Positions 1 to 64,000 of a stretch of 64,000 nt of DNA are shown here, in pieces. The position numbers and the translations under genes are program-made. Under the pieces are notes generated by a model. That model saw nothing but the letters and a program-made list of their open reading frames with translations, ran no database searches and was not told where the DNA came from. The DNA is from Schleiferia thermophila (GTDB taxonomy: Bacteria; Bacteroidota; Bacteroidia; Flavobacteriales; Schleiferiaceae), in NCBI RefSeq assembly GCF_003337435.1, contig NZ_QPJS01000001.1:698513-762512 (forward strand). The letters run 5' to 3'. Positions within the stretch are counted from its first letter, which is position 1. Every line of letters begins with the position of its first letter.

Positions 1-426
1 GCGTTCTTCAAAGGACCGGAATATCATCCCGCTGCCAAATTGCTCATAATAATTTCCTACGGTGACATCCAGTCCATCTTTTTCAAATCTGAGAAAGCGA
101 AAAGGAATACCTTCTCCTCTGAAACCTTCAGGGAGCCCTAGCAAATTGTTTTGATAATTTTCATAACGCAAACCAGCAGAAAAACTGCCCTGAGTATAGA
201 TGAAGTTGGCAAAACCAGCTGCCAACAAGCGCTCTCTTGGAAAAAATTCACCCGTAGGATCGATGGCCTCATCTCTGAAATAGTATTGCACATCGGTCTG
301 AAAATTTCCGTGAAGTTCGCCTTTTGGGGGATCATTTTGTGCAATTAGCCTAAGATTAACGAAACACAGGTATAAAAATATGGTGTAGCCGTTTTTCAAT
401 TCAGATAGTTTTATCAGCACAAACAT
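1..426 (-). CDS. DUF6029 family beta-barrel protein (5' part, gene runs off left edge)
   Basis: Translating the minus strand from the ATG at 426 gives 142 uninterrupted codons to the window edge. A signal peptide ends near LRLIAQND, followed by a barrel-like stretch with the motif GNYYEQFGSGMIFRSFEER. That motif is, from memory, typical of the Bacteroidota family DUF6029, whose members are probably outer-membrane proteins of unknown role. A TTG nine codons downstream (397-399) would give a more compact signal peptide (LKNGYTIFLYLCFVNLRLIAQ), so the start is uncertain. It is transcribed divergently from ffh. The 3' end is not in the window. Confidence 0.75.
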   Translation of the reverse strand, partial: MFVLIKLSELKNGYTIFLYLCFVNLRLIAQNDPPKGELHGNFQTDVQYYFRDEAIDPTGEFFPRERLLAAGFANFIYTQGSFSAGLRYENYQNNLLGLPEGFRGEGIPFRFLRFEKDGLDVTVGNYYEQFGSGMIFRSFEER

Positions 427-575
427 AAGTGGTTAGCTTTAAACTAAAAGCGGGTACTCTTCCGGGCTTTGCATTATAAACTGTCCTCAGCAGATGGAAA
501 CTGCTTCTAAAAGTATATACAAAAGCGTGTAAGGTGTTGCATGTATTAAACCACCTCCATATAAATAGCGATCAA

Positions 576-583
576 TACCTTTG
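576..583 (+). promoter_or_regulatory. Probable -7 promoter element for ffh
   Basis: TACCTTTG matches the Bacteroidota -7 consensus TAnnTTTG and ends 19 bases before the ffh ATG, predicting a leader of roughly 14 bases. I see no TTTG at the usual distance upstream, so only half of the promoter is supported. Confidence 0.45.
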
Positions 584-602
584 CAGCCCAAAAAATCCGA
601 AA

Positions 603-1931
603 ATGTTTGAGAATCTTTCAGACAAAATTGATAAAGCTCTGCACATACTCAAAGGTCATGGAAAAATCACAGAAGTCAATGTCGCAGATACCTTGAAAGA
701 AGTCCGCAGAGCCTTGCTCGATGCTGATGTCAACTTCAAGATCGCAAAAGAGTTTACCAATTCTGTTAAAGAAAAAGCCCTTGGACAGAAGGTACTTACC
801 TCTCTGCAACCCGGGCAACTTCTTGTCAAAATTATGCGCGATGAAATGGCCGCGCTGATGGGAAGTAAGGCAGCTGATATCAGTTTACAAGGCAATCCAG
901 CTGTTGTACTAATTGCAGGCCTTCAAGGTAGTGGTAAGACTACCTTTTCGGCCAAATTGGCCAATTTTCTGAAGCGAAAAAAAGGCCGCAATCCAATGCT
1001 TGTGGCAGCTGACGTGTATCGACCAGCAGCCATTGACCAGCTTAAAGTATTGGGCGAACAAATTCAGGTTCCGGTTTTTGCCATCGAGGGCAATAAAAAT
1101 CCAGTAGAAATCGCCCAAAAAGGTATAGAACATGCAAAAACTCTAGGCCACAATGTGGTAATTGTGGATACAGCCGGCCGTCTGTCAGTGGACCAGGAAA
1201 TGATGGATGAAATTGCACGGATACACAGGGCAGTGAAACCATCGGAAACCCTCTTTGTGGTCGATGCTATGACAGGTCAGGATGCGGTCAATACAGCCAA
1301 AGCCTTCAATGAGGTACTCGATTTTGACGGAGTTGTTCTGACGAAACTCGATGGCGACACCCGTGGCGGGGCAGCCCTCACCATAAAAGCCACTGTAAAC
1401 AAACCCATTAAATTTGTGGGTACAGGCGAAAAAATGGATGCAATTGACATCTTTCATCCTGACCGTATGGCCGATCGCATTTTGGGAATGGGTGATGTAG
1501 TGTCGCTGGTAGAAAGAGCCCAGGAACAGTACAATGAGGAAGAAGCACGAAGACTCAACAAAAAAATTGCGACCAATAAGTTTGACTTCGAGGACTTTTT
1601 CAGCCAGATTCAGCAAATAAAGAAAATGGGCAATGTAAAAGACCTCATGGGTATGCTTCCAGGTATGAATAAAGTAATGAAAAATATTGACATCGACGAA
1701 AATGCTTTTAAACACATCGAGGCCATCATCCAGTCCATGACTCCTCAGGAGCGCAGAAATCCGGAAATTCTCAATGGCTCACGGAAAAAGCGAATTGCCA
1801 TGGGTAGTGGACGCGACATTTCAGAAGTAAATAAGCTCATTAAACAATTTGAAGATATGAAGAAAGTAATGAAAATCATGCAGTCAGGGGGTCCCAGAGG
1901 ATTGACCGGGCTGATGCGTGGAATGCGTTAA
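603..1931 (+). CDS. ffh: Signal recognition particle protein Ffh
   Basis: 442-residue GTPase that binds signal sequences of nascent membrane proteins and delivers ribosomes to FtsY. The order is an N-terminal helical bundle (about 1-85), a G domain with GLQGSGKTT, DVYRPAA, DTAGR and TKLD, and a methionine-rich M domain ending GLTGLMRGMR that binds signal peptides and SRP RNA. Length is normal. The frame is open 23 codons further upstream, but the ATG at 603 gives the family's usual N-terminus (MFENLSDKIDKAL) and sits just behind a -7 promoter element. folD follows 14 bp downstream, so the two are probably cotranscribed. No SRP RNA gene was recognised in the window. Confidence 0.97.
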   Translation: MFENLSDKIDKALHILKGHGKITEVNVADTLKEVRRALLDADVNFKIAKEFTNSVKEKALGQKVLTSLQPGQLLVKIMRDEMAALMGSKAADISLQGNPAVVLIAGLQGSGKTTFSAKLANFLKRKKGRNPMLVAADVYRPAAIDQLKVLGEQIQVPVFAIEGNKNPVEIAQKGIEHAKTLGHNVVIVDTAGRLSVDQEMMDEIARIHRAVKPSETLFVVDAMTGQDAVNTAKAFNEVLDFDGVVLTKLDGDTRGGAALTIKATVNKPIKFVGTGEKMDAIDIFHPDRMADRILGMGDVVSLVERAQEQYNEEEARRLNKKIATNKFDFEDFFSQIQQIKKMGNVKDLMGMLPGMNKVMKNIDIDENAFKHIEAIIQSMTPQERRNPEILNGSRKKRIAMGSGRDISEVNKLIKQFEDMKKVMKIMQSGGPRGLTGLMRGMR

Positions 1932-1945
1932 AAATTCAATGGTCC

Positions 1946-2824
1946 ATGATTTTACTCGATGGCATAAAAACCTCTCAGGAACTTCGTACCGAAATCGCAA
2001 CGGAAGTAAACAATATCGTTCAAAATGGAGGAAAAAGACCACATTTGGCTGCTGTTTTAGTTGGCAATAATGGTGCTTCAGTTACCTATGTAAATGCCAA
2101 AATCAAGGCTTGTGAAGAAGTAGGTTTTACCTCTACTTTGATTAAGCTTTCGGATACTATTTCAGAATCAGAACTACTCCTCGAGGTTGAAAAACTAAAC
2201 AGTGACCCAGAGATTGACGGGTTTATTGTACAACTTCCCCTCCCGTTGCAGATCGACGAAAAAAAAATAATCCTCTCCATCAGGCCAGAAAAAGATGTGG
2301 ATGGTTTCCATCCGGAAAATGTCGGTCGAATGGCTCTTGGTATGCCCTGTTTTATACCCGCTACACCAGCCGGTATCATAGAGCTGCTGGACCGTTACAA
2401 TATCGAAACTGGAGGAAAACACTGCGTAGTTTTGGGTAGAAGCCATATAGTAGGCCAACCCATTTCCTTGCTAATGGCCAGAAATACATATCCGGGCAAC
2501 AGCACAGTGACCCTTTGCCACAGCCATACGCGGCACCTCAGTGAAATCGTCCGCACGGCTGATATTCTGATTGCTGCTGTCGGACGGCCAAATTTTGTAA
2601 CTGCTGATATGGTAAAAGAAGGCGTAGTCGTGATTGACGTGGGCATTACAAGGGTGGTAGATAAAACCAAGAAATCAGGATATCGAATTGTTGGCGATGT
2701 AGATTTTGACAGCGTCAGCCAAAAGGCTGCCTTTATCACTCCCGTGCCTGGTGGGGTCGGACCCATGACCATCGTTTCCCTGCTCAAAAATACTCTTAAA
2801 GCCGCCAGAGGAAAAAAAGCCTGA
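1946..2824 (+). CDS. folD: Bifunctional methylenetetrahydrofolate dehydrogenase/cyclohydrolase
   Basis: Cytosolic enzyme that converts 5,10-methylene-THF via 5,10-methenyl-THF to 10-formyl-THF with NADP, feeding purine and formyl-methionine synthesis. The 292-residue length is typical. The cyclohydrolase Y-x-x-x-K pair is visible as Y48 and K52 in VTYVNAK. Other family signatures are PEKDVDGFHPEN, the nucleotide-binding GRSHIVGQP and the C-terminal PVPGGVGPMTI. It starts 14 bp after ffh and is followed 66 bp later by glgE on the same strand. The link to ffh is probably only cotranscription. Confidence 0.96.
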   Translation: MILLDGIKTSQELRTEIATEVNNIVQNGGKRPHLAAVLVGNNGASVTYVNAKIKACEEVGFTSTLIKLSDTISESELLLEVEKLNSDPEIDGFIVQLPLPLQIDEKKIILSIRPEKDVDGFHPENVGRMALGMPCFIPATPAGIIELLDRYNIETGGKHCVVLGRSHIVGQPISLLMARNTYPGNSTVTLCHSHTRHLSEIVRTADILIAAVGRPNFVTADMVKEGVVVIDVGITRVVDKTKKSGYRIVGDVDFDSVSQKAAFITPVPGGVGPMTIVSLLKNTLKAARGKKA

Positions 2825-2890
2825 CTCCGGCACATCAAACCAGGTCATTTAGTAAAAAATTGTTTTTTTGCCGGCTCTAATGCTGATATC

Positions 2891-4852
2891 ATGTTTATAC
2901 CGGACTTCAGACCCTCAAGGGCGGTAATTGCAGCTGTACGACCTTCTATAGACTGCGGAAGATACTTCATCAAAAGGACTCAAGGTGAAACAGTAGATCT
3001 GTACGCTGCTGTATTTGCCGATGGGCACGATGTGGTGCAGGCGGAAGTTCTCTATCGCCATGAAAGCGAAACAGAATGGCGCATTGCACGCCTTGTTCAC
3101 ACAGTTAATGATGATTGGTTCGGACAGTTTGTGGTCGAAAAACAGAGATTCTATGAATACAAAGTCAGGGCATGGGTCGACTATGCGCTCAACTGGCAAC
3201 AAGGACTGATAAAAAAAGTACAGGACGGACAACATGTAGAGGTCGAACTGCACGATGGTCTTCCTTTACTAAAGGATGTCCTGAAACTGATACAAGAAGT
3301 AAACGACCAGGACAACTACAAGCAGCTTACCCTCATACTAGATGCCATTGAAAACGGGCATTATTTGAATTCCCTAAGTTTGGCCACCAGTACGGCACTC
3401 AAAGAAATACTTACCCAATACCCTACAAGAAAAAATTCTGTTGAAAGCCAAACGTTTAAAATATGGGTGGATAGGCCAAAGGCCGGTTTTAGCTCCTGGT
3501 ATGAATTTTTTCCGCGTTCAGCTTCACCAACAAAGGGAAGGCATGGCACATTTAAAGATTGCGAGGCTTTACTACCTCGAATTGCCGATCTGGGATTCGA
3601 TGTGCTGTATTTTCCCCCAATTCATCCCATTGGCGAAATAAATCGCAAAGGGAAAAACAATGCTGTGACCAGTAAACCCGGCGAACCCGGCTCGCCATGG
3701 GCTATAGGTTCGCGTTTTGGTGGCCATGATGCCATACATCCGGAACTCGGTACCCTGGAAGATTACAAAAATCTCATTGCCAAAGCTAAAGAATTTGGAA
3801 TTGAGATAGCAATGGACCTGGCTTTTCAATGTGCACCCGACCACCCCTATGTAAAAGAGCATCCTGACTGGTTTGTCATCAAGTCCGATGGCAGCATTCA
3901 ATATGCCGAAAACCCTCCGAAAAAATATCAGGATATCTATCCATTTAATTTTGAATGCGATGATTGGCAAGGTCTGTGGCAAGAATTGCTAAGGGTGGTC
4001 CTGTATTGGATAGATCAAGGGGTCACCATATTCCGAGTGGACAATCCCCACACCAAACCATTTCGTTTCTGGGAATGGCTGATCGGTCAAGTCCACAGGG
4101 ACCACCCCGATATCATTTTCCTCAGCGAGGCATTTACACGGCCCAAGATTATGCACGAACTGGCCAAACTTGGATTCACCCAATCCTACACATACTTTTG
4201 CTGGAGAAACTCAAAAGCAGAACTTACCGAATACCTTACTGAACTCACCACCACTGAACAGAGAGAATTCTTCAGACCCAATTTTTGGCCTAATACACCT
4301 GACATCAACCCTTGGAATCTTCAAAGTGGCAATGAAAGCCTCAGGATGGTCAGGCTGTTTCTGGCAGCAACATTATCTTCAAATTACGGCATTTACGGGC
4401 CGGTGTACGAATATGGAATACACGAACCCTATCCCGGTAAAGAAGAATATCTGAACAGTGAAAAATATGAAATTTATCATTGGGACTGGTCAAAAGAAAC
4501 CCGTCTGACGGTACTCATTCGCCTCATTAATCAAATACGAAAGAGTTATACAGCATTCCAGACCACCTACAATCTTCAATTTTGCCCGGTAAACGATGAT
4601 CAGTTGCTAGCCTACTACAAAGGCAATCCTGATAAAGGTGAGCACTTTCTGATGGTTGTAAACCTTGACCCTTTCAACACTCGACAGGGGATGGTCAGGC
4701 CCCCGTTCGAGAAGATAGGATTATCACCCGGTACACCTCTGTTGATGAAGGATTTTATCACTGGAAATACCTGGACTTGGTATTCAGAGTACAACTATGT
4801 GGCTCTCAACCCAAATGTACCCTTTCACCTGTTTAAAATAACCCGAGCCTGA
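2891..4852 (+). CDS. glgE: Alpha-1,4-glucan:maltose-1-phosphate maltosyltransferase GlgE
   Basis: 653-residue GH13-type enzyme that extends alpha-1,4-glucans with maltose from maltose 1-phosphate. An N-terminal beta domain (about 1-120), a helical insertion and a TIM barrel are followed by a C-terminal beta domain. The probable nucleophile is D384 in FRVDNPHTKP and the probable acid/base E413 in FLSEAF, both in the GlgE arrangement rather than that of ordinary amylases. The stop TGA overlaps the next ATG by one base, so it is translationally coupled to hemJ. The trehalose-side partners (TreS, maltokinase) and GlgB are not in this window, so which pathway supplies the substrate is unknown. Confidence 0.93.
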   Translation: MFIPDFRPSRAVIAAVRPSIDCGRYFIKRTQGETVDLYAAVFADGHDVVQAEVLYRHESETEWRIARLVHTVNDDWFGQFVVEKQRFYEYKVRAWVDYALNWQQGLIKKVQDGQHVEVELHDGLPLLKDVLKLIQEVNDQDNYKQLTLILDAIENGHYLNSLSLATSTALKEILTQYPTRKNSVESQTFKIWVDRPKAGFSSWYEFFPRSASPTKGRHGTFKDCEALLPRIADLGFDVLYFPPIHPIGEINRKGKNNAVTSKPGEPGSPWAIGSRFGGHDAIHPELGTLEDYKNLIAKAKEFGIEIAMDLAFQCAPDHPYVKEHPDWFVIKSDGSIQYAENPPKKYQDIYPFNFECDDWQGLWQELLRVVLYWIDQGVTIFRVDNPHTKPFRFWEWLIGQVHRDHPDIIFLSEAFTRPKIMHELAKLGFTQSYTYFCWRNSKAELTEYLTELTTTEQREFFRPNFWPNTPDINPWNLQSGNESLRMVRLFLAATLSSNYGIYGPVYEYGIHEPYPGKEEYLNSEKYEIYHWDWSKETRLTVLIRLINQIRKSYTAFQTTYNLQFCPVNDDQLLAYYKGNPDKGEHFLMVVNLDPFNTRQGMVRPPFEKIGLSPGTPLLMKDFITGNTWTWYSEYNYVALNPNVPFHLFKITRA

Positions 4853-5400
4853 TGCTATATCTTAAAGCCCTCCACATCATTTTTGTAGTTACGTGGTTTG
4901 CTGGACTTTTTTACATGCCAAGATTGTTGGTGTACATCAGGGAAGCAGATGAAAAAGGGCAAAGTCCTGATGTGCGAAATCAATTGATTCTCATGGCCGA
5001 CCGCTTGCTTTACATCATCACCTGGCCGTCGGCCATACTCACATTCGTATTTGGCAATTGGGTACTTTTCGAGGCGGGATATCACAAAATCATATTTACG
5101 GCACCAGGTTCATGGTTGGCAGTTAAATACGTATTAGTCCTGGTACTGTATGGCTACCACTTTTCTTTAGTTCATATTTTCAGGAAATTAAAAGTCGGTA
5201 AACTCAAAATGACCTCATTTGCATTACGATTATACAACGAAATTCCCACCGTATTGCTGATTGCCATTGTGATGCTTGTAGTGGTTAAATCCAACATTTC
5301 GGCTGTATATGGCATTATTGGGCTTTTCATTCTGATAGCAGTATTAATGACTGCTTCATACCTTTATAGAGCAAATCGCAAAAAGGTGAACCATGAGTAG
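4852..5400 (+). CDS. hemJ: Protoporphyrinogen IX oxidase, HemJ/UPF0093 family
   Basis: Integral membrane protein of 182 residues with four or five hydrophobic segments. The N-terminus LKALHIIFVVTWFAG and the motif RLYNEIPTVLLIAIVMLVVV are characteristic of HemJ, which oxidises protoporphyrinogen IX to protoporphyrin IX in haem synthesis; H8 is the conserved haem-ligand histidine of the family. The start ATG overlaps the glgE stop by one base and the 3' end overlaps the DUF2905 gene by 8 bp. No other haem genes are adjacent, so the assignment rests on the sequence itself. Confidence 0.88.
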   Translation: MLYLKALHIIFVVTWFAGLFYMPRLLVYIREADEKGQSPDVRNQLILMADRLLYIITWPSAILTFVFGNWVLFEAGYHKIIFTAPGSWLAVKYVLVLVLYGYHFSLVHIFRKLKVGKLKMTSFALRLYNEIPTVLLIAIVMLVVVKSNISAVYGIIGLFILIAVLMTASYLYRANRKKVNHE

Positions 5401-5611
5401 GATATTAATTATAATTGGGGTCATTTTACTTCTGGCTGGTATCATATGGTATTTCCTTGAGAAAGTAGGGCTGACATTTCCACCCAGATTACCAGGTGAT
5501 ATCTTAATAAAAAAAGGAAACACAACCATTTATTTTCCAATTGTAAGCTCTATATTAGTTTCAATTATTCTTACTTTATTACTCTATTTAATTTCGCGTT
5601 TTAAATTCTAA
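5393..5611 (+). CDS. DUF2905 family small membrane protein
   Basis: 72-residue protein with two transmembrane helices (about 4-20 and 50-68) joined by the family motif FPPRLPGDILIKKGN. DUF2905 proteins are widespread and of unknown function. Its ATG lies 8 bp inside hemJ, so translation is probably coupled. It is the last gene of the run that starts with ffh. The downstream 130 bp hold a short palindrome (CGCTTTTAAAGCG near 5632) without a T-run, so I do not call a terminator. Confidence 0.85.
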   Translation: MSRILIIIGVILLLAGIIWYFLEKVGLTFPPRLPGDILIKKGNTTIYFPIVSSILVSIILTLLLYLISRFKF

Positions 5612-5716
5612 TTGATAAGAAATATTAAATCGCTTTTAAAGCGAACTGAATGGCAGTTTGCAAAAAAAATCCAGTATTTAATGAAAAGAAAACCTTAATA
5701 AAGGTGATTAAAAGGA

Positions 5717-5724
5717 TACATTTG
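5717..5724 (+). promoter_or_regulatory. Probable -7 promoter element for the polysaccharide gene at 5742
   Basis: TACATTTG fits TAnnTTTG and ends 17 bases before the ATG, giving a predicted leader of about 12 bases. No clear -33 TTTG is present at the right distance. Confidence 0.45.
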
Positions 5725-5741
5725 TGACAAAATCAGTTTAA

Positions 5742-7652
5742 ATGATTGAATTGATACTTCAAAGATTTTCTGACAAGTTTATTTCAAAGTGGTTGATTTT
5801 AATCTTTGATTTACTGATTGTTTTACTTACTTATCCTTTTGCTTACATAGTAAGAAACAATTTTGATTTGCAGAATTTTGATTTAAATCATTTTTCTTTA
5901 TCTCGCTTTCTTTTTTTACTTTCAGTTTACCTGATTTCATTCCTCTACACTCAATCATATAAGGGAGTTATCCGGCAAACTGGACTCAAGGATGCATTTT
6001 CCATTTTCAAAGCTGCCACCATTGCAGTGTTGGGATTGATTTTGCTGAGTTTTATTTTGGATTCTTACAGCCAGAATCATCTATCATTTTCGAGAAATAC
6101 TCTTGTAATTCACTACTTAATTACCTTGTTGTGTCTTCTTTCTATAAGATTTTTAATCAAGTCTGTCTATCTGAGCTTTACAAAATCAGGCAGTGGAATC
6201 AGAAGAATTAGAGTGATTATTTTCGGCTCCGGAGCGATGGGCGAGCTCACCCGGCAGACCCTGTCCAAAGAAGTAGCCAAAACATATGAGGTAGTGGCAT
6301 TTTTGGATGACAATCCTACCAAATGCGGTAAAGTACAGGATGGAATTCCTGTTTTGAAGCCGGATAATGTACTTAATCCTGATTTCATAAAAAGCAGAAG
6401 AATTCATCAGCTTATCATCGCAGTTCAGAACTTATCTATTGAAAGAAAAAAAGCAATAATCGAGGCAGGTGTGGAGCTGGGTCTTAAGGTAAAGGTGGTT
6501 CCACCGGCTAAAAATTGGATTCAAGGGGAGCTCACTTCCAAACAAATCAAAAATGTTCGAATTGAAGACCTGCTCGAGCGGGATCCTATTAAGCTTGACT
6601 CCACCAATGTAATCAAAGAACTGAGGGGCAGAGTCATTTTGATTACCGGTGCTGCTGGCTCAATTGGCAGTGAAATTCTCAGACAAGTGACACATTACAA
6701 ACCTAAGAAAATTGTCGCTGTAGATCAGGCTGAAAGTGCTCTTCATGAGATCTCTCTGGAATTACACCCCTATATTCAAAAGCTCAATGTCTCAGTTGAA
6801 TTCATTATCGCTGATATTAGAGATGAGGGAAGAGTGAAAAATATATTTGAGAAATACAAACCTGAAATTGTGTTTCATGCGGCTGCCTACAAGCACGTTC
6901 CCTTGATGGAATCAAACCCCTACGAAGCTGTCAAAATCAATATTTTCGGTACAAAGTTGATCGCAGACTTTTCCGTCCAATATGGTGTGGAGAAGTTTGT
7001 AATGATCAGTACCGACAAGGCGGTGAATCCTACCAATGTAATGGGTGCTACTAAAAGGGTGGCCGAAATGTATGTGCAATCTCTTCACCAACAAGGCTCA
7101 AGCACCCAGTTTATCACCACCAGATTTGGAAACGTATTGGGCAGTAACGGTAGCGTAGTGCCTCTTTTTAAAAAACAGATTGAAGCTGGTGGTCCCATCA
7201 CCATTACACATCCTGAAATCACCAGGTATTTTATGACCATCCCTGAAGCTTGTAACCTTGTTCTTGAAGCTGGAGCTATGGGGAATGGGGGTGAGATTTT
7301 TGTGTTTGACATGGGTGAATCGGTAAAAATTGTGGATCTGGCTAAGAAAATGATAAAATTGAGTGGACTAACGCTTGGAAAGGATATTGAAATTGTTTTT
7401 ACAGGATTGAGGCCCGGGGAGAAACTCTATGAAGAACTCCTTGCCGACAAGGAAAATAATTTACCAACTCATCATCCCAAAATATTGAAAGCAAAAAACG
7501 CAGGAGTAGATAGCGAGTTACTGGGATATCAGTTAAAAATCCTGGAGCAAAAGCTGGAAGATCACGAAGATTTTTCACTGGTAGCTGTTCTCAAACAAAT
7601 CGTTGAAGAATACAGAAGCAACAATTCTGTTTTTGCCAAACTTGATAAATAG
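5742..7652 (+). CDS. Membrane-bound nucleotide-sugar 4,6-dehydratase (WbpM/CapD/FlaA1 type)
   Basis: 636-residue long-form SDR enzyme of surface polysaccharide synthesis, most likely acting on UDP-GlcNAc. Four N-terminal transmembrane helices (about 15-37, 56-70, 93-108, 120-145) precede a degenerate nucleotide-binding domain (VIIFGSGAMGE) and the catalytic SDR domain with ITGAAGSIGSE at 301-311. The expected SDR tyrosine is replaced by methionine (S423, M434, K438 in STDKAVNPTNVMGATK), as described for the SMK triad of WbpM-type enzymes. Substrate and inverting versus retaining chemistry cannot be read directly. The next gene encodes a Wzi/RemB-like barrel, supporting a role in capsule or exopolysaccharide. 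Confidence 0.9.
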   Translation: MIELILQRFSDKFISKWLILIFDLLIVLLTYPFAYIVRNNFDLQNFDLNHFSLSRFLFLLSVYLISFLYTQSYKGVIRQTGLKDAFSIFKAATIAVLGLILLSFILDSYSQNHLSFSRNTLVIHYLITLLCLLSIRFLIKSVYLSFTKSGSGIRRIRVIIFGSGAMGELTRQTLSKEVAKTYEVVAFLDDNPTKCGKVQDGIPVLKPDNVLNPDFIKSRRIHQLIIAVQNLSIERKKAIIEAGVELGLKVKVVPPAKNWIQGELTSKQIKNVRIEDLLERDPIKLDSTNVIKELRGRVILITGAAGSIGSEILRQVTHYKPKKIVAVDQAESALHEISLELHPYIQKLNVSVEFIIADIRDEGRVKNIFEKYKPEIVFHAAAYKHVPLMESNPYEAVKINIFGTKLIADFSVQYGVEKFVMISTDKAVNPTNVMGATKRVAEMYVQSLHQQGSSTQFITTRFGNVLGSNGSVVPLFKKQIEAGGPITITHPEITRYFMTIPEACNLVLEAGAMGNGGEIFVFDMGESVKIVDLAKKMIKLSGLTLGKDIEIVFTGLRPGEKLYEELLADKENNLPTHHPKILKAKNAGVDSELLGYQLKILEQKLEDHEDFSLVAVLKQIVEEYRSNNSVFAKLDK

Positions 7653-7681
7653 GTTTTCTTTACATCCAAAATTTTCTTGTC

Positions 7682-9337
7682 ATTAGCAGGAATCTGTACA
7701 CACTGATATTTGCTGTTTCTGTGCTGTGTGCCCATGCTCAATCTGTGCAAGAGGGCCGGTACGAATTTCATCCGATGAATCAGGAGACTAAAGTCATGCT
7801 GTATCGTTTGCTCGACACACTTGAAAATCAACACTCCTCTATATGGCCTCAACGTAGGAGCTTTGTGACCAACAACAAAAGTGAATTACATCAATTCTAC
7901 AACAGCAATCCAAATTCCCCCCTTCAGCAGAAAACCGCCAACTGGATAGATAGAAAACTTCTGCGGGAAGATTTGATTTTTGTGGAAGGTGTGGATTACA
8001 GTTTTTACATAAATCCTGTATTAAACCTCATGATAGGACGTGACAAGTACACTAGCAGGTCTACCTATCTGAATTCCAGGGGTGTGGTAGTAGATGGACG
8101 TATTGGCAAAGACATAACATTTCAAACTACATTCATTGAGTCACAAGGCTATATGTCCGAATTTTTTAACGAATATTACAGAAGCAAAGGCTCTGCATTG
8201 GGCTGGACACTTCACAGGGGGTATAGTCGGACTGGATTCGATTTCCCCTTCTCGGTGGGACAAGTGGCATACAATGCGGGTCGGTATTTCAATTTCAGTG
8301 CCGGCCATGGCAATCACTTTTTCGGAGAAGGGTACAGATCCTTATTTCTGGACGATCATACCATACCGTATGGATTTTTCAGAATTGAAACCGATGTTTG
8401 GAAATTTCGATACATCAATCTTTTTACTGTAATGAGTGACATTACAAGAGCCAATATGACCTCAGGCCGATATTTACCTAAATATGGAGCCATTCACTAT
8501 CTGAGCTGGAACATCTCTAAAAGATTCAACCTTTCCCTTTTTGAAAGCATGATCATTGGCTCCGATACCATGGGAATTCAACGGGGTTTTGATATCAACT
8601 ATTTGAATCCGATAATTCTGTACAGAGCTTTGGAGGCCAATAGAGGATTTAACATGGGAAATGCAATGATCGGGGTGGCTGCTTCCTATGCAGTGAAAAA
8701 GAGGCTCAAAGTGTACACTCAGGTCGCCTTTGACGACTTTTCTTTTGAAGGCATCAGAAACCTGCGAGCCGGTCACTTCCTCAACTTTTTTGCCTGGCAA
8801 GTGGGAGTAAGAAATACGGAGACTTTTGGAGTGAAAAACCTCTTTTGGTTGGCTGAACTCAATCAAGCGAGGCCCTTTATGTATTCACACCGCAGTACCA
8901 TTTCAAACTATGAGCATCTGGGTCTTCCCCTTGCTCATCCTTGGGAAACTAATTTTCAAGAATTCATCTTTATGACACACTACACCTACCACAGGTGGGA
9001 AGTACAGGCGAAAGTAAATTTCGGTTTTCGGGGAACAGATACCTCGGATGCCAATTGGGGGAATGACATCCGACGATCATATGAAGATTTGGGCAACGGC
9101 TTATTGGGGTACTTTGTTGGTTCACCCGCTAGAAGAAATATTTATCAAGCCTCTATCAGAGTTGGTTTTATCCTTCAACCTATTGTAAATATGAGACTGG
9201 AAGCGAGTTACTTCTTCAGGGGAGAAAACTTTTCGCAAGAGCATCCTTCATTCAATGCCTATCAGTCTAACTGGTTTACCGTAGGGATTCGCACTGCCTT
9301 ATTCGGCTGGAAGGACGACTTTGCCCTCATTCGATAA
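7682..9337 (+). CDS. Outer-membrane beta-barrel protein, Wzi/RemB-like; no ATG start
   Basis: About 551 residues. The mature part is rich in alternating aromatic and polar strands and contains AGHGNHFFGEGYRSLFL, which I associate with the RemB gliding/Wzi capsule-assembly group of Bacteroidota. No ATG exists between the preceding stop and the mature domain. A GTG at 7721 would start inside the signal peptide, whereas reading back in frame gives ISRNLYTLIFAVSVLCAHAQ, a complete signal peptide beginning at an ATT (7682); a frame stop lies at 7646. I therefore set the start at 7682 with low certainty. The 3' end overlaps the convergent lipoprotein gene by 11 bp. It probably anchors or exports the polysaccharide made with the upstream dehydratase. 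Confidence 0.7.
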   Translation: MSRNLYTLIFAVSVLCAHAQSVQEGRYEFHPMNQETKVMLYRLLDTLENQHSSIWPQRRSFVTNNKSELHQFYNSNPNSPLQQKTANWIDRKLLREDLIFVEGVDYSFYINPVLNLMIGRDKYTSRSTYLNSRGVVVDGRIGKDITFQTTFIESQGYMSEFFNEYYRSKGSALGWTLHRGYSRTGFDFPFSVGQVAYNAGRYFNFSAGHGNHFFGEGYRSLFLDDHTIPYGFFRIETDVWKFRYINLFTVMSDITRANMTSGRYLPKYGAIHYLSWNISKRFNLSLFESMIIGSDTMGIQRGFDINYLNPIILYRALEANRGFNMGNAMIGVAASYAVKKRLKVYTQVAFDDFSFEGIRNLRAGHFLNFFAWQVGVRNTETFGVKNLFWLAELNQARPFMYSHRSTISNYEHLGLPLAHPWETNFQEFIFMTHYTYHRWEVQAKVNFGFRGTDTSDANWGNDIRRSYEDLGNGLLGYFVGSPARRNIYQASIRVGFILQPIVNMRLEASYFFRGENFSQEHPSFNAYQSNWFTVGIRTALFGWKDDFALIR

Positions 9338-10703
9338 ACGAACGTCTGATTTCAAGGTAGAGTTCCCGCTGGATCAGCCTGGCGGCTTTGTTGTAGGCAT
9401 CCAAGGCAGCACCCCGGGCATCGGTTTGAATTCCTTTAATAGATTTGACCAAGCGATTGTATATTAATTGACCCTCTTTGTCCACGATTTGAATTCGGAA
9501 ACTAAGACTGGCGCTGCTCATACGGTTAATCTGACCAGAATCCTCCACATCAGCATCCACATGTATAATGTAATCGCTATCTCTCCCGTTGGGTTGAATG
9601 ACAAACTGATCTTTGATCATTTCAGCTTTTAACACATCAGCCAGCGGAGATGTGTTCATTTTGGTTTCAAACATCCGCTCGTCAGAAAACACTACAAATG
9701 AGGGGCTCTGGACCAGAATATCCAGCGTAAATGGTCTCAGTCGGATTTGGTTCATCAGCTGAATGATCTGAAAATTTGAAGTAGCTTCGGAAGTCCAGGC
9801 CTCTACATTGATCACGGCGGTGAGTCTTTCCCGTGGATTGGCTGAATGTATTCGGCCAATATCAGGATATACAGCCCCTGATGTATTGGTTTTAGCATTT
9901 GGATTACGCACTCTTCCGCCGGTGAGGGTAAGCCGAATTGGTATGGAGGGCTGTCGGATACCATTTAAAACAACGATGATCTCTAAAAGCTCCTGATCTA
10001 TTGGCCTTCCTCTGGTAGCAGCGACGGTGCCAGAGGGTGCCTGAATCTGTAGCTCGTTTAAAAAGCTTATAATTCGGGATATCAAATGATTGCCAAAAAA
10101 AATTCTATTGCCTTGATAGGTAAATTCCAGTGGTTCGTTCCAGAATTCTTTGATGGCTTCTACCGATTTGATGTACATGATGTATGCCTGATAGCCGTCT
10201 TTTCGATTTCGGAATTCTTCGGCTGTGGTAAGCAGATCGGCTGCAGCTGCCAATGCTTTTTCTCGTCTTAGAGCTTTTCTCCTTTCATGCTCTTCGCGGG
10301 AGAGTCGGTAAAACACAAAATAATGAGTTTCACTCTCATAGGCATCCACGAGTTCATACCCTTCGAGCTCTTCCGTGGAAGTAAGCGTAGTGTTGGCAAT
10401 AAACGATTCGCTTACATGTCTGTTGATTTCTATTTGACTCAGAAGTGATGATGCATTTACCCTAACGGATATTTCGCTTGCCAGATCATTCAGGGCGTTG
10501 TTTTTAGCTATTTGCTTGTAGTCAAAGTTGGCATGATTGCTCAATTTAGTACTTACTCCGATTCCATGGTAGTAAAAGGGGTCAACTGGCTTCGATTGTG
10601 TCCATGCTGGTGCTGGACGCACCTGATTTTCAGCAGTCTTTTGTTTTGAAATACAGGATGTAAAGAGTGCAGTGATGACCAATACTGTAATGCGTTTTTT
10701 CAT
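9327..10703 (-). CDS. LPP20-family lipoprotein
   Basis: 458 residues with a lipoprotein signal (MKKRITVLVITALFTSC, lipobox LFTSC, lipidated Cys about 17). Residues about 30-150 resemble the LPP20 domain: APAWTQSKPVDPFYYHGIGVST followed by conserved helices (NNALNDLASEISVRVNAS) and a region around YFVFYRLS. The remaining 300 residues are beta-rich and unassigned. The ATG overlaps the stop of the upstream CsgG-like gene by 4 bp (ATGA), so the two are coupled. LPP20 proteins in other phyla include FlgP of Vibrio. A surface or periplasmic scaffold role is inference. It ends within the convergent barrel gene. Confidence 0.8.
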   Translation of the reverse strand: MKKRITVLVITALFTSCISKQKTAENQVRPAPAWTQSKPVDPFYYHGIGVSTKLSNHANFDYKQIAKNNALNDLASEISVRVNASSLLSQIEINRHVSESFIANTTLTSTEELEGYELVDAYESETHYFVFYRLSREEHERRKALRREKALAAAADLLTTAEEFRNRKDGYQAYIMYIKSVEAIKEFWNEPLEFTYQGNRIFFGNHLISRIISFLNELQIQAPSGTVAATRGRPIDQELLEIIVVLNGIRQPSIPIRLTLTGGRVRNPNAKTNTSGAVYPDIGRIHSANPRERLTAVINVEAWTSEATSNFQIIQLMNQIRLRPFTLDILVQSPSFVVFSDERMFETKMNTSPLADVLKAEMIKDQFVIQPNGRDSDYIIHVDADVEDSGQINRMSSASLSFRIQIVDKEGQLIYNRLVKSIKGIQTDARGAALDAYNKAARLIQRELYLEIRRSFIE

Positions 10704-12091
10704 TTTTCGGGGTTGTAAGCGATGATCGCATTGGCTACTCTGGAGCTGAGGTTTTGAAGAAGGCGTTCTTGTAAGGTTTGAATATCAGCAACTGTTTGTC
10801 GGGCTCTGAGCAGTTGGTCAAGTTCTCTTTTAGCCCGGGGATTGTTATCGACTCGGTCAGATGGATGGGCCTTGTTGATATGTTGCCAGTATCCGGGATA
10901 GAGCAAACGGCTATCTCCTTGAAAAACCGCGTATACTACCCTATCGGAATGACGGCTTTCAAATGAATCGGAAACCAATATTTCTCCGGTCTCTGCACTT
11001 ATTAATTGGAAGGAGAAGGTACATCTGACTTCGTTTTCTCTTTGAAATACGGGGTATTGCACTTTAGAAAATTCAATTGTCGTCTCTTCCACTCCTTCTT
11101 GATTTCGGACTTTTACTTCCCTGCCCAGATAACCTGGCCTTAACTCTCTCTGCAGAGGTCCTTCCACAGCGCGCCAGTCTGAAATTTTGCAAAAGAGCAA
11201 TGCATTGGCACCCAATAGCTCGCCGGTTTCTCTCGTGGAACGAACAGCTGTGAGCAGTGTTTGGGTACGTTCTTTTAATATGACTTCGGTTCTTTGCCGA
11301 TCTACTATCCTGATGAAGGGGTTGTTGGCTCTGAGAATTTGATTGATGATGGCGTTGATCACATACTGTTCTCTACCAGTTGCCGAGGTTGATGTTTCCA
11401 CTGGCATCACGGCAATAACAAAGAGGGCTTTTTCTTGTGAAAGATCGCGCATCTGCCGTGCATCTCTATAACCGGGTCTTATGCTTTCCACATCATTAAA
11501 TGCATAGTAAGCTGTTCTAAATCTACCTTCATTGTAGGCTTTTAATGCATTTCTATAGATTGGCTCTGCTTTAGCCAGACTGCGAAGATTCTGAAATTCT
11601 TCATTGCTGATGTTGAGTTCGGCCAATTTATTGAGTTCTGCTTCTGCATCTCTGAATTTATCCTCACCCAATAGCTCTTCTGCTCTGTCGAGTACGCGCT
11701 GTATGTAGATGCGCTCACTTTGTTGGTACAATTGCCTGTAATGCTCAGAAATTGAAGAATTTACACCTAGATTTTTCATGTCTCTGTCCAATCTCATTGC
11801 ACTGTGATAGCGCATTACAGCGCGTTCATGATCGCCGGCTGTATGTGCAGTATAAAATTCAGAAAGGATCTGCTCTAAATATATTCGGCCAGTATTTGAC
11901 AGGGCTATTTTTGCTTTTACATTGCTTGGATTTCTGCGCAAAGCCTCCATGTAGTGGTTTACAGCCTCGGCGATCAGGCCACCTTGTTCGAGTTGCTGTC
12001 CTAATTTGTAATATCTTTTAGATCCGCTGCACGCTGCCAACGCTATCGAGACGATGAAGTAAATTCCGTATCGTAGTAATTGTTGTTTCAT
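10700..12091 (-). CDS. TPR lipoprotein with CsgG-like domain
   Basis: 463 residues. I start it at the ATG at 12091, which gives a clean lipoprotein signal (MKQQLLRYGIYFIVSIALAAC); the frame extends 13 codons further but those would spoil the signal. After the lipidated Cys come TPR-like helices (about 24-215, with EQGGLIAEAVNHYMEALRRNPSN) and then a beta/alpha region (FVIAVMPVETSTSATGREQYV ... IRIVDRQRTEVILKER ... GANALLFCKISDW) that matches the layout of CsgG/FlgO-type domains. It is first in a two-gene unit with the LPP20 lipoprotein. Whether it forms a pore like CsgG is not shown by the sequence. Confidence 0.75.
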   Translation of the reverse strand: MKQQLLRYGIYFIVSIALAACSGSKRYYKLGQQLEQGGLIAEAVNHYMEALRRNPSNVKAKIALSNTGRIYLEQILSEFYTAHTAGDHERAVMRYHSAMRLDRDMKNLGVNSSISEHYRQLYQQSERIYIQRVLDRAEELLGEDKFRDAEAELNKLAELNISNEEFQNLRSLAKAEPIYRNALKAYNEGRFRTAYYAFNDVESIRPGYRDARQMRDLSQEKALFVIAVMPVETSTSATGREQYVINAIINQILRANNPFIRIVDRQRTEVILKERTQTLLTAVRSTRETGELLGANALLFCKISDWRAVEGPLQRELRPGYLGREVKVRNQEGVEETTIEFSKVQYPVFQRENEVRCTFSFQLISAETGEILVSDSFESRHSDRVVYAVFQGDSRLLYPGYWQHINKAHPSDRVDNNPRAKRELDQLLRARQTVADIQTLQERLLQNLSSRVANAIIAYNPEK

Positions 12092-12169
12092 TAAAATAGT
12101 ACAATGATTTTGAAAAAACTTTTTGGCCAATTTGCCAAGTCAAAATAAGTGCCTAAATACCGAAAGCTA

Positions 12170-12177
12170 TACTTTTG
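12170..12177 (+). promoter_or_regulatory. Probable -7 promoter element for yaaA
   Basis: TACTTTTG matches TAnnTTTG, ends 20 bases before the TTG start of yaaA and predicts a leader of about 15 bases. No TTTG at the normal -33 distance. Confidence 0.4.
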
Positions 12178-12197
12178 CCTTTTCAATTTTGTAAATC

Positions 12198-12953
12198 TTG
12201 AAAATTTTACTTTCGCCCAGCAAAAATCTAAACGAAAATCTCTCATTAAAGGGAGAAAGTGTCCCATTTTTTTTGGGACAAAGCAAAATCATCCAGGAAA
12301 AATTAAAATCCCTCTCTCCGGCAGAGCTGGCCTCACTGCACGAAATTAATTCCAAGCTCGCAGAGCTCAATTACCGGAGAAATCAGCAGTGGTCCGTGGA
12401 GCGCCTTTTGGAAAAAGGCACACCAGCCCTTTTTACCTTCTTCGGTGATGTCTACAGAGGATTGGATGTGAATAGTCTTTCTGTTGAGGCTTTAGAGTAT
12501 TTAAATGACAAAATTTTGATTTTGAGTGGTTTGTATGGAATTTTACGGGCTTGGGACAAGATGTTGCCTTACCGACTGGAAATGGGTACTAAAATCTCTA
12601 TCGACTCTTTTCCGGATTTGTATCACTTTTGGAAACGCCCAATCACTGAATTTTTGACTTCTACCAACGATGATTTCATTCTAAATCTCGCCTCAAATGA
12701 ATACGCATCTGCCATTGATTTTAGCAAGGTAGAGAAACCAGTATACACGGCGACCTTTCTTGATAAGGTAAAAGGAAAATACAGACCCGTAAATATCTTC
12801 CTGAAAAGAGCTAGAGGGTTGATGGTCAGATATATTGCCTTATATCAGATTTCTTCTCCAGAGGGGATTATGGCTTTTGATCTGGAGAATTACAAATACA
12901 ACGAAGAATTATCAAATGAAACTACTTTTGTTTTTGTAAGAGATCCTAAATAA
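12198..12953 (+). CDS. yaaA: Peroxide stress protein YaaA (UPF0246)
   Basis: 251-residue cytosolic protein. YaaA limits free iron and oxidative DNA damage in E. coli and binds DNA in vitro. Family motifs seen are the N-terminal KILLSPSKN, ALFTFFGDVYRGLD, ILSGLYGILRAWDKMLPYRLEMGTK and NLASNEY. The start codon is TTG, since family members begin MKI(L/I)LSPSK and no ATG lies in frame nearby. It is the first gene of a plus-strand run and lies 9 bp before the DUF6089 triplet. Confidence 0.92.
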   Translation: MKILLSPSKNLNENLSLKGESVPFFLGQSKIIQEKLKSLSPAELASLHEINSKLAELNYRRNQQWSVERLLEKGTPALFTFFGDVYRGLDVNSLSVEALEYLNDKILILSGLYGILRAWDKMLPYRLEMGTKISIDSFPDLYHFWKRPITEFLTSTNDDFILNLASNEYASAIDFSKVEKPVYTATFLDKVKGKYRPVNIFLKRARGLMVRYIALYQISSPEGIMAFDLENYKYNEELSNETTFVFVRDPK

Positions 12954-12962
12954 ATTATTGAT

Positions 12963-13643
12963 ATGCAATATCTACGAAAATATTATAAACTCACATTTAT
13001 TTTTCTGGCATTCAACCTACTACTCACCGCCAAAGCACAAAAAACCCGATATTGGGAATATGGAATCGGCCTGGGAGTATATCATTACAGAGGAGATCTA
13101 AATGAAAATTTTTCAGTCGGAAATTTTATAAAAGAAGCCGGGCCACGGATTGTGGTACATCTTCGCCAGAATCCTGTACCTTGGTTTAATTTTGGTTTTG
13201 AAGCTGGTTATGGAAATTCAACCATCCGTGATGCAGACTATGGTCGTCTTACAAGAAACTGGGAAGTTTACACTGAGAGCTTTGATTTAAATTTTTCATT
13301 TGAATGGATGTTTCTCAGATATGGCAAATGGCACTGGGAGAATAAAATTACGCCTTACATCAAAGCAGGTGGTGGAGGTCTGATAGCCGGAAGCCGTGGA
13401 CAAAATACCATAGATCTGCCTGAATCCATCGTGCTGCATCCCTATACCTATGGCAGTTACAATCTTTTTTATGGCTATGGAGTAAAAACCAGAATTGGTT
13501 ACCACACCACATTGTTCCTACAGTTTACCTCGCACATCACAGGAACAGATAAAATGGATGGTTTCGTAGACAACAGCCTTGCAGTCAAAAAAAACGATCG
13601 ATATGTCTCAATCATTTTTGGTATTTCAAAATTGGTTTTCTGA
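12963..13643 (+). CDS. DUF6089 family outer-membrane barrel, first of three
   Basis: 226 residues with a signal peptide ending KAQ (about 26) and a small beta-barrel body: GIGLGVYHYRGDL, repeated aromatic strands, and a C-terminal strand ending in phenylalanine (IIFGISKLVF), the usual signal for outer-membrane insertion. It resembles DUF6089, a Bacteroidota family without known function. Two related genes follow directly with near-zero spacing, indicating tandem duplication and one operon. Confidence 0.8.
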   Translation: MQYLRKYYKLTFIFLAFNLLLTAKAQKTRYWEYGIGLGVYHYRGDLNENFSVGNFIKEAGPRIVVHLRQNPVPWFNFGFEAGYGNSTIRDADYGRLTRNWEVYTESFDLNFSFEWMFLRYGKWHWENKITPYIKAGGGGLIAGSRGQNTIDLPESIVLHPYTYGSYNLFYGYGVKTRIGYHTTLFLQFTSHITGTDKMDGFVDNSLAVKKNDRYVSIIFGISKLVF

Positions 13644-13644
13644 T

Positions 13645-14334
13645 ATGAAAAAGTGGCTGTTTGGCTTTTCAATTTTGCTTTTTTTTCAAACCTATGCACA
13701 AAAATCTCATTATAGGTATTCTCAGGTTGGTTTAATTGCAGGAGTTGGAAATTACTCAGGCGACCTTACCCCCAACTATGCAAATCCCCTAAACATTTTT
13801 AGAGAAATGCGCCCGGAATTGGGAGTAGGATTGTACAGGGCCTTTAGTCCAATAGTACTTATGGGTCTTGAAACCACCTACAAAAACCTTTACGCCAACG
13901 AAGGCAACCACCGGAATGTAGCCAAACCTCGCATCTTTACATCGCATCTTGTTCAGGCTAATTTGGTAGGTGAAATCATCTCCCGAAAATTTGGAAAGCA
14001 TTTCTACAAAACCAGATGGGCACCTTATGCCAAGTTTGGCGCCGGATTGGGCGTAGTAAGCCCAACTATTGCAGACCCTTCCAGTTTCGAAGCACCGTTT
14101 ATCGAATTGTACGACAAATCTTATTTCTTTCTCAAATATTTTGCGGGAGGTGGCATTAAGCTGAGAACAAAATACAAGTATTCCATTTCCCTGGAAGCTG
14201 TTCTTCACCTGACCAATATCGACTACATTGATGGTTTTCTCGATACCCGATTGAAGAGTTTTAACGATGTGTACGGAGGATTCCGGGTCATTGTATCGAA
14301 GTATTACTTTGGTAAACATTTGAATATCAAATGA
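13645..14334 (+). CDS. DUF6089 family outer-membrane barrel, second of three
   Basis: 229 residues from the ATG at 13645, chosen because MKKWLFGFSILLFFQTYAQ is a good signal peptide; the frame is open upstream but would overlap the previous gene. The body shares with its neighbour the pattern VGLIAGVGNYSGDLTPN near the mature N-terminus and DYIDGFLDTRL before the last strands (compare DKMDGFVDNSL in the first copy), direct evidence of common ancestry. It starts 2 bp after the previous stop and overlaps the third copy by 4 bp. Confidence 0.8.
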   Translation: MKKWLFGFSILLFFQTYAQKSHYRYSQVGLIAGVGNYSGDLTPNYANPLNIFREMRPELGVGLYRAFSPIVLMGLETTYKNLYANEGNHRNVAKPRIFTSHLVQANLVGEIISRKFGKHFYKTRWAPYAKFGAGLGVVSPTIADPSSFEAPFIELYDKSYFFLKYFAGGGIKLRTKYKYSISLEAVLHLTNIDYIDGFLDTRLKSFNDVYGGFRVIVSKYYFGKHLNIK

Positions 14335-14978
14335 AAAATATACTATGCCTGGCAAGCTTTCTCACGTGTATTCTGATATCGTCGTCATACGGACAGACTT
14401 CTCTGAGATACTGGTCTGCAGGCCTTTATATTTCCACTCAGGTACATTCAGGTTTTCTAAGTAATGGAAGATTTGCCTTTCATCCATCACCAGGTTTTGG
14501 ATTTGTACTGAAAAATTCGTTTTTTAACCGCATACATGTGGGTATTGAGGCCGGATACATCCACCTCAGAAATGAGTATAAGCTCTCTGACCAGAATCTG
14601 TGGAAGGCTTCTATTTCCAATATCGAGCTTTTGCCTACCATAGAGGTAAATTTCAGGTCTTATGGAAAGTATTACCGAAAAAACCCCTCAACCCCGTATC
14701 TGAAATTTTGTCCATCGATCAATGTTTTTCAAACAAGGCTTGACAACGTAGCAGATTTTACTCAGGATTTTCAATTTTTTCCATATACATATTTTTCAAC
14801 CGGATGGTACACGGGAGTGGGATATCGATTTCGCACGGCTAAAGATTATTCTTACGGTATCGAAATATTCCTCAACAACATGCTAACCAATAAAACCTCA
14901 GGATTTACCATAGGCGAATCGTATATTGCTGACCGATATGCCGGAATAAAAGTCTATTGGTCATACATGAAACTTTAG
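14331..14978 (+). CDS. DUF6089-like outer-membrane barrel, third of three
   Basis: 215 residues with a signal peptide (MKNILCLASFLTCILISSSYGQ) and barrel-like strands. It is more divergent: the GDLxxN motif near the mature N-terminus is reduced to SGFLSNGR, but the NxxTxGF(T) segment before the last strands and the overall layout are kept. It overlaps the second copy by 4 bp (ATGA), implying translational coupling. Membership in DUF6089 is inferred mainly from position and architecture. Confidence 0.65.
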   Translation: MKNILCLASFLTCILISSSYGQTSLRYWSAGLYISTQVHSGFLSNGRFAFHPSPGFGFVLKNSFFNRIHVGIEAGYIHLRNEYKLSDQNLWKASISNIELLPTIEVNFRSYGKYYRKNPSTPYLKFCPSINVFQTRLDNVADFTQDFQFFPYTYFSTGWYTGVGYRFRTAKDYSYGIEIFLNNMLTNKTSGFTIGESYIADRYAGIKVYWSYMKL

Positions 14979-14982
14979 CATC

Positions 14983-15435
14983 ATGCACATTGTACAATCC
15001 AAATCTGAATTTGCACCAATACCTCTGTTGCATTCTTTTCGCACATTTGTCATCTACTCAGATGAGAGTAGTTTACAAGCGGGAGAGTTCATTTCCCATC
15101 CAGCTATTCAGGGCATACGAATCTCTGCGTATTGCATCGCAAAAGACAGTGTGGTTACAAATGCATCGAAAGAAAAAATCTCCTGGCTCGACAGAATGTT
15201 TCCGGCATTATTTCTCAGAAAAACCGGATTAAATGCTTTAAAGAATTGTACGATTGTACTGTTTTCAGAAAGTAAATTTCTGCTTAAAGTCATTGAAAAA
15301 TTAGCTGCAAAAAATACACTGTTGTACTGGGGAAATTTACAAACGAAAAAAGCACAGGTTCACTTTTCACCCCAAAGCAATGACCCGGATTCCATCACAT
15401 CATTTATTCACTGCATTCAAAAAGTCCGATTCTAA
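14983..15435 (+). CDS. Hypothetical protein, unrecognised
   Basis: 150 residues with no signal peptide, no transmembrane helix and no motif I recognise. The composition is that of an ordinary soluble alpha/beta protein (alternating TIVLFSESKFLLKVIEKLAAK and NTLLYWGNLQ). Coding is supported by tight packing: it begins 4 bp after the DUF6089 triplet and its TAA overlaps the dapA ATG by one base. A second open frame of similar region (14957-15232) overlaps it but is shorter and breaks the spacing. Confidence 0.55.
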   Translation: MHIVQSKSEFAPIPLLHSFRTFVIYSDESSLQAGEFISHPAIQGIRISAYCIAKDSVVTNASKEKISWLDRMFPALFLRKTGLNALKNCTIVLFSESKFLLKVIEKLAAKNTLLYWGNLQTKKAQVHFSPQSNDPDSITSFIHCIQKVRF

Positions 15436-16316
15436 TGAATGAACTAAAAGGTACAGGTGTAGCTCTGATTACACCCTTCGATGCAGACGGCCGGATAGAC
15501 GAGGCTGCATTTAGAAACTTGATTAATTACGTAATCAACGGCGGAGTGGAATATCTGGTCGTCAATGGCACGACCGGCGAAAGCCCCACTACCACCGAAG
15601 AAGAGAAACTCAGACTGCTGCAAATAGCACTGGAAGAAAGCAACAACCGCGTACCGGTTGTATTTGGCATCGGTGGCAACGATACCAGTAAAGTCGTAAA
15701 ACAACTCAAAACCTTCGAATCGGCCGGTGTCGCAGCTATACTGTCGGTATCCCCATACTACAACAAACCCACACAAGAAGGGATCTACCATCATTACAAA
15801 GCCTTGTCAGAAGCTTCTCCACTGCCCATCATCGTGTACAATGTACCGGGTCGCACCTCTTCCAACATCGCAGCCGAAACGACTCTGCGGCTGCAGTCCG
15901 ATTGCAGCAACATTGTAGCGGTGAAGGAAGCCTCCGGCAATCTGGAGCAAATCATGGCTATAATCCAAGGTCGGAATAAAGGCTTTTTGGTACTCTCCGG
16001 CGATGACAATCTCACCCTGCCCATCATAGCCCTTGGTGGCGATGGTGTAATCAGTGTATCCGGTCAGGGTTTTCCGAAAATCTTTTCCCAGATGGTGCGC
16101 GATGCCCTGAATGGAGACCTTGCCCAGGCACGTGAAAAACATTACCAGCTTTTTGAAATCACCCGCCTGCTCTTTGCCGAAGGCAATCCGGGAGGTATCA
16201 AAGCACTGCTGGCACATCTGGGAATTATTCGTGAGCATCTGCGAATGCCTCTCTGGCCTGTCAGCGATGCTACCCGTCAGAAAATCATCAACGAAGCCCA
16301 AAAATTGCTTGAATAA
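15435..16316 (+). CDS. dapA: 4-hydroxy-tetrahydrodipicolinate synthase
   Basis: Condenses pyruvate with aspartate semialdehyde, the first step specific to lysine and diaminopimelate (peptidoglycan) synthesis. 293 residues, a TIM barrel. The Schiff-base lysine is K164 in VAVKEASGN, with Y135 (IIVYNVPGRT), R140 and the T46-T47 pair in NGTTGES, all at expected spacing. The ATG overlaps the stop of the upstream orphan gene by one base, so they are coupled. The next gene starts 33 bp later. Confidence 0.96.
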   Translation: MNELKGTGVALITPFDADGRIDEAAFRNLINYVINGGVEYLVVNGTTGESPTTTEEEKLRLLQIALEESNNRVPVVFGIGGNDTSKVVKQLKTFESAGVAAILSVSPYYNKPTQEGIYHHYKALSEASPLPIIVYNVPGRTSSNIAAETTLRLQSDCSNIVAVKEASGNLEQIMAIIQGRNKGFLVLSGDDNLTLPIIALGGDGVISVSGQGFPKIFSQMVRDALNGDLAQAREKHYQLFEITRLLFAEGNPGGIKALLAHLGIIREHLRMPLWPVSDATRQKIINEAQKLLE

Positions 16317-16349
16317 AAACTTTTACGGCAAAAGACCGATTGATAAGGT

Positions 16350-17240
16350 ATGTCGAGAACAATCTTAGTAACGGGAGCTACAGGCCTGGTGGGTACAGCC
16401 CTGATACCACGCCTCAGAAGTTACGGCTACACCGTACGCACACTCACTACCTCCCGACCTGCTGATGAACATACCTTTCGCTGGAATCCGGAAAAGAGGC
16501 AAATCGACCAGCGGGTCTTTGAAAACATCCACACCATAGTACATCTGGCCGGTACTTCCATCGCACGGCGATGGACACCATCGGCGCGCAGGAGCATCAT
16601 TGACTCCCGCGTGTTAGGCGCGCGTTTGTTGCTGGAAGGTGCCCTTCAACACGGATTGGTCAAGTACATTACCGCCTCTGCCATCGGCATCTATCCCCAA
16701 AACGAAGACGGTATCTACGACGAATCTGGTCCACATGGCAACGATTTTCCCGCTGAGATTGTAAAACTTTGGGAAGCTGCTGCTGACGAATATGCTCAAC
16801 ATGGTATTTCTGTAGCAAAAATCCGTACAGGCGTAGTACTTCATCCAAGTGGCGGTGCTCTGAAACAGATGCTGTTTCCTACCAGGTTGGGTTTAGGATC
16901 ACCTTTGGGCTCCGGCAGGCAAATCGTCAGTTGGATTCACCTGCACGATCTGGTAAATATTTACCTGATGGCTGTCGTTAAGGCCGACTTTACCGGCATT
17001 TACAACGCGACCGCGCCCAACCCCGTCAGCAATGCGACGCTGATGAAAACCCTCGCCCGAGTGCTGCGAAAACCCTTTTTTATGCCACCGGTACCGGCTC
17101 CTTTACTGCGCCTGGCATTGGGCGATATGTCCAGCATCACACTACGTGGCAGCGCTGTGATCCCTCGTCGATTGCTCAACGAAGGTTTCACCTTTGAATT
17201 TCCAGATCTCGAATCTGCCCTACGCGACCTCTTGACTTGA
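16350..17240 (+). CDS. TIGR01777 family NAD-dependent epimerase/dehydratase (YfcH-like)
   Basis: 296-residue extended SDR protein. The Rossmann motif is ILVTGATGLVGTALIPRL at 5-22. The TIGR01777 signatures HLAGTSIARRWTPSAR, ASAIGIYP and GRQIVSWIHLHDLVN are present. The C-terminal region (VLRKPFFMPPVPAPLLRLALG) is also typical. The substrate is unknown for the family. It is probably cotranscribed with dapA (33-bp gap). No terminator is evident in the 200 bp before the next promoter. Confidence 0.9.
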   Translation: MSRTILVTGATGLVGTALIPRLRSYGYTVRTLTTSRPADEHTFRWNPEKRQIDQRVFENIHTIVHLAGTSIARRWTPSARRSIIDSRVLGARLLLEGALQHGLVKYITASAIGIYPQNEDGIYDESGPHGNDFPAEIVKLWEAAADEYAQHGISVAKIRTGVVLHPSGGALKQMLFPTRLGLGSPLGSGRQIVSWIHLHDLVNIYLMAVVKADFTGIYNATAPNPVSNATLMKTLARVLRKPFFMPPVPAPLLRLALGDMSSITLRGSAVIPRRLLNEGFTFEFPDLESALRDLLT

Positions 17241-17396
17241 TGGTATGGTCACTGGTGCGTGTGTCCGTGATACAACCGATATATTCAACGCGCCAATTTC
17301 TCATCAGGCCTTCTGTCTATTCAGCTCCATATCTGGTAAAATCTTGTGAATCTGTACGTTTTTTTTGTTAGGCCGTCGATATTTTTTTTTAATTTT

Positions 17397-17427
17397 TTTG
17401 TAAGAAATATCGGTTAGTGTATTTTTG
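17397..17427 (+). promoter_or_regulatory. Bacteroidota-type promoter for the type IX cargo gene at 17445
   Basis: TTTG at 17397-17400 and TATTTTTG at 17420-17427 match the -33 (TTTG) and -7 (TAnnTTTG) elements with a 19-bp spacer, the usual spacing. Transcription would start near 17433, leaving about 12 bases before the ATG. The -7 element lies inside an inverted repeat (17414-17434). Confidence 0.7.
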
Positions 17428-17434
17428 ACACTAA
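17414..17434. promoter_or_regulatory. Inverted repeat over the -7 element (possible operator)
   Basis: TTAGTGT (17414-17420) and ACACTAA (17428-17434) are a perfect 7-bp inverted repeat separated by 7 bp. The interval is the -7 promoter element and the repeat ends at about the predicted transcription start. The position suits a repressor site or a small 5' hairpin; the sequence alone does not decide. Confidence 0.45.
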
Positions 17435-17444
17435 ATTTTGTGAT

Positions 17445-19862
17445 ATGAAAAAACTGTTATTGTTTTTAATCATCGGCAATACGCCGTTTTTAATTTTCTG
17501 TCAATTTCAACTTGCTTTCGATATAGGTGATAATTATCAGTCATGGACCAATGGTTCTAACGAAGGAAGTGGGTTTAATAGCTGGTCACTTACAGCTGTA
17601 CCTTCCGGAGGTTTTGCAGGACATTTTATTGGAAATCCCTCATCCGGAGGTATATCAGGTATGAGCACCCAATCTTTTGGACTATTCGGAAACCCTAATT
17701 ATGTCGGCAATGAGGCAAAAGCGACAAGATACTTTTCTTCATCTTCCCCTATGCAATTTGGGGATACACTTAAATTTCAGATGGGGTTAAATTGGGATGC
17801 AGATAACTCAAATGGATTTAAAGGTATTGATTTAATAAATTCATCAGGTACCGTCGTATTGAATTTTAACATGGGCGGTTCGTCCACTATTACCTGGTCA
17901 AGGCCTGGAGCAGGGTCAGGTGGAGATTTATTCACTACATATGGAACTAATGCGATGAACTTTAAAATAGTAAAGGTGGGAAATCAAACGTATCGGATTA
18001 TGGCCACTCCAAGAAGTACCTCAGACCCCAACTTCGATCAAACAGTTACCATTGCTGGAGAAATTGCAGGATTTGTGTTTTATATAGGAAGAATGAATGA
18101 TAATAATGCCAATAGACAACCTTATTACGATAGTTTATCTTTATCAAATTCAGGAGATTTTAATGTCCCAGCTGATTCTTCATTTACCTATTCAAGAAAC
18201 CTATCGGGTTCCGGGAGTTTATCAAAATCAGGAAACGGAGTTTTAACTTTGACAGGAGCGAATACATATACCGGAAGTACCACAGTAGAAGCTGGAACCT
18301 TGCGATTGAACAGAACCGGCGGTGGTACCCTGCCTAATACTGCTAATGTGACCGTAAATGGAGGTACGCTCAGAATCAGTACAAATCAAACGTTGAACAA
18401 TCTAACAATTGCTTCCGGAGCACAAGTGGAGGTAGATGAAGGTGCGGTATTGGAAGTTACAGGAACCCTTTCAAATAGCGGCACCATTACGCTAAAAGCA
18501 TCTTCTTCAGGAGTAGGTCAGCTGATACACAACTCGACAGCCTCTGGCCAAGTGGTTACTTCTCAATACATCACAGGTCTGGCCACTGAAGGAAGGTGGA
18601 TTTACTTAGGCTCACCTACATCATCAGCAAGGCTAGATAGTCTAATTGAAGGCTCTGCAACAATGGTAGCCGCCAACTCCAACCAGGGGACCATATGGAA
18701 TTGGGATGCCTCCAATGGGCAGTGGTCAGCGCCTGCATCGATTTCTGATAACTTTGTGGTTGGAAGAGGCTACGTCACCTGGATAGGGATGAATGGATCC
18801 TACGGACCTTTTACCAGGGTTCTTCCAGGAAAAATCGATGTGTATGGTTCAGTCACCAGCGGTGCCAGTGATTTCTCCATCAGTCTCACTTATGGGGGTA
18901 CTAGTCCAAACGATGGATGGAATCTGATCGCCAATCCATGGCCTGCTACCTACGATTGGAATGGACAGACTATTGGGTCTTCTCATTTCAATGTGTGGGT
19001 ATACAGAGATGGTTCCTACAAAACTTTTAACACCGATGGAACCGGAGATCCAGAAGCCAGATACTGGACACCCATGCAAGCAGGATTTGTCCGGAGGGAT
19101 ACCATAGGACCATCCAGCATATCATTTGAAAGAACCAGAAGAATAACCAGTCAGAACATCTTGCTGAGTAAACCTCAAAGTGGAAAATCTGAGGTGAATA
19201 TCCTCGTGAAGAACAATTCAACCGATAAGGAAGATAACCTGTACATCACTTTTAGTCAAGGCGGAAATGAGCAGTATCTGCTTAGTGAAGATGCTGAAAA
19301 GAAGATGAATACAAACAATTATCCCAATATTTTTACGTATAGGGAGGGCAGAAAGTTAATCATAAATCAATTACCCGAACTTTCAGGATATCGCTCAGAG
19401 CCCGTTGGGTTTCAAGGTACACAAGCGGGTACCTACACCATTTCCATCAAAAATAAGGACAACTTTGACCCGTCCATCAGTGTGCTGCTGGAGGATAAAA
19501 TAATGAACAACTTTGCACTGCTCAACAATGCCGATTACACTTTCGTCCACAATCCGGCAAACAATCCGGATCGATTTGTGCTACACTTCAATAAGAGCCA
19601 AATAGGTACGCCTGAAATGGAAGCCAATAAATTTAACGCTTGGGTATATGATGGAGTAGCCTATATACGAGGATTAGAACACTTAGGCCAGTCTACAGTA
19701 AAAATTTCCGACCTTAGTGGAAGGATCATCGCATCCTATCGCATTGATATAGCCTCTGGTTCTACGAATGAAATAGTGCTGCCATCCTTGCCAAAAGGAG
19801 TTTACTTGCTTTCTGTAGAGAGTGTCGCACAATCTAAAACCGTTAAATTCATCTATTATTAA
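17445..19862 (+). CDS. Secreted type IX cargo protein with autotransporter-associated beta-strand repeat
   Basis: 805 residues. A signal peptide (about 1-21, ending FLIFCQ) is followed by a glycine/serine-rich domain, one repeat of the autotransporter-associated type (GVLTLTGANTYTGSTTVEAG, then TLRLN), further beta-rich domains with WNLIANPWPATYDW, and a C-terminal type IX sorting domain of about 75 residues (ISDLSGRIIASYRI ... LPKGVYLLSVES ... KTVKFIYY). It should be exported by Sec, secreted by the type IX system and attached to or released from the cell surface; function (adhesin or matrix) is unknown. A good promoter precedes it, and the PID-CTERM gene lies 19 bp downstream. Confidence 0.85.
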   Translation: MKKLLLFLIIGNTPFLIFCQFQLAFDIGDNYQSWTNGSNEGSGFNSWSLTAVPSGGFAGHFIGNPSSGGISGMSTQSFGLFGNPNYVGNEAKATRYFSSSSPMQFGDTLKFQMGLNWDADNSNGFKGIDLINSSGTVVLNFNMGGSSTITWSRPGAGSGGDLFTTYGTNAMNFKIVKVGNQTYRIMATPRSTSDPNFDQTVTIAGEIAGFVFYIGRMNDNNANRQPYYDSLSLSNSGDFNVPADSSFTYSRNLSGSGSLSKSGNGVLTLTGANTYTGSTTVEAGTLRLNRTGGGTLPNTANVTVNGGTLRISTNQTLNNLTIASGAQVEVDEGAVLEVTGTLSNSGTITLKASSSGVGQLIHNSTASGQVVTSQYITGLATEGRWIYLGSPTSSARLDSLIEGSATMVAANSNQGTIWNWDASNGQWSAPASISDNFVVGRGYVTWIGMNGSYGPFTRVLPGKIDVYGSVTSGASDFSISLTYGGTSPNDGWNLIANPWPATYDWNGQTIGSSHFNVWVYRDGSYKTFNTDGTGDPEARYWTPMQAGFVRRDTIGPSSISFERTRRITSQNILLSKPQSGKSEVNILVKNNSTDKEDNLYITFSQGGNEQYLLSEDAEKKMNTNNYPNIFTYREGRKLIINQLPELSGYRSEPVGFQGTQAGTYTISIKNKDNFDPSISVLLEDKIMNNFALLNNADYTFVHNPANNPDRFVLHFNKSQIGTPEMEANKFNAWVYDGVAYIRGLEHLGQSTVKISDLSGRIIASYRIDIASGSTNEIVLPSLPKGVYLLSVESVAQSKTVKFIYY

Positions 19863-19881
19863 TTTTCTAAAAATTCTGGAT

Positions 19882-20046
19882 ATGAAAAAGTCTTTGAATT
19901 TGCTGATCATACTACTTTCCTTTCCACTCTTTATTTATGCACAGCCTAACCCTCCCAGTGGACCGGTGCCCATTGACGGAGCCATCGGGCTTCTTCTGGC
20001 GGCAGGTGCCGCAGCGGGCTATCTGAAATCAAAACGCAAAAATTGA
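19882..20046 (+). CDS. PID-CTERM mini-protein (54 residues)
   Basis: The start at 19882 gives a signal peptide (MKKSLNLLIILLSFPLFIYAQ), then PNPPSGPVPIDG, a short hydrophobic helix (AIGLLLAAGAAAGYL) and a basic tail (KSKRKN). This is the PID-CTERM sorting-tag layout of Bacteroidota (proline-rich, P-I-D-G, transmembrane helix, basic end). Almost nothing lies between signal and tag, so the mature peptide would be about 33 residues. It is 19 bp after the type IX cargo gene, shares its transcript and is followed at once by a strong terminator. Function unknown. Confidence 0.75.
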   Translation: MKKSLNLLIILLSFPLFIYAQPNPPSGPVPIDGAIGLLLAAGAAAGYLKSKRKN

Positions 20047-20050
20047 CAAA

Positions 20051-20077
20051 AGCCGGGCAATTGCCCGGTTTTTTTTT
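20051..20077 (+). terminator. Rho-independent terminator
   Basis: CCGGGC-AATT-GCCCGG (20053-20068) forms a 6-bp GC-rich stem with a 4-base loop and is followed by nine Ts (20069-20077). It closes the 17445-20046 unit. Confidence 0.9.
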
Positions 20078-20078
20078 G

Positions 20079-20552
20079 ATGATGAAAAGAAAAAACCTGT
20101 TACCTTACCTAATTGAAAAACAAGATTATAACTTTTATCAAAACAACAACTCTGCTGAAATCCCACTAAAAAAGACACTAATTCAGAACAAACTGATTCA
20201 AAAAGCCAAAACCTTTTGCCAAAGGTCGTAAACACCTGATACAAGGATTGATTGCGATTTTGTAAGAGAAACAGGTACACAAAGTAATCCATTTTAAAGT
20301 AAATAAAAGATTTTCTGCAATAATTGAAGTAATTATTAAGATAGTGAGAATGACTGTAGTGCAAGGTTATAAAAAACAAAAAAAGAGCCCTTGCGGATAA
20401 AGATTGCTACTTTTTTATCCGATAGCTGCTTCCTTGACATGGAAGGTATTCCAGAGGTACATAGATGGATGAGGAAGGAAGATTACAGCTTTATATGAAT
20501 GGAATGAACCGGATTGGCAGTTGGGACAGCACTTTTTTTAAAAAACAGAGAT
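20079..20552. other. Gene-free interval, 474 bp
   Basis: AT-rich, with stops in all frames at short intervals. The longest candidates, a lysine/asparagine-rich 49-codon frame from 20081 and an antisense frame (20029-20379) that runs through the terminator, look like chance. Two small hairpins are visible: GGATAAA/TTTATCC (20395-20420) and CTTCC/GGAAG (around 20430-20445), neither with a T-run. I see no RNA gene or mobile element remnant. Confidence 0.5.
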
Positions 20553-21824
20553 TCAAGACATAAAAACCGGCAGTTTTTTACCGTCCATAATGCCGGATAT
20601 CTCCGGATAGCAGATAAAATAGCGTTCTTTTAGCTCGGTGAGCGCTTCAATTCGGATGAAGTCAGGGTGCTGTTCGATCGGAATGCAAGTCCCGTCAGGC
20701 ATAAGCAAGCGAATGGAGGGTTGTTCCTGATCGTAAGCTTTGTTTTCTACTTTGCCGGAAAATACGAGATGTTCGGCTTCCTGGGATTCGCATTGGAGGA
20801 CACTTTGGACCAATCTGCGTACAGCCTCGAGGTATTTGGGGGGGAACTGCTTTTCTTGAAGCTTGATTTTGAGCAGTTTTCTATCCAGTAACCGCATGCA
20901 CAATCCGGAAAGAACGGGATCCATATCGGTGCTCCACAGCTTGATGACCGACCAGATGTCGGTATCGTCGAGAGAAGTGAAGATGTTTATCCAAACGGGG
21001 TCTTCGCGCAGCATTTGGAGGGTGACATCCCGTCGCATCAATGCTTCCAGTGCCCTATGGGCCTTGATCTGATGTCCGTCGCGGAAGCGCTGCCTGGCGC
21101 GCTCAAAAATTTTTTGCAGCAGAAATTCGGCCGAAAGTACTGTCTTGTGCAAATATACCTGCCAATACATCAGCCGGCGGGCAATCAGAAATTTTTCCAC
21201 GCTGTAAATGCCTTTAGCATCAATAACCAACTCATTGTTGTATACATTCAGCATGGTGATAAGCCGCTCGGAATTGACCATACCCTCGTGCACACCAGTG
21301 TAAAAACTGTCGCGACGCAGGTAATCGAGTCTGTCCATATCGAGCTGACTGCTCACCAGCTGATACAGAAACCGCTTTGGGTACTGGTCTCTGAAAATCC
21401 GCAGGGCCATGGATAGTGCGTACTCAAACTCAAGATTCAGCCTCTCCATGATGATCCGTGAAAGATCTTCATGGCCTACGGTCAAGAGACATTTCTCAAG
21501 CGTATGAGAAAAAGGGCCGTGCCCGATATCGTGCAGCAAGATGGCAGCCAGGGTAGCTTCTTCTTCATCCATTGTGATTTCAACTCCTTTCCGGCGAAGC
21601 GTTTCAATGGCTTTTTGCGTCAGGTGCATGGCGCCGAGTGCATGGTGAAATCGCGTGTGCGTAGCCCCGGGAAACACCAGGTAGGTCAGAGCCGTCTGAC
21701 TGATTCGCCTCAGGCGCTGAAAGTTAGGATGATCAATAATTCGCAAAAGAAGCGGGCTTTGAATCACAATGAACCCATAAATGGGATCGTTTATGATCTT
21801 GGTTTTATTTTTGAAGAAACTCAT
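20553..21824 (-). CDS. HD-domain phosphohydrolase (SAMHD1/dGTPase-like)
   Basis: 423 residues. The N-terminal half is an HD domain: HTRFHHALGAMHL (first metal histidine), HDIGHGPFSHTLE (HD pair and following H), and a later DMDRLDYLRRDSFYTGV, the same order as in SAMHD1-like and dGTPase-like hydrolases. The rest is helical with a small C-terminal domain. Nucleotide substrate is unproven. It is divergent from porX, whose ATG is only 25 bp away, so the promoters of the two overlap. Confidence 0.85.
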   Translation of the reverse strand: MSFFKNKTKIINDPIYGFIVIQSPLLLRIIDHPNFQRLRRISQTALTYLVFPGATHTRFHHALGAMHLTQKAIETLRRKGVEITMDEEEATLAAILLHDIGHGPFSHTLEKCLLTVGHEDLSRIIMERLNLEFEYALSMALRIFRDQYPKRFLYQLVSSQLDMDRLDYLRRDSFYTGVHEGMVNSERLITMLNVYNNELVIDAKGIYSVEKFLIARRLMYWQVYLHKTVLSAEFLLQKIFERARQRFRDGHQIKAHRALEALMRRDVTLQMLREDPVWINIFTSLDDTDIWSVIKLWSTDMDPVLSGLCMRLLDRKLLKIKLQEKQFPPKYLEAVRRLVQSVLQCESQEAEHLVFSGKVENKAYDQEQPSIRLLMPDGTCIPIEQHPDFIRIEALTELKERYFICYPEISGIMDGKKLPVFMS

Positions 21825-21849
21825 TTACGATTACATACCGAACAAAAAT

Positions 21850-23403
21850 ATGGAAAACACGCGCATTCTCTGGGCTGATGACGAAATAGACCTGCTAAAG
21901 CCACACATTATATTTCTTGAAAGAAAAGGTTATAAAATTGATACGGCCACCAACGGGACAGATGCCCTTGATATGATACAGGACACCCACTACAGTCTGG
22001 TATTTCTGGATGAAAATATGCCTGGGCTATCTGGGATTGATACACTTGTACGCATAAAAAAAATCAACCGCAACATCCCGGTGGTGATGGTAACCAAAAG
22101 CGAAGAAGAGCGTATCATGGAAGAAGCCATCGGCTCACAGATCGCCGACTATCTGATCAAGCCAGTGAATCCAAGTCAGCTGCTGCTTTCCATCAAAAAA
22201 ATCACAGAACAGAAAAAGCTGGTGAATGAAAAGACAGCTACCGACTACCAAAGTGAGTTTCGGCAGCTTGCCATGGAGATCAACATGGCTTCGACCTTCG
22301 GCGACTGGTCGGCCATTTACCGCGAGCTTATCCGGTGGGACCTCAGTCTCGACCATGTGGAAAATGCGACTTTTCGCGAGCTGCTCGATACACAAAAAAA
22401 GGAAGCCAATGCTCTATTTTTCAAGTTTATAACGAAAAACTATCAGCATTGGCTCAAAGGTTCGGACGATGCACCCACCTTATCACCTCAGCTTTTTGCC
22501 CGTGAACTGTTTCCTCTGCTGAAGGAAGGTCGTAAGCTCTTTGCCATAGTCATCGACAACCTTCGCTACGACCAGTGGAAGGTCATAGAGTCGGATCTGG
22601 CTTCTCAGTTTGTGACGGTATCCGAAAAGCTGTATTCGTCCATATTGCCCACAGCTACTCAATATGCCCGCAATTCGATGTTTGCCGGACTGATGCCTTC
22701 GGAAATCAAACGCCGGTATCCCGATCGCTGGTTTGACGACGGCGATGAAGAAACGAAAAATCAGTTTGAGGAATATTTCTTGGGTGAAAATCTCAAGCGC
22801 TATGGGCTTGGAAATCTCAAATGGAATTACGCCAAAATTTCTCAACTGGCTTTTGCCCGCAAGTTTGTGGACAATGTAAAAAGCCTGGCCGACAATGACC
22901 TTAATGTGGTAGTTTACAACTTTGTGGACATGCTCAGCCACTCCAAAACCGAAATGGAAGTCATTAAGGAGCTGGCTGACAACGACAAGGCCTATCGAAG
23001 CCTGACCCGTACATGGTTTATCCACTCACCGCTGTATGAGATCATGCGCTTTTGTGCTGAGCGCAGGATTCCGGTGCTGATCACTACGGATCACGGGACC
23101 ATCAATGTTCAGAATCCCATCAAAATCGTCGGGGAGCGCGAATTGACCACCAACCTTCGCTACAAGGCCGGGCGCAATATGTCGTACAATCCAAAGGAAG
23201 TTCTGGAGGTGAAAAATCCGGAGGACTTTCACCTGCCACGTACGGGTGTAAATACCCATTATGTTTTTGCCGGTGAAAACGACTTCTTTGCCTACCCGAA
23301 TAACTACAACCACTATGTGCGCTACTACCGAAATACGTATCAGCACGGCGGTATTTCGCTTGAAGAAATGGTAATTCCTGTGGCGTTGCTGGAGCCTCGA
23401 TAA
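21850..23403 (+). CDS. porX: Type IX secretion response regulator PorX (receiver + PglZ domain)
   Basis: 517 residues. The receiver domain (about 1-120) has the acidic pair WADDE, phosphoacceptor D54 (VFLDENMPG), T82 and K104 (YLIKPVNP). A helical linker follows and then a PglZ/alkaline-phosphatase-like domain with VIDNLRYDQWKVIE, YNFVDMLSHS and ITTDHGT, whose Asp/His residues bind zinc in this family. PorX with the kinase PorY controls type IX secretion genes in Porphyromonas. The ATG at 21850 is chosen because MENTRILWADDE is the usual N-terminus. No porY is nearby; candidate cargo genes lie on both sides (17445, 24881). Confidence 0.93.
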   Translation: MENTRILWADDEIDLLKPHIIFLERKGYKIDTATNGTDALDMIQDTHYSLVFLDENMPGLSGIDTLVRIKKINRNIPVVMVTKSEEERIMEEAIGSQIADYLIKPVNPSQLLLSIKKITEQKKLVNEKTATDYQSEFRQLAMEINMASTFGDWSAIYRELIRWDLSLDHVENATFRELLDTQKKEANALFFKFITKNYQHWLKGSDDAPTLSPQLFARELFPLLKEGRKLFAIVIDNLRYDQWKVIESDLASQFVTVSEKLYSSILPTATQYARNSMFAGLMPSEIKRRYPDRWFDDGDEETKNQFEEYFLGENLKRYGLGNLKWNYAKISQLAFARKFVDNVKSLADNDLNVVVYNFVDMLSHSKTEMEVIKELADNDKAYRSLTRTWFIHSPLYEIMRFCAERRIPVLITTDHGTINVQNPIKIVGERELTTNLRYKAGRNMSYNPKEVLEVKNPEDFHLPRTGVNTHYVFAGENDFFAYPNNYNHYVRYYRNTYQHGGISLEEMVIPVALLEPR

Positions 23404-23427
23404 GTTTGCGGTAAATCAGCTATTCTC

Positions 23428-24141
23428 ATGGCCGACTTTTCAAAAGTCCTGTGGAGCGATTTAGCTGAAGTGGTGTATCCCAGATGTTGTGTTCACTGCG
23501 GTGTGGAGCTGTCGCAGGCGGAGAGGTATTATTGTTTCAGGTGCGAGACACAATCGGGTCTAAACCGCGATTACAACCTTACATCCAATCAATTGGTGGA
23601 CGTTTTGAAGGGCAGGGTGCCAATAGCTGGTGCGCATTTTCTCTTCTACTTTTACAAGCACACTCTGATTCAGAGTCTCCTTCATGAACTGAAATACAGA
23701 AACAATCCTGAACTAGGACGATATCTCGGACGCATGCATGCACGGCTGCTGGTGGAACACAATGCACTTCGCTTTCCGAAGGAGTCGCTGTTGATACCCG
23801 TGCCCTTGCACATCCAAAAGCAAAAAAAGCGCGGCTACAATCAGGCGGAAGAATATGCAAAAGGATTGTCTGAATATTCGGGAATTCCGGTCTGCACTGG
23901 TGCATTGGTGAGAAAACGCTACGCTGGGACCCTGACGAAAAAAACGAGGGTAATGCGCTGGATTACCCTAAAAGAAATGTATCATCTCTCCAGACCTGAA
24001 CTTGTAGAGGGAAGGCATTGCATACTTGTGGACGACATAGTAACTACCGGTGCTACAGTGGAGCGATGCTATCAGCAACTCATCCGAGCTAGGATTTCTG
24101 GCTTCAGTTTGCTAACCATCGCCTTTGCCTCCAGAATTTAG
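23428..24141 (+). CDS. comF: ComF family phosphoribosyltransferase-like protein
   Basis: 237 residues. An N-terminal zinc-binding cluster (YPRCCVHCG ... YYCFRCE) is followed by a type I PRTase fold with IPVPLHIQKQKKRGYNQAEEYA and the PRPP loop ILVDDIVTTGATVERC. ComF proteins take part in DNA uptake/transformation in some bacteria. No other competence gene is close. It begins 24 bp after porX and may share its transcript. Confidence 0.9.
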   Translation: MADFSKVLWSDLAEVVYPRCCVHCGVELSQAERYYCFRCETQSGLNRDYNLTSNQLVDVLKGRVPIAGAHFLFYFYKHTLIQSLLHELKYRNNPELGRYLGRMHARLLVEHNALRFPKESLLIPVPLHIQKQKKRGYNQAEEYAKGLSEYSGIPVCTGALVRKRYAGTLTKKTRVMRWITLKEMYHLSRPELVEGRHCILVDDIVTTGATVERCYQQLIRARISGFSLLTIAFASRI

Positions 24142-24654
24142 GATTTGTCAGCTTAGGGGCGAATGTGAAGGCCTGCGCCAAGGGAGGTCTGGCCTGATTC
24201 GCAAACTAAAGGGCAATAGCCCTGCTTATCTGTAGATCCCGGCCAGAGTAGGCGACCTGCGGTGGGAGCAATCAGAAAGTGGTGAATTCATTACGAGCAG
24301 TCGGTGGGTGTAAAGGCTGATATTTAAAGTGTAGCGATGGGTTCTGGTGTGGTTTCAGGACCCTGCGGAGCAGTTGGAAATATTTCTTTGATGAGGCTGA
24401 CGATTCTGTACGGATTGTAGTTTCCAAACTTTTCAGCGGGAACTGGCTGTGATAGCGGATTGGATGGAGGATTGAAGGCAATGTGCTGAAGATGCTTAAA
24501 TCGTTGACCGGCAAGGTGATGGGGCGGGAGGGATTTCGCGTTTTTTCCGGTTTGGAAAAATGAGGTTTTTCTATGTGCTGCAGCATGGGTAAGGCATTGG
24601 GAGCTTTGCAATAGGGTTTGGGAGATTTTTGGGTGGGCACGTGGTTTTGCGCCA
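24142..24654. other. Gene-free interval with hairpins
   Basis: No convincing gene in 513 bp. A large imperfect hairpin lies at 24159-24202 (GCGAAT ... AGGCC ... GGCCT ... ATTCGC), and a short one, GGGC-AATA-GCCC, near 24211-24222. Long open frames on the minus strand here continue into the GC-rich element and have the low-complexity Pro/His/Ser composition expected of noncoding GC-rich DNA, so I do not call them. Confidence 0.45.
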
Positions 24655-24820
24655 GGGCGTAGGCGGATATGAGCCGCAGCAGGCGGGTGTGTGGCACACG
24701 GGCGAGGAGGCGGAGCGGCAGCAAGCCACCGCAGCCCATGTGCCACACCCGATCTGCAAGGTGAATAGAAGCCGCAGACCGGCCCCCGGCCGCCAGAGGA
24801 AGCGGCCGGGGGAGGCGCCC
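24655..24820 (-). repeat. GC-rich structured element, divergent copy
   Basis: Read on the minus strand it begins GGGCGCC, has a perfect 11-bp GC stem (24802-24812 with 24783-24793, 8-base loop), then GGGGCCGGTCTGC, a long hairpin (24734-24748 with 24689-24703, 14 of 15 pairs, GTGTGGCACA-type arms) and ends ATATCCGCCTACGCCC. The order (GGGCG, GC stem, GGGGyCGGkCTGC, hairpin, ATCC...ACGC end) is that of the two elements at 41753 and 43781, so I regard it as a diverged relative. It lies just downstream of the S8 protease terminator. Confidence 0.55.
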
Positions 24821-24826
24821 AAAAAC

Positions 24827-24862
24827 AAAAAAGCTTCGCGCTGGTGAGTGGCGCAAAGCTTT
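24827..24862 (-). terminator. Rho-independent terminator of the S8 protease gene
   Basis: On the minus strand AAAGCTT-T-GCGC pairs with GCGC-G-AAGCTTT (arms 24850s-24862 and 24830-24841, one mismatch, 9-base loop) and is followed by six Ts (24827-24832), 19 bp after the stop codon. Confidence 0.8.
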
Positions 24863-24880
24863 GAAAGGAGTTAGTTCTTT

Positions 24881-27800
24881 TTACTTATTGATAATCAATG
24901 TCTTGGTGATTTTGCTTCCGTTTTCATCGGCGATGGAAATCATGTAGCTGCCTGCGGACAGGTGGTTCAATGACAGATGTATGTGCTGACGAGCTTCGAG
25001 GCTTTGTGTGTAGACTATTCGTCCGGTGATGTCGGTAATCTTGAGGTGTGAAGCTACCAGGGAGCCGTGCATTTTGAGTGTGAACTCGCCGGAGTTGGGA
25101 TTTGGGAAGATGTCGAATCCGCGGTTGGTGAATTCTGAGGTTTCGAGGCCGGAAACGGTAACTTGTGAGGTAGTGGTGAGGGTGCCACAGGAATGGAATA
25201 CGGTGAGGGTGACGTTATAGGTTCCGCCGGTGGTGTAGGTGTGTGTGCCGCTGAGGAGCTTTGAGGTGTTGCCATCGCCGAAGCTCCAGAGCAGGGAGTC
25301 GTATGAGCCGGTAATGTTGGCGGTATATAAGAGGGTGTCGTAGGTGGTGGAGAGGTTGGTGCCGGCGATGGGTTCAGTGAAGATGGTCAGGTTTTGGGTG
25401 GCGGTGGAGGTGCCGGCTGAATTGGTGGCTGTTAGGGTAATGGTTTTGGGGCCGGATATATTGTAGACGACGGTATGGGGGCCTGGACCTGTGGCGCTGC
25501 CTGGGAAGGCTCCGATGCCGAAGTTCCAGCTGAGGCTGGTGGGATTGTTTTGGCTATTGTCGGAGAAGATGACGGTGTCGCCTTTGCAGATGTGGCTGGT
25601 AGCGGGGGTCTGTATGGTAAAGGAGGCTACCGGTGGCTGCTGACCAAGGTCGATGATGCGTACGTTGGTGATATAGAGATTGTTGCCGTATCCATTGATG
25701 GTTTTGAACCGCAGTCGGACGGGATTGCCGGCAAACTGGGTGAGCAGGACGGTATCGGTGCGCCACTGGGCTGCGGTAGGGGTGAATTGGGTGGTCTGGG
25801 GGCTGACCGTGGCCAGTTGGGTCCCGCCTTTTTTGTAGAGGGTGGTAAATGCAGGGGCTGTGCAACTGGCAGAGCCTTCTACTTCCAGTGTATCGGAAAA
25901 GTTGGGGAATTGCGCATAGGCTACATCGAAGAGCAGGGCGGGTTGGGAAGTGCTGATCAGGGAAATCAGGGGCAGGATGAGGTAATCTTCTTCGCCTATT
26001 ACGGTGTAGTTGAAGAAGGTCATGCGGGCAGATGCGTTGCCGGTGCTGTGCGGTGTGCCTGCCTGTCGGTTCCAGGTAATGCCGTTGTCGGGGTTTTCGA
26101 GGGACCAGCCGGCTGGCGGGAATATTTGTGGCTGGAAGTTTTGGTTGAAGGGCAGATTCTGACCGGCGGTTACCTGGATGATGTTGGATTTGGTGATGCT
26201 GTCAGACCCGTTGGCGTTGGAGGCGATGAGTGTGACGGTGTATGTGCCCAGTTGTGTGAAGGCCACGACGGGGTTTTGGTCGTTAAGGGTGGAATTGCCT
26301 ACAAGGGTGAAGGTCGGGGGAGTAATGCTCCACTGCCATTGTGTGGGGGTACCTGTGCTTTGGTCAATGAGTGTGACGGGCGTTTGGGGGCAGGTGACTG
26401 CGGCTGATGGGGTGAAATCAGGAGTGGGGGGTAGGGTATTCTGACGAATTTCAATAAAATCGAGGGCGATATCGGATGTATTGCCGCCTGTGATGCCAAT
26501 AAATCGGATGGCTATTTGACGGCCGAGATAAGGTGTCAGGTTGATACGGGCATTTAACCAGGAGTTTCCCTGATTACCGGAGCGCTGCCATATGGTGGTC
26601 CACCTGAGGCTATCGAGAATCTGGACTTCTAACGAACCCATGGCTGCTCCAAACATATGGTACCAGAAGGAGAGCTCCGGTAGTGTGAGATTGGTAATGC
26701 TGAAGCATGGTGAGGAGAGTATGGCTGTTTGATTGGCACAGCTGGTGGCTTCTAGGTAGATGTACTGACCGGCTCCGTTGAGGCTGACATCGCCGGTGGG
26801 GCCAGTATTAGCAGTGGGTGTGCTGCCACTGTGTACGCGCCAGTCGATTTGGTCCTGTAGGGTATTGGTCAGGTTTTTCCAGATGTTGACGTCGCAAATA
26901 GTGAGCTCACAGTCGGCCTGGTCGCTGCACAGGGAGTCGGTGTCGAAGTGTGTAGTATTTGGAATTGACAAAGCACCTACGGTGTATACTCCTGAGATCA
27001 GTTCCAGGGTATCGTTGATGGAGTTTTGGTCGCCTGCACCTTTTACAATTGCTTTGAAGGTAACAACAGGGCTGTTTGGCATTAAAATTTTTGAGGAAAA
27101 GGTATGAAGGATGCTGGTACCTGGACCCGGCAGACCACTGGTTAGGGTATCGGTCAGGACCGTAGAATTGTTGATCATTAGTGATACCACAGCACTGGTG
27201 AAGAAGTCGTTCGCCAGATTACTAATTTGCACGACAGGCTGGAGACTATCGGAGACTATGCAGGAAGGTATGTATCCATTAGGTAGGTTAAAAATATCCG
27301 TGATGGCCAAATCTTTGTTTACGGTGCAGTTGAATAGACCGGGATTTTTCAAGGCTGCTACACCTCTGTTTCCTGTAAGGCCGTTGGGGCCGTAAGCCAT
27401 CACACTTAGCCATTCTTCATTAGTGAAGCTAAGTCCTGTAAGATGGGCAATGGTGGTGGTCTGGCCTACGACGGTATCGTAAATTTCCATGTATTTCTGC
27501 CCTAATCGGGTGATGTAGTATCCTTGGGCATTGGCTACGGCATCCCAGGTGAGGGTCACAGTATCGGGGCAGGCTTTGTTTATGGTGATGTTTTGGGGAG
27601 TGCCAATTACATGGACCGGATGGGTAGATACTACCTGTTGCGAACCTCTTGTAAGGCGAATCCACAAGTGGCCGAAGAGATTAGAAGGTACTGTCCATTG
27701 TATCCTGCGGGTTGCAGGTGGAATGTTGGTATTGATCGGCACCCAGGTTGTACCGGAGTCTAGAGAATAGTGCAGTTGAAAATTTTGTGTGGATGCGGGT

Positions 27801-29755
27801 GCTTCCCAACGGATGATTTGCTGGCTGCCGGGTTCCCAGGAGATTTCCGGTCCGTTGGGGTTAGCCAGCACAGGTACTGGATTGATGATGTCGTAAACAA
27901 CATAGAACTGCTGAGCCGGAAAGGGTACGGATTTTCCCGTGATGGTGATGGTGTAAAGGCCCTGGGAAGGAGTATCAATGACGATTTGCTCGACATTGTT
28001 GATGCTATCTACCCCGGGCACTGCTGCACTTGTCAGGGCAGCCACATTGGGTGCCGGATTGAGGATGAGCGGCAGATAAGTGGTGGAGCCCTGGCTCACG
28101 ACCATGTCCAGGTCGTTGACAAGGGTGGTGGCTGCGTTGGCGACCGCTTCCCGGTCGTGGTAGTAGAGCATAATTTTCAATTGAGCCACATTGGCAGGGA
28201 CTTCGATGGTAAATGTGCGGGTTTGGTTTTGAGATATGGAGTCGGTGAAGTTCCAATTGTTTTCGATGGCCTGGATGGCTCTTCTTGCGTTGATGCGGCC
28301 AAAGCCGTATCGGAAGTCAGGCCCTCTGTTGCCCAGGTCATCGGCTGTGTTCATTAAATGAGCCTTTATCAGAGCGCTGTTGGGTTCTTGATTGTAGAGC
28401 GTTTTGTAGGCATGGTAGATGGTGGCCAGAGTACCAGCTGTGCCTGGTGAGGCCATGGAAGTCCCTGTAAATGAAGCATACGTATGTGGGTCTATGGTAG
28501 AGAAAACCTGAGTGCCATTGGCCACGACTTCCGGTTTTATGCGGCCGTCCCGGGCTGGACCACGGCTGCTGGAGCTGTTTATAGAGTCAAGAGCGTTGAT
28601 GTTGCCAACGGCAATTACATTTTTTGCTTGTTTGTGGCCTCCTGTTATGTTGCCCCATCCGGTGATGAAGTTGCAGTTTTGAGTGCCGTTGTTGCCGGCC
28701 GAGAAGACATGTATCAGACCCGGCAACTGGCGGGTTTGGATGTCCATATTGCGGGCATTGTTGGTGTAGCCGGTATTGCAGCCATCGGAATAGGAAGAAT
28801 TGGTGATACGGACGTTGTGTTGGTTATAGTCGGTAATGATGTTTTGCAGGTTTCCTGGATAGGTGCGATAGAAGACTTCAGCTCCCGGTGCCATGCCCAT
28901 GCCCTGAGGATTTACATTTCCGGCGCCAAATACGGTGCCTGCTACATGATCGCCGTGATTGCCTGTACTGGCCGTGGCGAAGGGCTGCTGTAGCCTGCCT
29001 TTGTAGTCGGCATGTGGGCCTATAGCGCCGTCGTCGCCAATACCCACTACTACTCCTTCGCCTGTGTATCCGGAGGGAATCAGTCTGCCGTGGTTTACGT
29101 TTTGTACTCTATGGTTTTCGCGGGCAAATTTGTTTTCGGGTTCTCCGGGTGGCTCGGCTTGCTGAATAAACATGACACCAGGTAGTGCAGCCAAGGCCGG
29201 AATATCTTCAGTGCTGATAATGGCTTCAATGAGTTGATTTTGTTGGTTAACGCGAATGATTCTGTGAACTTTTTCTGAAATCATCGCTTCAAACAAGCCG
29301 ACAGGTAAATCCCTGAAAGGAACTATGACGCTTTCTATCAGCTTATCCGTGACAAAGGTATAAGTTGGAAATTCGTTGAAATATACTTCGCGGCTGACTT
29401 TTAGTTCATAAGGAACGGGTGTAATGACTACCGCGCCATATTGAAAAAGTTTCTGAATGCGGCTACCGGATTTTACGGAAATGATATAAGCGTTTCGTGG
29501 GACATATTCCAGAAAGTTTATACCCAGAGATTTAATCTCGTCTATGGCTTTCTGATCGGGTATCTGGCTAAAGATCACCAGTCTGTAAAACTTGCCATTG
29601 ACCAGTTCATCGGGTTTTTCGCTCCAGATTTGAGTTTTGTTTTGATTGTTTTCGTATTCAAATTTGCCGTGGGTGAGTTCGATAAAACCTCTTTGAGCCT
29701 GTACACCGGTCATCATCAGCATCAATATGCCTGAGAAAAGTAAACTTTTATTCAT
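24881..29755 (-). CDS. Secreted S8 (subtilisin-like) serine protease with PKD domains and type IX sorting domain
   Basis: 1624 residues from the ATG at 29755, which gives the signal peptide MNKSLLFSGILMLMMTGVQAQ. A propeptide-like region (about 21-220) precedes the peptidase domain with probable triad D241 (GIGDDG), H267 (NHGDHVAGT) and S433 (GTSMASP), plus oxyanion N355 (SAGNNG). Then follow a pre-peptidase-C-like domain, fibronectin/CARDB-like beta domains, a MAM/jelly-roll-like region, at least two PKD domains (SWNFGIGAFPGSATGPGP; LLWSFGDGNTS) and the sorting domain (FDIFPNPNSGEFTL ... KITKTLIINK). It should be exported through Sec and the type IX system and degrade extracellular protein. 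Confidence 0.92.
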   Translation of the reverse strand: MNKSLLFSGILMLMMTGVQAQRGFIELTHGKFEYENNQNKTQIWSEKPDELVNGKFYRLVIFSQIPDQKAIDEIKSLGINFLEYVPRNAYIISVKSGSRIQKLFQYGAVVITPVPYELKVSREVYFNEFPTYTFVTDKLIESVIVPFRDLPVGLFEAMISEKVHRIIRVNQQNQLIEAIISTEDIPALAALPGVMFIQQAEPPGEPENKFARENHRVQNVNHGRLIPSGYTGEGVVVGIGDDGAIGPHADYKGRLQQPFATASTGNHGDHVAGTVFGAGNVNPQGMGMAPGAEVFYRTYPGNLQNIITDYNQHNVRITNSSYSDGCNTGYTNNARNMDIQTRQLPGLIHVFSAGNNGTQNCNFITGWGNITGGHKQAKNVIAVGNINALDSINSSSSRGPARDGRIKPEVVANGTQVFSTIDPHTYASFTGTSMASPGTAGTLATIYHAYKTLYNQEPNSALIKAHLMNTADDLGNRGPDFRYGFGRINARRAIQAIENNWNFTDSISQNQTRTFTIEVPANVAQLKIMLYYHDREAVANAATTLVNDLDMVVSQGSTTYLPLILNPAPNVAALTSAAVPGVDSINNVEQIVIDTPSQGLYTITITGKSVPFPAQQFYVVYDIINPVPVLANPNGPEISWEPGSQQIIRWEAPASTQNFQLHYSLDSGTTWVPINTNIPPATRRIQWTVPSNLFGHLWIRLTRGSQQVVSTHPVHVIGTPQNITINKACPDTVTLTWDAVANAQGYYITRLGQKYMEIYDTVVGQTTTIAHLTGLSFTNEEWLSVMAYGPNGLTGNRGVAALKNPGLFNCTVNKDLAITDIFNLPNGYIPSCIVSDSLQPVVQISNLANDFFTSAVVSLMINNSTVLTDTLTSGLPGPGTSILHTFSSKILMPNSPVVTFKAIVKGAGDQNSINDTLELISGVYTVGALSIPNTTHFDTDSLCSDQADCELTICDVNIWKNLTNTLQDQIDWRVHSGSTPTANTGPTGDVSLNGAGQYIYLEATSCANQTAILSSPCFSITNLTLPELSFWYHMFGAAMGSLEVQILDSLRWTTIWQRSGNQGNSWLNARINLTPYLGRQIAIRFIGITGGNTSDIALDFIEIRQNTLPPTPDFTPSAAVTCPQTPVTLIDQSTGTPTQWQWSITPPTFTLVGNSTLNDQNPVVAFTQLGTYTVTLIASNANGSDSITKSNIIQVTAGQNLPFNQNFQPQIFPPAGWSLENPDNGITWNRQAGTPHSTGNASARMTFFNYTVIGEEDYLILPLISLISTSQPALLFDVAYAQFPNFSDTLEVEGSASCTAPAFTTLYKKGGTQLATVSPQTTQFTPTAAQWRTDTVLLTQFAGNPVRLRFKTINGYGNNLYITNVRIIDLGQQPPVASFTIQTPATSHICKGDTVIFSDNSQNNPTSLSWNFGIGAFPGSATGPGPHTVVYNISGPKTITLTATNSAGTSTATQNLTIFTEPIAGTNLSTTYDTLLYTANITGSYDSLLWSFGDGNTSKLLSGTHTYTTGGTYNVTLTVFHSCGTLTTTSQVTVSGLETSEFTNRGFDIFPNPNSGEFTLKMHGSLVASHLKITDITGRIVYTQSLEARQHIHLSLNHLSAGSYMISIADENGSKITKTLIINK

Positions 29756-29775
29756 TTTTGCCTGTACCGATTGAG

Positions 29776-29805
29776 TTTGGGAAATTTTACACAAACATAA
29801 CTTTG
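29776..29805 (+). promoter_or_regulatory. Promoter of the PIG-L gene, predicted leaderless
   Basis: TTTG at 29776-29779 and TAACTTTG at 29798-29805 fit the -33/-7 elements with an 18-bp spacer. The final G is only 4 bases before the ATG at 29810, so transcription should begin at or next to the start codon. The TA of this -7 is shared with a minus-strand -7. Confidence 0.6.
29792..29799 (-). promoter_or_regulatory. Probable -7 element of the S8 protease gene
   Basis: TATGTTTG on the minus strand fits TAnnTTTG and would start transcription about 30 bases before the protease ATG. It overlaps the plus-strand -7 (TAACTTTG) by two bases, so the two divergent promoters occupy the same site. No -33 match is seen. 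Confidence 0.45.
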
Positions 29806-29809
29806 AAAA

Positions 29810-32278
29810 ATGTACATACATAGAATTTCAATTTTCTTTTTACTTCTTTCAATTAGGGTTTCTGGTCAATACTTTAGCAACAAGCCTTCTTCTGAGATTT
29901 TGCACGAAATTGAGAAGTTGCAGAATACGGCAAGGGTTCTTTACATAGCGGCACATCCTGATGATGAAAATACGAGAATGATTACCTGGCTGGCGAATTC
30001 CAGGAAGGTAACCGTGGCCTATCTGTCGCTCACCCGTGGGGAGGGAGGCCAAAATCTAATCGGAAGCGAAATGGGAGATGCGCTCGGAGTCATCAGAACT
30101 CATGAATTGCTCAAAGCCAGAAAAATCGATGGTGGACTGCAATTTTTTACCCGGGCACGCGACTTTGGCTATTCCAAAAGCATGGAGGAAAGCCTCCAAC
30201 TTTGGAATGAAGACAGTGTACTGAAAGATGTAGTCCAGATAATCCGGATGTTTAAGCCAGATGTAATGATCAATCGCTTTCCACCCGATGCCAGAGCCGG
30301 CCATGGGCATCATTCTGCATCTGCACATTTGGCCTTGAGGGCTTTTGACCTGGCCAATGATCCGGGTTATGATTCCGGTTCTGTAGCAAAATATGGCATT
30401 TGGCAGCCAACGCGTTTATATTGGAATACTTCTGTTTGGTGGATTAAGGATCTGGATACTGCACAAGTGGGTAAAGGAAAACTTCTCAAAATAAATGTGG
30501 GCGATTTCTATCCGTATCTGGGTGCAGAAAGCGGGGAGCTGTCGGCCTATTCCCGTAGCCAGCACAAAAGTCAAGGTTTCGGAATACCGGCCAGCCGGGG
30601 AGAAATCACCGAATATCTGCAACTCGAAAGCGGGCCATCATCCTATCGCGATTTGTTCGAAAACCTTGATACTGGTTATGGCCGTTGGGGGTGTCCAGCG
30701 CTCAACAGACAGGCCAAAGCAATAGCCACCACCTTCAACCACGAAAGGCCAAATCTCTCAATTTACAAACTCAATGAGTTTAAAAAGGCGATAAGACAAT
30801 GCGTTCCGGAGCCCTTTCTTACCGATTTGTCAAAAAAAATAGATGAGCTCATCTGGCTATGCAGCGGCATATATGCAGAAGGGGTCGTTCAGTCACCCGT
30901 TTATACCCCGGGAGACACGGCTGACCTGCAACTGACTTTTCTGAACAGATTCGGGGAAATGATATATCTGCGACAGATTAAAACCGGTGATACCACCTGG
31001 GTCCTAAATCGCCTGGTACTTCCGGGCCAGAAACTGACCTTTTCGATGAAAAAACGTTTTCACGAAGGTATCTCTCAGCCATTCTGGCTAAAAAATAAGG
31101 GAGAATATTTGTATCTATCGGACGAAAATTTCACGGGTAAAAGTCTTGACCCACCGCTAGCCGTTGACTTGCAGGTCGAAGTGGAAGGAGCTGAAATTTG
31201 GCGAAAGATTCCAATTGTTTTCAAATACAACGATCGGGTAAAAGGTGAAAAAATACAGAACGTAAAAATTTTTCCAAAAATCACCGGAAGTATACACCAG
31301 CGGACGATTTACAAAGTTTTTGATGATGAATTTGATTTGTCATTACATCTCAATCAATTTTCTGCTTTGGATAGTTTATGGATCAAAGCTGTAAAAAGTG
31401 ACAAAATTCAGTTGCAACAAGACAGTCTATTTTTAGACCAAAATATTGGAATAAAAACCTATAGAATACCATTAAAGGGAAAAATTACTGGGTCAGAGGC
31501 AGAAGAAATTTCTTTTCAATACTGCCAAAATTCAGCGGACACTGGAAACCCTTTGCTGACACATCAGTGGATTGAATACGACCACATCGATAAAGATGTA
31601 TTTTTTTCTGACTTGTCGGTAAAAATTATCCCTCTGTTAAACGATAAAATCAAACCAATCCGAATAGGATACATACAAGGTTCTGGAGATGAAATTTTTC
31701 AGATTTTGAAAAATTCCGGATTTAAAGTTTCTGAAATTTCACCAGAAAATACGTCGATGATATCTTTTAAAAACTTTGATGTAATTATCGGTGGAATACG
31801 TTTGTATAATACACTAAAAAATAGTGAAGAATTGCATGAACTACTGATGCAATATGTAAAGGAAGGGGGCACTTATATCCTTCAATATCAGACAAGCGGT
31901 TCAGACTTGAAAATTCAAAATCCCGGTCCTTATCCTTTCACCATCGGCAGAGGAAGAGTAACGGATGAAAAGGCTCAATCCAAAATTCTAATTCCTGACC
32001 ACAAAATACTAAACACACCTTATAGAATTACCGAAGAAGACCTGACCAATTGGCATCAAGAAATCGGATTGTATTTTGCTGAAAATTTTGACAGTCGTTA
32101 TCAGGCTCCATTGGCATGGGCCGATCCCGGTGAAAATCCCCAGTCTGGAGGATTGATCATTACCGAATATGGCAAAGGGAAGTTTGTGTATACCGGGCTG
32201 AGCTTCTTCAGACAATTGCCTTCAGGTCATCCCGGTGCTTTTAAGCTGTTTGTCAATCTTTTGTATTTGAATCAGTAA
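29810..32278 (+). CDS. PIG-L family deacetylase, exported
   Basis: 822 residues with a signal peptide (MYIHRISIFFLLLSIRVSGQ). The PIG-L/LmbE domain (about 40-280) has the zinc motif AAHPDDE and the distal GHGHHSASAH, with SLTRGEGGQN and RTHELLKA between. Members remove acetyl groups from N-acetylglucosaminyl substrates. The C-terminal 500 residues are beta-rich domains and end in a Rossmann-like glutamine-amidotransferase-like fold (NFDVIIGGIRLYNT ... GGTYILQYQT). Substrate unknown; export suggests glycan turnover outside the cytoplasm. The 3' end overlaps the convergent membrane-protein gene by 7 bp. Confidence 0.88.
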   Translation: MYIHRISIFFLLLSIRVSGQYFSNKPSSEILHEIEKLQNTARVLYIAAHPDDENTRMITWLANSRKVTVAYLSLTRGEGGQNLIGSEMGDALGVIRTHELLKARKIDGGLQFFTRARDFGYSKSMEESLQLWNEDSVLKDVVQIIRMFKPDVMINRFPPDARAGHGHHSASAHLALRAFDLANDPGYDSGSVAKYGIWQPTRLYWNTSVWWIKDLDTAQVGKGKLLKINVGDFYPYLGAESGELSAYSRSQHKSQGFGIPASRGEITEYLQLESGPSSYRDLFENLDTGYGRWGCPALNRQAKAIATTFNHERPNLSIYKLNEFKKAIRQCVPEPFLTDLSKKIDELIWLCSGIYAEGVVQSPVYTPGDTADLQLTFLNRFGEMIYLRQIKTGDTTWVLNRLVLPGQKLTFSMKKRFHEGISQPFWLKNKGEYLYLSDENFTGKSLDPPLAVDLQVEVEGAEIWRKIPIVFKYNDRVKGEKIQNVKIFPKITGSIHQRTIYKVFDDEFDLSLHLNQFSALDSLWIKAVKSDKIQLQQDSLFLDQNIGIKTYRIPLKGKITGSEAEEISFQYCQNSADTGNPLLTHQWIEYDHIDKDVFFSDLSVKIIPLLNDKIKPIRIGYIQGSGDEIFQILKNSGFKVSEISPENTSMISFKNFDVIIGGIRLYNTLKNSEELHELLMQYVKEGGTYILQYQTSGSDLKIQNPGPYPFTIGRGRVTDEKAQSKILIPDHKILNTPYRITEEDLTNWHQEIGLYFAENFDSRYQAPLAWADPGENPQSGGLIITEYGKGKFVYTGLSFFRQLPSGHPGAFKLFVNLLYLNQ

Positions 32279-34200
32279 ATTTTTTCAGCCAGAGATACTT
32301 CAAGTTTGTCAAATTCTATTTCCACCGTTTTTTTCTGCTGATTCCAAATAAAGATTTTCAGGATAAATCCGTTGAACCCGCTTAGGAGCTGGTCGCGATA
32401 TCGCTTGTCAATCCATTCATCCATCGGAAAAGACATAAACTCCTTGATTTCGCCCCCCTGTTCCACACTGATACAAAAGCCGAGACCATCTGTGCGGGAC
32501 AGGTTTCTTAGTTTGGCATTGATATGCAAAATATTGAACGTTTTTCCAGATATCATTTCTGAAATATCGGCATTAAAAATTTCAAAAAATTCGTCCTGGC
32601 CATAGGCAAAAAAGGGATTTGAAAACAATGGAATTTTGTTTTTGTATTTGTGGGTTTTTAGACTGTCTAAAGTCCGAATATTATCTACCGAATTTTTTTC
32701 GTTCAACGTTTTAAACAGGAAAATTTCATAGTCGGATCCATTGAAGGTTTTTTCCGTAATTTTAGGTGCGAAATATTGTATTAATTGTAAGTTCGGATGG
32801 TAAAGAAAATCCTTTGGATTACTCATTCCTTCAATGGCACCAAATCTCGTATCGTATAGCACCATGTTCTCTCCGTTGAAACTCGGTTCCTTGAAATCGA
32901 ATTTTTCCACGCACACAGTAGTGTCAAATGGGTTGAGGTTTAAATAATAAGGAATCAACAGATCGTAGTAATACAGCTTTCTTTCAGATGAATTGTGTTG
33001 TTGATACCAATCCAGGGCTGCAAGCATGGCTTTGTCCGCCTCATCGTATCGATATGGAATGGGCAGGTGGATCCAGGGTTGGGCAATTTGAGCCATACTC
33101 AGCACCATAAGGGCAATTTTTCCTCGCAGTTGGCTTTTCAGGCATCGAGGTTTTCTTAGCATATGGTGAATGCCGGCAGTAGCAACCATAGCCATGGCAG
33201 GAATCACCGGCACAAATACCCTCAGAAGTCCCATGGAAGCGTGTCCGCCTCTCCAGTAAGCGTAGCTATGTGCGGCTAAATGTAACATCCAGAGGCCATT
33301 GGCTAATAAAAGCAATGGTTCCTCTTTCAGCTTCTTTTTTTGAATGCGATTTACGATGAACCAAAGGATCGATGCCGTCAAGATCAGTAAAAAGGGCCAG
33401 CCAATGAGGACCGGAAGGTTTTTGACAAAGTGCAGGATGGACCCTGTCCCGTACACATCTACGCTTCCCCTATACGGACTTTTTGAAATCAGCCACAACG
33501 GATCATTGTAGTAAAAAAATCCGGCTATCGTGTAAAGCGTCGGAAATAAAAATAAATACGGAATATCCGTATATTTTTTATGGTAGATGAAAAATGCAAT
33601 AATCAAAGGATAAAACACAAAGGTTTCAGTGCGAATCAGAACAAGTGATGAGAAAACAATGGAGGCTGCCGTAAATCTTTTGTTGGCTACAAAGTAGAGA
33701 ACTAAAGCAATTACAGTGGATGCCATCATTTCTGTCATTGCCGATGCGGAAATAACAAAGAAATAAGGAGAAAATAGGAGCAGTAGACATCCTGCAAAAG
33801 CGCTGCTGATCGTATAGGTCTTAATAGCGGTTTTAAAGAGAATATATCCGGTAAATGCGGACAGTATTACATTCATTATCACTACGGATCTTATTCCAAT
33901 TTGTGCAAAAGGAGAACTGACCAGAGTAAATGCAGGTTTTCCCCAGTGATCCAACAGCAAACGGGGATATTTCCACGAATATTTGGATATAAAAAAATGC
34001 GCATAGTTGTCGCGCCCGCCTTCAAAAGTGTCAAACATAAAGGAATATACAGACAGCCCAACGGCGTAAATGGCTAAGAAAATCAGCAAGTTGAGATGCT
34101 TCGATTGGTTTGGAAGTCGATTCACCAGAGATGAATAGGTTTCAAATGTAAGGCCTACTGACATTTGAACTTGCCAGAGGCTTTGGTTTTCCGTGGCCAA
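32272..34200 (-). CDS. Multi-pass membrane protein, GT-C glycosyltransferase-like
   Basis: 642 residues with about ten transmembrane helices in the first 400 residues and a soluble C-terminal part. The first large loop holds EGGRDNYAHFF, an acidic residue placed as in GT-C (GT39/83-type) enzymes that use polyprenyl-phosphate sugars, but no full family signature is recognised. The start is uncertain: an ATG 12 codons downstream (34164) is also possible. It faces the histidine kinase gene head-to-head across 89 bp. Confidence 0.6.
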   Translation of the reverse strand: MATENQSLWQVQMSVGLTFETYSSLVNRLPNQSKHLNLLIFLAIYAVGLSVYSFMFDTFEGGRDNYAHFFISKYSWKYPRLLLDHWGKPAFTLVSSPFAQIGIRSVVIMNVILSAFTGYILFKTAIKTYTISSAFAGCLLLLFSPYFFVISASAMTEMMASTVIALVLYFVANKRFTAASIVFSSLVLIRTETFVFYPLIIAFFIYHKKYTDIPYLFLFPTLYTIAGFFYYNDPLWLISKSPYRGSVDVYGTGSILHFVKNLPVLIGWPFLLILTASILWFIVNRIQKKKLKEEPLLLLANGLWMLHLAAHSYAYWRGGHASMGLLRVFVPVIPAMAMVATAGIHHMLRKPRCLKSQLRGKIALMVLSMAQIAQPWIHLPIPYRYDEADKAMLAALDWYQQHNSSERKLYYYDLLIPYYLNLNPFDTTVCVEKFDFKEPSFNGENMVLYDTRFGAIEGMSNPKDFLYHPNLQLIQYFAPKITEKTFNGSDYEIFLFKTLNEKNSVDNIRTLDSLKTHKYKNKIPLFSNPFFAYGQDEFFEIFNADISEMISGKTFNILHINAKLRNLSRTDGLGFCISVEQGGEIKEFMSFPMDEWIDKRYRDQLLSGFNGFILKIFIWNQQKKTVEIEFDKLEVSLAEKIY

Positions 34201-34289
34201 ATTAAGTATCCACTTTCCATTTGCAAATGCGCGGATTAGGATATCTTGCCTTCACCAATCTTTGTACTGTTTAAAAGTTTGAGCTAGTC

Positions 34290-35681
34290 ATGAAAATTAA
34301 AACACGTCTTACCCTGTGGTTTACCTCGATCACTGCATTGATACTCGTTTTATTTGCTGTGAGCGTTTTATATTCTTCCGCAAAAATCCGAGAACGAGAA
34401 TTTTTCAACTACCTTACCACCGAGGCGATTACTCGCTGCAACTTAATTTTTTCCGCTGGTCTCGATCCTGAGGTATTGCAACAAATCTACAAAGGCTCAA
34501 GGAAAAACCTCACTGAACCCGAAATAGCCATTTACGATCTCAATCACAAGTTACACTATCACGATGCTCCCGATATAGACGTTGTGAAAGAAGATTCGCT
34601 GATGCTGGGTGAAATTCAACAAAAGGGATATTTGCGTTTTTATCAAGGTAGGTGGCAGGTCATAGGATATCTGCATCGGATTGAAAACCAGGAGTATTTA
34701 ATTACAGCTGCAGCTTATGACAGTTATGGTCATAGTACACTCAACACATTGTGGAAATCCATGTTGCTAATCTCAGTACCATCACTTATTCTGATTTTTG
34801 TATCAGGGATTTTTCTCTCGAGGAAAGCTCTAGATCCTATAAGAGAAATCACGGATAAAGCGCAAAAAATTACGGCAACAAACCTGGATTTAAGATTGCC
34901 CCAAACCAATAACAGGGATGAGCTGTCGTCGCTCATTAAAACGTTCAACCGTATGCTGCAAAGGCTAGAAGATTCCTTTGAAGCTCAGAAGTCTTTTGTA
35001 TACCATCTGGCTCATGAAATCAGAACTCCACTTTCAGCCATCATCGCAGAGGCAGAATACCTTATCACCAAAGATCGAACTTCAGATGCATATAAAACTG
35101 GGTCGCAAGCCATTTTAAAGGATGCCCTCACCATATCTAAAATCACTTCCGGACTACTGGACCTAGCTCGTGCAAGCTATCATGTATCTCAGATTCAGTT
35201 TAAAGAAGTCAGAGTAGATGAAATTTTACTCGATGCAGGACAACAAGTCATGGATTCCAACAAATGCTTTCGAGTAGAAATTTCCTATGAAATACCATCA
35301 GAACACGATGGAGAACAACCGCTTACGATTTCTGCTAATGAATACCTGCTTCGCACGGCATTTTCAAATCTGATGGACAATGCCTGTAAGTTTTCGTCGG
35401 ACAATACCTGCAAAGTAACCATCAGCATGATAGAGGATGTCATTGACCAACAGCCAAAAATAAAAATAACTTTTGCTGACCAGGGGCCTGGAATTTCCCC
35501 TGATGACCAGGAAAAGCTGTTTCAGCCCTTCTTCCGCGGAAAAAATAAGGACCTTGCTGATGGCATTGGTATCGGATTATCACTTACCAGGAGGATTATA
35601 GAGTTGCACAGAGCACAACTGACCTTGCATTCAGACCCAAACGGTACAGTTGTACACGTAGTCTTCAGTTCGCAGAGATAG
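34290..35681 (+). CDS. Membrane sensor histidine kinase
   Basis: 463 residues. Two transmembrane helices (about 9-30 and 158-176) bracket a roughly 125-residue periplasmic sensor. Then come a HAMP domain (177-230, LDPIREITDKAQKI), HisKA with phosphoacceptor H242 in LAHEIRTPLSA, and HATPase_c with N box NLMDNACKFS, G1 DQGPGISP and G2 GIGIGLSL. The OmpR-type response regulator gene is the convergent neighbour (57 bp between stops) and is the obvious partner, though not in an operon with it. The stimulus is unknown. Confidence 0.92.
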   Translation: MKIKTRLTLWFTSITALILVLFAVSVLYSSAKIREREFFNYLTTEAITRCNLIFSAGLDPEVLQQIYKGSRKNLTEPEIAIYDLNHKLHYHDAPDIDVVKEDSLMLGEIQQKGYLRFYQGRWQVIGYLHRIENQEYLITAAAYDSYGHSTLNTLWKSMLLISVPSLILIFVSGIFLSRKALDPIREITDKAQKITATNLDLRLPQTNNRDELSSLIKTFNRMLQRLEDSFEAQKSFVYHLAHEIRTPLSAIIAEAEYLITKDRTSDAYKTGSQAILKDALTISKITSGLLDLARASYHVSQIQFKEVRVDEILLDAGQQVMDSNKCFRVEISYEIPSEHDGEQPLTISANEYLLRTAFSNLMDNACKFSSDNTCKVTISMIEDVIDQQPKIKITFADQGPGISPDDQEKLFQPFFRGKNKDLADGIGIGLSLTRRIIELHRAQLTLHSDPNGTVVHVVFSSQR

Positions 35682-35706
35682 AAGTTAGATAACTCCCAGA
35701 TATGGA

Positions 35707-35732
35707 TTAAGTTAAAGGGCCACTGAACTTAA
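35707..35732. other. Inverted repeat between convergent genes
   Basis: TTAAGTT (35707-35713) and AACTTAA (35726-35732) with a 12-base spacer, between the stop codons of the kinase and regulator genes. It could act as a weak bidirectional terminator, but the stem is AT-rich and has no T-run. Confidence 0.3.
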
Positions 35733-35738
35733 CAGAAA

Positions 35739-36443
35739 TTAATTGTCCTCTGGCTTCATCAAGATAAAACCCACTCCCTGGCGGGTATGTATTAGCTTTC
35801 TATCGAAATCTTTATCTACTTTCTTGCGCAGGTAGTTGATGTACACATCAATGAAGTTTGTGCCGGTATCAAATTTTGTATTCCAGACATTTTCGGCGAT
35901 CTCCTGTCTGGGAAGGACTCTTTCTGCATGTTTTACCATATATTCAAGCAGGTTAAATTCTTTTGGAGTTAGCTTTAACTGTTTGTCTCCCCTGTACGCA
36001 ATTCTTTTTTTTGTATCAATCACAATGTCGGCGTATTGCAGTACTTCCGCAATTGCTGCATGGGCATGTGTTCTTTTTAGCAAGGCCTTTATTCGTGCTA
36101 CAAGCTCCCTTATTTCAAAGGGTTTTACCAGGTAATCGTCGGCACCTGCATCGAAACCCTCAAGTTTGTCGTCGATGGTCCCCAGGGCGGTTAGCATCAA
36201 GATTGGTATTGAACCCTTGATCTTTCGTATTTGCTTGCACAGGTCAATGCCACTGATTCCCGGCAGCATAATGTCCGTAATCACCAGGTCAATGTCATAT
36301 TGCCTCAGCATTTTCATAGCTAAGTGTCCTTCATCGGCCAGGGACACTTCAAATTGATTTTCCCTTAGATTTTTCTGTAGTGCAGTGGCTATCCGGCTAT
36401 CGTCTTCAATTATCAAAATGTGAGCTAGCGTTCCATGCTTCAA
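35739..36443 (-). CDS. OmpR/PhoB-family response regulator
   Basis: 234 residues. The receiver domain (about 8-120) has IIEDD, phosphoacceptor D57 (VITDIMLPG), T86 and K107 (YLVKPFE). The winged-helix DNA-binding domain (about 135-230) has LTPKEFNLLEYMVKHAERVLPRQEI and DVYINYLRKKVD. The gene is convergent with the histidine kinase and followed upstream (23 bp) by the small TonB-like gene on the same strand, with which it may be cotranscribed. OmpR-family proteins bind direct repeats at 10-11 bp spacing, of which a set occurs before mgtC (56784-56822). Confidence 0.94.
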   Translation of the reverse strand: MKHGTLAHILIIEDDSRIATALQKNLRENQFEVSLADEGHLAMKMLRQYDIDLVITDIMLPGISGIDLCKQIRKIKGSIPILMLTALGTIDDKLEGFDAGADDYLVKPFEIRELVARIKALLKRTHAHAAIAEVLQYADIVIDTKKRIAYRGDKQLKLTPKEFNLLEYMVKHAERVLPRQEIAENVWNTKFDTGTNFIDVYINYLRKKVDKDFDRKLIHTRQGVGFILMKPEDN

Positions 36444-36466
36444 GATCTGAAAGAAATTGAGTTTTA

Positions 36467-36943
36467 CTATTTAATCCTGGCATTGATTGGAATGACAAAA
36501 GAAAATTTCACAGGTTTTTCTTCTAATTTGGCAGGAATGATCTTCTGCTCAAGATTGTTGAGAGTTCTAACTGCCTCAATAGCAGCCATATCCAGAGTTT
36601 CGTGGACTCCTTTGACTACTTTTATATCCGTCACTGAGCCATCTGTGTCAATTATGAATTCTACAAATATTTTTCCTTCAATTTTGTTTTTGCGGGCGTA
36701 GTCCGGATATATAAAATTTTTAGCCACGTAAGTGGTTACACTTTTCATGAAGCATTCCTTTCGCTCCTGCTCTGAAGAGTACTGTTCACATCCCGGAAAT
36801 ATTGGCGATTGAGCGACTTCAGAAAATTTGTACGTAACTTCCTTCGAATCTGAAGGATTAACATCTTCGTATACCTGTCCGACTGCATTGCCGGTGAAAA
36901 AAACGAACAAAGCAAATGAACCGATAAAAGCTGTTTTTTTCAT
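36467..36943 (-). CDS. TonB C-terminal domain protein with signal peptide, no membrane anchor
   Basis: 158 residues. A cleavable signal peptide (MKKTAFIGSFALFVFFTGNAVGQ) leads to a short linker, the motif SPIFPGCEQ with a second Cys 13 residues on, and a TonB_C domain (YPDYARKNKIEGKIFVEFII ... PVKFSFVIPINARI). Unlike the paralogue at 37643 it lacks a retained N-terminal helix and a proline-rich span, so it cannot work as a classical energy transducer on its own. It is 23 bp upstream of the response regulator on the same strand. Confidence 0.8.
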   Translation of the reverse strand: MKKTAFIGSFALFVFFTGNAVGQVYEDVNPSDSKEVTYKFSEVAQSPIFPGCEQYSSEQERKECFMKSVTTYVAKNFIYPDYARKNKIEGKIFVEFIIDTDGSVTDIKVVKGVHETLDMAAIEAVRTLNNLEQKIIPAKLEEKPVKFSFVIPINARIK

Positions 36944-36962
36944 TTCAATAAATTTTATAATA

Positions 36963-36970
36963 CAAATATA
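36963..36970 (-). promoter_or_regulatory. Probable -7 element for the TonB-like gene
   Basis: TATATTTG on the minus strand fits TAnnTTTG and predicts a leader of about 14 bases before the ATG at 36943. No -33 TTTG at the right distance. Confidence 0.45.
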
Positions 36971-37599
36971 TTTCCTAAATTAAAATGAAAATTGTTTTTC
37001 ATACGCCTTGTAAGTTGATGTAGAGGCCTATGAAACAACTGAATAATTTGATTTATTATCCTACATGTACTTAAGGCGCTGGATTAATATTGTGTATTTT
37101 CCATCCCTTTTTAACCTATAAAAAATGTCCGATTGAATGCAGTTACTTTGACCTCATTATCAGGACGATACAACCTTAGCAAAAGGGTAGCCTGCGTTTT
37201 TGTTGTTCAGTCCATGTAGGTCAGAGTCATTACAGAATATTATCAATTCTTTACATATTCTTACCTCACAGTAGTCGGAGCGGAAGCGTTAGGCTAATAC
37301 CCTCATTGTGTCAATTTCTCTGATTTAGTGAAAATTACTGGATTATTAAGTCAAATACTTTCCAACTCGTAACTCTCATTTTCTAACATCTACAAACAAA
37401 TACTATTCACCTCTTAAACTTATCTACAAATCATGCATGTTCCCTTAATCCTCTTACGAACAATGCGAAGTACTTTATGAACAGAACAGCTATACGCAGG
37501 GAAGAATATTGACCTAATCGAATTTTCAGATATGTAAACAGCTTCTGTCTGTGCTCAGTCGTATGATTAATTTAATTGCGTTGTACCATCCTCTTAAGC
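36971..37599. other. Gene-free interval, about 630 bp
   Basis: AT-rich, no open frame above 60 codons on either strand, no tRNA-like cloverleaf and no repeat of note. It separates two minus-strand TonB-domain genes. I recognise nothing in it; an unannotated small RNA cannot be excluded. Confidence 0.5.
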
Positions 37600-37623
37600 A
37601 AAAAAAGCCGCCAAAAGGCGGCT
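37600..37623 (-). terminator. Rho-independent terminator of the anchored TonB gene
   Basis: On the minus strand AGCCGCC-TTTT-GGCGGCT (37617-37623 with 37606-37612) is followed by a run of Ts (to 37601), 20 bp after the stop codon. Confidence 0.88.
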
Positions 37624-37642
37624 AAAGCATTATTAGAATATT

Positions 37643-38356
37643 TTATTGCAAACGCGCATTTACCGGAATGGTAAACGACATTTTTACCGGTTTTCCTCTT
37701 TGCTTGGCCGGCTGAATTTTAGGATTGAGATTGTTTAAACTTTTTACGGCTTCAATGGCGGCCTGGTCGAGATTAGGATCCACCCCTCTGGCCACTGCTA
37801 CATTGGATACTGATCCATCTTTTTCAATAACGAAGGTTACAAACACTTTACCCTGTATTCCCAACTGCCTGGCGATTTCAGGGTATTTAAAGTTTCTGGC
37901 TATGTGCTGTTGAATTTTTAGCTGAAAACAGTTGGATCTTGACTCCTCATCTTTTTCCTTTTCACAACCAGGGAAAATAGGCTTATTCTCCACGATTGCA
38001 AAACTGAAAATTTCATCTACATCTTCTTCTACGACTTCAATAGGCTTAATTTCCTCGGTTTGAGAAGTTTCAGTAGATTCCATTACGAGTTCTTCCTTGA
38101 GCTCTACTTTGTCTTCCACTACGTTAATAATATCTTGGGGAGGCGGTGGGGGTGGAGGTTTTTGCTCTCTTTGCGTCACAATGACTTCCTCTTCATCTAA
38201 AACCACATCCAGATCTCCGAGATTGGCTAAGGTGCGGTCGTAGGTCTTCCACTCGATGACTATGTACACAAAAGACAAAGCCAGGAAAAGACCTATAAGA
38301 AAAAAGGTTAATTTTTTATTCTCCAGGTCAGCCTCGGGGGATTTTTTGAGTTCCAT
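37643..38356 (-). CDS. tonB: TonB family energy transducer
   Basis: 237 residues. A single N-terminal transmembrane helix (about 16-35) is followed by an acidic linker with a proline run (QKPPPPPPPQD), the Bacteroidota motif KPIFPGCEKE with a second Cys, and the TonB_C domain (KYPEIARQLGIQGKVFVTFV ... VKMSFTIPVNARL). It couples the proton motive force of the ExbB/ExbD complex to outer-membrane TonB-dependent receptors. ExbB/ExbD are not in the window. The C-terminal half is clearly paralogous to the unanchored protein at 36467. Confidence 0.9.
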   Translation of the reverse strand: MELKKSPEADLENKKLTFFLIGLFLALSFVYIVIEWKTYDRTLANLGDLDVVLDEEEVIVTQREQKPPPPPPPQDIINVVEDKVELKEELVMESTETSQTEEIKPIEVVEEDVDEIFSFAIVENKPIFPGCEKEKDEESRSNCFQLKIQQHIARNFKYPEIARQLGIQGKVFVTFVIEKDGSVSNVAVARGVDPNLDQAAIEAVKSLNNLNPKIQPAKQRGKPVKMSFTIPVNARLQ

Positions 38357-38388
38357 GACTAATCAGATTAAAACGCGCTGCTAAAATA

Positions 38389-38396
38389 CAAATTTA
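38389..38396 (-). promoter_or_regulatory. Probable -7 element for tonB
   Basis: TAAATTTG on the minus strand fits TAnnTTTG and lies 32 bases upstream of the tonB ATG. No -33 match found. Confidence 0.4.
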
Positions 38397-38512
38397 TTAA
38401 AACTGCTGAAGATTTTAAAAAAAATATATAACAATTCCTTGTTAACTCGAATAAGCGTTCTCTTGCATCACTTCCAATATTTTTGCCCATTGATTTTAAC
38501 TATACGATTCGA

Positions 38513-41206
38513 ATGCATATTCCTACCAAATACAGTCCAGCTGAAATCGAGCGTCGATGGAGACAGTTTTGGCAAGAAAACGACAGCTTTGCTTCCACAC
38601 CCGACGAGCGTCCATCATATACCATCGTAATTCCACCTCCTAATGTGACTGGTGTATTGCATATGGGTCATATGTTAAACAATACCATTCAGGACGTTTT
38701 CGTCCGCCGGGCTCGAATGCGTGGTTTCAACGCATGCTGGGTGCCCGGTACCGACCATGCAAGCATTGCTACTGAAGCTAAAGTAGTAGCTATGCTCAGG
38801 GAAAAAGGTATTTCTAAGCATCAGCTCACACGCGATGAATTTCTCAGTCATGCTTTTGAATGGAAAGACAAATACGGAGGTATCATCCTTGAGCAGCTCA
38901 AGCTTCTGGGGGCTTCCTGCGATTGGAAGCGCACCACTTTTACCATGGACGACCATTACTATAGGGCGGTAATCCGCGTTTTTGTCGATTTGTACCATAA
39001 AGGATATATCTACAGAGGCCTTCGCATGATCAATTGGGATTGCGAAGCCCGTACTGCACTGAGCAATGAAGAAGTCAACTACAGTGAAGAAGGCGAACAA
39101 GTCACTTTCTATTATGTAAAATATCCCATTAAAGGCTCTGAACAGCACCTGACCATAGCCACTGTACGACCAGAAACCATCATGGGAGATGTGGCTGTAG
39201 CCGTCAATCCAACGGATGAAAGGTATGCTCATCTTATAGGACAAAAGGTTATAGTTCCACTCATCGGACGGGAAATTCCCATCATAGCCGATGAATATGT
39301 AGAAAAAGATTTCGGGACCGGATGCCTGAAAGTAACTCCTGCCCATGACCCCAATGATTACGAAATCGGCCTTAGGCACAACTTGCCCATTGTCGATATC
39401 CTCAACGACGACGGTACACTGAACGCCCTTTGTGAAATCCCGGAATTTGTTGGCCTCGACCGCTTCAAGGTGCGGGCACTCATGAAAGACAAATTGCAAC
39501 AGGCTGGTCTTCTGGTAAAAACAGAAGAAACCACAACCCGTATTGGTCGCTCGGAACGCACCAATTCAGTAGTTGAACCCCGATTATCCCTTCAATGGTT
39601 CATCCGGATGAAGGAAATATCGTCCCGCGCTCTTCAGGTAGTTGAAAATGGAGATATACAACTCCATCCACCCAAGTTTATCAACACTTACCGACATTGG
39701 ATGGAAAATGTAAAAGACTGGTGTATCTCGCGTCAACTCTGGTGGGGACACCGTATCCCGGCCTACTACTATGGCCCCGGGCAAGATGACTTCGTCGTAG
39801 CCGAAACCCTTGAAGAAGCCCTCCAGTTGGCTCGCAAAAAGTCGGGAAATCCGTATTTACAAGCCAATGACCTGACACAAGACCCCGATGTACTCGATAC
39901 CTGGGCCTCTTCCTGGCTATGGCCACTGCAGGTCTTTGGCGGTTTCAACGACGATTGCTTTGACCACCAAACCGGCAAAATAAACCTGTCAAAAAATAAG
40001 GAACTCTCCTATTACTATCCCACCGAAGTACTCGTCACCGCCCCCGAAATTCTCTTCTTCTGGGTTGCGCGGATGATCATCGCCGGACTGGAATATACCG
40101 ATACCATACCCTTTCGCCATGTGTATCTCACCGGAATAGTCCGCGACAATTTAGGCCGCAAAATGTCCAAATCCCTTGGCAACAGCCCTGACCCCGAACT
40201 GCTCATGGAGCGATACGGTACCGATGCCGTCCGCGTAGGCATGCTCTTCAGCTCCCCCGCCGGCAACGATCTGCTCTTCGATGAAAAACTCTGCGAACAA
40301 GGCCGAAACTTTGCCAACAAAATCTGGAATGCCTTTCGCCTCATCAGCTCCTGGACTCCCGCAGACCAACCCATGCGCGATTACGAGGCAGCCGCCACAC
40401 ATTGGTTCAGCCATCAACTCTCCCATTCCATTGCGCAGATTGACGACTCGTTCGAAAAATTCCGTATCTCCGAAGCCCTGCTCACCCTTTATGAGCTCAT
40501 CTGGGATAAGTTTTGCTCATGGTATCTGGAATGGATCAAACCACCTCATGGTCAGCAGATTTCTGTCGAAGCCCTGCATTTCACAGAAAGCTACTTTTTC
40601 CAACTCATGCGCCTGTTACATCCCTTCATGCCATTTATCACCGAAGAAATCCATCGCCTTTCCAACCGCGATACCCGGCTCATCATGCAGACTCCATGGC
40701 CTCAGCCTAAAGAAGCCGATGCACAGGTCCTGGCCGATTTTCAACGCTATGCCGAGATGGTATCAGCCGTACGAAATTTCCGCAACACTGAGCAAATCCA
40801 TCCTAAAGAAAAAATCACCCTTCACATTCACCCCTCTCACGAGCACATCCTCCGCCATCCATTTCTGAACCTGCTCACCAAACTCGCCGGACTTCACAGC
40901 ATCCTCACCACACCCCCCACTACCACAGCCACCAAGACATTCCTGGCCGCAGGTATCGAATTTCTGTATCCCATCGACGAGGCCTCTGTCGACCTAAGTC
41001 AGGAAATCGAAAAAATCCAGCAGGAGCTCGACTACACCCGCGGATTTCTCGACGCGGTACTTCGCAAGGTCAACAACCCCAAATTCATGGAAAATGCACC
41101 TGAAAAAGTCCGCGAGCTCGAGCTTAAAAAGAAATCCGATGCCGAAGCCAAAATCGAAACCCTCACCCGACGACTCAACCAGCTCACCAAACTAAATACC
41201 CAATAA
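38513..41206 (+). CDS. valS: Valyl-tRNA synthetase
   Basis: 897-residue class I synthetase that charges tRNA-Val and edits Thr. The HIGH-type motif is HMGH at 50-53 (PPPNVTGVLHMGHMLN) and the KMSKS motif is in GRKMSKSLGN. The CP1 editing domain lies between, and the C-terminal end (from about 830) is the tRNA-binding coiled coil. The ATG at 38513 is chosen; an in-frame TTG at 38483 is possible but adds residues not usual in the family. tpx follows 3 bp later. Confidence 0.96.
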   Translation: MHIPTKYSPAEIERRWRQFWQENDSFASTPDERPSYTIVIPPPNVTGVLHMGHMLNNTIQDVFVRRARMRGFNACWVPGTDHASIATEAKVVAMLREKGISKHQLTRDEFLSHAFEWKDKYGGIILEQLKLLGASCDWKRTTFTMDDHYYRAVIRVFVDLYHKGYIYRGLRMINWDCEARTALSNEEVNYSEEGEQVTFYYVKYPIKGSEQHLTIATVRPETIMGDVAVAVNPTDERYAHLIGQKVIVPLIGREIPIIADEYVEKDFGTGCLKVTPAHDPNDYEIGLRHNLPIVDILNDDGTLNALCEIPEFVGLDRFKVRALMKDKLQQAGLLVKTEETTTRIGRSERTNSVVEPRLSLQWFIRMKEISSRALQVVENGDIQLHPPKFINTYRHWMENVKDWCISRQLWWGHRIPAYYYGPGQDDFVVAETLEEALQLARKKSGNPYLQANDLTQDPDVLDTWASSWLWPLQVFGGFNDDCFDHQTGKINLSKNKELSYYYPTEVLVTAPEILFFWVARMIIAGLEYTDTIPFRHVYLTGIVRDNLGRKMSKSLGNSPDPELLMERYGTDAVRVGMLFSSPAGNDLLFDEKLCEQGRNFANKIWNAFRLISSWTPADQPMRDYEAAATHWFSHQLSHSIAQIDDSFEKFRISEALLTLYELIWDKFCSWYLEWIKPPHGQQISVEALHFTESYFFQLMRLLHPFMPFITEEIHRLSNRDTRLIMQTPWPQPKEADAQVLADFQRYAEMVSAVRNFRNTEQIHPKEKITLHIHPSHEHILRHPFLNLLTKLAGLHSILTTPPTTTATKTFLAAGIEFLYPIDEASVDLSQEIEKIQQELDYTRGFLDAVLRKVNNPKFMENAPEKVRELELKKKSDAEAKIETLTRRLNQLTKLNTQ

Positions 41207-41209
41207 ACC

Positions 41210-41725
41210 ATGGCAACCATCACCTTCAAAGGCAACCCCGTACACACCATCGGTACCCTGCCCCCCGCAGGCAGTCAACTGCCGGCCTTCACCCTTACCG
41301 ACACCTCCCTGCACGAGGTGACTAATCAAAATTTTAAGGGCAAGTATCTCGTTATGAATATTTTTCCATCGGTCGATACCGGAGTTTGTGCCGCCAGCGT
41401 GCGACAGTTCAATCAACAGGCAGCTGCACTTCCCAATGTAGCAGTGTTGTGCATCTCGCGCGACCTTCCCTTTGCACATAAGCGCTTTTGCGGAGCAGAA
41501 GGCATCGAACACGTAGTCAGCGCAAGCGACTTTCGAAATCCTCAATTTGCCATCGACTATGGTGTACTGATGACCGATGGTCCTTTGGCCGGCCTGATGA
41601 GCCGTGCTGTAGTCGTGGCCGACCCCTCTGGTCGCGTTATATATACTGAGCAAGTACCCGAAATAGCTCAGGAACCTGACTACCAGGCCGCCATCAGCGC
41701 CATCACCAGCCATACTACTCAATAG
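41210..41725 (+). CDS. tpx: Thiol peroxidase, Tpx-type atypical 2-Cys peroxiredoxin
   Basis: 171 residues. It reduces H2O2 and lipid hydroperoxides with thioredoxin. The peroxidatic cysteine is C60 in SVDTGVCAASVR and the resolving cysteine C94 in RFCGAEGIE, spacing as in Tpx. It begins 3 bp after the valS stop and is probably cotranscribed with it. A GC-rich element follows 27 bp downstream. Confidence 0.95.
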   Translation: MATITFKGNPVHTIGTLPPAGSQLPAFTLTDTSLHEVTNQNFKGKYLVMNIFPSVDTGVCAASVRQFNQQAAALPNVAVLCISRDLPFAHKRFCGAEGIEHVVSASDFRNPQFAIDYGVLMTDGPLAGLMSRAVVVADPSGRVIYTEQVPEIAQEPDYQAAISAITSHTTQ

Positions 41726-41752
41726 AGTTAAACTCTTAGTATTAAATGATTT

Positions 41753-41877
41753 GGGCGTGCCCCCGCGCGCCGGCCACCTTCGAGTGGCCCTACCGCGCGG
41801 GGTCGGGCTGCTCCGGGGTGCGCTTCGCTCCCGTGCTGCGCACCGCCCTGCGGGCGCCCTTCGCATCCCTCACGCAT
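41753..41877 (+). repeat. GC-rich structured element, copy A (125 bp)
   Basis: Starts GGGCGTGCC and ends CTCACGCAT. A stem of CCCCGCGCG with CGCGCGGGG encloses a smaller hairpin GGCCAC-CTTCGA-GTGGCC; then GGGGTCGGGCTGCTCC and a hairpin with arms GGTGCGC/GCGCACC. About 80 bp at the 3' side differ at one position from copy B (43781-43905, opposite strand), while the 5' hairpin interior differs freely. It lies between tpx and the sulfoxide-reductase gene; the plus-strand frame that runs through it is not a gene. Confidence 0.85.
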
Positions 41878-41936
41878 CCACCCGCCTGAAGCCCCCACCA
41901 GGCAAATCCCAATTGGTCAAACCAAATAAACCAGTC

Positions 41937-42401
41937 ATGAGCGTACAATCCGTAAAACAAAAAATCGAAAGTATCCTAAACTCCACTACCGATTCCAACG
42001 CAGCACTTTCTGCTATATGTCAGACCCTCCATGCTGACATTCCCCATATGGATTGGGTGGGTTTTTATTTTATGAACGACGAAAAACAACAACTCGAACT
42101 GGGGCCTTACGTAGGCGAACCTACCGAACACACGCTCATTCCTTACGGTCGCGGCATCTGCGGACAAGTAGCTCAAACCGGCCAGACGCTGAATGTACCA
42201 GACGTAAGCAAGTCTGACAACTACCTGGCTTGCAGCCTGAAGACCAAAAGCGAAATTGTTATACCCCTGTACACCACCTCAGGCCGCCTCATCGGCCAGC
42301 TCGACATCGACTCCCATGTACTCAACCGCTTCGACCCCCCTACAGCTGAATTTCTCGAAGAAATTTGTACCTTGATCAGCAAGAGACTCTACAATCATTG
42401 A
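41937..42401 (+). CDS. GAF-domain free methionine-(R)-sulfoxide reductase
   Basis: 154-residue single GAF domain (DWVGFYFMNDEKQQLELGPYVG ... SEIVIPLY ... LIGQLDIDS) of the fRMsr (YebR/MsrC) type, which reduces free Met-R-sulfoxide. Two of the three cysteines important in E. coli YebR are kept (GRGICG and YLACSL, equivalent to C94 and the catalytic C118); the position of C84 is Thr in EHTLIPYGRG. The ATG at 41937 is chosen because everything upstream in frame is the GC-rich element. The DEAD helicase begins 3 bp after it. Confidence 0.85.
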   Translation: MSVQSVKQKIESILNSTTDSNAALSAICQTLHADIPHMDWVGFYFMNDEKQQLELGPYVGEPTEHTLIPYGRGICGQVAQTGQTLNVPDVSKSDNYLACSLKTKSEIVIPLYTTSGRLIGQLDIDSHVLNRFDPPTAEFLEEICTLISKRLYNH

Positions 42402-42404
42402 CCC

Positions 42405-43694
42405 ATGACCTTCGAAGAGCTCAATCTGGTACCCGAACTAAAGGAAGCCATTGATTACATGGGGTTTACCCGGCTGACCGAAATCCAGGAGAAAACCTTC
42501 CTGCCGGTAGTACAGGGCCGCGACGTGCTCGGACTTGCTTCTACAGGCTCCGGCAAGACACTTGCCTTTTGCCTGCCATTGTGCCAGCTGCTGCTTACGA
42601 TTTCTACACCGGCTGGGGTTCTTGTCATCAGCCCGACACGTGAGCTCTGCATCCAGACAGCCCGGCATTTGCAGGGGCTTACGTATCCGACGCGACTCCA
42701 CGCCGAAGCCGTCTACGGGGGCAGCGATGCAGGGGCATTCGAGCGCGAAAAACAAGCCTTCGAAAATCGCGTAGATATCATCGTGGCTACCCCGGGCCGC
42801 TTGCTGGCTCATATGCGAAATGCATATATGGATTTGAGTTTTTACCGATATCTGGTCCTTGATGAGGCTGATAAGCTATTGGATATGGGCTTTTTCGAAG
42901 ATATCATGCTAATAGCTTCCAAGCTCCCTGATCGGCGACAAAACCTGCTTTTCAGTGCCACTATGTCGCCCCGGATTCGAAAACTAGCTGACCTTATCCT
43001 CCGGGAGCCGGTAGAGGTGTCGCTCGCTGTGGCCAAACCTGCTTCAGGAATCGATCAGAAAGTCGTGCTCATCCACGAAGATTTCAAAATCCAATACCTC
43101 ATCCACCTGCTGAAGTCCTTGCCCTCCGATGAACAGGCCATTGTGTTTTGCGGGAGAAAGAAACAGCTCACCGCCTTGGAGCGAAAACTGCGGAATGCCG
43201 GCCTCAGTGCCGGGATTATCTCCTCCGAACTCAATCAGCAAGAAAGGGAGAAGGTCATGGACGAATTCAAGGCCAAAAAGCTCAGGGTGCTGATTGCGAC
43301 CGATGTCCTGGCCAGGGGAATCGATATCTCTGACCTCAGCGTGGTGGTGAATTTCGATGTGCCGCCCACGGCCGACGACTATATACACCGCATCGGGCGA
43401 ACGGCCCGGTACGACAGGCGAGGATCCGCTATCACCCTTGTCGGGCCGGCTGAAACCGGTAAATTTTACTTTATCGAAAAAAAATTGGGCATCGCCGTGC
43501 CCAAAGTGCATCCTGGCGAATCATTCGGCCCGCATATAGAATGGATAATTCCTTCAAAGCCCGGGAAAAAATCGAAAAAGAAACCCATCCACCAACCTAA
43601 ACAAACAACGGACCCGACTCAGCCTGCTCCCTCGAAAAAACCCCGATTTAAGAAAAAACCACTTACCAAAAAATCCGGACTTAAGGACTCCTGA
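42405..43694 (+). CDS. DEAD-box RNA helicase (RhlE-like)
   Basis: 429 residues. The helicase motifs occur in order: Q motif (FTRLTEIQE), I ASTGSGKT at 45-52, Ia PTRELC, II DEAD, III SAT, V ATDVLARGIDI and VI HRIGRTAR. The tail after about residue 375 is lysine- and proline-rich and probably binds RNA. It acts in RNA remodelling in ribosome assembly or decay. It begins 3 bp after the reductase gene. The same two genes are bracketed by inverted GC-rich elements. Confidence 0.93.
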   Translation: MTFEELNLVPELKEAIDYMGFTRLTEIQEKTFLPVVQGRDVLGLASTGSGKTLAFCLPLCQLLLTISTPAGVLVISPTRELCIQTARHLQGLTYPTRLHAEAVYGGSDAGAFEREKQAFENRVDIIVATPGRLLAHMRNAYMDLSFYRYLVLDEADKLLDMGFFEDIMLIASKLPDRRQNLLFSATMSPRIRKLADLILREPVEVSLAVAKPASGIDQKVVLIHEDFKIQYLIHLLKSLPSDEQAIVFCGRKKQLTALERKLRNAGLSAGIISSELNQQEREKVMDEFKAKKLRVLIATDVLARGIDISDLSVVVNFDVPPTADDYIHRIGRTARYDRRGSAITLVGPAETGKFYFIEKKLGIAVPKVHPGESFGPHIEWIIPSKPGKKSKKKPIHQPKQTTDPTQPAPSKKPRFKKKPLTKKSGLKDS

Positions 43695-43780
43695 TGGGCC
43701 TCGGTGCTCATGGCTCGGTTGCGTATGTGCAGACGGGGAGGTGGGCAAACCACTGCCCGTGGGGTGTCAGCCTCCGGCTG

Positions 43781-43905
43781 ATGCGTGAGGGATGCGGAGG
43801 GCGCCCGCAGGGCGGTGCGCAGCACGGGAGCGAAGCGCACCCCGGAGCAGCCCGACCCCGCGTGTGAAGGCCTCCGCAAGCGGGCCGGCACGCGGGGGCA
43901 CGCCC
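43781..43905 (-). repeat. GC-rich structured element, copy B (125 bp)
   Basis: On the minus strand it begins GGGCGTGCC and ends CTCACGCAT, the same length as copy A. The outer stem is CCCCGCGTG with CACGCGGGG: against copy A a C-to-T change on one arm is matched by a G-to-A change on the other, preserving pairing. The inner hairpin differs (CCGC-TT-GCGG). It lies between the DEAD helicase and the DEXH helicase. Confidence 0.85.
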
Positions 43906-43947
43906 TGAAAAAAAACTATTGGCCATGCTTTGGAGTTTCTTTGCTGT

Positions 43948-46377
43948 ATGGGCAGGCAAGAGAAATTTTTGATCGAGCAATGGTTTTCGGAGCAAGGGTG
44001 GAGGGCATTTGCTTTCCAGAGAATGTGTTGGGAGTGTATGGTGGATGGGTCATCGGGCATTGTAAATGCTCCTACGGGCAGTGGAAAGACGTATTCGGTA
44101 CTGGGCGGTGTGCTGGAAGGGCTGAAAGAGGCACCCGCAGGTGGGATTAAGTGTCTGTGGATTACGCCGATAAGGGCTCTGGCCAAGGAAATTGAGCTCA
44201 GTGTGGGAAGGGCATTGGTAGGCTGTGGACTGCCGTGGTCGGTGGGTATCCGAACAGGTGACACGGAGCCTTCCGAACGACGCATGCAGGGACGAGCGAT
44301 GCCGGATGTACTGGTGACTACGCCCGAGAGTTTGCACCTGATGATAGCTGGTAAGGATGCGTTGAGGTGGTTGAGTGGGGTTCGTTTTGTGGTGGTGGAC
44401 GAATGGCACGAGCTGATGGGCAGTAAGCGTGGTGTGCTTCTGGAGCTGGCACTTAGCTGGCTGAAAGTGGTGTGCTCTGGTTTGCAAATTTGGGGTATTT
44501 CGGCCACAATAGGTAATTTGGAAGAGGCATTAGGCGTATTGCTTGGGTCGGATGGTTCGAAGGGCAGATTGATTCAGGCGGGGGTGAAGAAGTGCATCGA
44601 GGTGCGGCCGGTGTTACCGGATAGCATTGAGGTGATGCCTTGGGCGGGTCATCTGGGGATTCGGCTGCTGGATAAGGTAGTACCCATAATTATGAACAGC
44701 AAGAGTACATTGGTTTTTACCAATACGCGTTCGCAGTGTGAGATTTGGTATCAGAAACTGCTCGAGGCGGCTCCTGAACTGGCAGGGCAAATTGCTATGC
44801 ACCACAGCAGCATCAGCCGAGAAATCAGGCATTGGGTGGAGGATGCATTGTACGATGGCCAGTTGAAGGCGGTGGTGTGTACTTCGAGCCTGGACCTGGG
44901 TGTTGATTTCAGGCCGGTGGAGACGATAGTGCAGATTGGCAGTCCAAAGGGTGTGAGCCGATTTATGCAGCGGGCAGGCAGGAGCGGGCACAGGCCGGGG
45001 GAGGTGAGTAGAATTTACTTTGTGCCTACTCACACACTTGAGTTGGTAGAATCGGCTGCTCTGCGAGAGGCAATTGAAAGCAATGTAATAGAGCCCAGGG
45101 AGCCGTATGTGAGATCGTTTGATGTATTGGTACAATGGCTGGTGACGCTGGCTGTTGGTCCTGGATTCAGGAGCGAGGAGGTGCTGCGTCAGGTGCGGAA
45201 TACGCATGCTTTCAGTAGCATCAGCTATGAGGAATGGATGTGGTGTCTGGCATTTGTGACTACCGGGGGGAAGACACTGGAGGGGTACGACGAATTTAAA
45301 AAAGTGGAGCTTGCCGAAGATGGGAGGTATGTGGTGCGAAGCAGGCGCGTGGCCATGCGCCATCGACTTGGCATAGGGGCTATTGTGAGCGATGCAGTAA
45401 TGCGGGTAAAGTTTCTGAACGGAGGTTTTGTGGGTACCATCGAAGAGTGGTTTATCAGCAGGCTGAAGCCCGGTGATGTCTTTTGGTTTGGCGGAAGAAG
45501 TCTGGAGTTGGTCAGGGTGAAAGGGTTAGATGTGACCGTGCGGGCCAGCCACCAAAAAGAAGGTATGGTGCCAAGCTGGATGGGCGGTAGGATGCCGCTC
45601 TCGGCACAGTTGGGCAAAGTGCTTCGAATGAAACTGCAAGAGGCTTTTGAGGACAGGGCTGTGGATGAGGAATTGAGATTGATTGGGCCTCTGTGGCGTC
45701 TTCAACTGGAGCGCAGTACTATACCGGCTGCCGATGAGCTGCTGATGGAGTATCTGGTGGATAGGGAGGGGCATCATTTGTTTGTCTATCCCTTTGAGGG
45801 TCGCAATGTGCATGAGGGTATGGCATCGCTGCTGGCATGGAGGCTGTCTCTTTTTGGTCCGATGTCGTTTTCAATCGCTATGAACGACTATGGATTTGAG
45901 CTGCTTTCACCGGATCCGATACCGATAGAGGAGGGATTGGACTCAGATGTGTTTTGTACGGAGCATTTGGAAAGGGACATCTGGCAAAGTGTAAATGCCA
46001 CAGAGATGGCTCGAAGGAAGTTCAGGGATATTGCTGCTATAGCGGGATTAGTATTCAGGGGGTATCCGGGTATGCCGGTTAAGGAGAAGCATTTGCAGAG
46101 CTCATCGGGTTTGATTTTCACTACTCTTTCGGCATATGAGCCCGACCATCTGCTGCTGAGGCAGGCCTATGATGAGGTGCTGCAATTTCAGCTTGAACAA
46201 GGTCGGATGTATCAGGCGTTTGAGCGGATACGCAAGAGTAAAATTGCGTTGAAGAGGATTGAGAGGCCGACGCCGTTTTGTTTTCCAATTTTGGTAGATA
46301 GGTTACGTGAGCGGCTCACCACAGAATCGCTGGAGCAGCGGATTGAAAAAATGCTGAAAGATGCGGGTGTAGGGTAG
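43948..46377 (+). CDS. Ligase-associated DNA damage response DEXH-box helicase (Lhr-like)
   Basis: 809 residues from the ATG at 43948 (MGRQEKFLIEQWF). Two RecA domains: motif I APTGSGKT at 41-48, motif II DEWHEL at 151-156 (the DEWH form of this subfamily), SAT at 185-187, and motif VI QRAGRSGHRPG. A winged-helix and Lhr-core-like C-terminal region follow. In many bacteria this helicase is encoded with an ATP-dependent DNA ligase, a metallo-exonuclease and a phosphoesterase in a repair cluster; none of those is adjacent here. It ends 74 bp before the convergent fbaB. Confidence 0.88.
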   Translation: MGRQEKFLIEQWFSEQGWRAFAFQRMCWECMVDGSSGIVNAPTGSGKTYSVLGGVLEGLKEAPAGGIKCLWITPIRALAKEIELSVGRALVGCGLPWSVGIRTGDTEPSERRMQGRAMPDVLVTTPESLHLMIAGKDALRWLSGVRFVVVDEWHELMGSKRGVLLELALSWLKVVCSGLQIWGISATIGNLEEALGVLLGSDGSKGRLIQAGVKKCIEVRPVLPDSIEVMPWAGHLGIRLLDKVVPIIMNSKSTLVFTNTRSQCEIWYQKLLEAAPELAGQIAMHHSSISREIRHWVEDALYDGQLKAVVCTSSLDLGVDFRPVETIVQIGSPKGVSRFMQRAGRSGHRPGEVSRIYFVPTHTLELVESAALREAIESNVIEPREPYVRSFDVLVQWLVTLAVGPGFRSEEVLRQVRNTHAFSSISYEEWMWCLAFVTTGGKTLEGYDEFKKVELAEDGRYVVRSRRVAMRHRLGIGAIVSDAVMRVKFLNGGFVGTIEEWFISRLKPGDVFWFGGRSLELVRVKGLDVTVRASHQKEGMVPSWMGGRMPLSAQLGKVLRMKLQEAFEDRAVDEELRLIGPLWRLQLERSTIPAADELLMEYLVDREGHHLFVYPFEGRNVHEGMASLLAWRLSLFGPMSFSIAMNDYGFELLSPDPIPIEEGLDSDVFCTEHLERDIWQSVNATEMARRKFRDIAAIAGLVFRGYPGMPVKEKHLQSSSGLIFTTLSAYEPDHLLLRQAYDEVLQFQLEQGRMYQAFERIRKSKIALKRIERPTPFCFPILVDRLRERLTTESLEQRIEKMLKDAGVG

Positions 46378-46400
46378 AGGCCTTCCGACGGAGGATCAGC

Positions 46401-46426
46401 AAAAAGCCGGCACGAAGGCCGGCTTT
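46401..46426 (-). terminator. Rho-independent terminator of fbaB (may be bidirectional)
   Basis: AAAGCCGGC (46403-46411) pairs with GCCGGCTTT (46418-46426). On the minus strand it is followed by five Ts, 26 bp beyond the fbaB stop; on the plus strand by only three, so it chiefly serves fbaB. Confidence 0.8.
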
Positions 46427-46451
46427 GATAGGTTATGCGATTTGGACAAAG

Positions 46452-47525
46452 TCAGGCGATGGTGATTTGAGGGTCTAGATAGACATCCTGAATAGCATGG
46501 AGCAGTGCTACGCCTTCGGCCATGGGTTTTTGGAAGGCCTTTCGACCGGAGATAAGCCCCTGGCCACCAGCGCGCTTGTTGACCACAGCGGTGTAAACGG
46601 CATCGGCCATGTCGCTGGCGCCTTTTGACTCTCCTCCAGAGTTGATCAATCCTGCACGTCCCATGTAGCCGTTGGCTACCTGGTAGCGGGTCAGGTCGAT
46701 GGGATGTTCGGTGGTGAGTTCTGTGTAGATTTTTTCATCGAGCTTGCCGTAAGAGGAGCCGCCGGTATTGAGAGCTTTGTAGCCCCCATTGATGGTGGGA
46801 AGTTTTTGTTTGACGATATCGGCCTGAATGGTTACACCTAGATGATTGGCCTGTCCGGTAAGGTCAGCTGCTGTGTGGTAATCTTTTCCATCGCGTTTAA
46901 ATGCTGAATTTCGTGTGTAGCACCACAGGATGGTGGCCATGCCGAGTTCGTGGGCAAAGGCGAAGGCTTCTGCTACTTCCACGATCTGACGGCCGGACTC
47001 TTCGCTGCCGAAATAGATGGTAGCACCTACAGCCACGGCTCCTAGATTCCAGGCCTCTTCGATGGTGCCAAACATGATTTGGTCGAATTTATTGGGATAC
47101 GTGAGGAGCTCGTTGTGGTTAATTTTGACGATAAAAGGAATTTTATGAGCGTATTTTCTGGCGGTAGAGGCCAATACGCCAAAGGTGGAAGCCACGCCGT
47201 TGCAGCCGCCTTCTATGGCCAGGCGTACGATGTTTTCGGGATCGAAATAAGCTGGATTTTTTGCAAAGGAGGCTCCGGCACTGTGTTCGATGCCCTGGTC
47301 GACCGGCAAAATGCTCAGGTACCCGGTATTGGCCAGGCGACCGTGGCCATATAGTGCCTGCAGGCTGCGTAGTGTTTGGATATTTCTGTTGCTTGGTCCG
47401 AAGATTCTATCCACAAAATCCGGCCCTGGCAGGTGAAGGTTTTCCTTGCGGATGGTCTTGCACTCGTGATTGAGCAGGTACTCAGCCTGAGAACCAAGTA
47501 GATTCACAATTTCTGCGTGCGTCAT
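46452..47525 (-). CDS. fbaB: Class I fructose-bisphosphate aldolase (FbaB/DhnA type)
   Basis: 357 residues. It cleaves fructose 1,6-bisphosphate to two triose phosphates in glycolysis and gluconeogenesis. The family motifs are [39 protein letters not shown] and the Schiff-base lysine region [11 protein letters not shown] followed by NGGYKALN. It stands alone, convergent with the DEXH helicase gene and divergent from purL. Confidence 0.94.
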
Positions 47526-47554
47526 GATGGTTGAATTTTGATCTGGTTTGTGGA

Positions 47555-47562
47555 CAAAGGTA
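47555..47562 (-). promoter_or_regulatory. Probable -7 element for fbaB
   Basis: TACCTTTG on the minus strand fits TAnnTTTG and lies 29 bases upstream of the fbaB ATG. No TTTG at the usual -33 distance. Confidence 0.45.
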
Positions 47563-47689
47563 TGTGCTGCAAGCGTTGGAATTATGAGATTAGTTTGGTA
47601 GAATAAAAGTTTACTTTACAAAAGCCGGCTGGAGAGTGCATAGAAGTGGCAAGGGTTATTTTTCCGGGCCGATGGTAGGATTGGGCACC

Positions 47690-47697
47690 TATCTTTG
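47690..47697 (+). promoter_or_regulatory. Probable -7 element for purL
   Basis: TATCTTTG fits TAnnTTTG and ends 24 bases before the purL ATG, giving a leader of about 19 bases. No clear -33. Confidence 0.45.
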
Positions 47698-47721
47698 TGG
47701 CCGAATCTTTCCTAATTTCGA

Positions 47722-49959
47722 ATGAATACTGCACTATATCCGCCAATTAACGCTTCGACTGCCAAAGAACTCGGACTACTGGAAGAGGAATTTGAGAAAA
47801 TTAAGGAATTGCTGGGCAGGGAGCCCAACTTTACCGAATTGTGTGCATACTCTGCTATGTGGTCAGAGCATTGCTCATATAAGAATTCCATTGTTTGGCT
47901 TAAGACCCTGCCAAAAGACGGACCACACATGCTGGTAAAGGCCGGTGAAGAAAATGCCGGTTTGGTAGATATTGGAGATGGTTATGGATGTGCGTTTAAA
48001 ATCGAGTCGCACAACCATCCTTCGGCCCTGGAACCTTATCAAGGTGCAGCCACAGGAGTGGGGGGTATCAATCGTGATATTTTTACCATGGGAGCCAGAC
48101 CTATTGCCTTGCTAAACAGTTTGCGCTTTGGCGAACCGGAGTTGGAGCGCACCAAATGGCTGGTAAAAGGCGTTGTAAAAGGCATCGGCGACTACGGCAA
48201 TGCTTTTGGAATACCAACTGTGGGAGGTGAGACCTACTTTGACAAATGCTACAACCAAAATCCACTGGTTAATGCCTTTTCAGCCGGTATTGTTAAAACA
48301 GATCGCATTATCAGAGCTAAGGCCGAAGGAGTGGGAAATCCCGTTTTTATAGTTGGCGCCAGCACTGGCAAAGACGGAATTCACGGTGCTTCTTTTGCTT
48401 CCAAAGACCTGACCGAAGATTCGGCAGATGACATTCCCGCAGTACAGGTAGGTGACCCCTTTATGGAGAAGCTCTTGCTCGAGGCTACGATGGAACTTGC
48501 CGAGACCGATTATGTAGTTGGAATGCAGGACATGGGAGCAGCCGGTATCATTTGTTCTACCTCTGAAATGAGTGCTGCCGGCAAGCATGGAATGAGGATA
48601 CACCTGGATCGGGTTCCGCTACGTCAAAAAAACATGGAACCTTGGGAAATATTGCTTTCCGAAAGCCAGGAACGCATGTTGGTGGTGGTGAAAAAAGGTC
48701 ATGAAGACCAGGTAAAAAAAATCTATGACAAATGGGACATTCATTGTGAACAGATTGGGGAAGTAATCGAAGGTGACAGGCTGTATTTTTACTGGCATGA
48801 TGAGTTGATAGCTGACCTGCCTGCCAGCACACTGGTGCTTGGAGGCGGGGCTCCCGTGTATTACAGGGAATTCAGGCAGGCTGCCTATTACAGTGAGCTC
48901 TTGGACTTCGACATCAATGCGGTACCAGAGCCGAAGGATCTGAAAGAAACAGCCAGAAAAATCCTGTCGCTGCCCAATGTGGCGAGTAAAAAATTCATTT
49001 ACGAGCAATACGACTCTATGGTAGGTACTGTAAACATGAGCACCAACAGACCTACCGACGCGGCTATCGTAAATCTAAAAGGCACTAACAAGGCCCTTGC
49101 TATGACGGTGGATTGTAATCCACGCTTTGTATGGGCGGACCCTGAAATCGGCACTATGATGGCTGTGAGCGAGGCAGCCAGAAATATAGTGGTTTCCGGC
49201 GGTATACCATCGGCCGTGACCAATTGCCTGAACTTTGGAAATCCTTATAACCCAGAGGTATATTGGCAGTTTGTAGGGGCCGTAAAGGGAATGGGAAAGG
49301 CCTGTGAAACTTTTAAAACTCCTGTCACCGGGGGTAATGTGAGTTTTTATAACCAAACAGTACTCAAAGACCGGGTTGAGCCGGTTTTTCCCACGCCTAC
49401 TATCGGAATGATAGGAATCGTTGAGGACAAAAAGCACATTACCACCATACCGTTTAAACAAAAAGGCGATTTGATTTATCTGGTGGGCACGGTAAGAGAA
49501 GACATCAATCAATCCCAGTATCTGGTACACATTCACGGAATCGAAAAATCCCCTGTACCACAATTTAGCCTTGAAGAGGAATATGCCCTTCAGGAGCAGT
49601 TGAAAATTACAATCCGACAAGGATTGATTTGCAGTGCTCACGACATATCAGAAGGTGGACTGTGGGTCACTTTGATGGAAAAAGCACTAACCAGTGGCCT
49701 GGGATTTGACATTACCCTGCCAGCCGAAATCCGCAAGGACGCATACCTCTTTGGAGAAGGGCCTTCTCGCGTAGTGGTCACCGTAAAGCAGGACGACGAA
49801 ACTGCCTTCATCGATTCGATGATGCTCAATGGTGTAGATTTTGATTTACTGGGACATGTGACGAAAGGCAGTATCCGCATAGATGATGAAGACTGGGGTC
49901 ATGTGGAAGATTACCGAAATCTGTATGAAAATTCACTTACCGATATACTTCTTTCGTAA
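47722..49959 (+). CDS. purL: Phosphoribosylformylglycinamidine synthase subunit PurL
   Basis: 745 residues, the small-PurL form that needs separate PurQ and PurS subunits. It makes FGAM from FGAR, ATP and ammonia in purine synthesis. Motifs are the catalytic His region [31 protein letters not shown] and the C-terminal [14 protein letters not shown] and FGEGPSR. purQ and purS are not adjacent. The 3' end overlaps the following secreted-protein gene by 35 bp in another frame. Confidence 0.95.
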
Positions 49960-50377
49960 AGAGCTCTTTACACTGGCGATGATTGTAACATTTCACGCGG
50001 CCAACGGGCAGAAGATTCTGACCTGGTTTGTATTGACACAGACCCTCTCTGGTGAAGACCCTGCGCGTCCCGGAGTTTATGCACCAGTCTTTTCGCCCGA
50101 ACTTGAAAAGCTCAACGGTCAGGAAGTCATCCTAACTGGCTATGTAATACCACTCGATATGGGAAATAATACCTACGCCTTGTCAAAAACACCTTTTTCA
50201 AATTGTTTTTTTTGTGGGAAAGCCGGTATCGAGACGGTAGTAGGTTTAAAATTCAAAAACCGCCAAAGTAAATTTCTGGTAGATCAATTCATTGTGGTCA
50301 AAGGGATATTGAGACTCAATAAGCATCCGAACGGAGATTTTATTTACTATCTTGAAAATGCAGAATTACATGGCTAA
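49925..50377 (+). CDS. DUF3299-like exported protein, first of two
   Basis: 150 residues. A signal-like hydrophobic segment ends near HAANGQ. The core is [19 protein letters not shown] ... [12 protein letters not shown], a small beta fold with a CxxC pair, as in DUF3299-type proteins. The start is uncertain: the ATG at 49925 lies 35 bp inside purL, whereas an ATG at 49979, 20 bp after the purL stop, also leaves a short signal peptide. It overlaps its paralogue by 8 bp. Function unknown; metal binding at the CxxC is inference. Confidence 0.75.
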
Positions 50378-50849
50378 AATGAGTAGTGCAAAGGCAATAG
50401 CGCTAGTTTTAGGCCTAAGTATCGCTCAACTATGGGCCATATCAGTACAAGGTCAAGAAAATCAGGGACCAATAAAAATAACCTGGAAGACCCTGCAGGA
50501 TGTCCAATTCAAAGAAAGATACTACAAAGAGGCTGAAGCCTGGTTCCTTTTTCCGACCTTTGGCAAGTCGCTCAAAAATTTGGATGGGAAGCAAGTTGAA
50601 ATCAAAGGATATGTGATTCCAATAGATGCAGAGGGTGGACTTTATGCACTTTCGGCATTTCCATTCAGTGCCTGTTACTTCTGCGGTGGGGCAGGACCGG
50701 AATCGGTAATGTCTCTGAAACTGAAAAAGGGTCATCGGCGGTACAAGACCGATGACGTGGTTACCTTCAGAGGCATCTTTAAGCTCAACGACACCGATAT
50801 CAACGATTTTAATTACATTCTTCGAAATGCTGAAGAGGTAAGGAATTAA
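50370..50849 (+). CDS. DUF3299-like exported protein, second of two
   Basis: 159 residues with a signal peptide ending VQGQ. Same layout as the preceding gene: NLDGKQVEIKGYVIPIDAEGG ... PFSACYFCGGAGPESVMSLKL, clear tandem duplicates. The ATG at 50370 overlaps the previous stop by 8 bp; ATG 50358 is an alternative. Both are small exported proteins with one CxxC motif. Confidence 0.8.
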   Translation: MAKMSSAKAIALVLGLSIAQLWAISVQGQENQGPIKITWKTLQDVQFKERYYKEAEAWFLFPTFGKSLKNLDGKQVEIKGYVIPIDAEGGLYALSAFPFSACYFCGGAGPESVMSLKLKKGHRRYKTDDVVTFRGIFKLNDTDINDFNYILRNAEEVRN

Positions 50850-50868
50850 CAGCCACACCTACATCCCG

Positions 50869-52098
50869 TTGAAAAAACAAAATACATACCCTCGGTTGTA
50901 TCCGAATCTGGTGGGAGGAGTGATCGAAGCGATCGAAACCATTTTTGGCAGGGATGTGTACGCCGATAAGGTTATTGAAAGACTTTTTAAATCCAATAAA
51001 AAATGGGGAGCCCGCGACAGAGCCTTTGTGGCTGAAAGCGTTTATGAAATTGTGCGCAATTGGAGGCTCTTATGGTATCTGGCAGGAGAGGAACCTAGTC
51101 TGAAGCGAAAAAAACTGTATAAAATATTTGCTTTGTACCGCATCATAAGTGACAAACCATTGCCTGCCGACGACAAGTGGTCCGATGTGGTAGAAAACAA
51201 AAAAGAGATAGAAGCAAAAATCCACCATATAACTGACGCAGAAATAAAGCACTCCTTCCCGGAGTGGTTGGCTGATTTGCTGAGCAGAAACCGACCTTAC
51301 TGGCCGGAGCTGGCTGCAAAGCTTAATGAACCAGCTGGCCTTCACATTCGGACCAATACTTTGCTAACCACACGAGATGAATTGCTACAGATTCTCAATT
51401 CCGAAGGTATTGATGCGAAGCCTCTGTCATATTGTGAGACAGGGATTGAGTTACTTCAACGGGTCAACGTTTTCAGATTAGAGAGCTTTCAACGTGGCCT
51501 GTATGAGGTGCAGGATGGGGGTTCACAACTGATTGCTCCGTTTCTGCAGCCAAAGCCCGGGGAACGTATTATAGACGCCTGTGCAGGTGCCGGAGGTAAA
51601 ACACTACACATGGCAGCTCTCATGCACAACAAGGGTCAAATCATCGCTATGGATGTAGAAGAACACAAACTGCAGGAGCTTCGCAAGAGAGCAGCTCGCA
51701 ATAGGGTGGATAATGTGGAAGTGCGTTTGATAGAAGGCACAAAGACGATCAAACGTCTGCATCACACAGCTGACAAGCTTTTGCTCGATGTGCCTTGTAC
51801 AGGGACAGGAGTACTTCGTCGCAATCCGGATACTAAATGGAAGCTCAGAGAAGAATACTTTCAACGCGTTCTCAGTATTCAAAAAGAAATTCTCGACACC
51901 TACACCGACATGTTACGCCCGGGAGGTTTTATGGTATATGCCACCTGTTCGCTGATAGAGGATGAAAATCAAAAACAGGTTCAAAACTTCCTGGACCGAA
52001 AAAAGGGAGAATATACACTTATAAGAGAACACCAACTGCTACCAACAGAGCTGGATGCAGATGGATTTTATATGGCATTGATTATGAAAAATGAATGA
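50869..52098 (+). CDS. RsmB/NOP-type rRNA m5C methyltransferase
   Basis: 409 residues starting at TTG (no ATG fits). An N-terminal NusB-like/helical part precedes a SAM-dependent methyltransferase with GERIIDACAGAGGKTLHMAA (SAM loop), AMDVEEHKL, LLLDVPCTGTG and VYATCSLIEDEN, whose PC and TC cysteines are the m5C catalytic pair. The target is probably 16S rRNA (C967-like) by family, not shown here. Its last codons overlap murQ by 8 bp. Confidence 0.9.
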   Translation: MKKQNTYPRLYPNLVGGVIEAIETIFGRDVYADKVIERLFKSNKKWGARDRAFVAESVYEIVRNWRLLWYLAGEEPSLKRKKLYKIFALYRIISDKPLPADDKWSDVVENKKEIEAKIHHITDAEIKHSFPEWLADLLSRNRPYWPELAAKLNEPAGLHIRTNTLLTTRDELLQILNSEGIDAKPLSYCETGIELLQRVNVFRLESFQRGLYEVQDGGSQLIAPFLQPKPGERIIDACAGAGGKTLHMAALMHNKGQIIAMDVEEHKLQELRKRAARNRVDNVEVRLIEGTKTIKRLHHTADKLLLDVPCTGTGVLRRNPDTKWKLREEYFQRVLSIQKEILDTYTDMLRPGGFMVYATCSLIEDENQKQVQNFLDRKKGEYTLIREHQLLPTELDADGFYMALIMKNE

Positions 52099-52915
52099 AT
52101 TTCAACGCATAACAGAGCAAGACTCGCCCTACAGGCATTTGGAGCAGAAGACTCTCCGAGAACTATTGGAAATCATCAATCGCGAAGACCAAACAGTGCC
52201 CATTGCAGTTCAGCAGGCCATTCCACAGATAGAAGCTCTCGCAAGCGCTGTTTACCAGAAGCTCGCTGAGGGAGGGAGGCTATTTTACATAGGAGCGGGC
52301 ACCAGCGGAAGACTTGGCATAGTGGATGCCAGTGAATGTCCACCCACGTTTGGAGTACCACACGGTATGGTCATCGGACTGATAGCAGGCGGTGATGGAG
52401 CTATCCGTAGAGCGGTCGAATTTGCTGAAGATGACGAAAAAGGAGCCTGGCACGACCTGTTGGAATACGGCATTTCGGAAGCCGATATAGTAGTGGGGAT
52501 TGCTGCATCAGGCACGACACCGTATGTGGTTGGAGGGTTGGAACAATGCCGGAAAAACGGTATCCTCACCGGCTGCATCACCTGCAATCCAGGGTCGCCG
52601 GTCACCCGGCAAGCAGATTTCCCGGTGGTAGTAGTTACCGGTCCTGAAGTAGTGACCGGAAGCACACGTATGAAAGCCGGCACTGCTCAAAAGCTCGTAC
52701 TCAATATGCTGACTACCTCAGTGATGATAAGGTTGGGTAGAGTAGAGGACAACAAAATGGTGCGAATGCAACTGGCCAACAACAAGCTCATCGATCGCGC
52801 AACGCGAATAGTTTCCGAAAAACTCAATATTTCTTATGAAAAAGCACGGATGCTGGTGTTGAATTCAGGTGATGTAAAATCGGCTATATCTTTGTATAAA
52901 AATCAAGGCCAATGA
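52091..52915 (+). CDS. murQ: N-acetylmuramic acid 6-phosphate etherase
   Basis: 274 residues. It splits the lactyl ether of MurNAc-6-P to give GlcNAc-6-P and lactate in peptidoglycan recycling. A SIS fold is visible: LFYIGAGTSGRLGIVDASE with the catalytic Glu in the ASECPPTFG segment, and GPEVVTGSTRMKAGTAQK near the C-terminal half. It overlaps the methyltransferase by 8 bp and the DUF6095 gene by 4 bp. Confidence 0.95.
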   Translation: MNEFQRITEQDSPYRHLEQKTLRELLEIINREDQTVPIAVQQAIPQIEALASAVYQKLAEGGRLFYIGAGTSGRLGIVDASECPPTFGVPHGMVIGLIAGGDGAIRRAVEFAEDDEKGAWHDLLEYGISEADIVVGIAASGTTPYVVGGLEQCRKNGILTGCITCNPGSPVTRQADFPVVVVTGPEVVTGSTRMKAGTAQKLVLNMLTTSVMIRLGRVEDNKMVRMQLANNKLIDRATRIVSEKLNISYEKARMLVLNSGDVKSAISLYKNQGQ

Positions 52916-53160
52916 ATTTCAATCGGTCAGACAGACCACATTCCAACAAAGAGCAGCTCATCAAAGGTGCTACCTTGATGTTTGGTTCATTGCCATTTGT
53001 GTTTAGTGGACCGGTGTTGTTTTATTTTATTGGTTTTCCCTTGCTCGACGAAGGTAAAACCTGGGGGATACTACTCTCAACGGTTTTTAGTATTACTGCA
53101 ATCAGCCTATTCGTGGCTGGGTTGCTCCGTGTATTAAAAGGTTTTTTTGATGCCCGATAA
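52912..53160 (+). CDS. DUF6095-like small membrane protein
   Basis: 82 residues with two transmembrane helices (about 20-40 and 50-70) and a terminal GLLRVLKGFFD. It resembles the Bacteroidota family DUF6095, function unknown. The ATG overlaps the murQ stop by 4 bp (ATGA), so translation is coupled. Confidence 0.75.
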   Translation: MNFNRSDRPHSNKEQLIKGATLMFGSLPFVFSGPVLFYFIGFPLLDEGKTWGILLSTVFSITAISLFVAGLLRVLKGFFDAR

Positions 53161-53225
53161 GAGCGCTACGGGATTTTACGTTTATGAACCGAAATATTGC
53201 GTTTTAGAAGTTTTTTATCAACATT

Positions 53226-53645
53226 GTGCAGGAAAACGTTGATGCATTGAACGACCAAAAACTCAAATCGCTCGATACTTTGCATATCCCGGTCTGGTTG
53301 GCCAAAGATATTGCATGGATTTTAGTGTACAAGCCACTGGGAGTGGCCATGATTCTACCAGCTGTTTTTATTGCGGTGTATATCTGTATTAAGACCATTA
53401 GTGAAAAATTGCTTTTTTTTCAAAACCTTGCCATCCTATTCTGGATTAGTGCCAACAGTACCTGGATGGCTGGTGAGTTCTTTGATTTTAGCTATAAAGG
53501 TCCGGCTATGGTGCTCTTTCTGTTGGGAGTAATCTCTATCGCCCGTCACTACTACCTTGAAGTAAAGCTCAAGCCAGCTGAATTAACAAAACCGTATTTT
53601 GCGCGTTTCTTTTCAAAGAACCAAACTACACAAAAACCGTATTGA
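53226..53645 (+). CDS. Hypothetical membrane protein
   Basis: 139 residues starting at GTG (53226), since no ATG is in frame before the first hydrophobic segment. An N-terminal polar stretch (MQENVDALNDQKLKSLDTLH) is followed by three or four transmembrane helices (about 38-55, 63-78, 88-106). No family recognised. It overlaps no neighbour and ends 4 bp before the protease ATG. Confidence 0.6.
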   Translation: MQENVDALNDQKLKSLDTLHIPVWLAKDIAWILVYKPLGVAMILPAVFIAVYICIKTISEKLLFFQNLAILFWISANSTWMAGEFFDFSYKGPAMVLFLLGVISIARHYYLEVKLKPAELTKPYFARFFSKNQTTQKPY

Positions 53646-53649
53646 TTTC

Positions 53650-55740
53650 ATGATTCGAAAAAAAATCTTCCGCTCTGTTTATTCCCTATGGGCTGTATCT
53701 TTTGCTCTGATTAGCTGTATTCCGGGAAGTACACAAAACAAGGTTCAACAGCGCGAGAGACTCATTCTGCAGATTACCTTCTCAGCATTGTTCAATCAGC
53801 ATTTGCAGCCGCCTGAGGCCAATCTTTTATTTTCAAACAGGGTCTTTGAAAAAGCCCTTGAAAACTTTGATGTTTCCAGGCGCTTTTTCCTTAAATCAGA
53901 CATAGATGAATTTTCTGGTTTTAAAGGTTCGATGGTAAAATTGATGAAGGAGGGTGATGTTGCCTTGTTTGAGCGCATGTATGAGCGGATTCAGAAGCGA
54001 ATTTCAGAAGCCGAACGACTGGCCTTCGCCATACTGGATGAGCCTTTTCAATTCAACAAAAAAGAGATCTATGAAACAGATGAGCTGAAAAGTGACTTTG
54101 CCAAAAACCAAAAGGAACTTGATATAAAGTGGAGAAAATATCTCAAATACAGAGTTTTGGTGCGATTGTATGAGTCTGTAGATCACGACACATTGGGCGA
54201 AACCATGCCTGAAATTACAGCCGAAGCTGAAATGGAAGCGAGAAACAAAGAAAAAGAACAAATGAAGGAATGGTTTGATATGCTCAAAGAGATGGACCGA
54301 AACGATTGGTTTGGCCAGTACATCAATGCATATGCGCACAATTTTGACCCACATACAGAGTATTATCCGCCACAGCGTCAGGAGGACTTTGAAATTGAAA
54401 TGACAGGACAATTTGAAGGAATTGGAGCCCAATTGGTCTCCAGAGACGGTTATGTAACCATAGAACGCATAGTACCAGGCAGTGCCAGCTGGCGTCAGGG
54501 TGAATTGGAAGAAGGCGATAAAATTCTCCGAGTAACTCAGGAAAATGGCGAATCGGTAGACGTAACCGGAATGAACATTCAAAAGGTGGTGAAACTGATT
54601 CGCGGTAAAAAGGGAACAACCGTCACTCTCACGGTACGCAAGGCAGATGGCAGCCGGAGAGATATCAGCATAGTACGTGATGTAGTGGAGATGGAGGCAG
54701 CTTTTGCCAGGTCGGCGATTTCGGAATACAATGGAAAGAAAATCGGTTATATCCGACTACCAAAGTTTTATGTAGATTTTTACAAAGAAACCAACCGAAA
54801 CTGTGCTCTGGATATGCGTGCAGAAGTAGAAAGACTTAAAAACGAAGGTGTGGAGGGCATTATCATAGACCTACGAAACAATGGTGGCGGTACTTTGGAA
54901 GGTGCTATTGATATTGCCGGGTTGTTTATTCCATCGGGACCTGTGGTGCAAGTAAAAGCGACCGGTCAACAGGCCAGAGTGCTTTCAGACAGGGATCCTT
55001 CAATAGTGTACGACGGACCTCTGGTCATTCTGGTGAATCACTTCTCTGCAAGTGCCAGCGAGATTTTTGCAGCTGCCATGCAAGACTACGGAAGAGCTAT
55101 AATCGTCGGTTCGAACAAAACGTTTGGGAAAGGTACCGTCCAAAATATGCTTGACTTTGACAGGGCAGTAAATTTTGCCGGAAGAGAATTTCGTCCATTA
55201 GGTTCATTGAAAATCACCATACAGAAATATTACCGCATCAACGGGGGCACACCCCAGCTAAAAGGAGTAACGCCGGATGTGATATTTCCGGACCAATACA
55301 GCTATATTGACTTCGGAGAACGCGAACTAAAAAATGCCATTGCATACTCTGAAATATCTCCAGCCCCTTTTAATCGCTGGACCCAAAACAATACCTTCCC
55401 CAAAGCCATACAAAATGCCAGAGAACGAATTGAAAACAACCCCAAGTTTATTCTCATGGACCAGTATGCCCGCTGGCTGGCAGATAACCGGGAAAAATCT
55501 TCTATTTCTCTTCGTTTTGAAGACTATGTGAGCTATCAGAGGATGCTTAAAGAGCGCGCTACGAAGTACAAGGATGTGTATGTAAGTACTGACAGTATAC
55601 CTTTTAATATTCCCGGCTCCACCGTGGATGAATTGACAAGAAAAGGCGATGACCTGCGGGAGTGGAAAAAGTGGGTGGGCGATTTGAGCAGAGATGTGCA
55701 GTTGCAGGAAGCCCTGAAAGTCATCTATGATATGAGGTAA
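53650..55740 (+). CDS. C-terminal-processing peptidase (Prc/Tsp-like, S41), probable lipoprotein
   Basis: 696 residues. A lipoprotein-type signal (VSFALISC, Cys about 23) is followed by a long helical region, a PDZ domain (about 250-345, GIGAQLVSRDGYVTIERIVPG), and the S41 protease domain with catalytic S468 (NHFSASASEIF) and K494 (TFGKGTVQ), the Ser-Lys dyad of Tsp. It trims or degrades periplasmic proteins. The ATG at 53650 sits 4 bp after the previous gene. Its stop overlaps the ABC permease ATG by one base. Confidence 0.93.
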   Translation: MIRKKIFRSVYSLWAVSFALISCIPGSTQNKVQQRERLILQITFSALFNQHLQPPEANLLFSNRVFEKALENFDVSRRFFLKSDIDEFSGFKGSMVKLMKEGDVALFERMYERIQKRISEAERLAFAILDEPFQFNKKEIYETDELKSDFAKNQKELDIKWRKYLKYRVLVRLYESVDHDTLGETMPEITAEAEMEARNKEKEQMKEWFDMLKEMDRNDWFGQYINAYAHNFDPHTEYYPPQRQEDFEIEMTGQFEGIGAQLVSRDGYVTIERIVPGSASWRQGELEEGDKILRVTQENGESVDVTGMNIQKVVKLIRGKKGTTVTLTVRKADGSRRDISIVRDVVEMEAAFARSAISEYNGKKIGYIRLPKFYVDFYKETNRNCALDMRAEVERLKNEGVEGIIIDLRNNGGGTLEGAIDIAGLFIPSGPVVQVKATGQQARVLSDRDPSIVYDGPLVILVNHFSASASEIFAAAMQDYGRAIIVGSNKTFGKGTVQNMLDFDRAVNFAGREFRPLGSLKITIQKYYRINGGTPQLKGVTPDVIFPDQYSYIDFGERELKNAIAYSEISPAPFNRWTQNNTFPKAIQNARERIENNPKFILMDQYARWLADNREKSSISLRFEDYVSYQRMLKERATKYKDVYVSTDSIPFNIPGSTVDELTRKGDDLREWKKWVGDLSRDVQLQEALKVIYDMR

Positions 55741-56741
55741 TGAGAGACAGAAAAAGCAGCCGACATCCCCTCAAGAGTCTTCCGGTGGTGTTGATAGCTT
55801 GCTTTATAGCATTGGCCTTTTCTTCATATTTCTTACCCGATAAAAAGCCAGGAGCCTACGATCACATACAACTGGAATATTCCTTATTGCCACCTCTGAC
55901 GCGGGTTCAATTTCTTTTTCTGGAAGAAAATCCCGAATCTGATGTTGAGAGAATAATTCCATACGACAGTCTTTTTTTAGATTCAGATGGAATCGAGCAC
56001 TATTTTTCCAAAAGGAAAAAGGTGTACAGCAACTATCATCGTCAACAGACTGCACAGCAACATAGCCGTTTGTTTCTGTTGGGTACTGACAGATTTGGCC
56101 GTGATTTGTTTGCCCGGGTAGCGTACGGCAGCAGAGTATCGCTTTCCATTGGATTTCTGGCCATGATGGTTAGTCTATTGGTGGGCGTTCCATTGGGTGC
56201 AATTGCCGGCTACCTCGGAGGACTTGCAGATAGGGTTATCATGTGGTTGGCCTCTGTGATGTGGAGTGTACCATCTATTATGCTTGTAATGTCATTTACG
56301 TTGGTTTTCGGCAAATCTCTTGTACAGGTATTTGTAGCAGTCGGTATTACCATGTGGGTAGATGTGGCCCGTACCGTCAGGGGTAAAGTACTTACTTTGA
56401 GAAACAAAGAGTACATTTTAGCTGCGCAAATCTGCGGTTTGTCCTCGTTCCGAATTTTGGCAGTGCATATTTTCCCCAATATTTTAGGTCCGATTTTGAT
56501 TTTAGCAGCAAGTCATTTCTCTACTGCAGTATTGCTTGAAAGCGGCATCAGTTTCCTCGGTCTGGGGGTACAACCCCCCACCCCATCATGGGGAAATATC
56601 ATCAGAGACCACTATCCGTATTTGTTGATGGGTAAGCCATGGGTTGTGATACTTCCCGCGATTTGCATTGTTGGATTGATATTGAGTTTAATTTCACTAG
56701 CCAATCGTCTAAGAGACCATTTTGATGTGAGCTCATATTAG
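55740..56741 (+). CDS. Peptide-type ABC transporter permease (DppC/OppC family)
   Basis: 333 residues. One N-terminal helix (18-32), a roughly 70-residue periplasmic loop, then LLGTDRFGRDLFARVAYGSRVSL and five helices with the EAA loop AAQICGLSSFRILAVHIFPN. This is the DppC/OppC-like inner-membrane subunit. No partner permease, ATPase or binding protein is adjacent. It overlaps the protease gene by one base (TAATG), so expression is linked to it. Confidence 0.9.
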   Translation: MRDRKSSRHPLKSLPVVLIACFIALAFSSYFLPDKKPGAYDHIQLEYSLLPPLTRVQFLFLEENPESDVERIIPYDSLFLDSDGIEHYFSKRKKVYSNYHRQQTAQQHSRLFLLGTDRFGRDLFARVAYGSRVSLSIGFLAMMVSLLVGVPLGAIAGYLGGLADRVIMWLASVMWSVPSIMLVMSFTLVFGKSLVQVFVAVGITMWVDVARTVRGKVLTLRNKEYILAAQICGLSSFRILAVHIFPNILGPILILAASHFSTAVLLESGISFLGLGVQPPTPSWGNIIRDHYPYLLMGKPWVVILPAICIVGLILSLISLANRLRDHFDVSSY

Positions 56742-56783
56742 TGGTAAAGGTTCTTGTTTTTACCCGGCGAATTAAGAAGTCAT

Positions 56784-56822
56784 TCTAATGATTTTCTAAT
56801 ACTTTTCTAATGTGCATCTAAT
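56784..56822. promoter_or_regulatory. Four direct TCTAAT repeats at exact 11-bp spacing (probable operator)
   Basis: TCTAAT occurs at 56784, 56795, 56806 and 56817, each 11 bp after the last, so all face the same side of the helix. They end 23 bp before a -7 element (TAATTTTG at 56845) and 75 bp before mgtC. Direct repeats at 11 bp are the layout bound by OmpR/PhoB-type regulators. Confidence 0.6.
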
Positions 56823-56844
56823 ATCATCTTGAAAATCAACATTT

Positions 56845-56852
56845 TAATTTTG
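56845..56852 (+). promoter_or_regulatory. Probable -7 element for mgtC-mgtE
   Basis: TAATTTTG fits TAnnTTTG; transcription would begin near 56858, with a 39-base leader. The -33 position overlaps the end of the TCTAAT repeats and has no TTTG, which would suit an activator-dependent promoter. Confidence 0.45.
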
Positions 56853-56896
56853 CAACTCCTTTTAGAAAAGCATAGAAATCTGCAAATTCTGAAACG

Positions 56897-57616
56897 ATGA
56901 CCATCTGGATTTTTTCCCAACGATTGCTGTTTGCTGCGCTAATGGGAGCTTTGATTGGTCTTGAGCGCCAATGGAGACAGAAAAGCGCCGGATTGCGTAC
57001 CAATACTCTCGTGGCTCTTGGTTCTGCAGCTTATACGCTTATATCATTGGCACTTACTGCCGGAAATGAGGAGGTATATACCGGTGATTCTACCAGGGTA
57101 ATAGGTCAGATAGTAACAGGTATTGGTTTTCTGGGAGGTGGTGTAATACTGCGCGATGGGTTAAACGTGCAGGGACTCAATACAGCGGCTACCATATGGT
57201 GCTCTGCGGCAGTTGGCGCATTGTCCGGATGTGGTATGCACTGGCTGGCATTGATCACTGCCGGAGCTGTCGCCGGTACTCATCTGCTGCTCAGACCATT
57301 GGGTGGTTGGATCAACAGGTTCCCTTCAGCTAAGGAAGATTCAGGAATATTTCAATACGTTCTTTATGTAAGTTGCAAAGAACACGTTGAAAATTTGATA
57401 AGAGTCAGAATCGTAAATTTCATCAAAAGAGATAATCATCTTCAATTAAGGTCACTCAAGAGTTCGGAAACCATCTCCGGTCAGTCTGCTATTGAGGCAC
57501 AAATTGCTGCCTCCGGGAATCACCATTCAGAGGTTGAAAGCCTGGCTGGCCAACTCACACTTGAATACGGAGTGATGGAAGTAAAATGGGAGGCAAACAA
57601 TATCAATGAAGCGTAA
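56897..57616 (+). CDS. mgtC: MgtC/SapB family membrane protein
   Basis: 239 residues. Five transmembrane helices in the first 150 residues carry the family motifs ALIGLERQWRQKSAGLRTNT and GIGFLGGGVILRDG. A cytoplasmic ACT-like C-terminal domain follows (about 160-235). MgtC proteins act in Mg2+ stress and ATP control; they are not proven Mg2+ carriers. mgtE follows 11 bp downstream, which supports a magnesium role here. Confidence 0.9.
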   Translation: MTIWIFSQRLLFAALMGALIGLERQWRQKSAGLRTNTLVALGSAAYTLISLALTAGNEEVYTGDSTRVIGQIVTGIGFLGGGVILRDGLNVQGLNTAATIWCSAAVGALSGCGMHWLALITAGAVAGTHLLLRPLGGWINRFPSAKEDSGIFQYVLYVSCKEHVENLIRVRIVNFIKRDNHLQLRSLKSSETISGQSAIEAQIAASGNHHSEVESLAGQLTLEYGVMEVKWEANNINEA

Positions 57617-57627
57617 AAAATAGGGAA

Positions 57628-59007
57628 ATGAGTGCAGAAGAGCTGAAAGATTTGGTCAAGGGATTTGAACGGGTAGAAAAAGTCATCGAACTGGTACCTC
57701 TACTGAAAAGAATGCCTGTGGTAGAGGTGGCTGAGATTCTCAGCGATATTGATGAAAACTATCTGCTGAGTGTGCTTGATTACTTCTCGCCTAGTCAACA
57801 GGGCCTGATAGTAGCAGAATTTCACATTACCAAGCAACTGGAAATTTTTAAAAACACCTCCAGAAAACGGTTTTCTTTGATCTTTGAGCACATGCCGTCT
57901 GAGGCAAGAGCAGACCTCTTTCAGCATCTTACTCAACAGGAGCAAGCTGAACTACTGCCATATCTGCGAAAAAAAACCCGTGAAGACGTCATACACCTTT
58001 CTGCTTACCCTCCGGAGACCGCAGGGGGAATTATGAGCACCGATTTTGCAACCGTTCGCATCGACATGACGTGTGCAGAGGCGATCGAATCGGTCCGGCA
58101 AGATGCTCCCTCCAAGAAGACAATTTACTACAGTTATGTAGTAGACAAAGAGATGAAGCTTCTCGGTTTTATAACGTTGAAAGATCTGATTCTGGCAGCT
58201 CCGGATACATTGGTAAGGGATGCAATGCATACGGAATTTGTCTATGTACGAGTGACTGACGACCGGGAGGATGTAGCGGGTAAAATTGAAAAATATGACC
58301 TGGTGGCCATACCTGTAATCAATCACATAGGCCAGATCGTCGGGATAGTGACCCATGAGGAAGCCATAGATGTAATTCGCGCCGAACATACCGAAGACAT
58401 GCAGAAGTTTATGGGCATCATCGAAGCCAATAAAGATTTTGATTACTTGGGAACCAGCAGCCTTGAACATTTCAAGCGCAGGGCTGTGTGGGTCATTTCC
58501 CTTGCAGCGCTCGGAATTGTGTCGGGTATGATCATTCACCGATACGAAAGCGCTATAGAAAAGCTGTTAATACTTGCTTTGTACATGCCAATGGTGGCCG
58601 ATACCGGTGGTAATGCCGGTAGTCAGGCAGCTACAGTCGTTGTCAGAGCGCTCGCCCTGGGCCAACTCAGCTTCAAAAACTGGCTCCAGGTAATCTGGAA
58701 AGAGACCAAGATTTCCTCTCTGCTGGCCATCTGTCTCGGTTTGCTGGCCTTTGGGAAGGTCATGTTTCTGAGCTGGGAAACTGATATTCCAACGAAATTT
58801 TCCCTTTCTGTAGTCGCTTCTGTCATTGCGCTTGCGCTTTCGCTACAAGTGATATCCTCCACAGTAATCGGTGCCCTGCTGCCATTAATTGTGAAAAGAT
58901 TTGGTGGCGACCCTGCCGTAGCAGCCAGCCCGGCGATTACCACCGTGGTGGATATCACAGGATTACTGATCTATTTCGGAGTGGCTACTACCTTTTTCAA
59001 TCTGTAA
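57628..59007 (+). CDS. mgtE: Magnesium transporter MgtE
   Basis: 459 residues. An N-terminal superhelical MgtE_N domain (1-130), two CBS domains (about 140-260, Mg2+ sensing), a plug helix and five transmembrane helices (about 285-455). The pore signature DTGGNAGSQAATVVVRAL is intact. Mg2+ binding to the N/CBS domains closes the channel in studied members. It is 11 bp after mgtC and 26 bp before the barrel gene. Confidence 0.95.
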   Translation: MSAEELKDLVKGFERVEKVIELVPLLKRMPVVEVAEILSDIDENYLLSVLDYFSPSQQGLIVAEFHITKQLEIFKNTSRKRFSLIFEHMPSEARADLFQHLTQQEQAELLPYLRKKTREDVIHLSAYPPETAGGIMSTDFATVRIDMTCAEAIESVRQDAPSKKTIYYSYVVDKEMKLLGFITLKDLILAAPDTLVRDAMHTEFVYVRVTDDREDVAGKIEKYDLVAIPVINHIGQIVGIVTHEEAIDVIRAEHTEDMQKFMGIIEANKDFDYLGTSSLEHFKRRAVWVISLAALGIVSGMIIHRYESAIEKLLILALYMPMVADTGGNAGSQAATVVVRALALGQLSFKNWLQVIWKETKISSLLAICLGLLAFGKVMFLSWETDIPTKFSLSVVASVIALALSLQVISSTVIGALLPLIVKRFGGDPAVAASPAITTVVDITGLLIYFGVATTFFNL

Positions 59008-59033
59008 AATATTAACCTAAACATCAATATGTT

Positions 59034-60488
59034 ATGAAATTCAGATGGATTTTAGTGTCTGTAATTTTTTCCTTGGTCTCTACAGCTCAGGTGACCGTAA
59101 CCGAACCTACGGAAGATAAACTACCATTTTATATCGATCCTTCTAAGCGAATGCCGGATTCAGATTTAGAGGATAAAAAAGAAGGATTTTTTATAACAGG
59201 AGTACCCAGATTTGAATTTGACCCGATCAGGGGCTTTGGCATTGGAGGAAATGCATTTTTATTTTGGAACAATTCTAAAGATGATCCCTTTTTTGAATAT
59301 ACCCCTTACCGGCATAGTCTCAATGCAGAATTTTTTATCTTTCAAAACGGAAGAGTTCGCTATGCACTGAATTATGACGCGCCCTATCTGTTTAATTCCA
59401 AATGGAGGGTGAGAGCTGATGCGGTACTTTGGGAAGATCCAAATGCGCAATACTGGGGAATCGGACGCGACTACATCAGGCCGCTGAGATTTACCGACAA
59501 GCAAACCGGGCTGAACAGGGAGTTCAGAAGTGTAAATGAGTACGAAGACAACCTCCGTATCGCTACCTTGGGACCTGATGGCAACTATTATACTGATATC
59601 AATTACAACAGCATGATTCAGCGCGAGCAACTGTACAATCTTTTGGCTGAAAGAGTGCTAATGGGCGGAAAACTCAGACTTATGTTTGGATTTGAAGCAC
59701 TGTTTACATCTTTTTCATCTTACCAGGGTGAAGTGTTTAAAGTTGAAAATCAGGAAGGAGAAAAGGTAGAAGCCATCCACAATGAAACCTTAATCGATAA
59801 GCAAATTGCTGACGGTACATGGGAGAGATTTAACTTAACCGGGTTTACAGGAGATGACAGCTATCGCTTTACCTCCATGCTGGCTTGGGCAGTGATTTAC
59901 GATACCCGTGATTTTGAACCAGACCCATCAAGTGGAATATTCCTGCAATATTCCCATGAATACTCTGACCGTTGGTTCGGTTCAGACTTTAGCTTTAACA
60001 AGTTTATGCTTCAGGCTCAATACATAGCCACACTTCACAGATGGAAAGGCAATAAGAACAGAATCACATTTGCCGGCCTGGCAGCTTTTGGTCACATCTT
60101 CGGCAGCAGTATCAACTTTATAGAAATGTGGGATCTGAGCTCACAGGCAGAGGCAGGGGGAATTCTGGTCTTAGGTGGCGGCAGATCCATCAGAGGATTC
60201 AGAGAAGCCCGATTTCTGGCGCCCACGGTTACATTGGTCAATCTGGAGCTTCGCACCCGATTTTACGAGTTCAAAGTCGGAAAACAGCATTTTTCACTTG
60301 GCATCACTCCGTTTTACGACTTCGGATCGGTTTTCGATAACCCTCGCCAGCTGAGTCTTACCAAATGGGTAGGTGCTCCGGGAGCTGGTGCACGAATCAA
60401 CTGGAATCAGTCCACGATCGTACGCCTTGACTATGGACTAAGCCGTGAAGGGGGGCAGTTCTTCTTTGGTTTCGGACATATTTTCTAA
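59034..60488 (+). CDS. Omp85-like outer-membrane protein (BamA/TamA superfamily, DUF5982-type)
   Basis: 484 residues. A signal peptide (about 1-19, ending STAQ), no POTRA domains, a start of FEFDPIRGFGIGGNAFLFWN (the DUF5982-like first strand), and a 16-strand-type barrel with the L6 motif SIRGFRE and a C-terminal phenylalanine (FFFGFGHIF). Such short Omp85 relatives are common in Bacteroidota with unknown cargo. It follows mgtE by 26 bp and is closed by a terminator. Confidence 0.82.
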   Translation: MKFRWILVSVIFSLVSTAQVTVTEPTEDKLPFYIDPSKRMPDSDLEDKKEGFFITGVPRFEFDPIRGFGIGGNAFLFWNNSKDDPFFEYTPYRHSLNAEFFIFQNGRVRYALNYDAPYLFNSKWRVRADAVLWEDPNAQYWGIGRDYIRPLRFTDKQTGLNREFRSVNEYEDNLRIATLGPDGNYYTDINYNSMIQREQLYNLLAERVLMGGKLRLMFGFEALFTSFSSYQGEVFKVENQEGEKVEAIHNETLIDKQIADGTWERFNLTGFTGDDSYRFTSMLAWAVIYDTRDFEPDPSSGIFLQYSHEYSDRWFGSDFSFNKFMLQAQYIATLHRWKGNKNRITFAGLAAFGHIFGSSINFIEMWDLSSQAEAGGILVLGGGRSIRGFREARFLAPTVTLVNLELRTRFYEFKVGKQHFSLGITPFYDFGSVFDNPRQLSLTKWVGAPGAGARINWNQSTIVRLDYGLSREGGQFFFGFGHIF

Positions 60489-60541
60489 CCATTCCACTTT
60501 TTCTGTGATGAGGCATGATTGAATTCATCATTATGGATTAG

Positions 60542-60568
60542 ACCGGGAATCGAATTTCCCGGTTTTTT
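60542..60568 (+). terminator. Rho-independent terminator of the mgtC-mgtE-barrel unit
   Basis: ACCGGGAA (60542-60549) pairs with TTCCCGGT (60556-60563) with a six-base loop, followed by six Ts, 54 bp after the stop codon. Confidence 0.88.
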
Positions 60569-60624
60569 CTTCAAAAAAACCTTATTTTACCAATGGATTA
60601 ATGAAGTACTCTTTAATTGCCGGA

Positions 60625-60632
60625 TAATTTTG
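60625..60632 (+). promoter_or_regulatory. -7 element for the ABC-F gene, predicted leaderless
   Basis: TAATTTTG fits TAnnTTTG and ends 4 bases before the ATG at 60637, so transcription should start at about the start codon. No TTTG at 19 bp upstream. Confidence 0.4.
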
Positions 60633-60636
60633 CCAA

Positions 60637-62592
60637 ATGGTTTCCGTACAGCAACTCACCGTCGAGTATCCTTCGAAAACATTGTTTAAAGACATCAGCT
60701 TTTTGATCAATCCCGGAGAAAAAGTGGGTCTGGCCGGCAGGAATGGAGCGGGAAAATCTACTTTGCTAAAAATCATAGCTGGTGAGATGAGCCCACACAG
60801 CGGCATTGTATCCCGACCTAAGGAAATTTCAATTGGCTTTCTTCCGCAAATTCTTCCGCTGCCCGAAGGTAAAACAGTTAGACAGGAAGCTGAGTCGGCT
60901 TTGGAAGACCTGAAAGATATCCAAAGGAAGATCGACCATATCAACATACAGTTGAGCACCAGAACTGACTACGAAAGCGACGACTATATGCGTCTGGTAC
61001 AGCAAATCAGCGATCTGACCCATACATTTCAGCTATTAGGTGGATATGAAACCGGTGGAAAAGTAGAGCGGATTTTAAAAGGGCTGGGATTTTGCGATGC
61101 AGACCTCGACCAACCGCTAGAGACCTTTAGCGGAGGCTGGAGGATGCGGGTAGAACTCACTAAACTATTGCTTCGCCCGCACGAGCTCCTGCTGATGGAT
61201 GAGCCTACCAATCACTTAGATCTGCAATCCATCCTTTGGCTTGAAAACTTCCTGAAAAACAGCGATAAGGCACTCATTCTCATCAGTCATGACAAGGCAT
61301 TTCTCGACAACGTAACTACGCGTACGCTAGAAATATCCGGAGGAAAGCTATATGACTACCCAGTGCCTTACAGCAGTTTTTTGGAACTGAGAAAAGAACG
61401 TATCGAACACCAGCAGTTGCAGCGAAAAAATCAAGAAAAGGAAATCAAAGAGACCCGTCAGCTAATTGACCGCTTTCGGGCTAAAGCCACCAAGGCCTCC
61501 TTTGCTCAAAGTCTGATTAAAAAACTCGATCGGATGGAACTGGTGGAAGTTGATTCAGAAGATATCAAGACCATGCATTTCAGATTTCCTCCGGCTCCCC
61601 GAAGTGGAAAGGTAGTCTGCAAAGCAGAAAATGTTTCCATATCCTTTGGTGAAAAACAGGTGCTCCGCGATGTGAATTTTGAAATTGAAAGAGGTGAAAG
61701 AGTAGCCTTCGTCGGCAGGAACGGGCAAGGTAAAACCACCATGGTAAAGCTTATCCTAGGAGAGCTGAAAGGTTCCGGTCATCTTACCCTCGGTCACAAT
61801 GTTCAAGTTGGATATTATGCCCAGGAGCAACATCTTTCAGGCGAGGCAGATCTGACCTTGCTCGAAGTCATAGAAAATGCAGCACCCGATGAACTCAGGC
61901 CAAAGGCGCGCAATCTGTTGGGAGCTTTTATGTTTTCTGGTGATGACGTCTATAAAAAAGTAAAAGTACTTTCCGGTGGCGAACGAGGCAGGCTGGCTCT
62001 TTGCAAGCTATTGTTGCAACCGGTAAACTTGCTCATTCTCGATGAGCCTACCAATCACCTTGATATTGCCAGTAAAAATGTTTTGAAGCAAGCTCTGCTT
62101 GATTTTGAAGGCACACTGATATTGGTAAGCCACGACCGCGACTTTTTGCAGGGATTGGCGAATACTGTCTTCGAATTTCAGGGAGGTCAAGTCAAAGAAT
62201 GGCTTGGTGATATAGAAAGTTTCTTACAGGAGAAGCAAAAAGAAACTTTTAGAGACTACGAATCAACGTCAAAGACGGATACGGCGCATTTGGCCAACAC
62301 TCATTCCAGGACATCCGATAAGAATACCGTTAAGCTGCAGAGAGAGCTCAAAAAGGTTAGTCAACAGATAGCTGCGTTGGAAGAAAATATTCAACAAACC
62401 GAAATTGAAATCAGCAATTTGGAGACCCAAATGTCCGTTCCGGAATTCTTTACATCCGAAAGTGGTCACTGTTTGGTGAAAGCTTACGAAGACAACAAGG
62501 CCAGACTTGAAACCTTGATGAGCGAATGGGAGCAACTTACCGGGAAGTACGAGCTTCTGAGCCGGAAGCTTAAAAAAGAAGAGGCCGTATGA
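60637..62592 (+). CDS. ABC-F family ATPase (Uup/EttA-type translation factor)
   Basis: 651 residues, two ABC domains without membrane segments. Walker A is GRNGAGKS (34-41) and GRNGQGKT; the signatures are SGGWRMRVEL and LSGGERGRLAL; Walker B runs LLLMDEPTNHLDL and LLILDEPTNHLDI. The linker (about 240-310) and the C-terminal coiled coil (about 555-650) are as in Uup-like proteins. ABC-F proteins act on the ribosome E site. Its last 12 bases form half of the mdh terminator. Confidence 0.92.
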   Translation: MVSVQQLTVEYPSKTLFKDISFLINPGEKVGLAGRNGAGKSTLLKIIAGEMSPHSGIVSRPKEISIGFLPQILPLPEGKTVRQEAESALEDLKDIQRKIDHINIQLSTRTDYESDDYMRLVQQISDLTHTFQLLGGYETGGKVERILKGLGFCDADLDQPLETFSGGWRMRVELTKLLLRPHELLLMDEPTNHLDLQSILWLENFLKNSDKALILISHDKAFLDNVTTRTLEISGGKLYDYPVPYSSFLELRKERIEHQQLQRKNQEKEIKETRQLIDRFRAKATKASFAQSLIKKLDRMELVEVDSEDIKTMHFRFPPAPRSGKVVCKAENVSISFGEKQVLRDVNFEIERGERVAFVGRNGQGKTTMVKLILGELKGSGHLTLGHNVQVGYYAQEQHLSGEADLTLLEVIENAAPDELRPKARNLLGAFMFSGDDVYKKVKVLSGGERGRLALCKLLLQPVNLLILDEPTNHLDIASKNVLKQALLDFEGTLILVSHDRDFLQGLANTVFEFQGGQVKEWLGDIESFLQEKQKETFRDYESTSKTDTAHLANTHSRTSDKNTVKLQRELKKVSQQIAALEENIQQTEIEISNLETQMSVPEFFTSESGHCLVKAYEDNKARLETLMSEWEQLTGKYELLSRKLKKEEAV

Positions 62593-62606
62593 TGCCATAC
62601 GACCTC
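62581..62606 (-). terminator. Terminator of mdh, embedded in the end of the ABC-F gene
   Basis: On the minus strand GAGG-T-CGTATG pairs with CATACG-G-CCTC (one mismatch, loop GCAT) and is followed by TTCTTTTTT. The hairpin spans the stop codon of the convergent ABC-F gene and lies 27 bp after the mdh stop. Confidence 0.7.
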
Positions 62607-62632
62607 TTGAGAATATATCCCGAAGATGTGAA

Positions 62633-63562
62633 TTAATTCATATTGTCGAGCACGTCCATCATTTCTTTTACGGCAGCAGCACTGGCATAAAGTAGTTCTT
62701 TTTCCTGTTCGTTTAGTTTGAGTTCTACAATTTTCTCTATTCCGTTTTTACCTAGTACAACAGGCACTCCTACATAAATATCCTTCAGTCCGTATTCGCC
62801 TTGCAGCCAGCTACAAACCGGGAAGACCCTTCTCTGATTTCTCACCACAGCTTCTACCATTTGAGCAGCTGCTGCACCCGGAGCATACCAGGCCGAAGTA
62901 CCCAGCAATTTTACAATTTCACCACCTCCGAATTTGGTTCTTTCGATGATGGCGTTGAGTCTGTCTTCATCGATGAGTTCAGTCACAGGAATACCGCCTA
63001 CGGTGGTATACCTGGGCAGAGGTACCATAGTGTCTCCGTGGCCTCCCATCAGCACAGCCTGAATGTCTTTTGGCGAAACATTTAATTCCGTAGCAAGAAA
63101 CGCTTTGTAACGGGCAGTATCCAGAATGCCTGCCATGCCAAAGACCTTTCTGCTGTCCAGACCAGAGGTTTTATAAGCACAGTAGGTCATTACATCGAGA
63201 GGATTGGATACTACTATGATGATGGCATCGGGAGAATGTTTGATGATATTTTCGGTTACAGATTTTACGATACCGGCATTGGTGGCAATCAGGTCATCGC
63301 GGCTCATTCCGGGCTTACGAGGAAGTCCGGAAGTGATCACGACCACATCGCTATCTTTGGTAGCGGTGTAGTCGTTGGTCACACCTGTAATTCGGCTATC
63401 GTACATGTTGATAGGGGCAGTTTGCCACATATCGAGTGCTTTGCCCTCGGCGAAACCTTCTTTAATGTCAAGCAAGACAATTTCTTCAGCCAATTCTTTT
63501 TCTGCACAAACGTTAGCGCAGGTAGCACCGACATTTCCAGCGCCTATTACGGTTATTTTCAT
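62633..63562 (-). CDS. mdh: Malate dehydrogenase, LDH-like NAD-dependent type
   Basis: 309 residues. It oxidises malate to oxaloacetate in the TCA cycle. NAD loop GAGNVGA (7-13), substrate arginines R81 and R87 (SGLPRKPGMSR), D148-R151 (LDTARYK) and catalytic H175 (MGGHGDTMVP) are all present; R81 in GLPRKPGM, not Q, supports malate over lactate. It is convergent with the ABC-F gene. Confidence 0.95.
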   Translation of the reverse strand: MKITVIGAGNVGATCANVCAEKELAEEIVLLDIKEGFAEGKALDMWQTAPINMYDSRITGVTNDYTATKDSDVVVITSGLPRKPGMSRDDLIATNAGIVKSVTENIIKHSPDAIIIVVSNPLDVMTYCAYKTSGLDSRKVFGMAGILDTARYKAFLATELNVSPKDIQAVLMGGHGDTMVPLPRYTTVGGIPVTELIDEDRLNAIIERTKFGGGEIVKLLGTSAWYAPGAAAAQMVEAVVRNQRRVFPVCSWLQGEYGLKDIYVGVPVVLGKNGIEKIVELKLNEQEKELLYASAAAVKEMMDVLDNMN

Positions 63563-63588
63563 TTGATTTGAGTTTAATTATTTGCGTT

Positions 63589-63596
63589 CAAATGTA
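63589..63596 (-). promoter_or_regulatory. Probable -7 element for mdh
   Basis: TACATTTG on the minus strand fits TAnnTTTG and lies 26 bases upstream of the mdh ATG; no -33 at the right spacing. Confidence 0.45.
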
Positions 63597-63663
63597 AAGG
63601 AGAGGTCAAAGTTTGATATTGACTTTTGCCATATTTAACAGTTTTTAGAGCATCGGCATGGCA

Positions 63664-64000
63664 TTAAGCGTTCCAAAGGGACTGATAAGCTCCATGAGGG
63701 TCATAAATATCTGCTTGTTTCTTTATGTTAAATACCCGGTTACGGGGGTCATTTCCTACACCTGCTAAATAAGTCCAATTGCCATAATTGCTGCATGGAT
63801 CGTAATCAATCAGTTGGCTTTCAAACCACATTGCACCCAGGTACCAGTCCTGTTTCAGGTGGTGTACCAGAAAGCTGGCTACATTCTGTCGACCTCTGTT
63901 GCTCATAAAGCCGGTGTGGAGTAGTTCTTTCATGTTGGCGTTGACAAAGGGTTCACACGTTTGTCCGAGTCTCCACTCTTCAAATTTAGGTGTGACTTTT
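63664..64000 (-). CDS. Cryptochrome DASH/photolyase family protein (C-terminal part, runs off right edge)
   Basis: The frame is open from the right edge and ends at 63664, 111 codons of the C-terminus. Visible family motifs are the FAD-domain segment [44 protein letters not shown] and [17 protein letters not shown], which fit DASH cryptochromes better than classical CPD photolyases. The protein repairs UV lesions or senses light. Its start and the light-harvesting domain lie beyond the window. Confidence 0.9.

Follow-up and report, generated by a model that had tools for sequence, protein, structure and literature searches.

A four-box TCTAAT array, conserved in many Bacteroidota, that very probably lets a sensor-regulator pair switch on Mg2+ uptake genes

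The 64,000-nucleotide stretch of Schleiferia thermophila DNA analysed here (the window) carries four copies of the hexamer TCTAAT in front of two Mg2+ genes, which raises the question of whether the copies form the site of a transcriptional activator and, if so, which regulator uses it. The copies start at 56784, 56795, 56806 and 56817 and the last one ends at 56822, as the initial annotation had it, with a period of exactly 11 bp. Single TCTAAT hexamers are frequent, with 11 plus-strand copies in the window. Three boxes at this period, with up to three mismatches allowed, were found nowhere in the window outside the array, and 100 shuffles of the window gave a mean of 0.05 matches; the exact three-box pattern is unique to the array across the 2.6-Mb genome. 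One extra genomic place (C1:441539-441577, 2-3 mismatches) was obtained at three mismatches. Since its full-site profile score is -13.7, against 51.8 for the window site, it was rejected as a second site and probably reflects chance.

The Bacteroidota promoter consensus, as quoted in the part of PMC7366714 covered, consists of TTTG around -33 and TAnnTTTG at -7. The latter is represented by TAATTTTG, at a distance of exactly 22 bp from the last box. Judged by the distance expected between the two elements, the window spacer holds no -33 element at a usable position, its sole TTG ending 13 bp before TAATTTTG, and no conserved TTG-like stretch was seen across the spacers of 67 distinct related sites among the matches listed. 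The early reading of a -7 element without a -33 match just past the array was thus confirmed. Direct repeats of 10-11 bp, a fixed distance to a promoter without a -35/-33 element and association with a regulator made of receiver and winged-helix domains are the marks of an OmpR/PhoB-type activator site, and they were found here. The coordinates are collected in Table 1.

Table 1. Features of the array, its promoter, the downstream genes and the candidate regulatory pair (window coordinates).
Feature	Position	Strand	Basis
Putative activator site, 4 TCTAAT half-sites, 11-bp spacing	56784..56822	+	Sequence; layout kept in relatives
22-bp spacer, no -33 element; length conserved, sequence mostly not	56823..56844	+	Spacer comparison
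TAATTTTG, the -7 element, after the primary sigma consensus TAnnTTTG of Bacteroidota	56845..56852	+	Sequence; consensus as quoted in PMC7366714 (part covered)
mgtC, MgtC family, 239 aa	56897..57616	+	PF02308 126.6 bits; PF21770 (C-terminal domain) 62.3 bits
mgtE, Mg2+ transporter, 459 aa	57628..59007	+	TIGR00400 312 bits, cut-off 233; MgtE_N, CBS, MgtE domains
Outer-membrane protein, DUF5982 + Omp85, 484 aa	59034..60488	+	NF047779 474 bits, cut-off 200
Sensor histidine kinase, probable partner, 463 aa	34290..35681	+	HAMP, HisKA, HATPase_c
Candidate activator, a response regulator of the OmpR/PhoB type, 234 aa	35739..36443	-	PF00072 + PF00486

That two Mg2+ genes follow the array was borne out by the family scans, in which the second product has both the domains and the equivalog score of an MgtE transporter. 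The Omp85/DUF5982 gene is probably the third gene of the same operon, since it follows mgtC-mgtE in the window, in the relatives G001, G019 and G020, and at locus L142. At four other loci (L031, L062, L117, L134) it is itself the first gene after the site. The structure model of its product was too poor for use (mean pLDDT 34).

MgtC was searched for in 60 relatives including the own genome at a threshold of 1e-10, and matches were obtained in 10 genomes and none in 50. Three strong orthologues belong to the same family (G019, 73% identity; G001, 63%; G020, 58%), and the array was found upstream of mgtC in 3/3 of them. G019 and G001 have four boxes each, G020 has three exact boxes and one degenerate box, and in all three TAnnTTTG follows the last box after 22 bp (loci L006, L007 and L008). 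With these sites all held out of training, the 71-position profile scored 55.5 in G019, 65.9 in G001, 31.4 in G020 and 50.0 in G054, besides the value given above for the window; the best non-overlapping place in the window scored -31.0 and the highest maximum of 20 shuffled windows was -18.7. The array and its spacing are therefore kept before mgtC in the close orthologues as in the own genome; a loss of the repeats before orthologous mgtC genes, one of the grounds for rejection named in the initial annotation, was looked for and did not appear. The profile detected no site at the distant MgtC loci (L009-L015, seven loci in six genomes, 39-44% identity), therefore the regulon does not take in all MgtC proteins.

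The full geometry of four boxes, 22 bp and TAnnTTTG is specific, unlike the bare three-box pattern. Among 395 genomes from the order, 9 contain the exact bare pattern and 3 (G168, G176, G207) contain its reversed control. Only in G000, G001 and G341 (Apibacter) is mgtC found downstream of it, the rest having a TonB-receptor-like gene (three genomes), a TolC-like gene (one) or nothing informative (two, L020 and L027). The bare pattern was dropped as a marker because the reversed control also matches and the downstream genes are mixed. The distance to the -7 element sorts the bare-pattern loci into their downstream-gene groups.

A phylum scan was carried out with one genome per species, (TCTAAT-N5)x3 being followed by TAnnTTTG within 10-40 bp, and it gave at least 120 stretches, which include close relatives and count non-independent events. 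At least 116 of them are from Bacteroidota, at least one is from Chlorobiota (L080), and Bacillota, Pseudomonadota and Bdellovibrionota contribute at least one each (L060, L109, L139); these last three fall outside the named spacing classes among the matches listed. The pattern permitted 31 gap lengths. Among the matches listed, 113 of the 119 sites with the -7 element up to 60 bp from the last exact box sit at 10, 21, 22, 32 or 33 bp. A fourth box with 4-5 of the 6 TCTAAT bases, unasked for by the pattern, is present in 59 of the 60 listed sites at 33 bp (TCTAAC in 45 of them), and since it lies in the extra turn, the layout is again four boxes plus 22 bp. The 22-bp class comprises at least 67 sites.

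Mg2+ transport genes as putative targets, one mark of a PhoP/PhoQ-type system, were found here (mgtC-mgtE) and, taking MgtA, MgtC or MgtE within 4.5 kb, at 42 of the 57 22-bp sites with 1.2 kb of downstream sequence among the matches listed. The corresponding figure for the other spacings among the matches listed is 1/44 (1/27 at 21/32 bp, 0/10 at 10 bp, 0/7 elsewhere). At the 57 listed sites the first recognised gene codes for MgtA (34 sites), MgtC (7), an efflux adaptor (6), Omp85/DUF5982 (4) or a different outer-membrane-like protein (3), and the remaining 3 sites show none of these. The label reference proteins were drawn from the loci themselves, which match by construction; one representative each of MgtA, adaptor, pump, OprB porin, ExtI-like porin and outer-membrane protein was family-scanned, and the one MgtA protein so verified scored 1285 bits with TIGR01524 (cut-off 611). 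The labels TolC, TBDT, Usp and PPaseH and that of the second gene of L053 are our assumption from the look of the sequences.

A similar partition was obtained for the regulators. A regulator sharing at least 52% identity with the 35739 product, a limit picked after seeing the data, lies upstream of 31 of the 50 22-bp sites with 2.25 kb of upstream sequence among the matches listed, a weaker one was found in 3 and none was detected in 16; for the other spacings the listed matches gave 0/37 (0/22 at 21/32 bp, 0/8 at 10 bp, 0/7 elsewhere). The order regulator, kinase, site, Mg2+ gene is frequent at the 22-bp loci, and in Pedobacter caeni DSM 16990 (L115) a single locus contains the regulator, the kinase, the site and mgtC. 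The 22-bp spacing does not always denote a Mg2+ system, because of the 16 sites without a regulator and of three 22-bp loci (L119, L132, L135) which, among the matches listed, carry a regulator from another tree group and show no Mg2+ gene. Some 22-bp sites precede genes of an efflux-like or porin-like type, and no Mg2+ transporter was seen at them.

A Chlorobiota genome likewise has the 22-bp Mg-type site (L080 of Candidatus Thermochlorobacter; L185 and L189 of G738), and consecutive ORFs nearby match parts of MgtC and MgtE. At the Flavobacterium-type loci L021, L022, L024 and L092, arrays 32 bp from the -7 element precede a TonB-receptor-like gene, a conserved TTTATTTAGATTAAAT stretch lying between, and no regulator of the 35739 subfamily was seen in the DNA examined. 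Arrays 10 bp from the -7 element stand before TolC-like/efflux operons (L040, L041, L045, L083, L104, L105); the regulators present by such arrays (L041, L075) are 45-48% identical paralogues.

The co-occurrence of site and regulator was counted in 395 genomes across the phylum, with four boxes, 22 bp and TAnnTTTG at up to three mismatches. The full pattern was found in 18 of them and its reversed control in 0/395, and the regulator in 27 at E <= 1e-68 and in 17 at 1e-73. At the stricter cut-off, which was picked after seeing the data, 15 genomes have both, 2 the regulator only, 3 the site only and 375 neither (Fisher p = 2e-22, the related genomes being non-independent); at 1e-68 the numbers are 15, 12, 3 and 365 (p = 2.5e-17). 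Site and regulator are within 3.5 kb of each other in 11 of the 15 genomes and at 5 kb in G620, and they lie apart in G606, G201 and the window genome. Sites without a regulator match were seen in G073, G698 and G586, with 7 regulator candidates scored per genome (G586 resembles the 10-bp class), and the regulator without a site in G650 and G732. The first genes past the census sites include mgtC, mgtE, mgtA, adaptors, one TolC-like gene and porin-like genes; L169 shows none.

The OmpR-type regulator gene and the facing histidine kinase gene noticed initially are indeed present in the window, convergent and with 57 bp between their 3' ends. Because the pair is 20 kb away from mgtC, its linkage to the site is drawn here by homology. 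The proposal of this regulator as the candidate was strengthened by G020, where a regulator 56% identical to it is divergent from the array and mgtC-mgtE, as well as by its relatives at the listed 22-bp sites and by the co-occurrence census, and the 35739 product is very probably the regulator of the array. G001 has a regulator of 66% identity, and no kinase was found there in the 12-kb region examined. At many related loci the kinase and the regulator are co-directional and just upstream of the Mg2+ site, whereas at 34290-36443 they converge, so a local rearrangement or inversion has likely taken place. Two proteins of the TonB-C-terminal type are encoded upstream of the regulator gene, at 36467-36943 and 37643-38356 (-), the former matching PF03544 and the latter judged by look; since the former lies only 23 bp before the regulator gene, the two may be co-transcribed.

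A quick tree of 62 regulators contains a branch with 99% SH-aLRT which separates 22 rows from 40. The 22-row side consists of all 10 TolC/Usp-labelled rows, four further regulators from motif loci and eight from relatives, one of which is L017 of the own genome. On the other side are the regulator of the window, the 32 further Mg-locus rows, two outgroup rows and five more (G001, G020, G054, one adaptor locus and one porin locus), and the Mg-locus rows thus occupy one side of a branch, not a single starred clade. The regulators of L119, L132 and L135 fall inside the 22-row group, which speaks against a strict spacing code. Six positions from residue 150 onwards differ between the regulators above and below 52% identity (P160, E174, F197, I202, F226 and I227 in window numbering), and at 6/6 the window regulator agrees with the majority of its own group, an outcome that grouping by identity to it favours.

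The kinase is the probable partner of this regulator. It is mostly 36-48% identical to the kinases beside 22-bp sites, only 29-33% to those at L037, L065, L119, L132 and L135 of the same class, and 28-36% to kinases beside other spacings. Five residues of its predicted periplasmic part (E78, H91, D92, D97, E101) are nearly invariant among 26 Mg-locus kinases and are candidate metal ligands; two divergent Mg-locus kinases (L112, L157) are without some of them. The structure model has a mean pLDDT of 83, mostly high in the sensor part, and the whole-protein fold search gave matches that mainly span residues 195-463, the kinase core.

A two-component activator with direct repeats before Mg2+ transporters is of a known kind, and by analogy it would work like the PhoPQ control of mgt genes. 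The PhoP of enterics uses direct repeats at 11-bp spacing, two copies forming the PhoP box, and PhoP/PhoQ, which acts on mgtA and mgtCB, is likewise an OmpR-class system with repeats before mgtC and Mg2+ transport genes. However, the box here is TCTAAT, in four copies instead of two and at a Bacteroidota promoter, and the proteins score nearest to the CzcR/CopR and CzcS/CopS models; in the family-model scan no PhoP or PhoQ model was among the best 25 of the 101 and 85 matches. CusRS, CzcRS and CopRS thus provide the best-scoring models for both proteins, and some related loci hold CusA/CzcA-like pumps, but both scores are below the family cut-offs (TIGR01387, 223.3 bits against 279.2; TIGR01386, 190.6 against 292.55) and Mg2+ transporters are the commonest genes under the 22-bp sites among the matches listed. 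Pho boxes are also repeats at one helical turn that replace the -35 element, and like them the array ends upstream of the -10/-7 element in place of -35/-33; the 35739 product, however, falls short of the cut-off both for PhoB, with 196 bits where 296 are required, and for the Bacteroidota PhoB model, with 180 bits where 270 are required.

The PhoPR of Riemerella anatipestifer is similarly a Bacteroidota two-component regulator with a genome-wide binding motif, as described in the part of PMC9603813 covered, which reports 583 peaks with the core TTTAACA and names no Mg2+ transporter target. It was rejected as the same regulator, the motif being different from TCTAAT. The TCTAA match in the covered part of the P. 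gingivalis RprY paper lies inside a primer, and the value of -4.5 for mgtA (BT0988) in the iron-stimulon table of the partly covered B. thetaiotaomicron iron paper was not used, since the covered part does not give the heading of that table. Magnesium is not mentioned in the covered parts of the Flavobacterium coevolution paper and the Riemerella two-component paper, and those of PMC9603813, PMC3646045, PMC10434189, PMC10197871, PMC5399024 and PMC7366714 do not describe this regulon. Among the open-licence papers listed by the literature searches, none was found to describe a conserved Bacteroidota Mg2+ regulon with defined site and regulator, and none on how Bacteroidota regulate Mg2+ uptake came up.

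From the array, its spacing, its conservation and its association with the regulator group and with Mg2+ transport genes, the following scheme may be drawn. The kinase would activate the regulator, which would bind the array. OmpR/PhoB-type proteins bind such repeats head to tail as dimers, and two dimers would thus probably occupy the four half-sites, all on the same helix face, in the place where RNA polymerase would read a -33 element. The fixed 22 bp to TAATTTTG would let the regulator recruit the primary sigma holoenzyme. Activation via polymerase contact is the natural reading because there is no -33 element and the distance to the -7 element is fixed. The promoter would drive mgtC-mgtE and probably the Omp85/DUF5982 gene. 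We have good confidence in this overall explanation, in which the array is the site through which a CusRS-like pair would switch on mgtC-mgtE; very probably it serves the same purpose in the many Bacteroidota that conserve it. As for the signal, our guess leans slightly towards low periplasmic Mg2+ rather than an excess of another divalent metal, PhoP-like Mg2+ sensing being only one possible signal because of the CzcB/CusA-like and porin-like genes under some sites.

The strongest competitor keeps the site and the regulator and changes the signal to an excess of transition metal or to envelope stress, the Mg2+ genes then restoring the Mg2+:metal balance. We consider it rather unlikely, and it stays in play because of the heavy-metal models to which both proteins score nearest, though below cut-off, and the CzcB/CusA-like pumps under some sites: 6 of the 57 sites among the matches listed begin with a CzcB-like RND adaptor followed by a CusA/CzcA-like pump (one adaptor-pump pair was scanned, the pump reaching 686 bits with a cut-off of 701), and some mgtC-mgtA operons run on into adaptor/pump genes (L049, L094, L115, L144). 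However, importers would be an odd first choice for metal detoxification at the listed sites with Mg2+ transport genes, and the paralogous regulators with other spacings already pair with TolC/pump loci. It appears improbable that the array is bound by another of the OmpR-type regulators encoded in the genome, with the 35739 product as a bystander. The recognition helix is largely shared within the subfamily, and TCTAAT arrays also occur with paralogues at other spacings, but the genome encodes just four OmpR-type regulators; the three besides this one share 33-37% identity with it, L017 among them lying in the 22-row group of the tree and two being distant enough to serve as outgroup. A chance or slippage-derived tandem repeat with no regulatory role, to which the short head-to-tail units and the background of the bare three-box pattern could point, is already contradicted by the conservation of boxes and 22-bp spacing in distant relatives, by the varying linkers and by an expectation of about 6e-10 four-box arrays in the window (dinucleotide model), and hardly deserves consideration.

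Activation of mgtC-mgtE by the pair thus being preferred, a wider reading can be offered tentatively, and as a whole we doubt it more than we believe it. Paralogous CusR-like regulators might use the same TCTAAT arrays, and how far the last box lies from the -7 element might help to keep their regulons apart: 22 bp would go with Mg2+ genes, and 10, 21 or 32 bp with genes of the TolC/pump, stress-protein-like and TonB-receptor-like kinds; the 22-bp sites might then form a phylum-wide Mg2+ stimulon in which Omp85/DUF5982, OprB and other porin-like proteins provide a regulated outer-membrane Mg2+ route. Mg-type sites stand directly before porin-like outer-membrane genes at L074 (OprB), L126, L164 (=L179; ExtI-like, below cut-off), L182, L187 and L188, which suggests that the response includes an outer-membrane part.

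Bacteroidota are a dominant phylum of gut, soil and aquatic environments, and the site with its regulator and kinase groups offers a testable counterpart of PhoPQ in them. A defined site and regulator would let the regulon be read from Bacteroidota genome sequence, and a function is suggested for an uncharacterised outer-membrane family (Omp85/DUF5982).
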